A DNA stretch of 64,000 bases, taken from positions 186,001 through 250,000 of the forward strand of contig NZ_JAGJCF010000002.1 in the NCBI RefSeq assembly GCF_017815135.1, given 5' to 3'. Within the stretch, counting starts at the first letter, position 1; each line of letters opens with the position of its first letter. This DNA is from Jiella mangrovi. Its GTDB lineage: Bacteria; Pseudomonadota; Alphaproteobacteria; Rhizobiales; Rhizobiaceae. A model generated the notes under the pieces. That model worked only from the letters and a program-made list of their open reading frames with translations. It was not told the origin of the DNA and did not search any database. Shown piece by piece: positions 1 to 64,000 of this stretch. Both the position numbers and the translations under genes were made by a program.

Positions 1-183
1 CAGGACGAGGACGGCGGCTACCGCCTTCTCGTCAGCGACGACGGGACCGGCATCAACGGCGAAGCCCGGCCCGGCTCGCTCGGCATGCGGCTCATTCGCG
101 GGCTGACGGCGCAGGCGAGCGGCACCGTCGAGACCGAAAGCGGCGAGACCGGCACGCGCCATGCCTTCGCTTTTCTGCCGTAG
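1..183 (+). CDS. Sensor histidine kinase, C-terminal fragment (HWE/HisKA_2-like ATPase domain)
   Basis: The reading frame is open at the window edge and ends at TAG 181-183, leaving the last 60 residues. They contain a G1-type ATP-binding motif (SDDGTGI) and a G2-like segment (GSLGMRLI) followed by the usual closing beta strands of a HATPase_c domain. The G2 form with leucine and methionine, and the LIRGLTAQ helix, resemble the short HWE and HisKA_2 kinases common in alphaproteobacteria. The sensor part and phospho-acceptor histidine lie outside the window, so signal and partner are unknown. It is the only gene before the repeat-rich gap and points away from metW, so it is unrelated to the met genes. 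Confidence 0.75.
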   Translation, partial: QDEDGGYRLLVSDDGTGINGEARPGSLGMRLIRGLTAQASGTVETESGETGTRHAFAFLP

Positions 184-205
184 CGCAGGCGAAGGAGCCG
201 CGAGA

Positions 206-250
206 GCATGATCCCAAGAAGTGGAAACCGGTTTTCGGAATAGATCATTC
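206..250. repeat. Imperfect palindromic intergenic repeat (REP-like)
   Basis: An imperfect inverted repeat lies just after the kinase stop: it opens with GCATGATCCC, has AAACCGGTTTTC at the centre and closes with AGATCATTC. Sequences of this form are familiar as dispersed intergenic palindromes in Hyphomicrobiales genomes (from memory, not searched). It may act as an mRNA 3' end stem for the kinase transcript. Confidence 0.5.
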
Positions 251-356
251 ACCGACAAGAGGATCGAGCGGGAGGGTGAGTAAAGTTCCAGTGTCCACGA
301 CACGATCCTCGAACGCCCGCCACGACTTGATCGATAAGGCGCAGCATTCGACGCTT

Positions 357-454
357 CGTCATTCTCGGGCCCCGTCCCGGGAATCCAGAAACGTTCGACA
401 CAACAGAAGCTTAAACGGCCCACTGGATGCTCGGGACGGGGCCCGAGCATGACG
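357..454. repeat. Pair of inverted REP-like units (BIME-like element)
   Basis: Two 32-nt arms, 357-388 and 423-454, are reverse complements at 29 of 32 positions and are separated by 34 nt. Each arm is itself a small palindrome (CTCGGG..CCCGAG), the classic build of paired REP units. The transcript could fold into one very long hairpin. Nothing protein-coding is convincing between the kinase end and metW (184-558); this element and its two neighbours account for about half of that gap. Confidence 0.7.
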
Positions 455-533
455 AGCGCGATAAAAGCGGACGCCTGATCTCGGAGTGTCAGGCCCTCGA
501 TATGCGCCGTTCAACGAGACTGTCGTGCACCCT

Positions 534-558
534 GTCGTCCATTCGGACGCACAGCGCT
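534..558. repeat. Degenerate copy of a GTGCGTCC palindrome
   Basis: The segment GTCGTCCATTCGGACGCACA abuts the metW stop codon. It matches the sequence that abuts the ccmH stop at 59093-59118 (GTGCGTCCAGTCGGACGCAC): the same half-site GGACGCAC, the same spacing and the same flanking GCGCT. Here the left half has decayed, leaving a stem of about 5 bp. Both copies lie immediately 3' of a minus-strand gene, so they may serve as 3' end hairpins. Confidence 0.55.
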
Positions 559-1230
559 TTAGCGCTTGAGGACGAAAACCGCCTGCTGGCCGAACAGGTT
601 CCAGAACCACCAGGGCATCTTCATGCCCATCTTCTGACCCGTCGCGTTGATGGCAAATGCCGTCTCGACGCTCGCCCCCAGTTCCTCGGCCAGTGCGACG
701 AAATCGCGGATCGTGCAGAAATGGATGTTCGGCGTCTCGTACCACGTATGGGAAAGATTGGCGGTCACCGGCATCCGGCCACGCAGGCCGAGGGCGTAGC
801 GGATCGTCCAGTGGCCGAAATTCGGGAATGAGATCACGGCCCGGCGGCCGATCCTCAGGAGTTCGGACAGAACGACCTTCGGATTGCGCGTCGCCTGGAT
901 CGTCTGCGACAGGATCACGTAATCGAACGCATCGTCGGGATAATGCACGAGGTCGCGGTCAGCATCGCCCTGAATGACCGACAGGCCGCGCGCGACGCAT
1001 TCGTTGACGCCGGCCTGGCTGAGCTCGATACCGCGCCCGTCAACCCGACCGCGCTGCTCGAGCAGGGCAAGAAGCGCACCGTCGCCGCAGCCGACGTCGA
1101 GCACCCGCGAGCGAGGTTCGACGAGATCGGCGATCACCTCGAGGTCGACGCGGATGCCCGCCGGCGACGACGCGACGCTCTCGCTCGTCGCCACTGGCCC
1201 GCTCGTTTGTGTGTCGGTCGAAAGCGTCAC
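559..1230 (-). CDS. metW: Methionine biosynthesis protein MetW
   Basis: This is a 223-residue cytosolic protein of the MetW family, a SAM-methyltransferase fold protein that is partnered with MetX in many proteobacteria and supports homoserine acylation. The SAM-binding glycine motif (VLDVGCGDG) is at about residues 43-51, followed by the family signatures [10 protein letters not shown] and SFPNFGHW. I choose the GTG start at 1230 because it overlaps the metX stop in a GTGA arrangement, giving translational coupling. Upstream in-frame codons would run deep inside metX. The length fits the family (about 200-220). The exact biochemical role of MetW (accessory to MetX or a methyltransferase) is unsettled. 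Confidence 0.93.
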
Positions 1231-2453
1231 GCGATGAGCCCCCTTGCCCGAGCGGCCGAGGAGACGAAGCCGTCGATCGCGGCGAAGAACTCCGGCTCGT
1301 CCAGAAGAAAGGCGTCGTGACCGCGATCGGTCTCGATCTCGACGAAAGAGACGGAGGCAGCGGCGGCATTCAGCGCATGGACGACCGCGCGGTTCTCGTC
1401 GGTCGGAAACAGCCAGTCGGACGAGAAGGAGACGAGGCAAAAGCGCGTCTCGGACCCCCGGAAGGCTTTCGCGAGCGAGCCGTCGAAATCCGCCGCGATG
1501 TCGAAATAGTCCATCGCCCGGGTCAGATAGAGATAGGAATTAGCGTCGAACCGATCGACGAAGGTCATGCCCTGATGTCTGAGATAGCTCTCGATCTGGA
1601 AATCGGCATCGAAGCCGAAGCCGAGAACGTCCCGGTCCTGGAGATTGCGACCGAATTTGCGGTGAAGCGCCATTTCCGAGAGATAGGTGACATGGGCCGT
1701 CATGCGGGCGACCGCGAGACCTTTCACGGGCCGCTTGTCATGGGCGAAGTAGCGACCGCCCTCCCAATCGGGGTCGGCGATCACGGCCTGGCGTCCGATC
1801 TCGTGAAAGGCGATGTTCTGGGCCGAATGCCGCGCACCCGTGGCGATCGGCAGGGCGGCGAACACCTTGTCGGGATAGCTCACCGTCCACTGCAGGACCT
1901 GCATGCCACCCATCGAGCCGCCGATGACCGCGAACAGCCTGTCGATACCGAGGCGCTCCACCAGCATCCGCTGCGCCCGCACCATGTCGCGAATGGTGAT
2001 CACCGGCAGGCTCAGGCCATAGGGCTCGCCGGTCGCCGGGTTGATCGAGGCCGGCCCCGTCGAGCCCATGCAGCCGCCAATGACATTCGAACAGATGACG
2101 AAGAACTTGTCGGTGTCGATGGGTTTGCCGGGGCCGACGATCGGCGACCACCAGCCGGGCTTGCCGGTCACCGGCGACCGGCTGGCCGGATAGTGATCCA
2201 TCGTCAAAGCGTGGCAGATGAGGATGGCGTTCGACTTGTCGGCGTTCAGTTCGCCATAGGTGTTGTAGGCGATCTGGACCGGCGACAGGTCGATGCCGGC
2301 ATCGAGATGAAGCGGCTCGTCCTCGCCGAAAAACGCAACGGGGCTCGAGGGCTCGAGCGCCTCGCGGTTTCCCGCCGCACTCGTTGCGGTGGGACTGGTG
2401 GGTTCGGCTGTGGTCGACGGCGTCACGGTCTGGGCTCCGCCCTTCTGGAGCAT
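1227..2453 (-). CDS. metX: Homoserine O-acyltransferase MetX
   Basis: This alpha/beta hydrolase-fold enzyme acylates homoserine from acetyl-CoA (or succinyl-CoA), the first committed step of methionine synthesis. The nucleophile elbow GGSMGG places the catalytic serine at residue 180; the other triad members are Asp346 (SSDWLFP) and His379 (DRGHDAF). The motif GGCMGSTGP at 127-134 is typical of MetX. The 408-residue length includes an N-terminal Ser/Thr-rich extension of about 35 residues before the conserved core. It ends in a 4-nt overlap with metW. It lies 208 bp downstream of adk on the same strand, an unusual neighbour. Acetyl versus succinyl preference cannot be decided by eye. Confidence 0.95.
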
Positions 2454-2590
2454 GTCCGATGAAAGCCGGTTCGGCCTTCACGTGCGGACAATGCGGCTCG
2501 ACAAAGCGATGAGGGTTTCCGGTGAACTCGTGTTCGCCAAAAACGCTCTCGTTGATCCGTCCTCGTTCGGCGGGACGACCTGCTTTCGAA

Positions 2591-2611
2591 CCAGGGCAGA
2601 AGCTGCCCTGG
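2591..2611 (-). terminator. Perfect 9-bp hairpin between adk and metX
   Basis: CCAGGGCAG and CTGCCCTGG flank a 3-nt loop, about 50 nt after the adk stop. No U-run follows, so on sequence alone it is either a weak end point of the ribosomal transcript or a structural element of the metX leader. It sits in the junction where the usual ribosomal gene order stops. Confidence 0.35.
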
Positions 2612-2661
2612 TCGGCTCGGCCGGCGAGACAAGCCTTCACCGGCCCAAGGGCGAGATCGAA

Positions 2662-3309
2662 TCAACCCTTGAGAATGGTCTCGATGCTCTTGGTCACGTC
2701 ATCGATCGGCGCCATGCCGTCGATGGAGCGCAGCGTGCGTTTGCAATAGTAATAGCCAACGAGCGGCGACGTTTCCTTGTAGTAGTTGCGAAGCCGCGAG
2801 CGCATCGTCTCGGCGTTGTCGTCGGGTCGCCGCTTGAACTCGGTCGATCCGCAATTGTCGCAAACGCCCTCGACCTTCGGCTGACGATCCTCGTCGTGAT
2901 AGACGGTGCCGCAGCTTGCGCAGGAAAACCGGCCCGACACCCGCGTCACGAGAACGTCGTCGTCCACCCGCAGCTCGATGACGTGGTCGAGATGCTGACC
3001 GCGCTGTTCGAGCAACTCCTCCAACGCGTCGGCCTGTTTGAGGGTGCGAGGATAGCCGTCGAGGATGAAGCCCTCGCTGCAGTCGTCCTCGGCGATCCTA
3101 TCGGCGACGATGGCGTTGACCACCTCATCAGGGACGAGGTTGCCCGCGTCCATGATGGCCTTGGCCTTCAACCCGACCTCGGTCTCGGCCGCGACGGCAG
3201 CCCGCAGCATGTCTCCCGTCGACAGCTGCGGAACGTTATGCCCATTGACCAGACGCTGTGCCTGAGTTCCCTTTCCCGCTCCCGGCGGCCCCAGCAAAAT
3301 CAGCTTCAT
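2662..3309 (-). CDS. adk: Adenylate kinase with four-cysteine zinc LID
   Basis: This cytosolic enzyme interconverts AMP, ADP and ATP. The P-loop GPPGAGKGT is at residues 7-15, and the AMP-binding segment (STGDMLRAAV) and DGYPRTL motif follow. It is the 215-residue long form with an inserted LID domain carrying Cys130, Cys133, Cys150 and Cys153, a complete CxxC...CxxC structural zinc site. Its start overlaps the secY stop (ATGA), so it is translationally coupled to secY, the normal arrangement at the end of the spc operon. What follows is not: rpsM-rpsK-rpoA-rplQ are missing and metX comes next. Confidence 0.97.
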   Translation of the reverse strand: MKLILLGPPGAGKGTQAQRLVNGHNVPQLSTGDMLRAAVAAETEVGLKAKAIMDAGNLVPDEVVNAIVADRIAEDDCSEGFILDGYPRTLKQADALEELLEQRGQHLDHVIELRVDDDVLVTRVSGRFSCASCGTVYHDEDRQPKVEGVCDNCGSTEFKRRPDDNAETMRSRLRNYYKETSPLVGYYYCKRTLRSIDGMAPIDDVTKSIETILKG

Positions 3310-4649
3310 CGTGCTCCGCGTCTCCCCCCTCTGAGCTTCGCCTTCTTGACGAGCCCCTCATATTGATGGGCCAAAAGATGACCCTGTATCTGCGCAACGG
3401 TGTCCATCGTCACGGAGACGACGATAAGTAGCGATGTTCCACCGAGATAGAAAGGAACGCCAGCAGCCGAAATCAGAAATTCGGGCAAAAGACAGATCAA
3501 CACGAGATAGATCGCGCCGACGACGGTGATGCGGGTCAGAACATAGTCGATATATTCCGCCGTCCGCTCGCCCGGACGAATGCCCGGAATGAAGCCGCCA
3601 TGCTTCTTCAGATTGTCGGCCGTGTCCTTCGGATTGAAGACGACCGCCGTGTAGAAGAAGGCGAAGAACGCGATCAGGCCGGCATAAAACAGCATGTAGA
3701 GCGGCTGGCCGTGGCCGAGCGAGGCGACGATCGCGGTCGCCCAGTCCGGCAGCTGCGAGGTGTCGGTGAAGTTCGCCACCGTCACCGGCAGAAGCAGGAG
3801 CGACGACGCGAAGATCGGCGGAATGACGCCGGCAGTGTTGAGCTTCAGCGGCAGATGCGAGGTATCGCCCTGGAACATGCGATTGCCGACCTGGCGCTTG
3901 GGATACTGGATCAAAAGCCTGCGCTGGGCTCGCTCGACGAAGACGATGAAGGCGATGCAGGCGATCGCCACGACGATGACGAGAAGGATGATCGTCGTCG
4001 ACAGGGCGCCCGTTCGTCCAAGCTCCAGGAGGTTCGCGATCGCCGCCGGCAGATGCGCGACGATACCGGCGAAGATGATCAGCGAGATACCGTTACCGAT
4101 ACCGCGCGAGGTGATCTGCTCGCCCAGCCACATCAGGAACATCGTGCCACCGACGAGGGTGATCACGGCCGAAATCCGGAAGAACCAGCCCGGATCGACC
4201 ACGAGACCGGCCTGCGTCTCGAGACCCGCGGCGATGCCGTAAGCCTGGAACGTCGCGAGCAGCACCGTGCCGTAGCGGGTATACTGGTTGATCACCTTGC
4301 GCCCCTGCTCGCCCTCTTTCTTGAGGTTCTCGAGCGAGGGAACGACCGATGTCATCAGCTGGATGATGATCGAGGCCGAGATGTACGGCATGATTCCGAG
4401 GGCGAAGATCGCCATGCGGCCGACGGCGCCGCCGGAAAACATGTTGAAAAGGCCGAGAATGCCGGTCGACTGCTGCTGAAAAGCCCGCGCGAGTGCGTCG
4501 GGATCGATGCCGGGCATCGGAATGTAGGTTCCGAGGCGATAGACCAGAAGTGCGCCGAGGGTAAACCAGATGCGCTTTTTCAGGTCTTCGGCTTTGCTGA
4601 AAGCCGAAAAGTTCAGATTGGCGGCAAGTTGTTCCGCTGCCGATGCCAT
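3306..4649 (-). CDS. secY: Preprotein translocase channel subunit SecY
   Basis: SecY forms the protein-conducting channel of the inner membrane together with SecE (also in this window, 32478-32675). The 447-residue product has ten predicted hydrophobic segments. It begins with the cytosolic helix LNFSAFSKAEDLKKRI, then GTYIPMPGID, and has the conserved IMPYISASIIIQL segment and the cytosolic loops (KEGEQGR and PKRQVG) that contact ribosome and SecA. A gap of 323 bp separates it from rplO, larger than usual within spc, and contains a terminator-like hairpin and a possible promoter. The gene overlaps adk by 4 nt. Confidence 0.98.
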   Translation of the reverse strand: MASAAEQLAANLNFSAFSKAEDLKKRIWFTLGALLVYRLGTYIPMPGIDPDALARAFQQQSTGILGLFNMFSGGAVGRMAIFALGIMPYISASIIIQLMTSVVPSLENLKKEGEQGRKVINQYTRYGTVLLATFQAYGIAAGLETQAGLVVDPGWFFRISAVITLVGGTMFLMWLGEQITSRGIGNGISLIIFAGIVAHLPAAIANLLELGRTGALSTTIILLVIVVAIACIAFIVFVERAQRRLLIQYPKRQVGNRMFQGDTSHLPLKLNTAGVIPPIFASSLLLLPVTVANFTDTSQLPDWATAIVASLGHGQPLYMLFYAGLIAFFAFFYTAVVFNPKDTADNLKKHGGFIPGIRPGERTAEYIDYVLTRITVVGAIYLVLICLLPEFLISAAGVPFYLGGTSLLIVVSVTMDTVAQIQGHLLAHQYEGLVKKAKLRGGRRGAR

Positions 4650-4747
4650 GACGAGGAGCTCCCCGGGTTATCCCGCAAACGGCCGAGCAGCGCATCAGGC
4701 GCCCGACCGGACTCGGGCTTAAGACGGACCCTTTCCCGAGACCCGTC

Positions 4748-4776
4748 AGATAAGCGGGAGAGCTCTGCCACGCAAG
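4748..4776 (-). promoter_or_regulatory. Possible secY-adk promoter
   Basis: Read on the minus strand, CTTGCG and TTATCT are separated by 17 nt, about 100 nt upstream of the secY start. This partly fits the alphaproteobacterial housekeeping pattern (CTTGAC-N17-CTATAT). It follows a hairpin after rplO, so secY-adk may have its own transcript. The rest of the 4650-4972 gap shows no gene. Confidence 0.3.
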
Positions 4777-4929
4777 CGCCCAATTCTCCCAGTTCGGGAA
4801 TTGGCGGATCAGCGGGGGCCCTGCCCTTCGATGCCGGCGGCCGAACCCGGCCGACGACCACGTTGGATCGCAACGACGACCAAAGCCGGAAACGCCGGCA
4901 TCAGGCCACGCTGTCTCAAACAAGCGAGA

Positions 4930-4951
4930 AAGAGGCCGATCGAGGCCTCTT
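4930..4951 (-). terminator. Hairpin downstream of rplO
   Basis: A perfect 8-bp stem (AAGAGGCC / GGCCTCTT, 6-nt loop) lies about 20 nt after the rplO stop; on the minus strand it is followed by the pyrimidine-rich TTTCTCGCTTG. It looks like a leaky intrinsic terminator or a processing barrier within the spc operon. Confidence 0.45.
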
Positions 4952-4972
4952 CCCCACAATGCTACGAAACGA

Positions 4973-5461
4973 TCAGGCTTCAGCCGTTTCCGCGGACTTG
5001 CGGACTGCCGTGACGGTGACAGACCCACCGGCCTTCTCGACCTTCTCGACGGCCGATTTCGACGCGCCGGCAACGGTGAGGTTCAGCTTCGCGCTCAGCT
5101 CGCCGTCGCCGAGAAGGCGGACGCCGTCCTTTGCGCGACGAATCACGCCGGCGGCAACGAGGGCCGCAACGTCGATCGGAGCGGACGCGTCTAGCCGCTT
5201 GGCGTCAACCGCCTGCTGCAGGCGGCCGACCGAAACGACATTGTATTTCTTGGCGAAGATGTTGACGAAGCCACGCTTCGGCAGACGCCGATAGAGCGGC
5301 ATCTGACCGCCCTCGAAGGCATTGATGGCAACGCCCGAACGGGACTTCTGGCCCTTGACGCCGCGTCCGCCGGTCTTGCCCTTGCCCGAACCGATGCCCC
5401 GCCCGACCCGCTTCTTGGAGTGGGTGGCGCCGTCGATATCGGAAAGCTCGTTGAGTTTCAT
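4973..5461 (-). CDS. rplO: 50S ribosomal protein L15
   Basis: L15 is a late-assembling protein of the large subunit that binds 23S rRNA. The 162-residue product starts MKLNELSD and has the Gly/Lys/Arg-rich N-terminal tail ([18 protein letters not shown]) that threads into rRNA, followed by [16 protein letters not shown] place the start at 5461 because AAGGAG lies at ideal distance before it; the in-frame extension upstream is not conserved-looking. It follows rpmD by 109 nt and precedes the gap before secY. Confidence 0.97.
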
Positions 5462-5570
5462 GTCTTTTCTCCTTGGCCGCCGATCGAGCCGCAATCGCGC
5501 TCAGACGGGCCGCCTGGTCAAAACGGGTCGAAGGCCCGCATGAATATGCGGGCCGGTCCTGACGGTGCGC

Positions 5571-5774
5571 TCAGGCCTCGTCGACGATCCGCACCATATG
5601 CGCGACCTTGGCGATCATCCCGCGAACGGCGGGCGTATCCTCAAGGGTGCGGCGACGGTTCATCTTGCCGAGACCGAGGCCGACCAGCGTCTGGCGCTGG
5701 TCCTTCGGGCGGCGGATCGGGCTGCCGTACTGCTCGACGGTCACCGTCTTGCCGGCAGTGCTGTTCTTGGCCAT
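5571..5774 (-). CDS. rpmD: 50S ribosomal protein L30
   Basis: This 67-residue protein is of the short bacterial L30 type, a small large-subunit protein near the base of the central protuberance. It shows the family pattern [23 protein letters not shown] followed by [17 protein letters not shown]. It lies 40 nt after rpsE and 109 nt before rplO, the standard spc operon order. Some bacteria lack this gene; it is intact here. Confidence 0.96.
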
Positions 5775-5814
5775 GCTCAGGCTCCTTCAAACGATGGCAC
5801 GATGGCCGGCCAGG

Positions 5815-6402
5815 TTATTCCGCGGCAGCGGCTTCGTCTTCGGCGGCAGCGGGAGCTGCGCCATGATGGGTCTGGCGGCGTGCCTGCAGCGTCGAATACT
5901 TGATGCCACGACGAGCCGCGACATCCTTCGGATGGGTCGCGTTCTTCAGACCGTCGAAGGTGGCGCGAACCATGTTGTACGGGTTCGACGAGCCGAGCGA
6001 CTTTGCGACGACGTCGTGCATGCCGACCGCTTCGAAGACGGCGCGCATCGGACCACCGGCGATGATGCCGGTACCGGCCTCGGCGGCGCGCAGGACGACC
6101 TTGCCGGCGCCGTGGCGGCCGTTGACGTCGTGATGCAGCGTCCGGCCGTCGCGCAGCGGCACGAAGATCAGATCGCGCTTGGCGGCTTCCGTCGCCTTGC
6201 GGATCGCTTCGGGCACTTCGCGAGCCTTGCCGTGGCCGAAGCCGACGCGGCCCTTGAGATCACCGACGACGACGAGAGCGGCGAAGCCGAAACGGCGACC
6301 ACCCTTCACGACTTTGGCGACACGGTTGATGTGGACGAGCTTGTCGACGAAACCATCGTCGTGATCGTCCCGGCGATCATTGCGGTCGTTACGAGGCGCC
6401 AT
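5815..6402 (-). CDS. rpsE: 30S ribosomal protein S5
   Basis: S5 sits at the mRNA entry side of the small subunit and influences decoding accuracy. The 195-residue product has an extra basic, Asp/Arg-rich N-terminus ([13 protein letters not shown]), the double-stranded RNA-binding domain beginning [18 protein letters not shown], and the C-terminal S5 fold with [18 protein letters not shown]. The Ala-rich tail, longer than in E. coli, is common in alphaproteobacteria. It comes 106 nt after rplR and 40 nt before rpmD. Confidence 0.97.
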
Positions 6403-6508
6403 ATCCTAGTCCTTGTTCTTTTCCGGAGGCGTCCAAGAGATCGGCCACCCATTGGCGGCCGGGCGAAACGGCGGCACCTTTGCGCCGCCGCGAGCGATCA
6501 TGGCCCGA

Positions 6509-6871
6509 TCAGAAGTTCAGGCCAGCCTCGCGAGCCGAATCGGCCAAAGCCTTGACCCGGCCGTGATAGATGAAGGCGCCGCGATCGAAGACGACGTCGG
6601 TGACACCGGCTTCCTTCGCACGCTCGGCGACGAGCTTGCCGACGGCAGTTGCCGCGGCGACGTCGGCGCCGGTCTTCAGATCACCGCGCAGGGCGGCTTC
6701 GAGCGTCGATGCGGAAGCCAGCGTGCGGCCCGCCTCGTCGTCGATGATCTGAGCGTAGATGTTCTTCGACGAACGGTGCACCGACAGACGCGGGCGGCCG
6801 TTCGCGACCTTCTTGAGTGAGCGGCGGATACGCGAAGCACGGCGCCGCAGCGATTCCTTAGGAGTAGCCAT
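6509..6871 (-). CDS. rplR: 50S ribosomal protein L18
   Basis: L18 binds 5S rRNA and helps anchor it to the large subunit. The 120-residue sequence has the basic N-terminus ([20 protein letters not shown]), the [16 protein letters not shown] strand region and the C-terminal [26 protein letters not shown] block. It lies 9 nt after rplF, close enough for translational coupling, and 106 nt before rpsE. Confidence 0.97.
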
Positions 6872-6880
6872 GACCGGACC

Positions 6881-7414
6881 TTACTTCTTCTTGCCTTCCT
6901 TGCGGACGATCTTCTCGCCCGCGTACTTCACGCCCTTGCCCTTGTAAGGCTCGGGACCGCGATACTCGCGGATTTCCGCGGCGACCTGGCCGACGCGCTG
7001 CTTGTCGATGCCAGTGACGACGATCTCGGTCGGCTTCGGCACGGCGATCGAAATTCCCTCGGGCGTCTGGTAGACGACCTCGTGGGAGAAACCGAGCGAC
7101 AGCTGCAGGTTCTTGCCCTGCATGGCCGCACGATAACCGACGCCGTTGATCTCGAGCTTCTTCTCGAAGCCGGTCTTCACGCCGGCGAAGATGTTCTCGA
7201 TCATCGTGCGCGACATGCCCCATTTGGAGCGTGCCACCTTCGACTGGTCGCGCGGATCGACCTTGACCGCGCCGTCTTCCATCTTGACCAGGACCTCGTC
7301 GTTGACGACGAAGGCGAGCTCGCCCTTCGGGCCCTTGGCCTTGACGGTCTGACCGTCCACCGAGGCGGTGACGCCATCGGGGACTGAAACCGGCTTCTTA
7401 CCAATACGGGACAT
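6881..7414 (-). CDS. rplF: 50S ribosomal protein L6
   Basis: L6 has two similar domains and lies near the factor-binding site of the large subunit. The 177-residue product begins [15 protein letters not shown] and carries the C-terminal signature [14 protein letters not shown]. It starts 140 nt after rpsH, one of the wider gaps in the operon, with no gene in it, and ends 9 nt before rplR. Length and order match the family. Confidence 0.97.
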
Positions 7415-7554
7415 TTCGAAACCCTGTCCGTTTCGTGCGCGGATGCCATCTGCCCTTTTACAGGCGACATACCGTGCGTTTTCAAATGCTGACGGGCGGC
7501 AGGCGAAGCATCAAGCCGCGCGAGCGCCCGTCCTATGGCACAAATTTTGACGCG

Positions 7555-7953
7555 TCAGAAGACCCGGCAGAGAATCTCGCCGCCGACATTCTGTTCACGG
7601 GCACTGTGGTCCGCCATCACGCCCTTGGGCGTCGACAGAACCGAGATGCCGAGACCATTGGCGATCTGCGGGATCGTCTTGGCCGAGACATAGACGCGAC
7701 GGCCGGGTTTGGAAACCCGGGCGATCTCGCGGATCACCGCTGCGCCCTCGTAGTACTTCAACTCGATCTCGAATTCGGACTTGCCGTTTTCGAATTCGGT
7801 CTGGGTGTAGCCGCGGATGTAGCCCTCGTCCTTGAGGACGTCGAGCACGCGGCCACGCAGCTTCGAAGCCGGGGTCGAGACCGACGACTTGTTGCGCATG
7901 ACGGCGTTGCGGATGCGTGTCAGCATGTCGCCGAGCGGATCAGACAAAGACAT
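7555..7953 (-). CDS. rpsH: 30S ribosomal protein S8
   Basis: S8 is a primary 16S rRNA binder of the central domain; in enterobacteria it is the autoregulator of the spc operon (whether this holds here is unknown). The 132-residue product shows [13 protein letters not shown] at the N-terminus and the conserved C-terminal [29 protein letters not shown]. It begins 12 nt after rpsN. Confidence 0.97.
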
Positions 7954-7965
7954 GACGAACCCTCC

Positions 7966-8271
7966 TTACCAGCTCGACTTGACGATACCGGGGATCTGGC
8001 CGTTGTTGCCAAGTTCCCGGAGCGCGATGCGGCTCATCTTGAGCTTGCGATAGTAGGCGCGCGGCCGACCGGTCACTTCGCAGCGATTGCGGATGCGGAC
8101 CTTCGAACCGTTGCGCGGCAGCTCTGCGAGCTGCAGCTGCGCCTTGAAACGCTCTTCCATCGGAGCGTCGGCGTTTTTGGTGATCGCTTTCAGAGCAGCC
8201 CGCTTGGCGGCGTATTTCGCCACCAGTTTCTGACGGTGCTTGTTCTGTTCGATCATGCCCTTCTTGGCCAT
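7966..8271 (-). CDS. rpsN: 30S ribosomal protein S14, zinc-free form
   Basis: The 101-residue product is the long, zinc-independent S14 type: it has [21 protein letters not shown] but lacks the paired CxxC motifs of the short zinc form. S14 is in the head of the small subunit. I choose the ATG at 8271 ([11 protein letters not shown]); the open frame upstream overlaps rplE in another frame and looks non-coding. It lies 34 nt after rplE and 12 nt before rpsH. Confidence 0.96.
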
Positions 8272-8305
8272 TGTATCGTCCTTTACTCGTCTGCCGTTAC
8301 AAGCG

Positions 8306-8869
8306 TCAGTTCGTGCGGAAGGGGAAGTTGAGCGCCTTGAGAAGGGCGCGCGCTTCCTCGTCCGTCGAGGCCGTCGTACAAACGATGATGTCCATGCCCC
8401 ACATCTGATCGACCTTGTCGTAGTTGATCTCGGGGAACACGATGTGCTCCTTGATGCCCATGGCGAAGTTGCCATTGCCATCAAAGCTCTTTGGGTTCAG
8501 GCCGCGGAAGTCGCGAACCCGGGGCAGTGCGATCTGGATCAGACGATCCACGAATTCGTACATGCGCTCGCGACGCAGCGTGACCTTGCAGCCGATCGGC
8601 ATGCCCTCGCGGACCTTGAAGCCCGCGATCGACTTGCTGGCCTTGGTGATCACGGCCTTCTGGCCGGCGATCCTGGCAAGGTCCTCGGCGGCAACGCTCG
8701 GCTTCTTGGAATCGCCGGTGGCCTCGCCGACACCCATGTTGATGACGACCTTCTCGAGGCGCGGCATCTGCATGGTGTTCGCGTAGGAGAACTCTTCCTG
8801 CAAAGCCGGAACGACGTCCTCGCGATAGACGCGCTTCAGGCGCGGCTCGTAGGTGGCGGCTTCAGCCAT
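8306..8869 (-). CDS. rplE: 50S ribosomal protein L5
   Basis: L5 binds 5S rRNA and the P-site tRNA elbow region. The 187-residue product contains the family block [15 protein letters not shown] (about residues 36-50) and [18 protein letters not shown], with [16 protein letters not shown] downstream. The ATG at 8869 lies inside the last codons of rplX (8-nt overlap), so the two are translationally coupled; longer upstream starts would read through rplX. Confidence 0.97.
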
Positions 8870-9176
8870 TGATCTCTTCCCCCGAACGCTTGGCGACGCG
8901 CACCTTGGTGCCGTCCTCGAGAGTTTTGAAGCCGATCCGGGTGGCCTTGCCGTCCTTCGGGTCTGCGACCGCCAGGTTGGAAAGGTGAATCGGTGCTTCC
9001 TTGGAAATGATGCCGGCCTCGGCCGAGGCGGTCTGGCGCTGGTGGCGCTTGACCATGTTGACGCCACGCACCAGGGCGCGATCGTCCTTCGGCATCATCT
9101 TGATGACTTCACCCGACCGGCCCTTGTCCTTGCCGGCGAGCACGACGACCGTGTCGCCTTTGCGGATCTTCTGCAT
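8862..9176 (-). CDS. rplX: 50S ribosomal protein L24
   Basis: L24 is an assembly-initiating protein of the large subunit located near the exit tunnel. The 104-residue sequence has the KOW motif region at the start ([22 protein letters not shown]) and the MVKRHQRQT block. It lies 14 nt after rplN and overlaps rplE by 8 nt. Confidence 0.97.
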
Positions 9177-9190
9177 CGTCCGCTCTCCTC

Positions 9191-9559
9191 TTAAAGAACT
9201 TCAGGGGCGAGCGACACGATCTTCATGTGGTTCTTGCCGCGAAGCTCGCGGGGAACCGGTCCGAAGATACGGGTGCCGATCGGCTCTTTCTTGTTGTCGA
9301 TCAGGACGGCGGCGTTCGAATCGAACCGGATCACCGAACCGTCTGCGCGACGGATGTCCTTGGCGGTACGAACCACCACGGCCTTCATCACATCGCCCTT
9401 CTTGACGCGGCCGCGCGGGATCGCCTCCTTCACGGACACGACGATAACGTCGCCGACCGAGGCGTACTTCCGCTTCGAGCCGCCCAGAACCTTGATGCAC
9501 ATGACACGACGGGCACCGGAATTATCCGCCACGTCGAGGTTTGTTTGCATCTGAATCAT
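9191..9559 (-). CDS. rplN: 50S ribosomal protein L14
   Basis: L14 lies at the subunit interface and forms bridges to 16S rRNA. The 122-residue product begins [18 protein letters not shown], with the conserved [14 protein letters not shown] and the C-terminal [19 protein letters not shown]. It follows rpsQ by 65 nt and precedes rplX by 14 nt. Confidence 0.98.
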
Positions 9560-9624
9560 GTCAGGCCGCCTTCAAAAGCTTGCCGTCGGATGCGCCGCAA
9601 CGGGCGGCGAACCGACGAATTCGT

Positions 9625-9879
9625 TCAACTTGCTGCTTGCGTCGTAGACGCGCTGGAAACGACGATCCAGCTCTTGTCCTTCGAGATCGGACGCGATTCC
9701 TCGATCGAGACGATGTCTCCGACCTTGTAAGCGTTCGCCTCGTCATGCGCCTTGTACTTCTTCGAGCGGCGCACGGTCTTCTTCAGAAGCGGATGGGCGA
9801 AGCGACGCTCCACCAGCACCACAACCGTCTTGTCGTTCTTGTCGGAGACCACCGTCCCCTGCAGGATGCGTTTCGGCAT
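9625..9879 (-). CDS. rpsQ: 30S ribosomal protein S17
   Basis: S17 is an early-binding OB-fold protein of the small-subunit body. The 84-residue product begins [21 protein letters not shown] and contains the family motif [19 protein letters not shown]. It is preceded at 11 nt by rpmC, in the normal L16-L29-S17 order. Confidence 0.97.
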
Positions 9880-9890
9880 TTTATGGTCCT

Positions 9891-10091
9891 TTAGGCCTTG
9901 GCGGTTTCCGCCTTGGCGCGCGCGATCGTCTTGATCCGTGCGATGTCGCGACGGACCTGGCGCACGCGCGCGGTGTTCTCGAGTTGACCCGTGGCCCGCT
10001 GGAAACGCAGGTTGAACTGCTCTTTCTTCAGCTTGGCGAGCTCGTCGGTGAGTTCGTCCTGGGTCATCGTCCTGACGTCGGAAGCTTTCAC
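9891..10091 (-). CDS. rpmC: 50S ribosomal protein L29
   Basis: L29 is a small two-helix protein at the tunnel exit next to L23, part of the docking site for ribosome-associated factors. The 66-residue product begins [18 protein letters not shown] and has the conserved [31 protein letters not shown]. It sits between rplP (12 nt) and rpsQ (11 nt). Confidence 0.97.
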
Positions 10092-10103
10092 GTCAAACTC
10101 TCC

Positions 10104-10517
10104 TTATTCCGCAATGCGCTGGATGAAGCGCGTGCGCACCGACAGCTTGGCAGCGCCGAGGCGCAGCGCTTCGCGAGCGATATCCTCGGGCACGCCGTCG
10201 ATCTCGAACATCACACGGCCGGGATGAACCCGGGCCGCCCAGTAATCGACCGAGCCCTTGCCCTTACCCATGCGAACTTCCGTCGGCTTCGACGTCACCG
10301 GGAGATCCGGGAAGATCCGGATCCAGACCCGGCCCTGACGCTTCATCTGACGGGTGATCGCGCGGCGGGCCGCCTCGATCTGACGGGCCGTGACCCGGTC
10401 GGGCTCCAGCGCCTTCAGGCCGAAGGCGCCGAAATTGAGCGCCGTTCCACCCTTGGCGGTGCCGTGAATGCGCCCCTTGAACGCCTTCCGGTACTTCGTA
10501 CGCTTTGGTTGCAGCAT
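10104..10517 (-). CDS. rplP: 50S ribosomal protein L16
   Basis: L16 organises the tRNA-binding region of the large subunit near the peptidyl transferase centre. The 137-residue product begins [19 protein letters not shown] and shows [56 protein letters not shown] and the C-terminal basic end. It lies 24 nt after rpsC. Confidence 0.98.
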
Positions 10518-10541
10518 CTTCTATACTCCGAAATCTGGCGC

Positions 10542-11249
<708 letters not shown>

Positions 11250-11250
11250 C

Positions 11251-11640
11251 TTATGCGGCCTCCTCGATTTCCTCGGCCTCGCGCACGACGATCGTCAGAT
11301 GCGCGAAAGGCTTCTCGACCCGGCTCGCACGACCACGCCCACGGGCATGGAAGCGCTTCATCGTGATCGACTTGCCGACATAGGCCTCGGCGACAACGAG
11401 CGCGTCGACGTCGAGATCGTGATTGTTCTCGGCGTTCGCGATGGCGCTTTCCAGCGTCTTCTTGACCGTCTCGGCAATCCGCTTGCGAGAGAAGGTGAGC
11501 TCGGCGAGTGCCCGGTCGACCTTCTTGCCGCGGATCAGCTGAGCCACGAGATTCAGTTTCTGCGGGCTGACGCGGATCGAGCGGGCCACTGCCCTCGCCT
11601 CGTTATCCGCCAGCCGACGCTCGGCCTTCGCCTTGCCCAT
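11251..11640 (-). CDS. rplV: 50S ribosomal protein L22
   Basis: L22 has a globular part on the surface and a beta hairpin that reaches into the exit tunnel, where macrolides act. The 129-residue product carries [20 protein letters not shown] and the hairpin block [25 protein letters not shown] with no visible insertion or deletion. It lies directly after rpsS (1 nt) and directly before rpsC. Confidence 0.97.
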
Positions 11641-11641
11641 G

Positions 11642-11920
11642 TTACTTCCTCTTCGCCTTCTTGTCGGCGCCGTGGCCGTAATAGGTACGGGTCGGAGCGA
11701 ACTCGCCGAACTTGTGTCCGACCATGTCCTCGTTCACCGAGACCGGAATGTGTTTGGAGCCGTTGTAGACGCCGAAGGTCAGACCAACGAACTGCGGCAG
11801 AATGGTCGACCGCCGGGTCCAGATCTTGATGACGTCGTTACGACCGCTCGAACGGGCCTTGTCGGCCTTCTTGAGAAGAAAGCCATCGACGAACGGGCCC
11901 TTCCAGACAGAACGTGCCAT
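11642..11920 (-). CDS. rpsS: 30S ribosomal protein S19
   Basis: S19 is in the small-subunit head and pairs with S13. The 92-residue product shows [49 protein letters not shown] and the C-terminal [23 protein letters not shown]. It starts 12 nt after rplB and ends 1 nt before rplV. Its usual gene partner rpsM (S13) is not in the window. Confidence 0.98.
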
Positions 11921-11932
11921 TGAAAGTTTCCC

Positions 11933-12769
11933 TTACTTCTTGCGCTGATGGCGCGAGCGCATGATGAACTTGTCGGTCGCCTTGTTCTGGCGCGTGCGCT
12001 TGCCCTTGGTCGGCTTGCCCCACGGGGTGACCGGATGACGACCGCCGGACGTGCGGCCTTCACCGCCGCCATGCGGGTGATCGACCGGGTTCATCGCAAC
12101 GCCGCGAACATGCGGCCGCTTGCCGAGCCAGCGATTGCGGCCCGCCTTGCCGAGATTGATGTTGCCGTGATCGGGGTTCGACACGGCGCCAACGGTGGCG
12201 AAGCACGACGACGACACGAGGCGCTGCTCGCCCGAGTTCAGGCGCAGGATCGCCATGCCCTGATCGCGACCGACCAGCTGGGCATAAGACCCGGCCGAAC
12301 GTGCGATCTGGCCGCCCTTCTCCGGCTTCATCTCCACATTGTGGATGATGGTGCCGACGGGAAGAGCCGACAGCGGCATCGCATTGCCCGGCTTGACGTC
12401 AACGCCGGACTTGCCGGCGATGACCTGGTCGCCCACGGCCAGACGCTGCGGCGCCAGGATGTAGGCGACCTCGCCGTCCTCATAGCGGATCAACGCGATG
12501 AAGGCCGTGCGGTTCGGATCATATTCGATCCGCTCCACGGTCGCGGCGACATCCAGCTTGCGACGCTTGAAGTCGATAACGCGATAGGTGCGCTTGTGTC
12601 CACCGCCCTGGTAGCGGGCGGTGACGCGGCCGGTGTTGTTGCGCCCACCCTTCTGGGTGAGGCCCTCGGTCAGATGCTTGACCGGCTTGCCCTTGTAGAG
12701 GCCCGAACGGTCGACGATGACCAGCTGGCGCTGGCTCGGCGTGTTCGGCTTGAAATTCTTGAGTGCCAT
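11933..12769 (-). CDS. rplB: 50S ribosomal protein L2
   Basis: L2 is a primary 23S rRNA binder needed for subunit association and peptidyl transferase activity. The 278-residue product contains [15 protein letters not shown], the central SH3-like/OB region and the highly conserved [38 protein letters not shown] with the essential histidine. It lies 22 nt after rplW. Confidence 0.98.
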
Positions 12770-12791
12770 GTGCCTATTCCTCCGGTCCCGC

Positions 12792-13085
12792 TCAGAGTCC
12801 GGTCGAGACGTCGATCGACTGACCTTCGGCCAACGTCACGACGGCTTTCTTCTGGTCGCTCTGACGGCCGATACGGCCCTTGAAGCGCTTGACCTTGCCC
12901 TTGCGGACGAGGGTGTTCACAGCGGTGACCTTGACACTGAACAGAGCCTCGACGGCCGCCTTGATCTGCGGCTTGGTCGCGGTGCCCGGAACGTTGAACA
13001 CCACCTGGTTCGATTCCGACAGGAACGTCGACTTCTCGGTGATCACCGGCGAGGTGATGACGTCGTAATGGCGCAGATCCGTCAT
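12792..13085 (-). CDS. rplW: 50S ribosomal protein L23
   Basis: L23 sits at the tunnel exit and is the docking point for trigger factor and signal recognition particle. The 97-residue product begins [20 protein letters not shown] and has [33 protein letters not shown]. Its start overlaps the rplD stop by 4 nt (ATGA). Confidence 0.97.
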
Positions 13086-13702
13086 TTGAACCGCTCCTCG
13101 AGAGCCTCGACTGCGGCCTTGGACAGAACCAGCGTCTGCCGGCGCAGAATGTCGTAAACATTGATGCCCTGAACCGGCAGGACGTCGATGTGCGGAATGT
13201 TGCGGGCCGATCGCGAGAAGTTCTCGTCGAGTTCGGCACCGTCGATGATCAGCGCATTGGCAAGACCCAGATCGGCAAAACGCTTGACCGCCGTCTTGGT
13301 CTTGGCCTCTTCGGCCTTGAGCTCGTCGACGATGATCAGACCGCCGGACTTCGCCTTGGCCGACAGGGCGTGACGCAGAGCCAGAGCCCGGAACTTCTTG
13401 GGAAGATCGTGGGCGTGGCTGCGGGTCGTCGGCCCATGGGCCTTGCCGCCGCCGCGGAACTGCGGGGCTCTCGCCGAACCGTGACGGGCACGGCCCGTGC
13501 CCTTCTGGCGGTAGAGCTTGGCACCGGTGCGCGCGATCTCGGCGCGGCCGAGGGTCTCGTGCGTGCCCTGCTGGCGCTTGGCCAGCTGCCAGCGAACCAT
13601 GCGCTGCAGGATGTCCTCGCGCGGCTCGAGGCCGAAGATCTCGTCAGCCAGCGTCACCTTGCCGGCGTCGGACCCGTCGAGGCTCTTGATCGTGATATCC
13701 AT
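13082..13702 (-). CDS. rplD: 50S ribosomal protein L4
   Basis: L4 reaches into the exit tunnel with an extended loop and in E. coli autoregulates the S10 operon. The 206-residue product has the loop region [26 protein letters not shown] (about residues 69-94) and the C-terminal Rossmann-like part. It overlaps rplC by one base (TAATG) and rplW by four. The promoter-proximal S10 leader hairpin known from enterobacteria was not identified. Confidence 0.97.
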
Positions 13703-14427
13703 TACTCAGCCCCCTCGGCTGCGGTCGCTTCGGCCGGAGCCGCATCGTTCGCCGCCTGGCGGAGCGCGGCCGGCTTCGGCGCGTTGTCCGGCAGCGAAGC
13801 CTTCACGGCGTCGCGGACCTCGATCCATCCACCCTTCGAACCCGGCACGGCGCCGCGAACGAGGATGAGACCCTTTTCGGGATCGGTACGGACGATCTGG
13901 AGGTTCTGGGTGGTCACCCGAACCTGGCCCATGTGACCGGCCATCTTCTTGTTCTTGAAGACCTTGCCGGGATCCTGGCGCTGACCGGTCGAACCGTGCG
14001 AACGGTGCGAGACGGAGACGCCGTGGGTTGCGCGAAGACCACCGAAGTTGTGGCGCTTCATCGCACCGGCAAAACCCTTACCGATCGAAGTGCCCGTCAC
14101 GTCGACGATCTGGCCCGGGACGAAATGATCAGCGGTGATTTCCGCACCGATATCGATCAGATTGTCTTCCGTGACGCGGAACTCGACGAGCTTGCGCTTC
14201 GGCTCGACGGAGGCCTGGGCGAAAACGCCGCGCATGGCCTTCGACGTATTCTTCACCTTGGCGAGACCGACGCCGAGCTGAACGGCGGTGTAACCGTTCT
14301 TCTCGCGGGTCCGCTGGGCGACGACCTGCAGGTTCTCGACCTTCAGGACGGTGACCGGAACATGCTCGCCGGCGTCGTTGTAGACGCGGGTCATGCCGAC
14401 CTTCTGTGCAATCACACCTGAACGCAT
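13702..14427 (-). CDS. rplC: 50S ribosomal protein L3
   Basis: L3 is one of the first proteins to assemble on 23S rRNA, with a loop close to the peptidyl transferase centre. The 241-residue product begins [18 protein letters not shown] and carries the loop [39 protein letters not shown]; the conserved glutamine that PrmB methylates in this loop is present. The Ala-rich C-terminal extension (about 30 residues) is typical of alphaproteobacteria. Confidence 0.97.
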
Positions 14428-14453
14428 GGGGCGCTATCCTTCCCGTGCTCGAA

Positions 14454-14762
14454 TCAGAGCTTGATCTCGACATCAACGCCGGCGGCGAGGTCGAGCTTCA
14501 TCAGCGCATCGACCGTCTGCGGCGTCGGATCGACGATGTCGAGAAGCCGCTTATGGGTACGCATTTCGAACTGCTCGCGCGACTTCTTGTCGATGTGCGG
14601 CGAGCGGTTGACCGTGAACTTTTCGATGCGCGTCGGCAGCGGAATCGGTCCGCGCACATTCGCGCCCGTGCGCTTGGCCGTCGACACGATCTCGCGCGTC
14701 GAAGCGTCGAGGACCCGATGGTCGAACGCCTTCAGACGGATGCGGATATTCTGGCCGTTCAT
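14454..14762 (-). CDS. rpsJ: 30S ribosomal protein S10
   Basis: S10 is in the small-subunit head and, as NusE with NusB, also works in transcription antitermination. The 102-residue product begins [19 protein letters not shown] and includes [31 protein letters not shown]. It is the first gene of the S10 operon, 178 nt after tuf. Confidence 0.98.
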
Positions 14763-14887
14763 ATTCTATTGTCCTCTGTCGGAAGCGACCGGCAAGCCAG
14801 CCCTTTTCCGAGCGCTTGTCTTTCTTCACATCAGCCAATTCGAGTGCGGGAGACATTCCCGCCCGGCCCAGTCGCAGGGGCCGAACC

Positions 14888-14927
14888 GGCCGGCGCGTGG
14901 CAATCCAGAGGGATACCCGCGCCGGCC
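14888..14927 (-). terminator. Strong hairpin after tuf
   Basis: GGCCGGCGCG and CGCGCCGGCC form a perfect 10-bp GC stem with a 20-nt loop, starting 14 nt after the tuf stop. There is no U-run, so it is not a textbook intrinsic terminator. It may stabilise the 3' end of the str mRNA or attenuate readthrough into S10. Confidence 0.4.
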
Positions 14928-14940
14928 AAAGCGGTCTCGA

Positions 14941-16116
<1,176 letters not shown>

Positions 16117-16179
16117 AGTGCCACTCCATCTATTTCGTCTTGGCTCGAAGGAGCCGAACTTGTCCGACCGCGAAGGTCT

Positions 16180-18270
<2,091 letters not shown>

Positions 18271-18300
18271 CGGGCGTCGCCTTTCAGATGGAAGCCAGAA

Positions 18301-18783
<483 letters not shown>

Positions 18784-18802
18784 TCAACTGATCGCGGGTC
18801 GA

Positions 18803-19174
18803 TTACTTCGGACGCTTGGCGCCGTATTTCGAGCGCCGCTGCTTGCGGTTCTTCACGCCCTGCGTATCGAGCACGCCGCGGATGATGTGATAGCGAACAC
18901 CGGGAAGATCCTTCACGCGACCGCCGCGGATCATCACCACGGAGTGCTCCTGAAGGTTGTGGCCCTCGCCCGGAATATAGCCGATGACTTCGTAGCCATT
19001 GACGAGACGCACCTTGGCGACCTTACGAAGCGCCGAGTTCGGCTTCTTCGGCGTGGTCGTGTAGACACGCGTGCAAACGCCGCGCTTCTGCGGGTTCGCT
19101 TCAAGTGCCGGGACCGTGTTGCGCTCCGTGGGGCGCACCCGTGGCTTCCGGATCAATTGGTTGATGGTCGGCAT
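18803..19174 (-). CDS. rpsL: 30S ribosomal protein S12
   Basis: S12 guards decoding fidelity at the A site and is the streptomycin target. The 123-residue product begins [12 protein letters not shown] and carries both lysine motifs, [11 protein letters not shown] and [12 protein letters not shown], in the wild-type (streptomycin-sensitive) form. It is the first gene of the str operon, preceded by a long untranslated stretch with a candidate promoter. Confidence 0.98.
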
Positions 19175-19430
19175 TCAACCTTCCTCTACAGTCTTCCAGT
19201 CCCAGGTTCATAACGCGACGCCACCACGCAAAGTGAGGCTGACCTCGCCATGCGCGAAACCGGGCAACGCTCTGCCTTTCTTGGCGGAGGGCCCGGATAG
19301 AAGCAGAGGACCGCGAACGGTCGTGCACCAGAGAATGACGTCTCGTTGAACGCAGCCTTGTTTGAGGCGACTGTTTCCCGGACTTGGCGTCGACAGGAAG
19401 ATTCGGTCTCACATCGGCTTTGTTGAGGCG

Positions 19431-19459
19431 TACCTAAACGTTCGGGTTGGGCCCGTCAA
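19431..19459 (-). promoter_or_regulatory. Candidate str operon promoter with long leader
   Basis: On the minus strand TTGACG and TAGGTA are separated by 17 nt, the best housekeeping-type match in the 343-bp gap 19175-19517. It would give an rpsL leader of about 250 nt, long for a ribosomal operon. Nothing protein-coding is convincing in that gap. Confidence 0.45.
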
Positions 19460-19517
19460 GCGCTGGAGTCCCGTTTTACGGCCCGAAAACGGCCGAAAAC
19501 GCCTTATCTGCCATGCA

Positions 19518-20027
19518 TCAGCATGGTCGCTCGTAGTATCCGACCGTCTTGGCGCCCCCTGGCAGGACGGCGCTGCCGGTTCGGGTAAAACCGAGCGCCT
19601 CGTGGAAGCGGATCGACTGCGGATTGGGAGGGTCGAGGTTGATTTCGCAGACGACTCGACCGGCATCGGCCGACTCGGCGGCCGCAAAGACCGAATCGTA
19701 AAGAGCGCGTGCATGTCCCCTCCCCCGGGCTCGCGCCGCCACGACGATCCGATCGACATAGACGAAACGCGCGTAGCGTGTCTTGAACCAGAGGAAGTTC
19801 GGGCTGTCGTAGTCGGCGGTCTCGTCGAAGGCGAGGAGGAAGGCCGTGGCGTCGGCCGTTTGAAGCGCCAGGAACGCGCTCTCGACAAGCCGCTCGAAGC
19901 CTGGCGCGTCGAGGAGTGACAACTCGGCGGCGTGCAGGTTGTTGAGGGCGAGCAGCGTGGCTTTGTCCGGGCCGTGGATCATGACAATCCCACTCGGCCC
20001 CGTCTCAGGTGTCGTCGTCACCGGCAT
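19518..20027 (-). CDS. GNAT family N-acetyltransferase
   Basis: The 169-residue protein has a single GNAT fold, with the acetyl-CoA binding motif A at VAARARGRGHARALYDSV (about residues 96-113) and the C-terminal NPQSIRFHEALGFTRTG block (about 137-153) typical of the superfamily. The substrate cannot be told; a small molecule or a protein N-terminus/lysine are possible. The gene sits between rpoC (143 nt upstream, after a terminator-like hairpin) and rpsL (343 nt downstream) on the same strand, a place usually empty in this bacterial order. Its base composition is like that of its neighbours, so it is probably an old insertion. An internal ATG 15 codons later is an alternative start. Confidence 0.85.
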   Translation of the reverse strand: MPVTTTPETGPSGIVMIHGPDKATLLALNNLHAAELSLLDAPGFERLVESAFLALQTADATAFLLAFDETADYDSPNFLWFKTRYARFVYVDRIVVAARARGRGHARALYDSVFAAAESADAGRVVCEINLDPPNPQSIRFHEALGFTRTGSAVLPGGAKTVGYYERPC

Positions 20028-20109
20028 CCCTCATCCCTTTTCACCATGCGGGCCTGCCGAGCCATTGCGCGCACAGCTCCAGCCTCCGGAAGACTAGCCG
20101 CCCATAGCA

Positions 20110-20140
20110 AAGGGCCGCCCCCTTTCGGAAGCGGCCCCTT
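20110..20140 (-). terminator. Terminator-like hairpin after rpoC
   Basis: On the minus strand AAGGGGCCGC pairs with GCGGCCCTTT, with one bulged base and an 11-nt loop, about 30 nt after the rpoC stop; the 3' side runs into CTTTGCTAT. This is a plausible end of the rpoBC transcript. Confidence 0.55.
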
Positions 20141-20169
20141 GTCTAATTCAGAGCAGAAACGTCCGCGGA

Positions 20170-24366
<4,197 letters not shown>

Positions 24367-24492
24367 GGCTTTCTCCTTTTGAGGCCTCGGGCCCCTGAGG
24401 CATCGCTGAGCGATGCATGAAGAACGTTTTGGTGAAGCGCCTGCGAGCGCTTCATATTTGCCGATCGGATCGCCCGCGATCCGGGCAAGAAT

Positions 24493-24702
24493 TCAACTGA
24501 CCAGACGAACCAGCAACAGAATGATGCCGACATTTGCGGCAAGCAGAAATCCGAGCATCCACTTCATGATGCCGAGATCCGTCCGGACATCGGCGATCTG
24601 TTTGTGAAAATCCGCGACTTCTTCCGCGGCCTTTCGAGCCCTCTCGTCATCGACATTTGCCGAGCGGAGGGCGTCGTACAATGATCCCATGATCAATGCC
24701 AT
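24493..24702 (-). CDS. Small coiled-coil membrane protein inside rpoBC
   Basis: The 69-residue product has a charged helical part (about residues 8-42, [21 protein letters not shown]) that looks like a short coiled coil, followed by one membrane-spanning segment (about 47-66, [19 protein letters not shown]). The build resembles the C-terminal part of DUF1640/CCDC90-type proteins common in alphaproteobacteria; function is not known. It is almost certainly translated: GGAGG lies 5 nt before the ATG. It starts 27 nt after the rpoB stop and is in the same transcript. The in-frame ATG at codon 5 is a less favoured start. Confidence 0.75.
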
Positions 24703-24729
24703 GACGCCCTCCGAACTTTGCTTTCGCGC

Positions 24730-28878
<4,149 letters not shown>

Positions 28879-28903
28879 CGTCGCTCCTTCTCGTAACGCC
28901 TTC

Positions 28904-29296
28904 GCCCTTGACCCAAGGGCTGACCCTGCTATCCCTCTCGCCGAGAGGGCCGCCGCCGCTAAAGCGGCAAATCGATCGATGGGCGAAAAGCCCGTTTCCG
29001 GCCCTTGAGCCGGCGAACACGCCGGTTTCCGCCGAAAGCGGGAACCTCGCCCTACCCCGCCGAAGCGGGGCTAACATCCTTGCCGAGCTACCCGGCCCGC
29101 ATCACCAAACTCCGCCTCGGCACCGGCGGCGTTTGGAGATACGCCCTCGCATTCTCGACATCGCCCGAAAGCCGGACGATCGCCCGTCAAATCGCGGGCA
29201 CCGGCCAGCGGGATCTTCTTGCCCCGGCTAGCAGGCACGGAAGGCGGGACGGCAAAAACCGCCCCGCCCACCGGATGTTCGTTGCGCCGAAGCGCA
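28904..29296 (-). other. Hairpin array between rplL and rpoB
   Basis: No gene lies in 28879-29300. Reading toward rpoB I count at least seven compact inverted repeats: 29283-29296 (TGCGC-TTCG-GCGCA), 29243-29268 (9 bp, one mismatch, U-rich loop), 29055-29070 (CCCCGC-TTCG-GCGGGG), 29010-29025 (6 bp, 4-nt loop), 28955-28968 (6 bp), 28933-28949 (7 bp) and 28904-28920 (7 bp). Two have UUCG tetraloops. In E. coli this junction holds an attenuator and an RNase III site that lower rpoBC expression relative to L7/L12. A comparable role here is inference. Confidence 0.6.
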
Positions 29297-29300
29297 GCGA

Positions 29301-29681
29301 TTACTTGACTTCGACCGTCGCACCAGCCTTCTCGAGCTGGTCCTTGATCTTGTCGGCCTCTGCCTTGTCGACGCCTTCCTTGACAGGCTTCGGCGCGTTG
29401 TCGACGAGGTCCTTGGCTTCCTTGAGGCCAAGGCCCGTGAGCGCGCGGACTTCCTTGATGACGTTGATCTTCTGCGCGCCGGCAGAAGCGAGGATGACGT
29501 TGAACTCGGTCTGCTCTTCCGCAGCAGCGGCCTCACCGCCCGCAGCACCGCCGGCAGCAGCGACGGCGACGGGAGCAGCGGCGGAAACGCCCCACTTCTC
29601 TTCGAGCATCTTCGAAAGCTCAGCCGCCTCGAGGACGGTCAGGCTCGACAGGTCTTCAACGATCTTGGCGAGATCAGCCAT
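29301..29681 (-). CDS. rplL: 50S ribosomal protein L7/L12
   Basis: This is the multi-copy stalk protein that recruits translational GTPases. The 126-residue product has the N-terminal dimerisation helices ([29 protein letters not shown]), an Ala/Gly-rich hinge (about 35-55) and the C-terminal domain [46 protein letters not shown]. It lies 51 nt after rplJ; stalk stoichiometry requires more L7/L12 than L10 or polymerase. Confidence 0.98.
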
Positions 29682-29732
29682 GTTATATTTCCTTCAGGTT
29701 CGAACTTTGGTTTGAGCAGCGAGGAACCAGCC

Positions 29733-30251
29733 TCAGGCCGCCTCGTCCTTCTTGGCATAGGCCCCGAAAACGCGTGCGAGCTGTGCCGCAGGCGCCTGGA
29801 CCACCCCGGCGATGCGCGTGGCCGGCGTCTGAATCATGCCGACGAGCTTCGCCCGCAGTTCGTCCAGCGACGGCATGGTGGCGAGAGCCTTCACACCGTC
29901 CGCATCGAGGGTTGAGGTCCCCATCGCTCCGCCGAGGATCACGAGCTTCTCGTTAGCCTTGGCGAAATCGTTGGTGACCTTGGCCGCCGCGACCGGATCG
30001 CTCGAATAAGCGATCAGCGTCTGGCCCTCGAACAGGTTCGAGATGCCTTCGGCGTCCGTGCCTTGAAGAGCGATCTTGGCAAGACGGTTCTTCGCGACTT
30101 TGACGGACCCGCCCGCTTCACGCATCTTGGAACGATAGTCGTTCATCTGCGCGACGGTGAGTCCGGCATAGTGGGCCACCACGACGGTCGACGAGGCCTT
30201 GAAGGTCTCGTTGAGGGTCGTGACGAATTCGCGCTTTTCCGCTCTGTCCAC
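29733..30251 (-). CDS. rplJ: 50S ribosomal protein L10
   Basis: L10 forms the stalk base that holds the L7/L12 dimers and, bound to its own leader RNA, represses rplJL translation in several bacteria. I place the start at GTG 30251 (translated [10 protein letters not shown]), which gives 172 residues, the normal length; the frame stays open upstream but that part is not L10-like. GGAGAGAGG precedes the GTG. The fold shows [35 protein letters not shown] and the C-terminal helix that binds L7/L12. Confidence 0.95.
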
Positions 30252-30266
30252 TGCCTCTCTCCAGTT

Positions 30267-30298
30267 GGCCGATCGTCTCCTTTCGGAGGCTTTCGGCC
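30267..30298 (-). promoter_or_regulatory. Nested hairpin just before rplJ (candidate L10 autoregulatory site)
   Basis: Sixteen nucleotides before the GTG start, GGCCGA/TCGGCC encloses CTCC-GAAA-GGAG with an asymmetric internal loop (AAGC opposite ACGA) and a GNRA tetraloop. A stem with a purine-rich internal loop near the rplJ ribosome-binding site is the expected build of an L10 leader. I could not match the full Rfam consensus by eye. Other inverted repeats lie at 30531-30548 and 30551-30572. Confidence 0.5.
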
Positions 30299-30593
30299 GG
30301 TTGCCTTTTGCCGCCCGGATCATCCGGACGACGCTCGGAGATCCTGTCCCCTTACCCGTGACCTGCGGATGGAACCCGCGGGCGGCGCAAGGCATTCAGA
30401 GTTCGAACCCGCATCCAGCATGACGCCGGGAAAACGGTTCTTCGCTCGTCTCATGCAGGCTTTCTGACGATTATGACCCGCGTCTGAAGAAGATCACCGG
30501 TCGCCCACAATCTCGGACAGGCATGCTTGAAAGGCCCCGGAAGGCCTTCCATTCCCGGGATTGACCCGGAATTCGTCGTTCGTGAAGCACCGG

Positions 30594-30622
30594 ATATAGG
30601 AAGCCGGCCTCACGATTGTAAG
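30594..30622 (-). promoter_or_regulatory. Candidate rplJ-rplL-rpoBC promoter
   Basis: On the minus strand CTTACA and CTATAT are separated by 17 nt, directly after the rplA stop. The -10 element equals the alphaproteobacterial consensus. It would make an rplJ leader of about 340 nt. The gap 30252-30629 has no other gene. Confidence 0.5.
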
Positions 30623-30629
30623 ATCGGGC

Positions 30630-31331
<702 letters not shown>

Positions 31332-31336
31332 CGTTC

Positions 31337-31765
31337 TTACTCCGCAACCTCGAGACCCATCGAACGCGCCGAACCCTCGATCATCGCCGTGGCGGCGTCG
31401 AGATCGTTCGCGTTGAGGTCGACCATCTTCTTCTCGGCGATCTCGCGCAGCTGGGCGCGGGTGATCGTGCCGGCGGACGCCTTGCCGGGGGTCTTGGAAC
31501 CCGACTTCAGGTTCACGGCCTTCTTGAGGAAGTAACTCACGGGCGGAGTCTTCATCGCGAAGTTGAAGGACTTGTCCTGATAGTAGGTGATGACGACGGG
31601 GATCGGCTGCCCCTTCTCCATCTCCTGGGTCTGCGCGTTGAACGACTTGCAGAATTCCATGATGTTGATGCCACGCTGACCGAGCGCCGGACCGATCGGC
31701 GGCGACGGCGTCGCCGAACCGGCCGGGACCTGCAGCTTCAGCTGGCCCACGATTTTCTTAGCCAT
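31337..31765 (-). CDS. rplK: 50S ribosomal protein L11
   Basis: L11 binds the GTPase-associated centre of 23S rRNA and is needed for RelA activation; it is also the thiostrepton site. The 142-residue product begins [43 protein letters not shown] and ends in the RNA-binding domain ([21 protein letters not shown]). It lies 152 nt after nusG. Confidence 0.98.
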
Positions 31766-31885
31766 TTTTCCTGCCTTCTTTCGTCATGCCGGAGAGATCA
31801 GCTCATCCGGCGCCTTGCAGTCCGCGCGGTACGGCGAAGGATGGGCCGGCTTCAAAAAAGCCCAACACACCTTCCGCACGACAAT

Positions 31886-31908
31886 GGCGCCCGCAAGAAG
31901 CGAGCGCC
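31886..31908 (-). terminator. Hairpin between nusG and rplK
   Basis: On the minus strand GGCGCTCGC pairs with GCGGGCGCC (one G-U pair) around a TTCTT loop, 9 nt after the nusG stop. No U-run follows, so partial attenuation or mRNA processing is more likely than full termination. Confidence 0.35.
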
Positions 31909-31917
31909 GCCCTTCGA

Positions 31918-32448
31918 TCAGGTCTTTTCGACCTGACCGAATTCCAGATCGACCGGCGTTGCGCGGCCAAAGATCGAAACTTCCACCTTGAGGCGCGCCC
32001 GCTCCTGATCGACTTCCTGAACGACGCCGTTGAACGAGGCGAAGGGCCCGTCCGAAACGCGCACGTTCTCGCCGATGTCGAAGGACATCGTCGGCTTGGG
32101 CCGCTCGACACCGTCCTGAACCTGATTCAGGATGTGGTTCGCCTCGGCCTCGGAGATCGGCACGGGACGATTGTCCGGCCCCAGAAAGCCCGTCACCTTC
32201 GGCGTGTTCTTGATCAGCGAGAAGACCTGGTCGGTCAGCTCGGCCTTGACGAGGACATAGCCGGGAAAGAACTTGCGTTCGGCGTCGACCTTGCGGCCGC
32301 GACGCACCTCGACAACCTTCTCGGTCGGCACGAGGATCTTCTCGAACTTGTCGGAGAGCCCCTTCTGACGGGCCTGCTCCTCGATGGATTCGGCCACCTT
32401 CTTCTCGAAGTTCGAGTATGCGTGGACGATGTACCAGCGGACGGTCAT
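31918..32448 (-). CDS. nusG: Transcription elongation/antitermination factor NusG
   Basis: NusG binds RNA polymerase through its NGN domain and Rho or S10 through its KOW domain. I choose ATG 32448 (MTVRWYIVHAYSNFEKKV), giving 176 residues, the normal length in rhizobia. The NGN motif FFPGYVLVKAELTDQVFSLI and the KOW motif VRVSDGPFASFNGVVQEVDQ are present. It is 29 nt after secE in the conserved secE-nusG-rplK order. Confidence 0.97.
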   Translation of the reverse strand: MTVRWYIVHAYSNFEKKVAESIEEQARQKGLSDKFEKILVPTEKVVEVRRGRKVDAERKFFPGYVLVKAELTDQVFSLIKNTPKVTGFLGPDNRPVPISEAEANHILNQVQDGVERPKPTMSFDIGENVRVSDGPFASFNGVVQEVDQERARLKVEVSIFGRATPVDLEFGQVEKT

Positions 32449-32477
32449 GAAAGCTTCGATGTCTCCTGCGGCTCGCG

Positions 32478-32675
32478 TCAAGCGCCCGCATTCATGATCA
32501 GACCTACAGCATAGCCGAGCGCCTGATCTGCGATGAAAAAGAATGCCGCCGCGAAAGCGACCATGACGAAGACCATGGCCGTCGAGATCATCGTCTCGCG
32601 CCGGGTGGGCCAGGTCACCTTCGAGGTCTCGGAACGAACCTGCTCCAGAAATTTGAAGGGATTGGTCTTGGCCAT
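32478..32675 (-). CDS. secE: Preprotein translocase subunit SecE
   Basis: SecE clamps SecY in the membrane. The 65-residue product is the short, single-span type: a cytosolic helix KFLEQVRSETSKVTWPTRRE with the conserved TWPTRRE, then one hydrophobic segment (about residues 28-48). I choose ATG 32675 (MAKTNPF) because the 15 upstream codons are not SecE-like. It is the first gene of the secE-nusG-L11 run. The tRNA-Trp gene that often precedes secE is not seen. Confidence 0.95.
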   Translation of the reverse strand: MAKTNPFKFLEQVRSETSKVTWPTRRETMISTAMVFVMVAFAAAFFFIADQALGYAVGLIMNAGA

Positions 32676-32744
32676 CGACTGCTCACGGCTAAAGCGCGTG
32701 AAGAGTGGAATACACCCCACGCGCCGTTTCCATTGGTTGGTGTC

Positions 32745-32773
32745 TTCTAGCGGCCTTGCTATCGATTCACAAG
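32745..32773 (-). promoter_or_regulatory. Candidate secE-nusG promoter
   Basis: On the minus strand CTTGTG and CTAGAA are separated by 17 nt, 70 nt upstream of the secE start. This is a reasonable match to CTTGAC-N17-CTATAT. Confidence 0.45.
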
Positions 32774-32877
32774 CCCCTCGCGAGGCGAAAAATCATGAAC
32801 ATAGGGTAAAGCCTGCCACGGGCCATCAGATGGTCACGCAGCCGGATGCCGGCAAGGCTGATCGAGGCAAAAACCCC

Positions 32878-34554
32878 TCACATCACCTCGTAGACCGGCC
32901 CCTCGCCGCCCTGCGGCGGCACCCAGTTGATGTTCTGGTTCGGGTCCTTGATGTCGCAGGTCTTGCAGTGGACGCAGTTCTGGGCGTTGATCACGAACTT
33001 GTCCTCGTCCCCCTCCTTCACCCACTCGTAGACGCCGGCCGGGCAGTAGCGCTGGGACGGGCCGGCATAGACGCCGAGCTCGGACGACTTCTGCAGCGCC
33101 GGGTCCTTCACCTGGAGATGGACCGGCTGGTCCTCCTCGTGATTGGTGTTGGACAGATAGACCGAGGAGACCTTGTCGAAGGTGAGTTCGCCATCCGGCT
33201 TGGGATAGGCGATCGGCTTGTGCTGATCGGCCGGCTCGAGACAGGCGTAATCCGGCTTGCCGTGGCTTTGAGTGCCAAAGAACGAAAAGCCGAAGAGCGA
33301 ATTCGTCCACATGTCGAGGCCGCCGAGCATGATGCCGAGCCTGGTCCCGTATTTCGACCACAGCGGCTTGACGTTGCGGACCGGCTTCAGGTCCTTTCCG
33401 ATCGGCGACGAGCGCCATTCCTCTTCATAGGCCGCGAGCCGGTCGTGCGAGCGGCCGGCCTTCAGTGCCTCCGCCGCCTTTTCGGCCGCCAGCATTCCCG
33501 ACGTCATGGCATTGTGGACGCCCTTGATGCGCGGCACGTTGACGAAGCCGGCCGAACAGCCGAGGAGCGCGCCGCCCGGAAACACCAGCTTGGGAACCGA
33601 CTGGTAGCCGCCCTCGGTGATCGCCCGCGCGCCATAGGCGATGCGCTTGCCGCCCCTCAGGAGCTCGGCGACGTCCGGATGGGTCTTGAAGCGCTGGAAT
33701 TCCTCGAAGGGCGAGAGATAGGGGTTCTTGTAGTTCAGATGGACGACGAAGCCGACATAGACCTGGTTTTCGCCGAGGTGGTAGAGGAACGAGCCGCCGC
33801 CGGTCTTGTCGCCGAGCGGCCAGCCGAAGGAGTGTTCGATCCGTCCGGGCTTGGACTTTTCCGGATCGATCTCCCACAGCTCCTTGATGCCGAGGCCGAA
33901 TTTGCCGGGCTCGCGGCCCTGATCTAGGCCGTAGGCTGCGATCGCCTGCTTGGCGAGAGAGCCGCGCACGCCCTCGCCCAGAAAGACGTATTTGCCGAGC
34001 AGCGCCATGCCGCGCTGATACATCGGCCCCGGCTCGCCCGAACGGCCGACGCCCATGTCGCCCGTCGCCACCCCGATGACCGTGTTGTCGTCGTCGAAGA
34101 GCAGTTCCGACGCCGCAAAGCCCGGATAGATCTCGACGCCGAGGGCCTCCGCCTTTTCCGCCATCCATTTGCAGACGAGGCCGAGAGAGACGATGAAGTT
34201 GCCGTGGTTCGACATCAGCTTGGGCATCGCGAAGTTCGGCAGACGCGCCGATCCGCCTTCGCTGTAGAGATAGAAGCGGTCCTCGGTGACGGCCTGCTTG
34301 ATCGGCGTCTCCTCCTTTCGCCATTCCGGCAGCAGCCGATCCAGCGCGGAAGGATCCAGGACGTTGCCGGACAGGACGTGGGCGCCGACCTCGGCGCCCT
34401 TCTCCAGGACCACGACGGAGATCTCCGGGTCGATCTGCTTCAGCCGGATCGCCGCCGCAAGGCCGGCCGGGCCGGCGCCGACGATGACGACATCGAACTC
34501 CATCGATTCCCGTTCGGGGACTTCGTGTCCGTTCGTCTCGGCTGCCTCGCTCAA
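32878..34554 (-). CDS. Electron transfer flavoprotein-ubiquinone oxidoreductase
   Basis: This inner-membrane-associated enzyme passes electrons from reduced ETF, fed by acyl-CoA and amine dehydrogenases, to ubiquinone. The FAD Rossmann motif VVIVGAGPAGLAAAIRL is at about residues 22-38. The C-terminal 4Fe-4S ligands are Cys504 (YCPAGVYEW) and Cys527, Cys530, Cys533 (CVHCKTC). I prefer the TTG start at 34554, giving 558 residues: GGGAG lies just before it, and the resulting N-terminus is like that of rhizobial homologues. An ATG at 34503 would begin immediately before the FAD strand. The frame is open far upstream but without homology. The etfAB genes are not in the window. Confidence 0.95.
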   Translation of the reverse strand: MSEAAETNGHEVPERESMEFDVVIVGAGPAGLAAAIRLKQIDPEISVVVLEKGAEVGAHVLSGNVLDPSALDRLLPEWRKEETPIKQAVTEDRFYLYSEGGSARLPNFAMPKLMSNHGNFIVSLGLVCKWMAEKAEALGVEIYPGFAASELLFDDDNTVIGVATGDMGVGRSGEPGPMYQRGMALLGKYVFLGEGVRGSLAKQAIAAYGLDQGREPGKFGLGIKELWEIDPEKSKPGRIEHSFGWPLGDKTGGGSFLYHLGENQVYVGFVVHLNYKNPYLSPFEEFQRFKTHPDVAELLRGGKRIAYGARAITEGGYQSVPKLVFPGGALLGCSAGFVNVPRIKGVHNAMTSGMLAAEKAAEALKAGRSHDRLAAYEEEWRSSPIGKDLKPVRNVKPLWSKYGTRLGIMLGGLDMWTNSLFGFSFFGTQSHGKPDYACLEPADQHKPIAYPKPDGELTFDKVSSVYLSNTNHEEDQPVHLQVKDPALQKSSELGVYAGPSQRYCPAGVYEWVKEGDEDKFVINAQNCVHCKTCDIKDPNQNINWVPPQGGEGPVYEVM

Positions 34555-34818
34555 TGTCGTCTCCCTTGCAAAGTCTCGAATTCGCCAGCCGTCTCGGCCC
34601 GCCGCCTGCCTTGTCGGTTCGAACGGCCGGATCCCGTATCCCGCAAAGACGCACCCAGCCGTTTTAGCCGCCTCGTTTCGAAGAGTTCTAGTCCCCTGGA
34701 CGCAAAGGTCGATGGAATTCCTCGGATCAGGCCTTTCGCCAAGGGCGGGCCATTGACGCCGACGCGGGCAGGAATGGTAGGGGACGGCCTCGAAGTAGCT
34801 GACCCGCGGCGGAGTTTG

Positions 34819-35151
34819 ATGATGAATGCGATCTATCTCGGCGTTGCCATCGTCTGCGAGGTCATCGGCACCAGCGCGCTCAAATCGGCTGACGGCTTCA
34901 CGCGGCTGTGGCCATCGCTGCTCACCCTCGTCTTCTATGCCTTCGCCTTCTACTTCCTGTCCCTGCCGCTGCGCAGCATGCCGGTCGGCATCGTCTATGC
35001 GATCTGGTCGGGCTGCGGCATCGCGCTGCTGGCGATGATCGATCTCTTCTGGTTCCGCGTTCACATCGACGCCGCGGGATTTCTCGGCCTCGGCCTGATC
35101 GTTGCCGGCGTTCTCGTCATCAACCTGTTTTCCTCGACGCTCGGCCATTGA
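34819..35151 (+). CDS. Small multidrug resistance (SMR) family exporter
   Basis: The 110-residue protein has four hydrophobic helices and works as a dual-topology dimer that exchanges protons for cations such as quaternary ammonium or guanidinium compounds. The essential glutamate is in helix 1 (VCEVIGTSALKSADGF, residue 14), and helix 3 carries GIVYAIWSGCGIALL. Two adjacent ATGs (34819, 34822) are possible; spacing from GGAG favours the second, residue numbering the first. It is divergent from the ETF-ubiquinone oxidoreductase. EmrE-type versus Gdx-type specificity is undecided. Confidence 0.93.
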   Translation: MMNAIYLGVAIVCEVIGTSALKSADGFTRLWPSLLTLVFYAFAFYFLSLPLRSMPVGIVYAIWSGCGIALLAMIDLFWFRVHIDAAGFLGLGLIVAGVLVINLFSSTLGH

Positions 35152-35193
35152 AACAGGCTGCATTCAAGGCTTGGATCGGGTAGGACTTCAGCC

Positions 35194-36147
35194 ATGCTCG
35201 AAGACACGCCCCGCCTGACCCGAGACGCCGCCGTGGCCATGCTCGCCTGGTATCGCGAGGCGGGGATCGACACACTGCTCCTCGACGCCCCGCGCGACCG
35301 CTTTGCCGAAACCGCCGCCGAGGTCGAGCGGCGCAAGGCGAAGATGCGCGATGCCGAGCCACGCCCGGGAGCGTCGCAGCCTCACGACCGCGCGGCAGAG
35401 GGGCGGGAGGCACGCAATCGCCCGGCGCCGGCGGAGAGCCGCCCCGGCGCCAGCGCCAATGGCAACGGGAATGGCAACAGCGATTCGGCTTTTCCCTCCA
35501 CCCGCGTCGCGATCCCCGACGACATCGCCGTCGCGGACGCCCGCGAACGGGCGACGAGCGCGGCAACCCTAGAAGAGCTGCATCAGCTTCTGGAATCCTT
35601 CGATGGCTGCAATCTGAAGATCACCGCCAAGCACACCGTCTTCGGCGACGGGCCCGACACCGCCGATCTGATGCTCATCGGCGAGGCGCCCGGCCGTGAC
35701 GAGGACGTCGCCGGCGTTCCCTTCGTCGGCCGCTCCGGCCAGCTGTTGAACAGGATGCTGTCTTCGATCGGCATCGAGCGCGAGAACGTTCGCGTCACCA
35801 ACACCGTGCCCTGGCGCCCGCCCGGCAACCGCGCTCCGACGCCGGCCGAGACTCTGGTCTGCCTGCCCTTCGTTCAGCGACAGATCGAACTCGTCGCGCC
35901 GAAGGTCATCGTGTGCCTCGGCTCGCCCGCGGCCAAGGCGATCCTGGGCGCGAATGAGGGCATCCTCAGGATCCGCGGCAAATGGCAGGCCTACAGCTTC
36001 GACCTGTCGCCCGATGCGACCATCCCGGCCATCGCCATGCTGCATCCGGCCTATCTCCTGCGCCAACCTGCGCAGAAGGCCCTCGCCTGGCGCGATCTCC
36101 TGGCCCTGAAGGCGAAACTGGAAGAGCTGGGCGCCGTCGGGAGCTGA
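35194..36147 (+). CDS. Uracil-DNA glycosylase, family 4-like without iron-sulfur ligands
   Basis: This DNA repair enzyme removes uracil from DNA. The core lies at residues 125-310: GEAPGRDED (163-171), PFVGRSGQLL, WRPPGNRAPTP, and HPAYLLR with His284. The 317-residue length includes an N-terminal region (1-50) and a low-complexity linker (about 52-105, Ala/Pro/Arg then NGNGNGN). Classical family 4 enzymes bind a 4Fe-4S cluster through four cysteines; here the first CxxC is reduced to a lone Cys139, and the third ligand position (before RPPGNR) is tryptophan 208. Only Cys223 of the later pair remains. Rhizobial homologues show the same pattern as far as I recall, so this is a cluster-free lineage rather than a broken gene. 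Confidence 0.9.
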   Translation: MLEDTPRLTRDAAVAMLAWYREAGIDTLLLDAPRDRFAETAAEVERRKAKMRDAEPRPGASQPHDRAAEGREARNRPAPAESRPGASANGNGNGNSDSAFPSTRVAIPDDIAVADARERATSAATLEELHQLLESFDGCNLKITAKHTVFGDGPDTADLMLIGEAPGRDEDVAGVPFVGRSGQLLNRMLSSIGIERENVRVTNTVPWRPPGNRAPTPAETLVCLPFVQRQIELVAPKVIVCLGSPAAKAILGANEGILRIRGKWQAYSFDLSPDATIPAIAMLHPAYLLRQPAQKALAWRDLLALKAKLEELGAVGS

Positions 36148-36202
36148 GGGCTTTCGGTGAGCGTCATTCACGATCACGGCAGGTGTCGGCTCGAGGCGCG
36201 GC

Positions 36203-36262
36203 GAAGGCCGCGTGCCGGGCCTCCCGCATAGCGAAGCGAGCCAGGCAGGCCCGACGGCCTTC
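36203..36262 (+). terminator. Interrupted hairpin downstream of the glycosylase gene
   Basis: GAAGGCCG pairs with CGGCCTTC and CGGGCCT with AGGCCCG, separated by a 5/1-nt internal bulge, about 55 nt after the glycosylase stop. No U-run follows. It could be a 3' end stem or a degenerate intergenic palindrome. Confidence 0.35.
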
Positions 36263-36434
36263 ACCATGCAAATGGGAACAGCCGGCATTTTTCGATCAGC
36301 GAAATCGGCTGCCTGAAAAGCGTAACATTGCGCGCTTAGGACCTCTCGCCAAATCGGCGGCGACGCCTTAAGGCACGCCGGATCGATTCTGTCCGTCACC
36401 GATCCTTTTGCCCCTCCTTCCGCGCGAGCCTCCC

Positions 36435-37721
36435 ATGCATCTCCTGCCGATCGCAGCGCTCCTCACCTCGACCTTCTTCATGATGGCGGGAGCCGGCCTG
36501 ATGGGCATTCTCCTGCCCGTGCGCGGCTCGATCGAAGGCTGGTCGAGCTACGAGATCGGCGCCTTCGGCACGTCCTACGCCCTCGCCTTCACCTTCGGCT
36601 GCGTGGTCATTCCGCGCATGGTCAAGAGCGCCGGCCATGTGCGCACCTTCTCGAGCCTGTCGGCGCTTCTGGCGATCTCGATCCTGTTCTGCGGCCTGAT
36701 GGTGGATTCGACGGCCTGGATCGTCTTTCGCGCGCTCTCCGGTTTCGCCCTGGCCGGCAGCTACATGGTCATCGAGAGCTGGCTGAACGAGCGGGTCACC
36801 AACGAGACCCGCGGAACGATCTTCTCGGTCTACATGATCGTCACCATGGCGGCGATGATGGGCGGTCAATACGCCATGCCGCTGACAAATCCGGGCCTGC
36901 CGGTTCCCTTCATGCTTTGCGCCATCTTCTTCGCGCTGGCGGTGATCCCGACCGCGCTGTCGCGTGCACAATCACCGGCACCGATCGCCACGGTGAAGAT
37001 CGACGTTCTGATGCTCTTCCGCAATTCGCCGGTGGCGGCTGTCGGCATCGTCCTTGCCGGCATCCTGTCGGCGGGCTGGGGCAACATGGCGCCGGTCTTC
37101 GGCCAGCAGACCGGAATGACCACCACGGACATCGCGACGTTGACGGTCTCGGCGATGTTCGGCGGCGCGATCTTCCAGATCCCCCTCGGCCGCATCTCCG
37201 ACAAGACCGACCGTCGCTATGTCATGACTGTGGCAGGCATCATCGGCGTTGGCGCCGCGATCACCGGCGTCTACCTCGCGGGCGCGCAGCCCTTTGCGCT
37301 GTTCTGCATCGCCTTCGTCCTCGGCGGGATCATCTATCCGGCCTATTCCCTCGCCGTCGCCCACGCCAACGACTATGCCGCCGACGCCGACTTCGTGAAG
37401 GTCTCGAGTGGCCTTCTCATCCTTTACGGCATCGGAACGATGATCGGCCCCATCTACACCGCTTTCCTGATGGACGTCGGCGGGCCAGGAGGCCTTTTCC
37501 AGGCGATGGGTTCGGCGATGGCGATCTATGCTGCCTATGCCTTCTACCGGACCTTCCGCCGTATCGCGATCCCGGCCGAGGAGAGGGCGGACTTCCAGAC
37601 CATTCCGTTCGCCCGCGTCCAGACACCGGCGAGCTTCAGCCTCGACCCGCGGGCCGAGGCGAGCCTGGAAGCCGAAGCGGAAGAGGTCGATGCGGAGGAC
37701 ACCGGTCGGGAGGCGGCCTGA
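36435..37721 (+). CDS. MFS transporter (YcaD-like)
   Basis: The 428-residue protein has about twelve hydrophobic segments and MFS loop motifs: FGCVVIPRMVKSAGHVR after helix 2 and GRISDKTDRRYVM after helix 8. The ESWLNERVTNETRG segment after helix 5 is characteristic of the YcaD/YfcJ-like group. The substrate is unknown. ATG 36435 is taken; the ribosome-binding site is weak. A charged Ala/Glu tail (about the last 25 residues) extends into the cytosol. It is monocistronic by spacing (287 bp before, 403 bp after). Confidence 0.9.
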   Translation: MHLLPIAALLTSTFFMMAGAGLMGILLPVRGSIEGWSSYEIGAFGTSYALAFTFGCVVIPRMVKSAGHVRTFSSLSALLAISILFCGLMVDSTAWIVFRALSGFALAGSYMVIESWLNERVTNETRGTIFSVYMIVTMAAMMGGQYAMPLTNPGLPVPFMLCAIFFALAVIPTALSRAQSPAPIATVKIDVLMLFRNSPVAAVGIVLAGILSAGWGNMAPVFGQQTGMTTTDIATLTVSAMFGGAIFQIPLGRISDKTDRRYVMTVAGIIGVGAAITGVYLAGAQPFALFCIAFVLGGIIYPAYSLAVAHANDYAADADFVKVSSGLLILYGIGTMIGPIYTAFLMDVGGPGGLFQAMGSAMAIYAAYAFYRTFRRIAIPAEERADFQTIPFARVQTPASFSLDPRAEASLEAEAEEVDAEDTGREAA

Positions 37722-37893
37722 CGGTAGCGTGACCCGTTCGGTGACTGCCAAAGACCGGTTGCGGCATGGTCTGACAGGCCATCGATGGTGCGGCGCACGC
37801 TTTTTGTCGTAAAACCGGCAGCGTTCGCGAGCGTCAGCCCATCGATGATCGCAAGCCGGCACGATAGCTTTCGTCTTTTTCCGATCATGTGAG

Positions 37894-37920
37894 AACGGGC
37901 GGGCCTCTGGCTCGCCCGTT
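37894..37920 (+). terminator. Terminator downstream of the MFS gene
   Basis: AACGGGCG and CGCCCGTT form a perfect 8-bp stem with an 11-nt loop, followed by TCC. It lies 172 nt after the MFS stop and probably isolates that gene from sulP. Confidence 0.5.
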
Positions 37921-37978
37921 TCCATGTCGAGCCCCGTATACCGACTTGCGGGGCGGCTTGTCGCGTCACCCGGACTTG

Positions 37979-38101
37979 ATCTCGCATCTGCGAGATGTCA
38001 AAAAGACGGACCAAGGACCCATTGAATTGGGTGGCTATGCCGGGCGCCGATCCCCCGGCCAACCTTTGAAAATTTGCGTTGCCCCGGTTCGGGGCGTTTT
38101 T
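37979..38101 (+). promoter_or_regulatory. Structured leader of sulP, candidate riboswitch/attenuator
   Basis: Between the MFS terminator and the SulP start I find an ordered set of stems: 37979-37996 (ATCTCGC/GCGAGAT, 4-nt loop), 38017-38032 (ACCCA/TGGGT), 38039-38059 (GCCGGG/CCCGGC, 9-nt loop), and last a perfect intrinsic terminator at 38081-38101. The third stem's flanks (GGTGGC and GCCAACC) can form an alternative, partly overlapping helix. A terminator 23 nt before the start codon, with structured RNA ahead of it, is the classic layout of transcription attenuation. Rfam's sul1 motif, described from alphaproteobacteria upstream of sulfate transporter genes, is the first family to test; I could not confirm the match by eye. 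Confidence 0.55.
38081..38101 (+). terminator. Intrinsic terminator just upstream of sulP
   Basis: GCCCCG-GTT-CGGGGC is followed directly by GTTTTT. It ends 23 nt before the SulP ATG and after the leader stems, so transcripts of sulP must read through it. The nearest upstream gene ends 360 nt earlier and has its own terminator-like stem. Confidence 0.8.
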
Positions 38102-38124
38102 CTCCGCGCAAGCTGAAGATATCC

Positions 38125-39609
38125 ATGACTCGTATTGAAACACTCCGCCGCGAGTGGTTCGGCAATGTGCGTGCCGACGTTCTCGCCGGCCTCGTCGTTG
38201 CCCTGGCCCTCATTCCCGAAGCCATCGCCTTTTCGATCATCGCCGGCGTCGATCCGAAGGTCGGGCTCTACGCCTCCTTCTCGATCGCCGTGCTGATTTC
38301 CTTTACCGGCGGGCGCCCCGGCATGATCTCTGCCGCGACCGCCGCCACCGCAGTCCTGATGGTCACGCTGGTGCGCGATCACGGCCTGCAATATCTCTTC
38401 GCCGCAACGATACTTGCCGGTATCCTGCAGATGGTCGCCGGCGTTCTGAAGCTCGGCAACGCCATGCAGTTCGTCTCGCGCTCGGTGATGACCGGCTTCG
38501 TCAACGCGCTCGCCATCCTCATATTCATGGCGCAGCTGCCCGAGCTGATCGACGTGCCGCCGATGACCTATGTGATGGTCGCCGCAGGCCTTGCGATCAT
38601 CTATCTGTTCCCGAAGATCACGACGGCCGTCCCTTCCCCGCTCGTCACCATCGTCGTTCTGACGGCGATCTCGCTGACCTTCGACATGGGTCTGAGGACG
38701 GTCGGCGACATGGGCGAGCTGCCGGATTCGCTGCCTTTCTTCCTTCTGCCGGACGTGCCGCTCAATCTCGACACACTGCTGATCATCCTTCCCTATTCGG
38801 CCGGCATCGCCGTTGTCGGCCTGCTCGAATCGCTGATGACCGCACAGATCGTCGACGATCTCACCGACACCGGCTCCCGGAAGAACCGCGAATGCGTCGG
38901 CCAGGGCATCTCCAACTTCGTCACCGGCTTTTTCGGCGGCATGGCCGGCTGCGCGATGATCGGCCAGTCGGTGATCAACGTGAAGTCCGGCGGCCGTGGA
39001 CGGCTGTCGACCTTCTGCGCCGGCATCTTCCTGCTGATCCTGATCGTCGGCCTCGGCGACTGGGTCGCGATCATCCCGATGGCCGCCCTCGTCGCCATCA
39101 TGATCATGGTCTCGATCGGCACCTTTTCCTGGTCGTCCATCATCAATCTGAAGGACCACCCGCGTCGCTCCTCCGTGGTGATGCTGGCGACGGTGGTGGC
39201 GGTCGTGTGGACGCATAATCTCGCCATCGGCGTCGTCATCGGCGTGATGCTGTCGGGCGTATTCTTCGCCTCCAAGGTTGCCCAGATCTTCCGCGTGACG
39301 TCGGTTCTCTCGGATGACGGCCTCACGCGCACCTACCGGGTCGAGGGGCAGGTGTTCTTCGCCTCGACCGAACGCTTCGCCGGCTCGTTCGACTTCAAGG
39401 AGGCGCTGGACAAGGTGATCATCGACGTCGGTGCCGCCCATATCTGGGATCTTTCCGGCGTCGGCGCGCTCGACCGGGTGGTGTTGAAATTCCGCCGCGA
39501 AGGCGCGGAAGTCGAACTGCGCGGGCTCAACGAAGCGAGCGCGACGCTGGTCGACAAGATCGCCATCCACGACAAGCCGGGCGCACTCGACCAGCTCGGC
39601 GCCCATTGA
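38125..39609 (+). CDS. SulP family anion transporter with STAS domain
   Basis: This inner-membrane transporter belongs to the SulP/SLC26 family (sulfate, bicarbonate or other anions). The 494-residue product has about eleven to twelve hydrophobic segments, with [33 protein letters not shown] (helices 1-2), [17 protein letters not shown], and [25 protein letters not shown] (the helix 8-10 gate). A C-terminal STAS domain runs from about 405 to 485 ([21 protein letters not shown]). ATG 38125 is used. It precedes a Usp gene by 116 bp and follows the attenuator-like leader. The pairing with a stress protein and the leader suggest regulated anion uptake; the substrate is unproven. Confidence 0.92.
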
Positions 39610-39725
39610 ACGGCAAAGGCGACATCCGGCCGGCGTATCTGCTACCGTCGCTGCCGGGCGCCCGCCGATAAAGCACTCAAGAAAAAGCAAGGGTTCCCAT
39701 GGCGGTCATTCCAGGGGAGGAACAC

Positions 39726-40580
39726 ATGGAAAAGATCCTGGCCTGCGTCGACGGATCGGTCTATCGCGAGAGCGTCGTCGACCACGCCGCATGGGCCGCA
39801 AAGCGGCTTGGTGCGCAGGTCGAAGTGGTCCACGCGATCGGCCGGCGCGAAGCGGGCGGCGGCGCCTTCGACATGTCGGGCAATCTCGACGCGGACGAGC
39901 GCTCCGCGCTGATGGGCGAACTCTCCGAGCTTGACGAGAAGCGCGCCAAGATCGCCCTCAAACGGGGGCGTGTTCTGATCGACGAAGCGCTCGAACGCCT
40001 GAAGGCCGACGGCGTCTCCGACGTCACCAGCAAGCTGCGGCATGGCGACATTGCCGACACGTTGTCGGAGCTTTCCGAGGATGCTCGGATCGTCGTCGTC
40101 GGCAAGCGCGGCGAGGCGGCGGATTTCGCCAAAGGCCATCTCGGCTCGAATCTCGAGCGGGTCGCCCGCTCGGCGAAACGTCCGCTGCTGGTGACCTCCA
40201 GAGCCTTCAAGCCGATCGAGAAATTCCTCGTCGCCTTCGACGGCGGCAAGAGTTCGCAGCAGATCATCGAACGGCTATTCGCAAGCCCGCTCCTCAAGGA
40301 CGTGCCTTGCGAGCTGTTCATGGTCGGCGAACCGAGCGGGGATGCGGGCCATCGGCTGCATGAAGCGGAAAAACGTCTGCGCACGGCCGGCTACAAGGTT
40401 TCGGTCTTTACCGAGGAAGGAGACGCGGAGGAGCTGATCGGCAAGAAGGTCGAGCATGGCGGCATCGACCTCGTCGTAATGGGCGCCTACGGCCATTCGC
40501 GCATCCGCAACTTCATCGTCGGTTCGACGACCACCGAGATCATCCGCCGCTGCACCGTCCCGGCACTGATCATCCGCTGA
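39726..40580 (+). CDS. Universal stress protein with two Usp domains
   Basis: The 284-residue cytosolic protein has two tandem UspA folds. Domain 1 (about 1-145) starts EKILACVDGSVYRESVVDHAAW and has GKRGEAADFAKGHLGSNLERVAR. Domain 2 (about 150-284) starts EKFLVAFDGGKSSQQIIERL and ends with the ATP-binding signature GAYGHSRIRNFIVGSTTTEIIRR, consistent with GxxGxx(9)GS. The start is at 39726, where GGGGAGG precedes the ATG at ideal distance; an in-frame ATG nine codons upstream lacks this. It probably shares the sulP transcript and ends in a strong terminator. Confidence 0.93.
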   Translation: MEKILACVDGSVYRESVVDHAAWAAKRLGAQVEVVHAIGRREAGGGAFDMSGNLDADERSALMGELSELDEKRAKIALKRGRVLIDEALERLKADGVSDVTSKLRHGDIADTLSELSEDARIVVVGKRGEAADFAKGHLGSNLERVARSAKRPLLVTSRAFKPIEKFLVAFDGGKSSQQIIERLFASPLLKDVPCELFMVGEPSGDAGHRLHEAEKRLRTAGYKVSVFTEEGDAEELIGKKVEHGGIDLVVMGAYGHSRIRNFIVGSTTTEIIRRCTVPALIIR

Positions 40581-40602
40581 GACCGGCGCGCAGCGCATGA
40601 AC

Positions 40603-40638
40603 GACAACGGCCGCCTGGTCTCCCGGGCGGCCGTTGTC
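40603..40638. terminator. Bidirectional terminator between usp and phoX
   Basis: A perfect 13-bp stem (GACAACGGCCGCC / GGCGGCCGTTGTC) with a 10-nt loop sits between convergent genes, 22 nt after the usp stop and 85 nt from the phoX stop. ATT follows on the plus strand. It can serve both transcripts. Confidence 0.8.
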
Positions 40639-40723
40639 ATTGTACCCACCTGCTCGCCAGCGATGCTCGCCGGTCCAAGCTCCGGGCGATTCGTGACGAT
40701 CGCCCGGCTCATCGATGCGTCGA

Positions 40724-42712
40724 TCAGACGCCGATCTTGCCGCCGCCCTGCTTGGTGATGGCGAGAACCGACGGACGCACCGGCATGTCGTCCTTGAAGT
40801 CGGGCCAACGGGTGGAGAGGTCCTCGTAATAGGACGGACGACCGAAGCCTTCCCAGTCCTCGCCGCCGTCGCCAGGGTGCTGAACCGCGACGAAGAAGGT
40901 GGTGAGATCCGGCGTCGGCAGCGGGCCGCACATCTCCGCACCGATCGGCACGCGGAAGAAGAGCTTGGAGGTGCCCCGCGCCTCACCATCGGTATCGACC
41001 GCGAAGAGGCCGTCGGTGCGGCCGGTGTCCTTTGGCGAGTTGCCGTCGGTCGAGACCCAGAGGCGGCCGTCCGTGTCGATAGCGCAGTTGTCGGGCATAC
41101 CGAACCAGCCGTCCTTGGTGGTCTCGGTGGAGAAGGTCGCGCCGACCTCGGCCACGGAGGGATCGCCGCACTTGACGAGGATTTCCCACGTGCCCTTGGT
41201 CGCGGCGAAATCGCCACCGTCCTCGGCAATCTCGACGATGTGGCCGAACGCGTTGTCGGCGCGCGGGTTGGCCGCGTTCGGATCCTTGCGCTTGGTATTG
41301 TTGGTCAGCATCACATAGACGCGTCCCGTATTGCCGTCGGGGCCGATGTCTTCCGGCCGGTCCATGGGCGTCGCGCCGAGCAGATCGGCCGCCTTGCGGG
41401 TTTCGATCAGAACGTCGGCCTGGCTCTCGAAGCCGTTCTCGGCGGTCAGCGGACCCTCGCCATGGGTCAGCGGAAGCCACTCCATGCTGCCGTCGTCTTC
41501 GAACTTCGCAACGTAGAGCGTGCCCTCGTCGAGAAGGTCCATGTTCGCGGCACGATCATCCGGATTGTAGGTTCCAGCGGTGACGAATTTGTAGACGTAG
41601 TCGAACCGCTCGTCGTCGCCGAGATAGAAGACGACATGGCCGTCCTTGGAGACGATGTTGTCGGCGCCCTCGTGCTTGAAGCGGCCGAGCGCCGTGCGCT
41701 TTTTCGGAACGGAGTTCGGATCGTCCACATCGACCTCGACCACCCAGCCGAAGCGGTTCGGCTCGTTGGGCTCCTTGGACAGGTCGAACCGGTCATGGAA
41801 CCTGCCCCATTCGTAGGAGCCGTTCGGCACGCCGTAGCGCTTGTAGTTCTCCGCCTCGCGATTTCCCTCCGGCAACTCGCCGAGGAAGTAGCCGTGGAAG
41901 TTCTCCTCGGCCATGATGTATGTCCCCCAGGGCGTGACACCGCCGGCGCAGTTGTTGACCGTACCGGAGACCTTCTTGCCGGTCGCGTCGGCGGAGGTCT
42001 TCAAACGGTCGTGGCCGGCGGCGGGACCGGTCAGCTCCATTTCGGTCGTCGCGGTGATGCGGCGGTTGTTGGCGCCATCGCGCACAACCTGCCACTTGCC
42101 GCCCTCTTTACGGATCTCGACGATGGTGCCGCCGTGGGCGGCCATCTCGATATCGACGCGCTTCTGATCGGCGGGAGCCACCTCCGCCTGACCGTCCTTG
42201 ACGGTGACGATGCCCGGGAACATCAGATGTTCGTTCGTATATTCGTGATTGACGACGAGCATCCCGTGCTCAGATGAGCCGTCGATCGGAATGAAGCCGA
42301 CATAGTCGTTGTTGTAGCCGAACTGCCGGGCCTGGGCTTCCGGCGTCTGCTTCGTCGGATCAAATTCCGGCGAATCCGGGAACAGGCCGTCGCCCCAGCG
42401 CAGCAGGACGTCGGCGTCATAGCCCTCAGCGACATGGTGGGTTTGATCGACGCCGGCCTCGACTTCGGTGAAGGTGAATTTCGAGCCGCCCTCGGCCGCC
42501 TTGGCCTTCTCGGCGGTCATCAGCGCCGCCGGACTGACGGTGGCGGCGATCGCGGTCACGGCCATCGAACCGCGCAGGAAACCGCGCCGGGAAAAGCGCG
42601 TGGCGATGATCTCGCCCATGGTGCGGTTGTTGGTCGGGTTGAGACCGTCGCCGTCGGCTTCTTCGAGCCGGCTGGTCTTGAAGACGTTTCGTTCGCAGTT
42701 CTGATCTTGCAT
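40724..42712 (-). CDS. phoX: PhoX-type alkaline phosphatase (Tat-exported)
   Basis: This is an exported phosphatase releasing phosphate from organic esters; PhoX enzymes use calcium and iron cofactors. The 662-residue product has a twin-arginine signal (SRRGFLRG at 41-48, then an Ala-rich hydrophobic stretch ending near LMTAEKAKAAEG), preceded by a long cytosolic stretch typical of PhoX. Family blocks include FIPIDGSSEHGMLVVNHEYTNEHLMFPG, NNCAGGVTPWGTYIMAEENFHGYF and a C-terminal GMPDNCAIDTDGRLWVSTDG. The ATG at 42712 has GAGGGG upstream; the open frame beyond it belongs to no homologue. A Pho box upstream supports PhoB control. Confidence 0.95.
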   Translation of the reverse strand: MQDQNCERNVFKTSRLEEADGDGLNPTNNRTMGEIIATRFSRRGFLRGSMAVTAIAATVSPAALMTAEKAKAAEGGSKFTFTEVEAGVDQTHHVAEGYDADVLLRWGDGLFPDSPEFDPTKQTPEAQARQFGYNNDYVGFIPIDGSSEHGMLVVNHEYTNEHLMFPGIVTVKDGQAEVAPADQKRVDIEMAAHGGTIVEIRKEGGKWQVVRDGANNRRITATTEMELTGPAAGHDRLKTSADATGKKVSGTVNNCAGGVTPWGTYIMAEENFHGYFLGELPEGNREAENYKRYGVPNGSYEWGRFHDRFDLSKEPNEPNRFGWVVEVDVDDPNSVPKKRTALGRFKHEGADNIVSKDGHVVFYLGDDERFDYVYKFVTAGTYNPDDRAANMDLLDEGTLYVAKFEDDGSMEWLPLTHGEGPLTAENGFESQADVLIETRKAADLLGATPMDRPEDIGPDGNTGRVYVMLTNNTKRKDPNAANPRADNAFGHIVEIAEDGGDFAATKGTWEILVKCGDPSVAEVGATFSTETTKDGWFGMPDNCAIDTDGRLWVSTDGNSPKDTGRTDGLFAVDTDGEARGTSKLFFRVPIGAEMCGPLPTPDLTTFFVAVQHPGDGGEDWEGFGRPSYYEDLSTRWPDFKDDMPVRPSVLAITKQGGGKIGV

Positions 42713-42792
42713 GACTACCCCTCGCGGACATTGGATCGATGCTCGTCCGGACACGATCATGCGACCGTATTCTGGAAGAATTCCAGGTCTCG

Positions 42793-42823
42793 CTATAGAA
42801 GGGTGATGACACAGAGATGACGC
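42793..42823 (-). promoter_or_regulatory. Pho box and -10 element of phoX
   Basis: On the minus strand GCGTCAT-CTCT-GTGTCAT (42806-42823) matches the PhoB direct-repeat consensus CTGTCAT-N4-CTGTCAT at 11 of 14 positions, with exact spacing. A CTATAG hexamer follows 7 nt downstream (42793-42798), about 80 nt before the phoX start. The Pho box would replace the -35 element, as in known PhoB-activated promoters. Confidence 0.75.
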
Positions 42824-42840
42824 TGCATAGCGCCTGAAGG

Positions 42841-43794
42841 TCAGCTTCCGCCGGGGGGCCAGACCCGCCTCGCCTTGCGGCGCTCGATGCCGAGGCGATG
42901 CTCGCGCCAGATGATGAAGATGCCGGCTCCGACAACGATCGCGCTGCCGGCGACGGTGGTCCATTCGAGAACGTCGCCAAACAGGAATATGCCGATGGCG
43001 ATGGCAAGGATGAGCGAGGTGTATTCGAACGGCGCGATCGTCGAGGTGTCGGCGTATCGGTAACTGGCGGTGAGCAGCAGTTGGCCGATCCCGCCCAGGA
43101 GACCCGCCGCGATGAGGCTCGCCGCCTCCAGCGTCGACGGAAGGACCCAGCCGAAAGGCAGCGATACCAGCGCGATCAGGGATGATGTCAGCGAGAAGTA
43201 GACGACGATGGTCGCCGTCTTCTCCTTCTGCGCAAGGCGCCGGATCTGGGTCATCGCGACCGCGGCAAAACAGGCCGAGCCAAGCGCCCCGAGCGCTCCC
43301 AGCGCTTCCGCTCCGCCGATCCCGCCACCGGCCGACAGGAGGCTGAGATTGGGCGCCGTCACAACCGAGACGCCGACAAGACCGATCACCACCGCGGTCC
43401 ACCGATAGGCCCTGACGACCTCTTTCAGGAACACCGCCGCGAAGACGACGGTCAGGAGCGGTGCGCCGTAGGAGATCGAGATCCATTCCGGGTAGGGCAG
43501 CCGGGCCAGCGAGAAAAACCCGAGGATCATCGATGTCACGCCGATGAGGCCGCGCAGGAGATGGCCCGACAGATCGTCGGTCGTCAGCGAGTGTTTGAGG
43601 TCACCCAGCCATGCGAGATAGATGGCGACCGGGACGAGCGCGAAGAAGGACCGGAAGAACACCACCTCGCCCGCCGGTATTTCCTCCCCGACCGTCTTGA
43701 TCAGGGTCTGCATTCCCACGAAGACGACGACGGAAATGCATTTCAGTCCGATCCCGAGTGTCGGGTTCGGATCGGTGGGCGGCGACATCGCCAT
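42841..43794 (-). CDS. DMT superfamily (EamA) transporter
   Basis: The 317-residue membrane protein has about ten hydrophobic helices arranged as two EamA repeats (about 15-145 and 165-300). Landmarks are AGEVVFFRSFFALVPVAIYL in the first repeat, ARLPYPEWISISYGAPLLTVVFAAVFLKE closing it, and YRYADTSTIAPFEYTSLILAIAIG in the second. Such proteins export amino acids, nucleotides or other metabolites; the substrate is not predictable here. ATG 43794 is preferred, with 43788 as alternative; the frame runs on upstream only to a TTG. It lies upstream of phoX on the same strand with the Pho box in between, so it is not itself under that box. Confidence 0.9.
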   Translation of the reverse strand: MAMSPPTDPNPTLGIGLKCISVVVFVGMQTLIKTVGEEIPAGEVVFFRSFFALVPVAIYLAWLGDLKHSLTTDDLSGHLLRGLIGVTSMILGFFSLARLPYPEWISISYGAPLLTVVFAAVFLKEVVRAYRWTAVVIGLVGVSVVTAPNLSLLSAGGGIGGAEALGALGALGSACFAAVAMTQIRRLAQKEKTATIVVYFSLTSSLIALVSLPFGWVLPSTLEAASLIAAGLLGGIGQLLLTASYRYADTSTIAPFEYTSLILAIAIGIFLFGDVLEWTTVAGSAIVVGAGIFIIWREHRLGIERRKARRVWPPGGS

Positions 43795-44003
43795 GATCTC
43801 ATTCTTGCCCTCGCGCCTCAGCGCGCCAAGGCACCTCTCTTCGATCGGAAAGATGTCGCCGGCAGGGAACGCCAAAGATGGCGGCCGCGCGACGATATCA
43901 GAAGTGGTGAACCGAAAGCCCTAACGAACGGTTACAAAACCAACGACATGGCGCCTTTTCTCGCCGCCTCGTCGAAGGATGGTGCCGGCCGTGGCCGTCG
44001 GAA

Positions 44004-46310
44004 TCAGGCGCGGCCGGCGGCCTGCAGCGCGTCCCAGACCCGCGAAGGTGTCGCCGGCATGTCGATATGGCCGACGCCCGCCGGCCGCAGCGCATCGGCA
44101 ACCGCGTTCATCACGGCGGGCGCGGCACCGATCGTCCCGGCCTCCCCGGCGCCCTTGATGCCGAGGGCGTTGGTCGTAGAGGGCACGTTGCGGGTCTTGA
44201 AGTCGAACATCGGCAGGTCCCAGGCTCGCGGCATGGCATAGTCCATGAAGCTTGCTGAAACGAGCTGGCCGTCCACCGAATAGACCGTATCTTCGAGCAG
44301 CGCCTGGCCAAGGCCCTGGGCGACGCCGCCATGGATCTGGCCGGCGAGAAGCGCCGGGTTCACCGTTACGCCGAAATCGTCGACGATGGTGTAGGCGACG
44401 ATCTCGACCACGCCGGTCTCTTCATCCACCTCCACCTCGCAGATATGCGTGCCGTTCGGATAGGTGCATTCGTCCTGCTTGAACTCGCCCATCGCCTTGA
44501 GATCCTCGGCGCTCTTGGCTGCGGCTGCGAGGGCGAAGAAGTCGATCGCCCGGTCGGTGCCCGCGACCCGCGCAAATCCGCCTTCGATCTCGATATCGGC
44601 CGCCGCCGCCTCGAGTTCGTCCGAGGCGAGCTTCTTCAGCTTTTCGGCCAGTGCCTGGCTCGCCCGGCGAACCGAAACCGCCCCCAGCGGAATCGATCGC
44701 GAGCCACCGGTACCGCCGCCGGTCGGCGTGTCGTCGGTATCGCCCTGGCGCACGTCGATCCTGTCATAGTCGAGCTTCAGCGCCTCGGCGACGAATTGCG
44801 CATAGGCCGTCTCGTGGCCCTGCCCGTTCGTCTGGGTGCCGATCTTCAGCGTCACCCGTCCATCGGATGTGAGCTCCGCATAGGCGGGCTCGGAGCCGGG
44901 AAAGGCGCAGGCCTCGACATAGGTCGCCATGCCGATGCCGCGCAGCTTGCCCTCGGCCTTCGCCGTCTCGCGGCGTGCCTCGAAGCCCGCCCAGTCGGCC
45001 CGGCGCATGCCCTCGGCCATGTGGCCGGCGAAATCGCCGGTGTCGTAGAGCCGGCCGAAGGCGGTCTTGTAGGGCAGCTGCTCGGGCTTGATGAAGTTGT
45101 TGCGGCGGATCTCGTCGCGGCCGACGCCCAGTTCGACGGCGCATTTGTCGACCAGCCGCTCGATCAGATAGGCCGCCTCCGGCCGCCCCGCACCGCGATA
45201 GGCGTCGACCGGCACGGTGTTGGTGTAATAGACGGCGCAGCCGACGTCGATCGCCGGGATGTCGTAGAGCCCGGTCGCCATCGACATGCCGAACCAGGGG
45301 ATCATCGGCCCGTACTGCGAGGAATAGGCGCCGAGATTGGCGGCGATGTCGATCCTGAGGCCGGTGAAGCGGCCGTTCTCGTCGATCGCCATCTCGCCGG
45401 TGACGATGTTGTCGCGGCCATGGGTGTCGGTGACGAAGTGCTCGCTGCGGTCTGCCGTCCACTTCACCGGCCGTCCGAGCGTCTTGCCGGCGAAGAGAAC
45501 CAGCGCGTATTCGCGGTAGAGGAACGCCTTCGTGCCGAAACCGCCGCCGACATCGCGCGTGACGACACGGATCTTCGACGGATCGACCTTGAAGACGACG
45601 TTCGCAAGCGTGTTCCGCAGGCTATGCACGCCCTGGCTGCCCGAAGTGAGCTGAAAGCGATCCTCGTCCTCGACGAACTCGCCGATGGCGGAGCGGACCT
45701 CCATATAGTTGCAGACCAGCCGGTTCTGGACGAGTTCTATCTTCACCGTCCGGGCGGCATTCTCGAAGGCCGATTGCGTGGCGGCCTTGTCGCCAACATG
45801 TATGCGGCCGGCAACGTTGCTCCCGGCTTCGGGCCACACCAGCGGTGCCCCCTCGCCCATCACAGCCTTGAGATCGGCCACGGCATCGAGCGGTTCGTAA
45901 TCGACCTCCACCAGTTCGGCCGCGTCTTTCGCCTGCATCGCGGTGTCGGCCACCACGAAGGCGACCGCGTCGCCGACATGGCGCACGACGTCCTTGCAGA
46001 GCACCGGCGCATTGCGCGAGGCAAATTCGGCGCCGTCGGCCATCGACGGTTTGCCCAGGCAGGGAATGTCGCCGAGCTCGGCGACGTCGGCATGGGTGAG
46101 CACGAGACGGACGCCCGGCGCCGCCTTTGCCGCCTCGATGTCGGCGATGGTGAAGCGGGCGCTGGCATGGGGCGAGCGGACCACCGCCGCATGCAGCATG
46201 CCGGGCCGCGACTCGTCGTCGGTGTATCGGCCGGCGCCGCGGATCAGGCGATCGTCTTCGAGGCGCAGGACGGAGGCGCCCAGGCCGAATTTCGGTGTCA
46301 TCACGGTCAT
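44004..46310 (-). CDS. Molybdenum hydroxylase large subunit (form II CoxL-like), solitary
   Basis: The 768-residue protein belongs to the xanthine dehydrogenase/CO dehydrogenase large-subunit family that binds the Mo-cytosine-dinucleotide cofactor. It starts with the CoxL-type FGLGASVLRLEDDRLIRGAGRYTDD, has GGGFGTKAFLYREYAL in the middle, and the active-site loop AYRGAGR at 370-376. That loop is the form II signature, not the AYxCSFR of true CO dehydrogenase. The C-terminal KGAGEAGTIG carries the catalytic glutamate. Such enzymes normally need FAD (CoxM) and 2Fe-2S (CoxS) subunits; neither lies beside it. Substrate unknown. Partners encoded elsewhere are the likely explanation. Confidence 0.92.
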   Translation of the reverse strand: MTVMTPKFGLGASVLRLEDDRLIRGAGRYTDDESRPGMLHAAVVRSPHASARFTIADIEAAKAAPGVRLVLTHADVAELGDIPCLGKPSMADGAEFASRNAPVLCKDVVRHVGDAVAFVVADTAMQAKDAAELVEVDYEPLDAVADLKAVMGEGAPLVWPEAGSNVAGRIHVGDKAATQSAFENAARTVKIELVQNRLVCNYMEVRSAIGEFVEDEDRFQLTSGSQGVHSLRNTLANVVFKVDPSKIRVVTRDVGGGFGTKAFLYREYALVLFAGKTLGRPVKWTADRSEHFVTDTHGRDNIVTGEMAIDENGRFTGLRIDIAANLGAYSSQYGPMIPWFGMSMATGLYDIPAIDVGCAVYYTNTVPVDAYRGAGRPEAAYLIERLVDKCAVELGVGRDEIRRNNFIKPEQLPYKTAFGRLYDTGDFAGHMAEGMRRADWAGFEARRETAKAEGKLRGIGMATYVEACAFPGSEPAYAELTSDGRVTLKIGTQTNGQGHETAYAQFVAEALKLDYDRIDVRQGDTDDTPTGGGTGGSRSIPLGAVSVRRASQALAEKLKKLASDELEAAAADIEIEGGFARVAGTDRAIDFFALAAAAKSAEDLKAMGEFKQDECTYPNGTHICEVEVDEETGVVEIVAYTIVDDFGVTVNPALLAGQIHGGVAQGLGQALLEDTVYSVDGQLVSASFMDYAMPRAWDLPMFDFKTRNVPSTTNALGIKGAGEAGTIGAAPAVMNAVADALRPAGVGHIDMPATPSRVWDALQAAGRA

Positions 46311-46608
46311 TCTCGATGCTCCCCCCGGCGACCTGACTCATCAGGGCTCAAATGCCGGCAGACTGAATTTCGCGACCCGATTGCCGATGAATGTTCACCG
46401 ATCGGCACTTCAATGACCGCGGACCTGCAACACTTATTGCGAGACGCACGTGGCGTCGAGGGCATCGATGGCCCCATTGCCGTGGCACGGCCGCGTCGAG
46501 GCGATCTCACCCGCGAAGACAGAGATCAGGCGACGACCTTGCGCTTCTGACCGGCGAAGGCCATTGCGGAACAACAAGAGCGAGCCAGTCGCACGAAAGG
46601 ACAGGACG

Positions 46609-49263
46609 ATGCAGCGCACCGAGGACGGCCAGACCGTGAGACTTGTGGACTATCGACCGACGGACTTCGTCCTTCTCGGCGTCGCTATGACGCTCAAGCT
46701 GTTCGAAGGCCGTGCCGAGGTGCTCGCCCGGCTCAGCCTCGAGCGCCGGCCCGGCGTCTCGGCGAATGCCCCACTTCATCTCGACGGCGACGAGCTCGTT
46801 TTAGAGAGCCTTGTTCTGGATGGCGCGCCGCTTGCCCCCGAGACATACGAGGCGACGCCCGACCGGCTGATGGTGCGCGGCCTGCCCGAAAGCGGCCGCT
46901 TCGAACTGGCGGTCGAAACCCGGATCGCGCCCGAAGCCAATTCGAAGCTGATGGGCCTGTTTCGCTCGAACGGCATCTGGTGCACCCAGTGCGAGGCCGA
47001 GGGCTTCCGCCGCATCACCTATTTCCTCGACCGCCCGGACGTGCTTGCCCCGTACCGCGTGCGCATCGAGGCGGACAAGGCCGCAGCGCCGGTCCTTCTC
47101 GGCAACGGCAACCCGGTCGACAGCGGCGAGCTCGCAGACGGCCGGCACTACGCCGTCTGGGACGATCCCTTCAACAAGCCGTCCTATCTCTTCGCCGTCG
47201 TCGCGGGCGATCTCGACCTTCTGGCCGACGAATTCGTCACCATGAGTGGGCGCAAGGTCACCCTCGGCATCTACACCGAGAAAGGCCGCAGCGAGCAGGC
47301 GGGCTACGCCATGGATGCTCTGAAGCGCTCGATGGCCTGGGACGAGCGGCGGTTTGGCCGCGAATACGATCTCGACGTCTTCAACGTGGTCGCCATCGCC
47401 GATTTCAACATGGGCGCGATGGAGAACAAGGGCCTCAACGTCTTCAATCACAAATACGTCCTGCTCGACCCGGACATCGCGACGGATACCGATTATGCGG
47501 GCGTCGAGACGGTGATCGCCCACGAATATTTCCACAACTGGACCGGCAACCGGATCACCTGCCGCGACTGGTTCCAACTCTGCCTGAAGGAAGGGCTGAC
47601 GGTCTTTCGGGACCAGGAGTTCTCCGCCGACGAGCGCGAGCGGACGGTGCAGCGGATCGGCTCGGTCCGCCGGCTGAAGGCCCATCAGTTTCCCGAGGAT
47701 CAAGGGCCGCTGCAGCATCCAGTCCGCCCGGCGGAATATCGCGAGATCAACAACTTCTACACCGCCACCGTCTACGACAAGGGTGCCGAGCTCGTCCGCA
47801 TGATCGCGACGATCGTCGGGCCGCAAGACTTCCGCAAGGGGATGGATCTTTATTTCGAGCGCCACGATGGCGAGGCGGCGACGATCGAGGATTTCATCAC
47901 CTGCTTCGAGGACGCGGCGAAGACGGACCTGTCGCAATTCGCCCTGTGGTATGCCCAGGCAGGGACGCCGACCCTGACGGTCACCGAAAGCTGGGACGCC
48001 AAAGCCAGGCGCCACGAGGTGACGCTCAGACAGAGCCTTGCGCGCGGCACGGCCGGAACCGGCCTCGAACCGATGGTCCTGCCCGTGCGCTTCGGGCTCG
48101 TCGGCGGCAACGGCGAAGACAGCGTCGCAGACGGCCAGGTCGCGGGCTCGGCGAAGCTCAAGGACGACCTCATCGTCCTCACCGGGCGCGAGGCGACGAT
48201 CACGTTCAACGACCTTCCCGACCGGCCATATCTGTCCATCTTGCGGGACTTTTCGGCGCCGGTCACGCTGGACCACGAGCAGAGCGAGGCCGCCCGGCTC
48301 GCCCTCGCCCGGCTCGACCCGAACCTTTTCAATCGCTGGCGCGCGCTCGACGACCTCGTCGCCGAGGCGATGACAACGGCGGCAAAGCGGGCTCCCGGCG
48401 ACACCTCGCCGGCTCTCAAGCCGGTCGTCATCGAGGCGCTCATCGCCCTTGCCGGCGACGACGGCCTCGATCCGGCGTTCAGGGCCCAGGGTCTGGCGCT
48501 TCCCGGCGAATCGGACATCGCCCGACAGATTGCCGAGAATGTCGATCCGGACCGTGTGCATGAGGTGGTCGATGCGGCACGCGCGGCAATCGGCACCGCC
48601 GGGCATGCCGTCCTTGAGCGGCTGCGAGACGAATTCGCGTCTTCCAAGGAGTTCTCGCCGGACGCGGCCAGTGCCGGACGCCGGGCCCTGTCCAATGCCG
48701 CGCTCGGCTATATCAGCGCCGCCACCCGCGATCCCGGCCCGGCGATCGCCCAGTATCAGTCCGCGACCAACATGACCGATCGCAGCGCCGCCCTCGCGAT
48801 CCTCGCCCACCGTTTCCCCGGTGATCCACAGACGGAACGGGCTCTCGACGATTTCTACAGACGCTACGAGGCGGACGATCTCGTCCTCGACAAATGGTTT
48901 ACCCTGCAGGCCACCGCTCCCGCCCACGACACGCTGGAAACCGTCAAGCGCCTGGCCGCACATCCGCGCTTCACGATGCGCAATCCGAACCGGGTGCGCG
49001 CGCTCGTCGGAGCCTTCGCCGCGGCCAACCAGGTCGCGTTTCATCGCGCCGACGGCGCCGGCTACGAGTGGGTCGCAGAAAAGCTCGTCGCGCTCGACGG
49101 GATCAACCCGCAGGTTTCGGCGCGAACCGCGACCACGTTCCGCGCTTGGCGCAGTTTCGAACCGGGCCGGCGCGCGAAGCTTGAACAGACTCTGCGTCAA
49201 GTTTCTGAGACGAAAGGGCTTTCAAAGGATCTGCAGGATATTGTGGATCGTTCGCTAAAATGA
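46609..49263 (+). CDS. pepN: Aminopeptidase N
   Basis: This cytosolic zinc metallopeptidase (M1 family) removes N-terminal residues from peptides. The 884-residue product has the exopeptidase motif GAMEN (269-273), the zinc site HEYFHNWTGNR (His305, Glu306, His309) and the third ligand Glu328 in LCLKEGL. Domain order (beta saddle, thermolysin-like, beta sandwich, C-terminal alpha solenoid) and length match E. coli PepN (870). ATG 46609 follows AAAGGACAGGACG; the longer open frame upstream is not conserved. It is divergent from the molybdenum hydroxylase gene (298-bp gap with no other gene seen) and 131 bp upstream of the pleC-like gene. Confidence 0.96.
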   Translation: MQRTEDGQTVRLVDYRPTDFVLLGVAMTLKLFEGRAEVLARLSLERRPGVSANAPLHLDGDELVLESLVLDGAPLAPETYEATPDRLMVRGLPESGRFELAVETRIAPEANSKLMGLFRSNGIWCTQCEAEGFRRITYFLDRPDVLAPYRVRIEADKAAAPVLLGNGNPVDSGELADGRHYAVWDDPFNKPSYLFAVVAGDLDLLADEFVTMSGRKVTLGIYTEKGRSEQAGYAMDALKRSMAWDERRFGREYDLDVFNVVAIADFNMGAMENKGLNVFNHKYVLLDPDIATDTDYAGVETVIAHEYFHNWTGNRITCRDWFQLCLKEGLTVFRDQEFSADERERTVQRIGSVRRLKAHQFPEDQGPLQHPVRPAEYREINNFYTATVYDKGAELVRMIATIVGPQDFRKGMDLYFERHDGEAATIEDFITCFEDAAKTDLSQFALWYAQAGTPTLTVTESWDAKARRHEVTLRQSLARGTAGTGLEPMVLPVRFGLVGGNGEDSVADGQVAGSAKLKDDLIVLTGREATITFNDLPDRPYLSILRDFSAPVTLDHEQSEAARLALARLDPNLFNRWRALDDLVAEAMTTAAKRAPGDTSPALKPVVIEALIALAGDDGLDPAFRAQGLALPGESDIARQIAENVDPDRVHEVVDAARAAIGTAGHAVLERLRDEFASSKEFSPDAASAGRRALSNAALGYISAATRDPGPAIAQYQSATNMTDRSAALAILAHRFPGDPQTERALDDFYRRYEADDLVLDKWFTLQATAPAHDTLETVKRLAAHPRFTMRNPNRVRALVGAFAAANQVAFHRADGAGYEWVAEKLVALDGINPQVSARTATTFRAWRSFEPGRRAKLEQTLRQVSETKGLSKDLQDIVDRSLK

Positions 49264-49394
49264 GCGATGTATTCATTGAAAATTTTCCCAACCCGAGTCC
49301 GCCAGCTATGGACAAGGCGATTCGTGTCTGATCAATTCGTTGCGATTCGGTAATGCGGATACCGGGTCTTTGATGCGGCAACGAGGGATCATCG

Positions 49395-51806
49395 ATGCGA
49401 GCGGACGCGTCCAGCGCACCGAACGGGGAAGGTGTGCTTGCATGGCTGAGATCCTTGCGCGGCGGGCGGCGCGACGCGGAGCGCCGATCGCCCTGGCGGG
49501 GAGATGACGGCAACGAGCCGACCGAGTGGCGCGCCCCTCGCTTTCTCGTCTCGCGCAAGGTCGTTCCCACTCTCGTCCTTCTCTTCCTCCTTACCCTTGC
49601 GGCAGCGCGTCTGAGCATCACGCTCGGCGACAGATACATCCATGTCGACGGGGCCAATCACAGCCTGTCGACGATCACGGAGCTCTTGAGCACGAACCTC
49701 AAGCTCATGGCGGCGAACGGCGCGCCGTTCGACCCTGCGAGCTTCGTCAACGGCCTGTCCGACCGTAAGGTCCTGCCCGCCAACGTTCTGCTTTTCGTCA
49801 CCGACCGGGACGGCATGATCCTCGCGTCCATCCCGGAGGACGCGTCGCGCATCGGCACGAGCGTCTACAATCTCGTCTCGGATCCAAGAGAGCTCCTAGC
49901 GGTCGAGGAAGCTCGCAGGATCCACGACATCGGCTTCATGGGCGACAGGGCGATCGCCGCCTCGGCTGCATTGCCGAGCGACGAAGGCCGGATCAACGTG
50001 TTCTGGCCCGAGAAAGACTTTCTGGCCGGCTGGCGTCAGAAGACCGCGATCAGCGTCTCGCTCTTCGTTCTGACCGGGACCATCCTGCTTCTCGTCCTCA
50101 ATGCCTATTTCCGCCAGTCGCGCCGCGCGGAGAATTTCAGCGGACTCTTCGCCGAGGCCCACCAGCGCGTCGACATGGCCCTGTCACGCGGGAAATGCGG
50201 CCTGTGGGACTGGGACATCGGCCGCGGTCAGATGTACTGGTCACGCTCCATGTACGAGATCCTCGGCATGGAGCCGACGGATGGCGTCATTCCCTTCTCC
50301 GAGATCGCGCCCCTGATGCATCCCGACGATGGCGGCCTCTTCCATGTCGCACGCAGCGTCGCCGAAGGCCGAATCGACCACCTCGATCAGATGTTCCGCA
50401 TGCGCCGCGCCGACGGGGAATATGTCTGGATTCGCGGCCGGGCCAATGTGACCCACGGCGCCGACGGCGACATTCACCTGATCGGCATCGCCGTCGATGT
50501 CAGCGAACAACGGGAGCTGGCGCGTCGCACCGACGAAGCCAACCACCGGCTCAAGAACACGATCGAGAACATCTCCGAGACCTTCCTGCTCTGCGATAGC
50601 GAGGGCAAGGTGGTCATCTGCAACTCGATCTACCGCAAGACCTTCGGTCTCGACGAGGAGGACGTCGCCCCAGGCACGCCGATCGACAAGGTGCTTCGCA
50701 AGGCGCGGCGGCCGATCCGGGCGATCACTCTCGATTCCGGCGACGCGGGCCCAGGCGAGAGCGCCGAAGAAGCACAGATGCCGGACGGACGCTGGCTGCT
50801 GATCTCCGCGCGGCGCATGGTCGATGGCGGGACCGTGTGGGTCGGAACCGACATCACGCAGATCAAGCATCACAAAACCCTGACCATGGATTCCAAGCAG
50901 AAGCTTCTCGCGACCATCGCGAAGCTGGAAGCGGCGACGGAAGATGCCGAGCGCAAGGCTCATCAGCTGAGCGAGCTGAACGTCAGCTACATGGCCGAGA
51001 AGGAACGGGCCGAAAGCGCGTCCAGAGCCAAGACCGCCTTCCTCGCAAACATGTCGCACGAATTGCGCACGCCGCTGAATGCCATTCTGGGCTTCTCCGA
51101 CATCATCCGCCAGCGGACATTCGGCGAGGTCGGAGAGCGATATGGCGAGTATGTCGACGACATCTACATGAGCGGCAGCCATCTTCTCAGAATGATCGAC
51201 GACGTTCTCGAAATGGCGACGATCGAATCGGGCCGGCTCGAACTGATGTCGGAAGAGGTCGAGTTCAGCGACATCGTGCGCGAAAGCGCAGCCATGGTGG
51301 AGCCGCTGGCGCGCAAAAAGGGTATCGCCCTCACCATCGAGGCGCCGGAGACGCTCGCCTTGATTTCCGACCGCCGCGCGACGTCGCAGGTGGTTCTCAA
51401 CCTCCTCTCCAATGCCGTGAAATTTGCCCCTGAGGCAGGTGAGGTCCGGCTGCGGCTGCGAAAGGTCGGGGATACCGCCTGCCTTTCGATCCTCGATAAC
51501 GGTCCCGGCATCCCGAAGTCCGCTCTCGCGACCCTCGGCATGCCCTTCGCGCAGGTCGGTAGCGAACTGGTCCGGGCGAAATGCCACGGAACCGGCCTTG
51601 GCATCCCGATCGCCAAAGCCCTCGTCGCGCTTCACGGCGGACGCTTGCGCATCCTCTCGCAGCTGGGAAGCGGAACGCTGGTCAGTCTGCGCCTACCCGT
51701 GGAGTCGCTCGCGGCATCGACGCAAAAGCCCCAGAACGCGATCGCGCAGCCCGGAAAGAAGACCACGCGTCGCCGAACCGCCCGCATCTCGCGCGCCGCC
51801 GCTTGA
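49395..51806 (+). CDS. pleC: PAS-domain sensor histidine kinase, PleC/PdhS-like
   Basis: The 803-residue inner-membrane kinase has a basic cytosolic N-terminus, a first membrane helix (about 56-73), a periplasmic sensor loop (about 75-213), a second helix (about 217-237), two PAS-like regions (about 257-372 and 388-490), a short coiled coil, and the kinase core. The phospho-acceptor is His555 in FLANMSHELRTPLNAILGF, followed by FGEVGERYGEYVDDIYMSGSHLL, the extended dimerisation region typical of kinases acting on DivK. ATPase motifs LLSNAVKF, LDNGPGIP and GTGLGIPIAKALV follow. Synteny with pepN, glnE and ccm genes, which I recall from Sinorhizobium, supports PleC. The tail is basic and Ala-rich. 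Confidence 0.82.
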   Translation: MRADASSAPNGEGVLAWLRSLRGGRRDAERRSPWRGDDGNEPTEWRAPRFLVSRKVVPTLVLLFLLTLAAARLSITLGDRYIHVDGANHSLSTITELLSTNLKLMAANGAPFDPASFVNGLSDRKVLPANVLLFVTDRDGMILASIPEDASRIGTSVYNLVSDPRELLAVEEARRIHDIGFMGDRAIAASAALPSDEGRINVFWPEKDFLAGWRQKTAISVSLFVLTGTILLLVLNAYFRQSRRAENFSGLFAEAHQRVDMALSRGKCGLWDWDIGRGQMYWSRSMYEILGMEPTDGVIPFSEIAPLMHPDDGGLFHVARSVAEGRIDHLDQMFRMRRADGEYVWIRGRANVTHGADGDIHLIGIAVDVSEQRELARRTDEANHRLKNTIENISETFLLCDSEGKVVICNSIYRKTFGLDEEDVAPGTPIDKVLRKARRPIRAITLDSGDAGPGESAEEAQMPDGRWLLISARRMVDGGTVWVGTDITQIKHHKTLTMDSKQKLLATIAKLEAATEDAERKAHQLSELNVSYMAEKERAESASRAKTAFLANMSHELRTPLNAILGFSDIIRQRTFGEVGERYGEYVDDIYMSGSHLLRMIDDVLEMATIESGRLELMSEEVEFSDIVRESAAMVEPLARKKGIALTIEAPETLALISDRRATSQVVLNLLSNAVKFAPEAGEVRLRLRKVGDTACLSILDNGPGIPKSALATLGMPFAQVGSELVRAKCHGTGLGIPIAKALVALHGGRLRILSQLGSGTLVSLRLPVESLAASTQKPQNAIAQPGKKTTRRRTARISRAAA

Positions 51807-51893
51807 GACGACAGAGAAGAGGCGAGCGCAACGTCGGTCCATGCGCCGGCAAGCGAGTGCCCCGGCGCCGGCACGCGGTCTTGGTCGAGCTGC

Positions 51894-54863
51894 CTACGTT
51901 TCGGCAGAGCCGACCACGGCCTTGAAGGCCGAGCGGACCTTGACCGTCTCTTTATCGAGGAAAGCTTCGATCGCCGAGGCGTTCGACAAGTCGATCGCCT
52001 CGGCGATCGCCCGGGCAAGCCCGGCGGGCAGATCCGCGGCCTTGCGAACGTCGGGTGAACCGAGGCGAAGTAACTGGATGATCCGGGTCAGGCCGGTCAT
52101 CGACGTCGCCAGGGCCTTGCCATCGGCAGCGCCTCCGAAGTCGGCTGCCTCAAGAACGGCGCGGGTCGGCTCACCGCAAAGGTCGCGATCCGCCCGATCC
52201 GTCAAAAGCGCCCACTGCGCCAGAAATTCCAGATCGACCAGACCGCCCGGGCGCAGCTTCAGATCGAGGGGCCCGGAAGCGGGCTTGCCCGCCTCGATGC
52301 GCTGGCGCATCGCCGCAACCTCTTTCGACACCTTTGCCGGATCGTGGGGCGCGGCGACAATCTCCCGGATCGTTTGCGAGACCTCGACCATGAAGCTCTG
52401 ATCCCCCGCAACGGTGCGCGCCCGCGTCAAAGCCATGCGCTCCCAGGTCCAGGCCTCGCCGTCCTGATAGCGGCGGAAGGCGTCGATATGGGTCGCCAGC
52501 GGCCCCTTGTTACCGGAAGGGCGCAAGCGGAAATCGACGTCGTAGAGAATGCCTTCGCGCATCGGCGCGGTCATCGCGGCGATCAGTCGCTGGGTCAGCC
52601 GCGCGAAGTAGAGACTCGGCGCGAGGGGGCGCTGTCCATTTGAGGCCTCGGCGTCCTCGTCGTGATCGTAGAACAGGATGAGATCGACGTCGGACCCTGC
52701 GGTCAGCTCCCGGCTGCCGAGCCGGCCCATACCGAGGATCGCGATGCGCCCGCCCGGCACGCGTCCGTGAACCGCCGCGAACGCCGCCTCGACGGCCGCG
52801 AGCGTCTCTTCCAGAACGACGTCGGCGATGTTGGAAAAGGCCGCGCCCGCCTCCCCGGGATCGACGACGCCGCTCAGCATCCGCGCGCCGACGAGGAAGC
52901 GCTGCTCGGAGGCGAAAATCCGAAGCCGTCCGAGCGCGTCCTCATAGTCGCGCGACAGGCCCATGAAGGTCGCAAGGCGGTCGCGCAGGAGATCCCGGTC
53001 GGGCAGCTCCTCCAGAAAGGCCGGGTCAAGGAGCGCGTCGAAGACATGCGGCCGCGCCGCGATGGTCTCGCGCAGGGTCGGCGCGCCGGTGATGATGTCG
53101 GCGAGAAGCTCCAGCATCTTGGGGTTCGAGGCGATCAGGGAGAAAAACTGGATGCCGGAGGGCAGACCGGACAGGAACCGGTCGAATGCGAGAAGCGCAG
53201 CGTCCGGATCGAGCGCCTTGCCGAACGCCTCGAGCAGGGCCGGCAGCACGGCGGCCAGGCGACTTCTCGCCGCCGCCGTGCGCGTCGAGCGGTAGCGACC
53301 GAGCGTCCAGCCGTGGACGACACGGGCAATGTCCGCCGGGCGCTCATAGCCGAAGCCCGCGATGGCGGCGATCGCTTCGTCATCGTCGCCCGATGCCGAA
53401 AGCCGCTTGAGCGCCGCTTCGATGGAGTGATCGGAAGCCTCGCTTCGCGTCCCGCTGAAGAGTTTGCCATAACGCCGGTCGACCCGTTGCAGGCACGGCA
53501 GCAGCGCGGCTGACAGAGCGGTCTCGTCGGCGAAGCCGGCAAGCCGCGCAACGGCACGCAGCTTTTCCGGTTCTTCAGGCAAGGTGTGGCTCTGCTCGTC
53601 CGCGACCATCTGGATGGCATGCTCGACACGGCGAAGCAGCCAGTAGTCGTCGGTCAGTTCCCGCGCCGTCGATGGATCGATCCAGCCGCCAGCGGCCAGC
53701 GCGCGCAGCGCGTCGTCGGTCCGGCGGACACGGAGTTTCGGCGCCCGTCCTCCGGCGATCAATTGCTGGGCCTGAGCGAAGAATTCGATCTCGCGGATGC
53801 CGCCATGGCCAAGCTTCACGTTGTGGCCGGCAATGCCGATGTCGTCGAAGCCGCGATGACGGTCGATGCGCTGCTTCATGTCCTGAATGGCGGCGACGGC
53901 GGAAAAGTCGAGATATTTGCGCCAGACGAAGGGCGTGATGTCCTTCAGGAACGCCTCAGCCGCCTCGCCGTCACCGGCGATCGGCCGGGCCTTGATCATC
54001 GCCGCCCGTTCCCAGTCGCGCCCCGAACCTTCGTAATAGGTCAGCGCCATCGCCGTCGAGATGGCCAGAGGCATCGCGCCCGGATCGGGGCGCAGGCGAA
54101 GGTCGGTCCGCGCCACATAGCCATCGCCGGTGCGCTCCGAGAGGATGCGCGAGAGCCGGCGAACCAGCCGCGACAGGATCTCCGGCGCATCCAGCGGATC
54201 GCTCGTCAGCGTGCGGGCATCGTCGTAGAAGACGACGATGTCGATATCGCTCGAATAGTTCAGCTCCTCGGCCCCGAGCTTGCCCATGCCGAGGACGAAG
54301 AGGCCAGAGCCCCTTTCCGGATCGCCCGGATCCGGAAGGCTGATCTTGCCGCTCGCATGAAGGTCTGCAAGGCAGAAGCGACAGGCGGCGGCAACCGCGG
54401 CGGCGGCGAAATCCGACAGGGCCCGGCATGTCTGTGCGGGGGCGGCCGCGCCGAAGACATCTGCAACGGCCAGAAACAGCGCCACCCGCCGCCGCGCCTC
54501 GCGCAGCTTGGCCATCAGCGTCTTTTCAGTGTCGTCACGCCCCGGCAGAGCGCCGACGCGATCGACCGTCTCACGGGTGAGATCGGCCGGAGAGCGCTCG
54601 ATCAGCTCCTCCAGCCATTCGGGATTGCGAAGCGAAATCGCGCACAGATGAGGTGAGAGGTCGAGGATGGCAACGAGCCGATCGGCATCGGTGTGATCGC
54701 TGTCGAGCAGCGCGCCGAGACGGGAGAGCTGCAGCTCCTCAGCCCTTGCCCGCAGATCCGCACGCCAACGTTTCGCGGTTTCTTCGTCGAGCGGGCGCGG
54801 ATGGAACTCGCCGTCGATCAGAAAGCCTGCGTCGCCGGTTCGTCCCCTCTTCGCCTCACCCAT
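51894..54863 (-). CDS. glnE: Bifunctional glutamine synthetase adenylyltransferase/deadenylase
   Basis: GlnE adds AMP to, and removes it from, glutamine synthetase in response to PII proteins and glutamine. The 989-residue product has the two nucleotidyltransferase domains: the N-terminal deadenylase site GMGKLGAEELNYSSDIDIVVFYDD (about 198-221) and the C-terminal adenylylase site GMGRLGSRELTAGSDVDLILFYDHDED (about 715-741), both with the DxD metal pair. Length is normal for rhizobia. Its ATG lies inside the end of the sensor kinase gene (8-nt overlap), an uncommon coupling of a nitrogen gene to a two-component system. It is convergent with pleC (87 bp). Confidence 0.97.
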   Translation of the reverse strand: MGEAKRGRTGDAGFLIDGEFHPRPLDEETAKRWRADLRARAEELQLSRLGALLDSDHTDADRLVAILDLSPHLCAISLRNPEWLEELIERSPADLTRETVDRVGALPGRDDTEKTLMAKLREARRRVALFLAVADVFGAAAPAQTCRALSDFAAAAVAAACRFCLADLHASGKISLPDPGDPERGSGLFVLGMGKLGAEELNYSSDIDIVVFYDDARTLTSDPLDAPEILSRLVRRLSRILSERTGDGYVARTDLRLRPDPGAMPLAISTAMALTYYEGSGRDWERAAMIKARPIAGDGEAAEAFLKDITPFVWRKYLDFSAVAAIQDMKQRIDRHRGFDDIGIAGHNVKLGHGGIREIEFFAQAQQLIAGGRAPKLRVRRTDDALRALAAGGWIDPSTARELTDDYWLLRRVEHAIQMVADEQSHTLPEEPEKLRAVARLAGFADETALSAALLPCLQRVDRRYGKLFSGTRSEASDHSIEAALKRLSASGDDDEAIAAIAGFGYERPADIARVVHGWTLGRYRSTRTAAARSRLAAVLPALLEAFGKALDPDAALLAFDRFLSGLPSGIQFFSLIASNPKMLELLADIITGAPTLRETIAARPHVFDALLDPAFLEELPDRDLLRDRLATFMGLSRDYEDALGRLRIFASEQRFLVGARMLSGVVDPGEAGAAFSNIADVVLEETLAAVEAAFAAVHGRVPGGRIAILGMGRLGSRELTAGSDVDLILFYDHDEDAEASNGQRPLAPSLYFARLTQRLIAAMTAPMREGILYDVDFRLRPSGNKGPLATHIDAFRRYQDGEAWTWERMALTRARTVAGDQSFMVEVSQTIREIVAAPHDPAKVSKEVAAMRQRIEAGKPASGPLDLKLRPGGLVDLEFLAQWALLTDRADRDLCGEPTRAVLEAADFGGAADGKALATSMTGLTRIIQLLRLGSPDVRKAADLPAGLARAIAEAIDLSNASAIEAFLDKETVKVRSAFKAVVGSAET

Positions 54864-56274
54864 CGCCTCGCTCGCCCGTCACCCGTTCGTCCCGCGGCAC
54901 CTCCAGCCGGACGGCAAGGCCGGGGCCGGCGTCCTCGAGCACCAGTTTGCCACCATGCACCCTGGCGATCGCCTGCACCAGCGACAGGCCGAGTCCGGAG
55001 CCCGGCATCGACCGGCTCTGGTCGAGACGGTAGAACCGTTCGAGCACGCGGTCCCGCTTTTCGGCCGGTATCCCAGGCCCGTCGTCGCTGACGCCGAGCG
55101 ACCAGATTCCCTCGCTCTTCGACAGGCGAACCACGATACGGGTCTTTTGCTCCGTGTTCGTCGCATATTTCAGGGCGTTGTCGACGAGGTTGGAGAGTGC
55201 CTGGGCGATGAGTTCCCGGCTGGCATAGACATGCAGGCTTGCGGGCGCTTCGAGCACGAGTTCGGCATTGGCGTCTTCGGCCAGGGGCTCGTAGAGATCG
55301 ACCACATCGGCGGCGATCGCGGCGAGTTCAATCTCGGACTTCAACACCTGATCGGACCCCGCTTCGACCCGCGAGATCATCAACAGCGCGTCGAATGTGC
55401 GGATCATCTGGTCGCATTCGGCGATCATCTGCTCCATGACCTCGCGCGCCTCACCCGCATTCGGCGGCGCCGAGAGCGCGCCCTCCGCACGGGTTCGAAG
55501 CCGCGTCAAAGGCGTTCGAAGATCGTGGGCGATGTTGTCGGACACCTGCTGCAGCCCCTCCTGAAGCAGGGAGATCCGGGCAAGCAGCGTGTTGAGATTG
55601 TCCGACAGACGGTCGAACTCGTCGCCGGCTCCGGTCACCGGGAGGCGTTCGGACAGATCACCCGACAGGATCCGGGCGCTCGCCCCGGTCACGCCATCGA
55701 GCCGCTTGAGAGCGCTGCGGCCGACGAAGAACCAGGCGATCAGCGCGGCGACCCCCATCAGCGCCAGCGCCAGGATCAGCGCGCTCTGGACGACGCCGCG
55801 AAAGCGCACCTGCTCGCTCTGGTCGCGCCCGACCAGAACGCGCATGCCGTTGGGAAGGCTGACGACTTCAGCGATCGCCAGGTGGTAGCGCTGGCCTTGC
55901 TCGTCGGAATAGCGCTCGTAGGAAAACGCATCCGGCGTCGGACCGGCGTCGTCGAGGACGCCGGCCTGCAGGCTTTCAACATTGCCGGCAATGATGCGGC
56001 CGCTGGCGTCGGTGACCAGATAGAGCGAGGCGCCGGGCTGGCGGGCGCGCCGATCGATCATGCGCACGAGGCCGACGATGCCGCTCTGCTGGTACACGCC
56101 GGCAAGATCGGCGAGTTCCTCGGAGATCGCCGCGCGGCTCTGATCCTCGACGATGGTCGATGCGGTCGCCGTGACATAGACGACGAGCACCACCGCGCAG
56201 ACGGCAAAGAGCAGAAAGTAAACCGCCGAGAGCCGGACGGCGGTCATGCGCATCAGTGAACGGAAGCGTTCCAT
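54856..56274 (-). CDS. HAMP-domain sensor histidine kinase
   Basis: The 472-residue inner-membrane kinase has helix 1 (about 13-37), a periplasmic loop (38-160), helix 2 (about 163-184), a HAMP domain (185-235), His250 in SDNIAHDLRTPLTRLR, and the ATPase motifs NLVDNALKYA, SDDGPGIPAEKRD, FYRLDQSRS and GSGLGLSLVQ. The regulator gene 83 nt upstream is its evident partner. The next genes (degP on one side, glnE on the other) suggest envelope stress sensing, but this is inference; the ligand is unknown. Confidence 0.92.
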   Translation of the reverse strand: MERFRSLMRMTAVRLSAVYFLLFAVCAVVLVVYVTATASTIVEDQSRAAISEELADLAGVYQQSGIVGLVRMIDRRARQPGASLYLVTDASGRIIAGNVESLQAGVLDDAGPTPDAFSYERYSDEQGQRYHLAIAEVVSLPNGMRVLVGRDQSEQVRFRGVVQSALILALALMGVAALIAWFFVGRSALKRLDGVTGASARILSGDLSERLPVTGAGDEFDRLSDNLNTLLARISLLQEGLQQVSDNIAHDLRTPLTRLRTRAEGALSAPPNAGEAREVMEQMIAECDQMIRTFDALLMISRVEAGSDQVLKSEIELAAIAADVVDLYEPLAEDANAELVLEAPASLHVYASRELIAQALSNLVDNALKYATNTEQKTRIVVRLSKSEGIWSLGVSDDGPGIPAEKRDRVLERFYRLDQSRSMPGSGLGLSLVQAIARVHGGKLVLEDAGPGLAVRLEVPRDERVTGERGDG

Positions 56275-56357
56275 GGGTCCGAATATGTAGAGCGCTTCAA
56301 ATTGCCATGAGGGGCGGTCTCGCCCGGTCCCGGCAGCGGCAATGGTTCAGGCGGCAA

Positions 56358-57080
56358 TCAGTCTTCGGCGCGCATGATGTAGCCGGCGCCGCGCACCGTG
56401 TGCAGGATCGGCGTCGCGAAATCCCGCTCGATCTTCGAACGCAGGCGCGAAATATGGACGTCGATCACGTTGGTCTGCGGGTCGAAGTGATAGTCCCAGA
56501 CGTTTTCCAGGAGCATCGTGCGGGTGACCACCTGGTTTGCGTGCTTCATCAGATATTCGAGCAGCCGGTATTCACGCGGCTGCAGCACGACCGGCTTGCC
56601 CGCACGGCGAACCTCGTGAGACAGGCGATCGAGCTCCAGATCGCCGACCCTATAGGACGTCTCGACATCCTTGGAGCCGCGCCGCCGGCCGAGAACCTCG
56701 ATCCGGGCGAGAAGCTCGGAAATGGCGAAGGGCTTCGACAGATAGTCGTCGCCGCCGGCTCGCAGCCCCTTAACCCGGTCATCGACCTGCCCGAGGGCCG
56801 AGAGGATCAAGACCGGCGTCAGCTTGCCGGCGCCGCGCAACTGGGCGATCACCGACAGGCCGTCGAGCTTGGGAAGCATCCGGTCGACGATCAGGACGTC
56901 GTAGTCCCGCGTCTCTGCCGCGTGCAGCCCCGCCTCGCCGTCGGCCGTATGGTCGGCGACGTGTCCGGCCTCCTTGAGCGCCTTGACGAGATAGGAGGCG
57001 GCCTCCCGGTCGTCTTCGATGATGAGAATTCGCATGGACTCCGTCGATGTCGTGGCGGCTTCGGTTGCGGCTTCGGTCAT
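56358..57080 (-). CDS. OmpR-family response regulator
   Basis: The 240-residue protein has a receiver domain with acidic Asp23/Asp24 (IEDD), phospho-acceptor Asp66 (VLIVDRMLP), conserved Ser/Thr (ILSALG) and Lys (SKPF), and a C-terminal winged-helix DNA-binding domain (about 138-238, LQPREYRLLEYL and TNVIDVHISRLRSKI). Two starts are possible: ATG 57080, used here, and ATG 57035 (MRILIIEDD), which has GGAG 4 nt before it and matches the usual N-terminus. It is the partner of the kinase downstream and lies between that gene and degP. Targets are unknown. Confidence 0.92.
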   Translation of the reverse strand: MTEAATEAATTSTESMRILIIEDDREAASYLVKALKEAGHVADHTADGEAGLHAAETRDYDVLIVDRMLPKLDGLSVIAQLRGAGKLTPVLILSALGQVDDRVKGLRAGGDDYLSKPFAISELLARIEVLGRRRGSKDVETSYRVGDLELDRLSHEVRRAGKPVVLQPREYRLLEYLMKHANQVVTRTMLLENVWDYHFDPQTNVIDVHISRLRSKIERDFATPILHTVRGAGYIMRAED

Positions 57081-57126
57081 GATTCAAGCCTCTAGATCGA
57101 CGTGTTCGTGTCCAAAATCAATGTCA

Positions 57127-57151
57127 CCGCCGACCTTTCGGCGGTCGGCGG
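57127..57151 (-). terminator. Hairpin between degP and the response regulator gene
   Basis: A perfect 9-bp stem (CCGCCGACC / GGTCGGCGG, 7-nt loop) is followed on the minus strand by TGACATTGATTTTGG. It may end or attenuate the degP transcript before the regulator gene. Confidence 0.45.
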
Positions 57152-57256
57152 CCATCTCCTGGCAGGGCGAGCACGCTGGATCCGCGCTCGCCGCGCTCTT
57201 CACGGCGCGAGGCGCAAGCGTCGTGCCTGCGCGCTCGCATCGGCCACAAGGGCCGA

Positions 57257-58783
57257 TCAGCCCTTCGAGATCGGCAGGGCGACGAAGCGGTTCTGATCGC
57301 CCTGACGCAGCTGGAACAGGGCCGCCTTGCGGCCCGACTTGGCCGCGTCGGCAAGCGCCTCGCTGACGTCGCTGCGGCTCGTCACCGCCTTGCCGTTGAC
57401 CGAGACGATCACGTCTCCGGGCTGCATGCCCTTCTCGGCTGCGGTCGAATCCGGGTCGATATCGGTCACGACGACACCGTCACCATCGTCCGAAGGGGTC
57501 AGCGTCAGGCCGTAGCCGGACAGCGACGACGGGCTGGTCGGCACGCGGCTCTTGCCGTTGTCACCGAGCGAGGCGGCCTCGTCGAGGCTGGCGAGATTGC
57601 CGAGCGTCACGTCGATGGTCCTGGCCTGGTTGTCGCGCCAGACCGTGATCTCGACCTTCTTGCCAGGGTGCTCATTGCCGATTTCGCGGGCGAGTTCACG
57701 CGGTCCGTCGACGGTCTCGCCATTGACCGCGGTGATCACGTCACCGGTCTTGATGCCGGCCTTGGAGGCCGGCGTCTCGTTGTCCGGCAGCGTCACGATG
57801 GCGCCCTTGGCGTCCGCGAGACCGACCGCTTCGGCGATGTCGTCGGTGACCGGCGCGATCTGCACGCCGAGCCAGCCGCGCTCCACCGAGCCGCGCTCTT
57901 TGAGCGACTGGATCACGTCCTTGGCGACCGATGCGGGGATCGCGAAAGCAATGCCGACATTGCCGCCCGAGGGCGAGAAGATCGCGGTGTTGATACCGAT
58001 GACCTGGCCTTCGAGATTGAAGTCGGGACCACCGGAGTTGCCGCGATTGACCGCTGCGTCGATCTGCAGGAAGTCGTCATAGGGACCGGCGCCGATGTCA
58101 CGGCCGCGGGCCGAGATGATGCCGGCCGTCACGGTGCCGCCGAGGCCGAAGGGGTTGCCGACGGCCACCACCCAGTCGCCGATGCGCACCTTGCTGTCGT
58201 CGCCCCAGCCCACATAGGTGAACTTGTGGTCCTTCGCATCGACCTTGAGAAGCGCCAGGTCGGTGCGCTTGTCGGTGCCGATCAGCTTGGCGTCGTATTC
58301 CTTGCCGTCATCCATGACGACGGTGTATTTCGAGCCGCCGTCGACGACGTGGTTGTTGGTGACGAGATAGCCGTCGTCGGAAATGAAGAAGCCCGAGCCC
58401 TGGGCCACCGCATGGCGCGGCACCTGTCGGCCGCGCGGCTCGGCACCCGGCATGCCGGGCATTCCGGGCATGCCGAAGAAGCGGCGCAGCGGATGGTCCC
58501 GTGGCAGGCCTTCGAAGGGGTTCTGCATCTGCTCGCTGCCGTCATCGGCGGCGGGCTTGATGTCCTCATCGACGCGAACCGAAACGACAGCCGGCGACAC
58601 CTTGGCGACCACATCGGCAAAGCCGAAGCTCTGCTGCGGCGCATCGACATGGACCGGATCGGCGAGGACGGGAAGCGTTCCCGTGGCCATTCCGCCGGCC
58701 AGCGCTGCACCGGCCACACCGGCCGCAAGCGCGCCTGCGAAAAGGCGGCTGCGTTTCTTGCGAGGCTGAGTATCCTGCTGCAT
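57257..58783 (-). CDS. degP: Do-type periplasmic serine protease/chaperone (DegP/HtrA)
   Basis: This periplasmic protease degrades or refolds damaged envelope proteins. The 508-residue product has a signal peptide (basic KKRSR, then an Ala/Gly-rich helix to about residue 41), the trypsin-like domain with triad His145 (TNNHVVDG), Asp175 (DLALLK) and Ser250 (RGNSGGP), and two PDZ domains (about 310-400 and 425-505). I take the ATG at 58783 because AAAGGA lies just before it; an ATG five codons earlier would place that motif inside the gene. The LA loop has a small MPG repeat (105-113). It is upstream of the two-component genes and downstream of the ccm genes. Confidence 0.95.
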   Translation of the reverse strand: MQQDTQPRKKRSRLFAGALAAGVAGAALAGGMATGTLPVLADPVHVDAPQQSFGFADVVAKVSPAVVSVRVDEDIKPAADDGSEQMQNPFEGLPRDHPLRRFFGMPGMPGMPGAEPRGRQVPRHAVAQGSGFFISDDGYLVTNNHVVDGGSKYTVVMDDGKEYDAKLIGTDKRTDLALLKVDAKDHKFTYVGWGDDSKVRIGDWVVAVGNPFGLGGTVTAGIISARGRDIGAGPYDDFLQIDAAVNRGNSGGPDFNLEGQVIGINTAIFSPSGGNVGIAFAIPASVAKDVIQSLKERGSVERGWLGVQIAPVTDDIAEAVGLADAKGAIVTLPDNETPASKAGIKTGDVITAVNGETVDGPRELAREIGNEHPGKKVEITVWRDNQARTIDVTLGNLASLDEAASLGDNGKSRVPTSPSSLSGYGLTLTPSDDGDGVVVTDIDPDSTAAEKGMQPGDVIVSVNGKAVTSRSDVSEALADAAKSGRKAALFQLRQGDQNRFVALPISKG

Positions 58784-58833
58784 CTGGGTTCCTTTCAAGA
58801 ATCCTCAAGAAATCCGGGAATGGTTCGACATCA

Positions 58834-58863
58834 TTATCAAGTCGTCCCATTCGATGGGTTCAA
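58834..58863 (-). promoter_or_regulatory. Possible degP promoter
   Basis: On the minus strand TTGAAC and TGATAA are separated by 18 nt, about 50 nt before the degP start. The match to a housekeeping promoter is moderate; no clear stress-sigma signature was recognised. The remaining gap (58864-59026) holds no gene. Confidence 0.35.
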
Positions 58864-59026
58864 ATCTAGTAGCCTCTATCTTACGAGATTTTTTCGGCTG
58901 GATGAAAAGTCGGTAAGGTTGACGCGGATCTGACGTGCTGGCTTTTAGAGCCGTTTCAAAAATTTACTGTGGGACGCGTTCGACGTTGCGGCGGGCGATG
59001 CGTGAGCAAAGATCTACGGTACCGGC

Positions 59027-59118
59027 CCGAAAAATCGGAATCGATTTGTCGGAAAGCACGATGCGTGGATTCAACCGGTCAAAGCGTCCTTTGTGCGTCC
59101 AGTCGGACGCACGGCGCT
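59027..59118. repeat. Composite palindromic repeat after ccmH
   Basis: Two inverted repeats lie side by side: 59027-59052 (CCGAAAAATCG / CGATTTGTCGG, 10 of 11 pairs, 4-nt loop) and 59093-59112 (GTGCGTCC-AGTC-GGACGCAC, perfect 8 bp), the second directly abutting the ccmH stop. The second matches the degenerate element next to metW (534-558). This is a mosaic of dispersed palindromes of the type seen between genes in Hyphomicrobiales, and may act as the ccm operon's 3' end. Confidence 0.6.
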
Positions 59119-59613
59119 CTAGCCGTGATCTGCCGTGATGCGGGCGATGGCCGCCTCCTCGGCGTCCGACAGTTCAGGCGGTGCCTTGGGTTTGCGCCGG
59201 CCGGCAACCGTGATGCCCGCAAGCGCGATGCCGCAGAAAAGAACGACCAGCGGCGTTGCCCACAGCGCAAGGGTCGCCCAGTCGAGGCGCGGCTTCAACA
59301 GGACGAATTCCCCGTAGCGCGACACGAGATAGTCGATCACCTCGTCGTCGGTATCGCCGGCCTTGATGCGCTCACGCACCAGCAGCCGAAGGTCCTTGGC
59401 GAGATCGGCGTTGGAATCGTCGATCGATTCGTTCTGGCAGACGAGGCATCGCAACCCCGCCGAAAGCCGGCGTGCCCGCGCCTCCAGCGCCGGGTCCTTC
59501 AGCATCTCGTCGGGATTGACGGCATAGGCCGGCGTAACGAGCGTGAGCTGCGGCGTCGCCGAGAACAAGGCGAACATCGCGGCAAGGACGAGGATCAGCC
59601 TGCGCGCGAACAT
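59119..59613 (-). CDS. ccmH: Cytochrome c maturation protein CcmH (CycL)
   Basis: CcmH is the periplasmic thiol reductant that, with CcmF and CcmI, attaches heme to apocytochrome c. The 164-residue product has a signal peptide (to about residue 31), the redox motif LRCLVCQN with Cys56 and Cys59, and a C-terminal membrane anchor (about 113-138). The start at 59613 lies 5 nt after the ccmF stop. It is the last gene of ccmI-ccmE-ccmF-ccmH. Confidence 0.95.
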
Positions 59614-59618
59614 CGTCG

Positions 59619-61619
59619 TCAGGCCCCAGCCCCGAGGGCCGCATCCCGGCCTGCCGCCTTGCGCCGGCTTCTGGTCGGTGCGCCGACCCGAAGGCGCCGG
59701 TCCGCCAGCGAGAAGACGCCCCCCAGGCCCATGAACACGGTCCCGATCCAGATCAGTGTCACGAAGGGTTTCCACCAGATCCGCACGACGATGGTCTGAA
59801 GGTCCGGCGAGGGGTCACCCAGCGAAAGATAGAGTTGCGAAAACCAGTGGGTCCAGATGCCGGATTCGGTGGTGGTCATCTGGCGGACCGGGAAGAACCG
59901 CTTGGAGGTCTCGATCTTCGTCATCTCGACACCGCCCTGGCGCACCGTGAAGGTCGCGGCCTGGGCGTCGAAATTCGGCCCGGGCCGTTGGTCGATCCGG
60001 TCGAAGGAGAGCGTATAGCCTGCGATCTCGGCGGTCTTGCCGGGCGCCATCGAGGTGATCAGCTCCTGCTGGAAGCTGGAAACCGAGACGATGCCGAGCA
60101 AGGTCACGCCGAGACCGAAATGGGCGAGCGTCGCACCGAAGGCCGAACTCGGCAGGCCGAGCAATCGCGACAGCCCGGTCCGCCATCCGACCTTGAGAAA
60201 GGCGGCCCGCAGGAAGAGATCGGTCAGGCTGCCGGCAAGAAGCCAGAATGCCAGTGCAAAGCCGAAGGCCGTCAGAACCCGCGTGCCGCCCGTGAAGGCG
60301 AGCACGCCGACGAGGGCCGCGAGCGCACAGCCGGCGGCGAAGTAGAGCCGCTGGGCCGCGCCGAGAAGATCGCCGCGCTTCCAGCCGAGCAGCGGGCCGA
60401 AGGGCACGGCGAAGAGAAGCGGCACCATCAACGGCCCGAAGGTCAGATCGAAGAAGGGTGCGCCGACGGAGATCTTCTGGCCTGCAACGACTTCCAGGAC
60501 CAGCGGATAGAGGGTGCCGACCAGCACCGTCGCGGCGGCCGTCGTCAGGAACAGGTTGTTGAAGACCAGCGCGCCCTCCCGGCTGATCGGGGCGAACAAC
60601 CCGCCGCCCGCCAGCGACGGAGCGCGCAGGGCGAAAAGAAACAGCGCGCCGCCGATGAACAGGCAGAGGATGCAAAGGATGAAGACGCCACGGGTCGGAT
60701 CGGTGGCGAAGGCGTGAACCGAGGTGAGGACGCCGGATCTCACCAGGAAGGTGCCGAGCAGAGACAGCGAGAAGGTGAGGATGGCGAGAAGGATCGTCCA
60801 GATCTTCAACGCCGAGCGCTTCTCCATCACCAGCGCCGAATGCAGCAGCGCCGTTCCCGCGAGCCACGGCATGAAGGAGGCGTTCTCGACCGGGTCCCAG
60901 AACCACCAGCCGCCCCAGCCGAGCTCGTAATAGGCCCAGTAGGACCCCATGGCGATGCCGAGCGTCAGGAAGATCCAGGCGATCAGCGTCCAGGGCCGGA
61001 CCCATCGCGCCCAGGCGGCATCGATCCGCCCGTCGATCAGGGCGGCGATGGCAAAGGAGAAGGCGATGGAGAAGCCGACATAGCCCAGATAGAGCATCGG
61101 CGGATGGATCGCGAGGCCGATATCCTGGAGGATCGGGTTGAGGTCCTGCCCCTCCATCGGCGCCGGGTCGAGCCGCTCGAAGGGGTTGGACGTCAAGAGA
61201 ATGAAGAGGAGAAAGGCCGTGAGAATCCACGCCTGCACCGACAGGACGTTGGCCTTAAGCGTCGCCGGCAGGTCGCGGCCGAACAAAGCGACGAGCGAGC
61301 CGAAAAAGGCGAGGATCAGCACCCACAGGAGCATCGAGCCCTCGTGATTGCCCCAGGTGGAGGTGAACTTGTAGAGCAGCGGCTGCAGCGAGTTGGAGTT
61401 TTCTGCGACGTTCAGAACCGAGAAGTCGGAGGTGACGTAGGACGACATCAGGGCGGCAAAGGAAATGCCGATCAGCACGAAGCCGCCGGTGGCCGCGATC
61501 GCCCCGGTCTCCATCAGCCGTTCGTCGCCCTTCCTCGCACCGATGATCGGCAGCACCGATTGCACCATGGCGACGGCGAGCGACAGGACCAGCGCGAAAT
61601 GGCCGATTTCGACGATCAC
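59619..61619 (-). CDS. ccmF: Cytochrome c maturation protein CcmF (CycK)
   Basis: CcmF is the core of the heme lyase in the inner membrane. The 666-residue product has many membrane helices and the tryptophan-rich heme-handling motif [19 protein letters not shown], with conserved histidines around it. I choose the GTG start at 61619 (translated [14 protein letters not shown]), which overlaps the ccmE stop (GTGA) and has GGGAG before it; the reading frame continues upstream through ccmE but only as a shadow. Confidence 0.96.
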
Positions 61620-62113
61620 GATCCGGCTCCCACTTGCGTTGCCGAAACCGTCTCCTGAGGTTTTTTCACGAGGCCCTTGCCGTCTTCCCAAAGGCCCCGC
61701 GCCTTGAGATCGTCGACGACCTCCTTCGGCATGTAGTTCTCGTCGTGTTTGGCAAGCACGGTATCGGCGGCAAAGACCCGGTCCGGCCCGAGCGTCCCCT
61801 CGGCGATCACCCCCTGCCCTTCGCGGAAGAGATCCGGCAAAATGCCGGTATAGGACACCGGAACGCTGTCGACCGTATCGGTGACGCGAAAGGTGATGTG
61901 GGAGGAGCCGTCGTCGCGCTTGACCGAACCGTCCTCGACCAGCCCGCCGAGCCTGATGCGCTGGGCGGGCCCAGGCGCATTGTTCACGAGATCGGTGGGC
62001 GACTGGAAATAGGCAACGGAACTCGACAGCGCCGTCAACACCAGGCCCAGGGCGCCGCCGACGACGACGAGCATTGCGCCGATCGAATACAATCGCTTGG
62101 CCTTGCGCGTCAT
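61616..62113 (-). CDS. ccmE: Heme chaperone CcmE (CycJ)
   Basis: CcmE is a membrane-anchored periplasmic chaperone that holds heme covalently. The 165-residue product has one N-terminal membrane helix (about 10-33), an OB-fold domain, and the heme-binding His123 in HDENYMPKEV. It overlaps ccmI by 4 nt upstream and ccmF by 4 nt downstream, so the genes are translationally coupled in order ccmI-ccmE-ccmF. Confidence 0.97.
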   Translation of the reverse strand: MTRKAKRLYSIGAMLVVVGGALGLVLTALSSSVAYFQSPTDLVNNAPGPAQRIRLGGLVEDGSVKRDDGSSHITFRVTDTVDSVPVSYTGILPDLFREGQGVIAEGTLGPDRVFAADTVLAKHDENYMPKEVVDDLKARGLWEDGKGLVKKPQETVSATQVGAGS

Positions 62114-63372
62114 TGTGTCGTCGCCTCCTCTCCCGTGGAGAGACCGATTTCGCCCGCAAAAGCGGCGATTTCGCGGGCCGCCGCCGAATTTGCCGGCAAG
62201 GCGTCGCGAGCCTGGGAAAGCGCCGTCTTCGCCTCCTCGGTCTTACCGAGCACCGTATAGGAGCGGATCAGCCGCTTCCAGCCCTCGACGTCGTCGGGAT
62301 TCTGCTTCAGCCGTGCGGCAAGTTCCGAAACCATGCCCTCGATCATCGCCTGGCGGTCAGCCGGCGACATCTGTGAGGCGGCCGCGACGGTGGCCGCATC
62401 CGGCCCCTTGAAGGCGCCGCCGCTGCCTTCGTTCGCGCTCTGCCCGGCACCCGGGCCGCCGGCATTCGATGCGACGTCGCCGGACGGCGCGTCCGCCCCG
62501 GTCGGAGCATCCTTGCCGAGCCGCTGCCTAGCATCGGCGAGACCGGCCCGCGCGATCTTCAGCCACGGGGCGTTCTTCGGGCTTTGCGAGATCAGATCGC
62601 TCCAGCGGGTTTCGGCATCGGCCGCACGTTCTTCCTGCGAGGCGTCGAGGGCGAGGAAGAACTTTGCCGGCAGGTAAGCGGGATTGATCCCGACCGCCCG
62701 CTGGAAGGCCGCTTTCGCTTCGTCCGTCACTTCGCCGCCGGCGGTTTCGGTCAGCGCCTCACCGAGGCCGCCGAAACGGGTCGCCGAAGGGCCGTTGAGG
62801 GCGATCGACTGACGATAGGCTGCAACGGCGTCGGCCGGCCGGTTCATCCTGAGATAGATCGGAGCCAGAACGTCCCAGCCATTGCCGTCCTTCGGGTCCT
62901 GCTTCAGCCGCGCCTCGGCCTTTTCGACGAGGTTGGCGAGATCGAGATTTTCCTGTTGCGGCTGCGGCTGCTCACGAAACGCCAGCGGCTGGTCGGGGAG
63001 CTTCGGATCGCCGATCCGGCCGTAGAAAAGAAAGGCGGCGGCCGGCATCGCGACGACGACGACAGCGATGGCGGCAAGGACGGCCGGCCGGCGGGGGGTG
63101 TTGACGGCAGCGAATGCCTGTCCGGGCGCGGCAGCCCGCTCCGAGGCTCGCAACAGCCGCCGTCCGATCTCGGCGCGTGCCGAGGCTGCCTCGGCTTCGG
63201 CGATGGTGCCGCGCTCGAGATCACCATCGAGCTCGCGCAGTTGCGCGGCATAGACCTCGACGTCGTGCTCGGCTGCAGACCCTGCGCCAGATCCCCTTCG
63301 ACGCACCAGCGGCCACAGGATGGCCAGGGTGACGACGGCCGTCATCGCGGCTGCAACAATCCAGAATACCAT
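62110..63372 (-). CDS. ccmI: Cytochrome c maturation protein CcmI (CycH)
   Basis: CcmI binds apocytochrome c and delivers it to the heme lyase. The 420-residue product has an N-terminal membrane helix (about 2-22), a cytosolic loop with a leucine-zipper-like part (about 38-75), a second helix (about 97-116), and a large periplasmic region with TPR-like units (about 140-300, NGWDVLAPIYLRMNRPADAVAAYRQS; again about 365-395). A Gly/Ala/Ser-rich linker (about 285-325) divides them. It is the first gene of the ccm operon. Confidence 0.94.
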   Translation of the reverse strand: MVFWIVAAAMTAVVTLAILWPLVRRRGSGAGSAAEHDVEVYAAQLRELDGDLERGTIAEAEAASARAEIGRRLLRASERAAAPGQAFAAVNTPRRPAVLAAIAVVVVAMPAAAFLFYGRIGDPKLPDQPLAFREQPQPQQENLDLANLVEKAEARLKQDPKDGNGWDVLAPIYLRMNRPADAVAAYRQSIALNGPSATRFGGLGEALTETAGGEVTDEAKAAFQRAVGINPAYLPAKFFLALDASQEERAADAETRWSDLISQSPKNAPWLKIARAGLADARQRLGKDAPTGADAPSGDVASNAGGPGAGQSANEGSGGAFKGPDAATVAAASQMSPADRQAMIEGMVSELAARLKQNPDDVEGWKRLIRSYTVLGKTEEAKTALSQARDALPANSAAAREIAAFAGEIGLSTGEEATTQ

Positions 63373-63757
63373 GCGCTACACTTACGCCCGCCACAGCCGC
63401 CGAACAATGCTTCGCCGTGACGCTCCCTTCCAGCCTTCGCGACGCTGATCTCCCCCGGTCAGCACCAAACCCGCCGCCCTGAAACCGCGACCGGTTTTCA
63501 GGCCGAGGCAGTTCCATCAATCACGGTGGCAGATCGCGCGTCGCAGATCACGCCCTTTGCGTGCGAACGAACGAGCCGCGTTCCGCGAGCGCCGATCGAC
63601 GCCCTGCTGCCAAGCCCCTTGCCGCGAGGGCCCGAAGTCCTGCTGACAGCCTCTTTCCAATTAGCAGAGCCGGTGCTGGAAGCCCATTCAATTCGTCAGG
63701 AGGAGCGCGATCAGCCGGCAACGTCGATGCTGCGGGAAAATGACCAGCTCGTGCCGC
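63373..63757. other. Gap between ccmI and the surface-antigen gene
   Basis: I see no convincing gene, tRNA or promoter. One hairpin is visible at 63478-63502 (CCTGAAA / TTTTCAGG around CCGCGACCGG); its GAAACC...GGTTTTC core resembles the centre of the palindrome at 206-250, so it may be another degenerate dispersed repeat. Confidence 0.5.
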
Positions 63758-64000
63758 TCAGGCGACGGGCTTCCAGAGCCCGTCCTTGGTCTTGCATGCC
63801 ACGCCCGTCGCCTTGACGGGCTTGGCGCTCGTGGTGAGGAAGTGCGAATAGGCGCGGCAATCCTGCGAACCGACGCGATAGACCTGCGTCGGCACGACTT
63901 CGCCGCTATAGCCGTCCTCGCTCCAGCGCACCGGTTCGCCCGCCGGGCTGAATTGCAGGGCCTGGAATTCCGCTTCGACGGCCCTGGTCTTCACCTCATC
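63758..64000 (-). CDS. Surface-antigen-domain protein (RT0821/Lpp0805-like), N-terminally cut
   Basis: The 80 residues visible end in YSGEVVPTQVYRVGSQDCRAYSHFLTTSAKP followed by KATGVACKTKDGLWKPVA. This matches the pattern of the C-terminal domain of rickettsial 17-kDa-type surface antigens (a G-x-V-x-P-T strand, a C-R-x-[FY] helix, GxAC, DG-x-W). The frame stays open at the window edge; the GTG at 63994 could be read as a start but the domain implies more sequence upstream. The full protein is probably exported. Two cysteines are conserved with the family. Confidence 0.75.
   Translation of the reverse strand, partial: DEVKTRAVEAEFQALQFSPAGEPVRWSEDGYSGEVVPTQVYRVGSQDCRAYSHFLTTSAKPVKATGVACKTKDGLWKPVA

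Follow-up and report, generated by a model that had tools for sequence, protein, structure and literature searches.

A sul1 leader RNA before a SulP anion transporter gene in Jiella mangrovi: a candidate sensor with a terminator in this species and a start-codon helix in many relatives

The 64,000-nucleotide stretch of Jiella mangrovi DNA analysed here (the window) contains on its forward strand a gene for a SulP family anion transporter with a STAS domain (38125-39609; PF00916, E = 5.5e-56; PF01740, E = 4.4e-11), whose product falls below the NCBIfam cut-offs for sulP, DauA and BicA. The gene is followed by one for a universal stress protein (USP; 39726-40580; PF00582, E = 3.5e-33), probably the second gene of the operon, and a USP gene follows SulP in 47 of the 74 related loci whose sequence extends 2.4 kb or more downstream. 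Just before the ATG of SulP, at 38115-38119, a weak Shine-Dalgarno-like GAAGA may assist ribosome binding. The upstream MFS open reading frame ends at 37721, and among the open reading frames of the window none lies between that end and the stem of a terminator that precedes SulP. The preliminary description of this DNA had placed the MFS end 360 nt ahead of the terminator and a separate stem behind the MFS gene, and both are present, the stem at 37895-37919. A sub-threshold match to the tpke11 sRNA on the reverse strand (37866-37938; 23.3 bits against a cut-off of 43) spans that stem and is probably due to chance.

As judged from its sequence, the region before the SulP gene is a cis-regulatory leader that belongs to sul1 (RF03058), a known family of riboswitch candidates. 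The candidate aptamer covers 38012-38064 on the forward strand and all model positions (1-56 of 56), scores 59.6 bits against a gathering cut-off of 36.2, and is the sole above-cut-off Rfam match that cmscan returned in the 64-kb window. It is the only sul1 copy of the genome, and the SulP ATG lies 60 nt past its end. The preliminary description had named sul1 as the obvious known candidate, which proved right, and had allowed that the element could be new, which a full-length match to a known Rfam family contradicts. The comparison with Rfam that it had suggested also disposes of a SAM riboswitch, since none of the nine Rfam matches up to E = 10 in 37700-38300 belongs to a SAM family. The window shares with the family the full-length match, the two hairpins, the invariant bases, the alphaproteobacterial relatives and the downstream SulP gene, and differs from the model in a short first hairpin, with 53 nt instead of 56. 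Compared with other sul1 leaders it has a strong intrinsic terminator, as few of them do, and lacks a helix, P3, found in many relatives. The sul1 discovery paper is reportedly that of Weinberg and others (2017), and features reported here may already stand in it.

The two hairpins of sul1, P1 (38017-38032; five standard pairs in the window, with T-T as the innermost pair) and P2 (38039-38059; loop CGCCGATCC at 38045-38053), emerge both from folding and from covariation over 86 aligned cores, taken from 157 distinct ones after exclusion of similar cores. Standard pairs make up 96.6% of the pair cells in these cores, against at most 57.7% in slid structures, a control that retains kinship; the covariation score was reached by none of 500 shuffles, which ignore it. 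Changes on both sides occur at nine of the 12 pairs, and the closing pair of P2 swaps between C-G and G-C in 35 of the 86 cores. The conserved features GGACC, GGGTGGCT and loop CGCCNATCC accompany the two covarying hairpins, and the P2 loop and the GGTGGCT linker are almost invariant. A lack of covariation across related leaders had been named beforehand as a refutation of the proposed element; for the aptamer, covariation was found. All three stems that had been described ahead of the terminator exist in the fold; the first of them (37979-37996) is not part of the conserved RNA, the other two being P1 and P2. Several further elements were discarded. A possible pseudoknot of GGTGGC with the P2 loop was not counted because both sides are nearly invariant and hence uninformative, and a closing helix CAAGG/CCTTTG from the fold of the window was dropped, as it is not seen in the letters of congeners. 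Leader-peptide attenuation was rejected: the short open reading frame of 10 codons that starts at 38037 in the window is not conserved, its ATG being missing where the bases read GGCTACGCC or GGCTCCGCC (four of nine genus leaders) and in the GGCTCTTCCGG form.

The first stem belongs to a conserved upstream block, TTGATCTCGCA...GCGAGATGTCAAAAA (37976-38004, forward strand), which precedes sul1 as TTGATCTCGCA-NNN-GCGANATGGCA and is conserved in sequence in all nine aligned genus leaders. In the single congener that lacks sul1, where no match appeared up to E = 1, this block persists together with the bases just before the SulP ATG, and the block is therefore independent of sul1. It is probably promoter or operator DNA rather than a part of the RNA. 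Ahead of GGACC, 168 leaders show a preference for T at -43/-42 and for A or T at -20 to -18, which looks like a promoter with a start near the 5' end of sul1. No sigma-70 consensus site was found in 37700-38300 of the window.

sul1 was found in nine of the 10 genomes of the genus, 69 of the 151 of the family and 80 of the 397 of the order. At the level of the class it occurred in 11 of 385 genomes, nine of these with matches above the cut-off; another order gave 32 of 246, two small orders 3/7 and 2/6, and the family of a Chthonobacter-type genome (G657) seven of 20. These counts are lower bounds, the larger searches having used stricter filters; the search for further exceptions in the order of G126 covered six genomes. 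None of 14 control genomes had sul1. Among the carriers are the laboratory species Cereibacter sphaeroides and Sinorhizobium meliloti.

SulP stands next to sul1 in 179 of 185 evaluable loci. This denominator derives from 202 listed places, of which 188 were retrieved and three set aside (L012 and L013, below the cut-off, and L038, whose contig ends after 132 nt), and it includes L020 and L040 as SulP loci although their SulP start could not be set. Of the 14 places outside the count, 11 from the family adjoin SulP by coordinates, while those of G530, one of G1112 and that of G1140 were left unjudged. Within the family, 75 of the 151 genomes have a close SulP, with at least 56% identity to that of the window, 69 with sul1 and six without. 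All 69 sul1 carriers are among these 75, so no genome of the 151 has sul1 without the close SulP type, and sul1 is absent from each of the 21 genomes with only a distant SulP (at most 47% identity); G806, with a broken SulP fragment and no sul1, was excluded from both groups. sul1 is linked to one SulP type.

Six of the 185 loci, all above the cut-off, have no SulP next to sul1. Four of them (L096, L098, L099 and L101) are held by two Chthonobacter-type genomes, G535 (Chthonobacter albigriseus) and G657 of the same genus. sul1 precedes an unclassified gene in L096, an unclassified gene and then an MBOAT acyltransferase in L098, and a PF01757 acyltransferase in L101. In L099 (L174, 10001-10057), from Chthonobacter albigriseus, a PF13469 sulfotransferase follows sul1 at a distance of 293 nt, and this genome lacks the close SulP type. 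The fifth locus (L117; L176, 3881-3935), of genome G689, has sul1 before a sodium/proton exchanger, and the sixth (L076; L177, 7540-7595), of genome G906, before an MFS gene behind a SulP relic. The beginning of SulP survives in this last locus, where it scores 62 and the best shuffle 46, whereas the others are at background for SulP relics with the exception of L101 (44 against 38), where the trace is out of frame and contains a stop. No close SulP was found in G535 or G689, though both carry sul1.

Plasmids, picked from BLAST lists, add further targets. Their 20 sul1 copies with annotated neighbours stand before SulP in 16 cases, an NYN gene in two, a gene of the cyclopropane-fatty-acyl-phospholipid synthase (CFA synthase) type in one and an acyltransferase in one; L242, L243, L244 and L246, which have no annotation, were not judged. 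The NYN-domain gene follows sul1 directly on pMl1 of S. meliloti (L230, 1335-1385) and on a plasmid of Paracoccus liaowanqingii (L248, 2978-3036), and both plasmids have a second sul1 before SulP just downstream. On a plasmid of Agrobacterium tumefaciens MWF001 the order is sul1 (L241, 5644-5696), the CFA-synthase-like gene, SulP and USP; the same plasmid has a match to the ar35 sRNA at L241 6748-6869. On a plasmid of Paracoccus sp. MC1862, sul1 (L249, 1664-1719) precedes an acyltransferase in a glycosyltransferase cluster, with 36.7% identity over 297 residues to the Chthonobacter one; since the two are related, polysaccharide acylation recurs as a target in two orders. The Chthonobacter-type partner is that of G657, where sul1 stands ahead of it at L172 10001-10058.

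The targets bear on what sul1 may respond to. The sulfotransferase points to sulfur and the remaining targets to surface or stress functions, hints that together do not fix the ligand. The sulfotransferase did not hold as a conserved target, as a contig scan for it found Chthonobacter albigriseus, the genome of the query itself, and no other. The non-SulP targets, few in number and in part relics, led to the rejection of sulfate as a certain ligand. The same list of targets bears on whether the ligand is a small molecule at all. A protein could bind sul1 instead, making it a protein-binding attenuator or an autoregulated leader; the core is short (about 53 nt) and formed by two simple hairpins with invariant single-stranded stretches, and nearly all copies precede the same type of gene, as autoregulation would predict. 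Rfam, however, types the family as a riboswitch, and sul1 also precedes NYN, CFA-synthase-like, acyltransferase and sulfotransferase genes and occurs without a close SulP in G535 and G689, which makes binding by SulP itself unlikely. Recognition by a protein is thus an improbable reading in our estimation.

Between sul1 and the start codon of the window lies an intrinsic terminator (38081-38101, forward strand), with the stem GCCCCG-GTT-CGGGGC at 38081-38095 and the tail GTTTTT at 38096-38101, identified from the sequence, by a terminator scan and against shuffles. The preliminary description had reported a perfect terminator 23 nt ahead of the SulP ATG, and it is indeed there. Could it be a part of an upstream transcript, or a chance hairpin, with no role in the control of SulP? 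Terminator-like sites arise about 0.7 times per 600 bases on both strands, and 37700-38300 has two against 0.7 +/- 0.8 in shuffles, so that such a site as such says little. Yet the interval between the MFS end and the stem holds no gene, and chance accords poorly with two further results: the score of the terminator was matched in only 20 of 5000 dinucleotide shuffles of 38065-38127, and a hairpin occupies the same place, with changed letters, in nine of nine genus leaders (-5.1 to -11.8 kcal/mol, with arms chosen by eye). A terminator foreign to SulP control is hence very unlikely. The tail is less constant, being GTTTTT in the window, ATTTTCC in the congener leader L087 and shorter or shifted in the other genus leaders, and only two of the nine passed the terminator criterion. 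Over the family of leaders, terminator-like sites ahead of the start were counted in 24 of 169, mostly weak, against 5.9 expected from shuffles; the terminator is commoner than chance in sul1 leaders yet a minority feature, not a family rule.

The most stable fold of the window leader holds P1, P2 and the terminator together, and consequently no switch is needed for termination. The 5' arm of P2 could also pair with the 5' arm of the terminator, at -14.1 in the window and between -6.8 and -15.2 across the genus, but P2 and the terminator combined are stronger than this putative alternative. An antiterminator GGCUAUGC/GCGUUGCC, suggested by a truncated fold, was dropped because it is non-complementary in L087. 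The layout of a transcription-controlling riboswitch that had been put forward for this leader therefore stands in part: the window fits it, with the terminator between sul1 and the ATG, whereas the rarity of terminators among sul1 leaders and the coexistence of aptamer and terminator in the best fold speak against it.

In many of the other leaders, the 3' end of sul1 pairs with bases just before the start codon to form the helix P3. The Rfam model ends before this helix, which lies outside it. Over 169 of 177 leaders, eight with a spacing outside 44-112 nt being excluded from the P3 and terminator counts, the native pairing gave -14.6 kcal/mol, while swapped partners gave -11.3, shuffled ones -11.8 and coding sequence -10.8, without correction for kinship. 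Under the same condition only 21 of the 169 leaders beat all 40 swaps, with 4.1 expected. The letters of P3 vary by clade while the pairing stays (ACGCA/TGCG; ACAACA/TGTTGT with CACATG/CATGTG; CACAG/CTGTG; GAACC/GGTTC), and the last paired base is usually 4-20 nt ahead of the start codon. P3 is missing from the window, where the pairing reaches -8.4 and shuffles give -13.4; within the genus, L163-L165 have some sign of it, three of 30 shuffles being as strong, and the other six leaders have none.

These observations are best accommodated, with a probability of about 0.6, by a sul1 sensor with two outputs, a terminator in this species and, in many relatives, a helix at the ribosome site. Transcription would most likely start just upstream of sul1, so that the RNA of the SulP-USP operon would carry sul1 as its leader, beginning near the sul1 5' end. 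The fold with two hairpins would be the candidate sensor of a small ligand or ion connected with sulfur metabolism or the uptake of anions. In J. mangrovi, this sensor would most likely set how often RNA polymerase stops at the terminator, 17 nt past sul1 and before the SulP start; in many relatives the same sensor would appear to act on translation through P3, a helix that the pairing comparisons support.

A serious rival to the two-output sensor is a constitutive terminator: sul1 would act on translation here too, or only sense, and a ligand-independent terminator would lower SulP expression or release a short sul1 RNA. This reading is possible, though on the doubtful side. It gains from P3 near the start codon in many relatives, from the joint presence of aptamer and terminator in the best fold of the window, and from a precedent in S. 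meliloti, where the part of the metA study available describes a strong terminator downstream of a translation-regulating SAM-II riboswitch (PMC9373788). For that terminator, according to the same portion of the paper, the authors could predict no aptamer-driven antiterminator (PMC9373788). The window itself offers no obvious translation switch, since P3 is absent and 13 nt separate the U tract from the Shine-Dalgarno-like bases downstream of it.

A more elaborate form of the sensor model, which we propose tentatively and consider rather unlikely, would make sul1 a genuine riboswitch for a small ligand. Its working unit would extend past the Rfam model to include P3, with the ligand controlling the ribosome site; the genus of the window would have lost P3 and moved to a terminator. 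The ligand would be sulfate, bicarbonate or an activated-sulfate nucleotide, acting as a central sulfur or anion signal, and is proposed as central rather than specific to uptake because sul1 also precedes sulfotransferase, polysaccharide acyltransferase, NYN and CFA-synthase-like genes.

The divergent outputs proposed here for one compact aptamer class have a parallel in the alphaproteobacteria. For S. meliloti, as far as the portion of the study consulted describes, the prediction was transcriptional control by one SAM-II riboswitch and translational control by another (PMC9373788), both layouts being reported among its metZ and metA examples (PMC9373788); the window has no sequence match to SAM-II and no SAM family up to E = 10. 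The gene pair itself is that of the mobile SulP-UspA modules of Acinetobacter plasmids, in the sections available of their description (PMC6449649), and the SulP of an A. pittii plasmid is 66.4% identical to that of the window. Unlike the window, the three regions from gammaproteobacteria that were scanned (L233, L234 and L235) gave no sul1 match up to E = 1. SulP-USP pairs are common on gammaproteobacterial plasmids, and 1721 plasmid records of all taxa have a SulP match. RF03058 is among the riboswitch classes used for a classifier, in the part of that work seen (PMC7371854), and a search of the open literature returned no paper on sul1 function or on its binding of a ligand free of protein.

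The comparison described here supplies a basis for bench tests, namely a longer construct that runs through the start codon with P3, and one associated SulP type. The contrast between species is useful in the same way, with an output that resembles termination in one species and control of translation in others, and the short list of non-SulP targets narrows the candidate ligand. Sensing of an anion or of activated sulfate, should either prove to be that ligand, would be unusual for an RNA.
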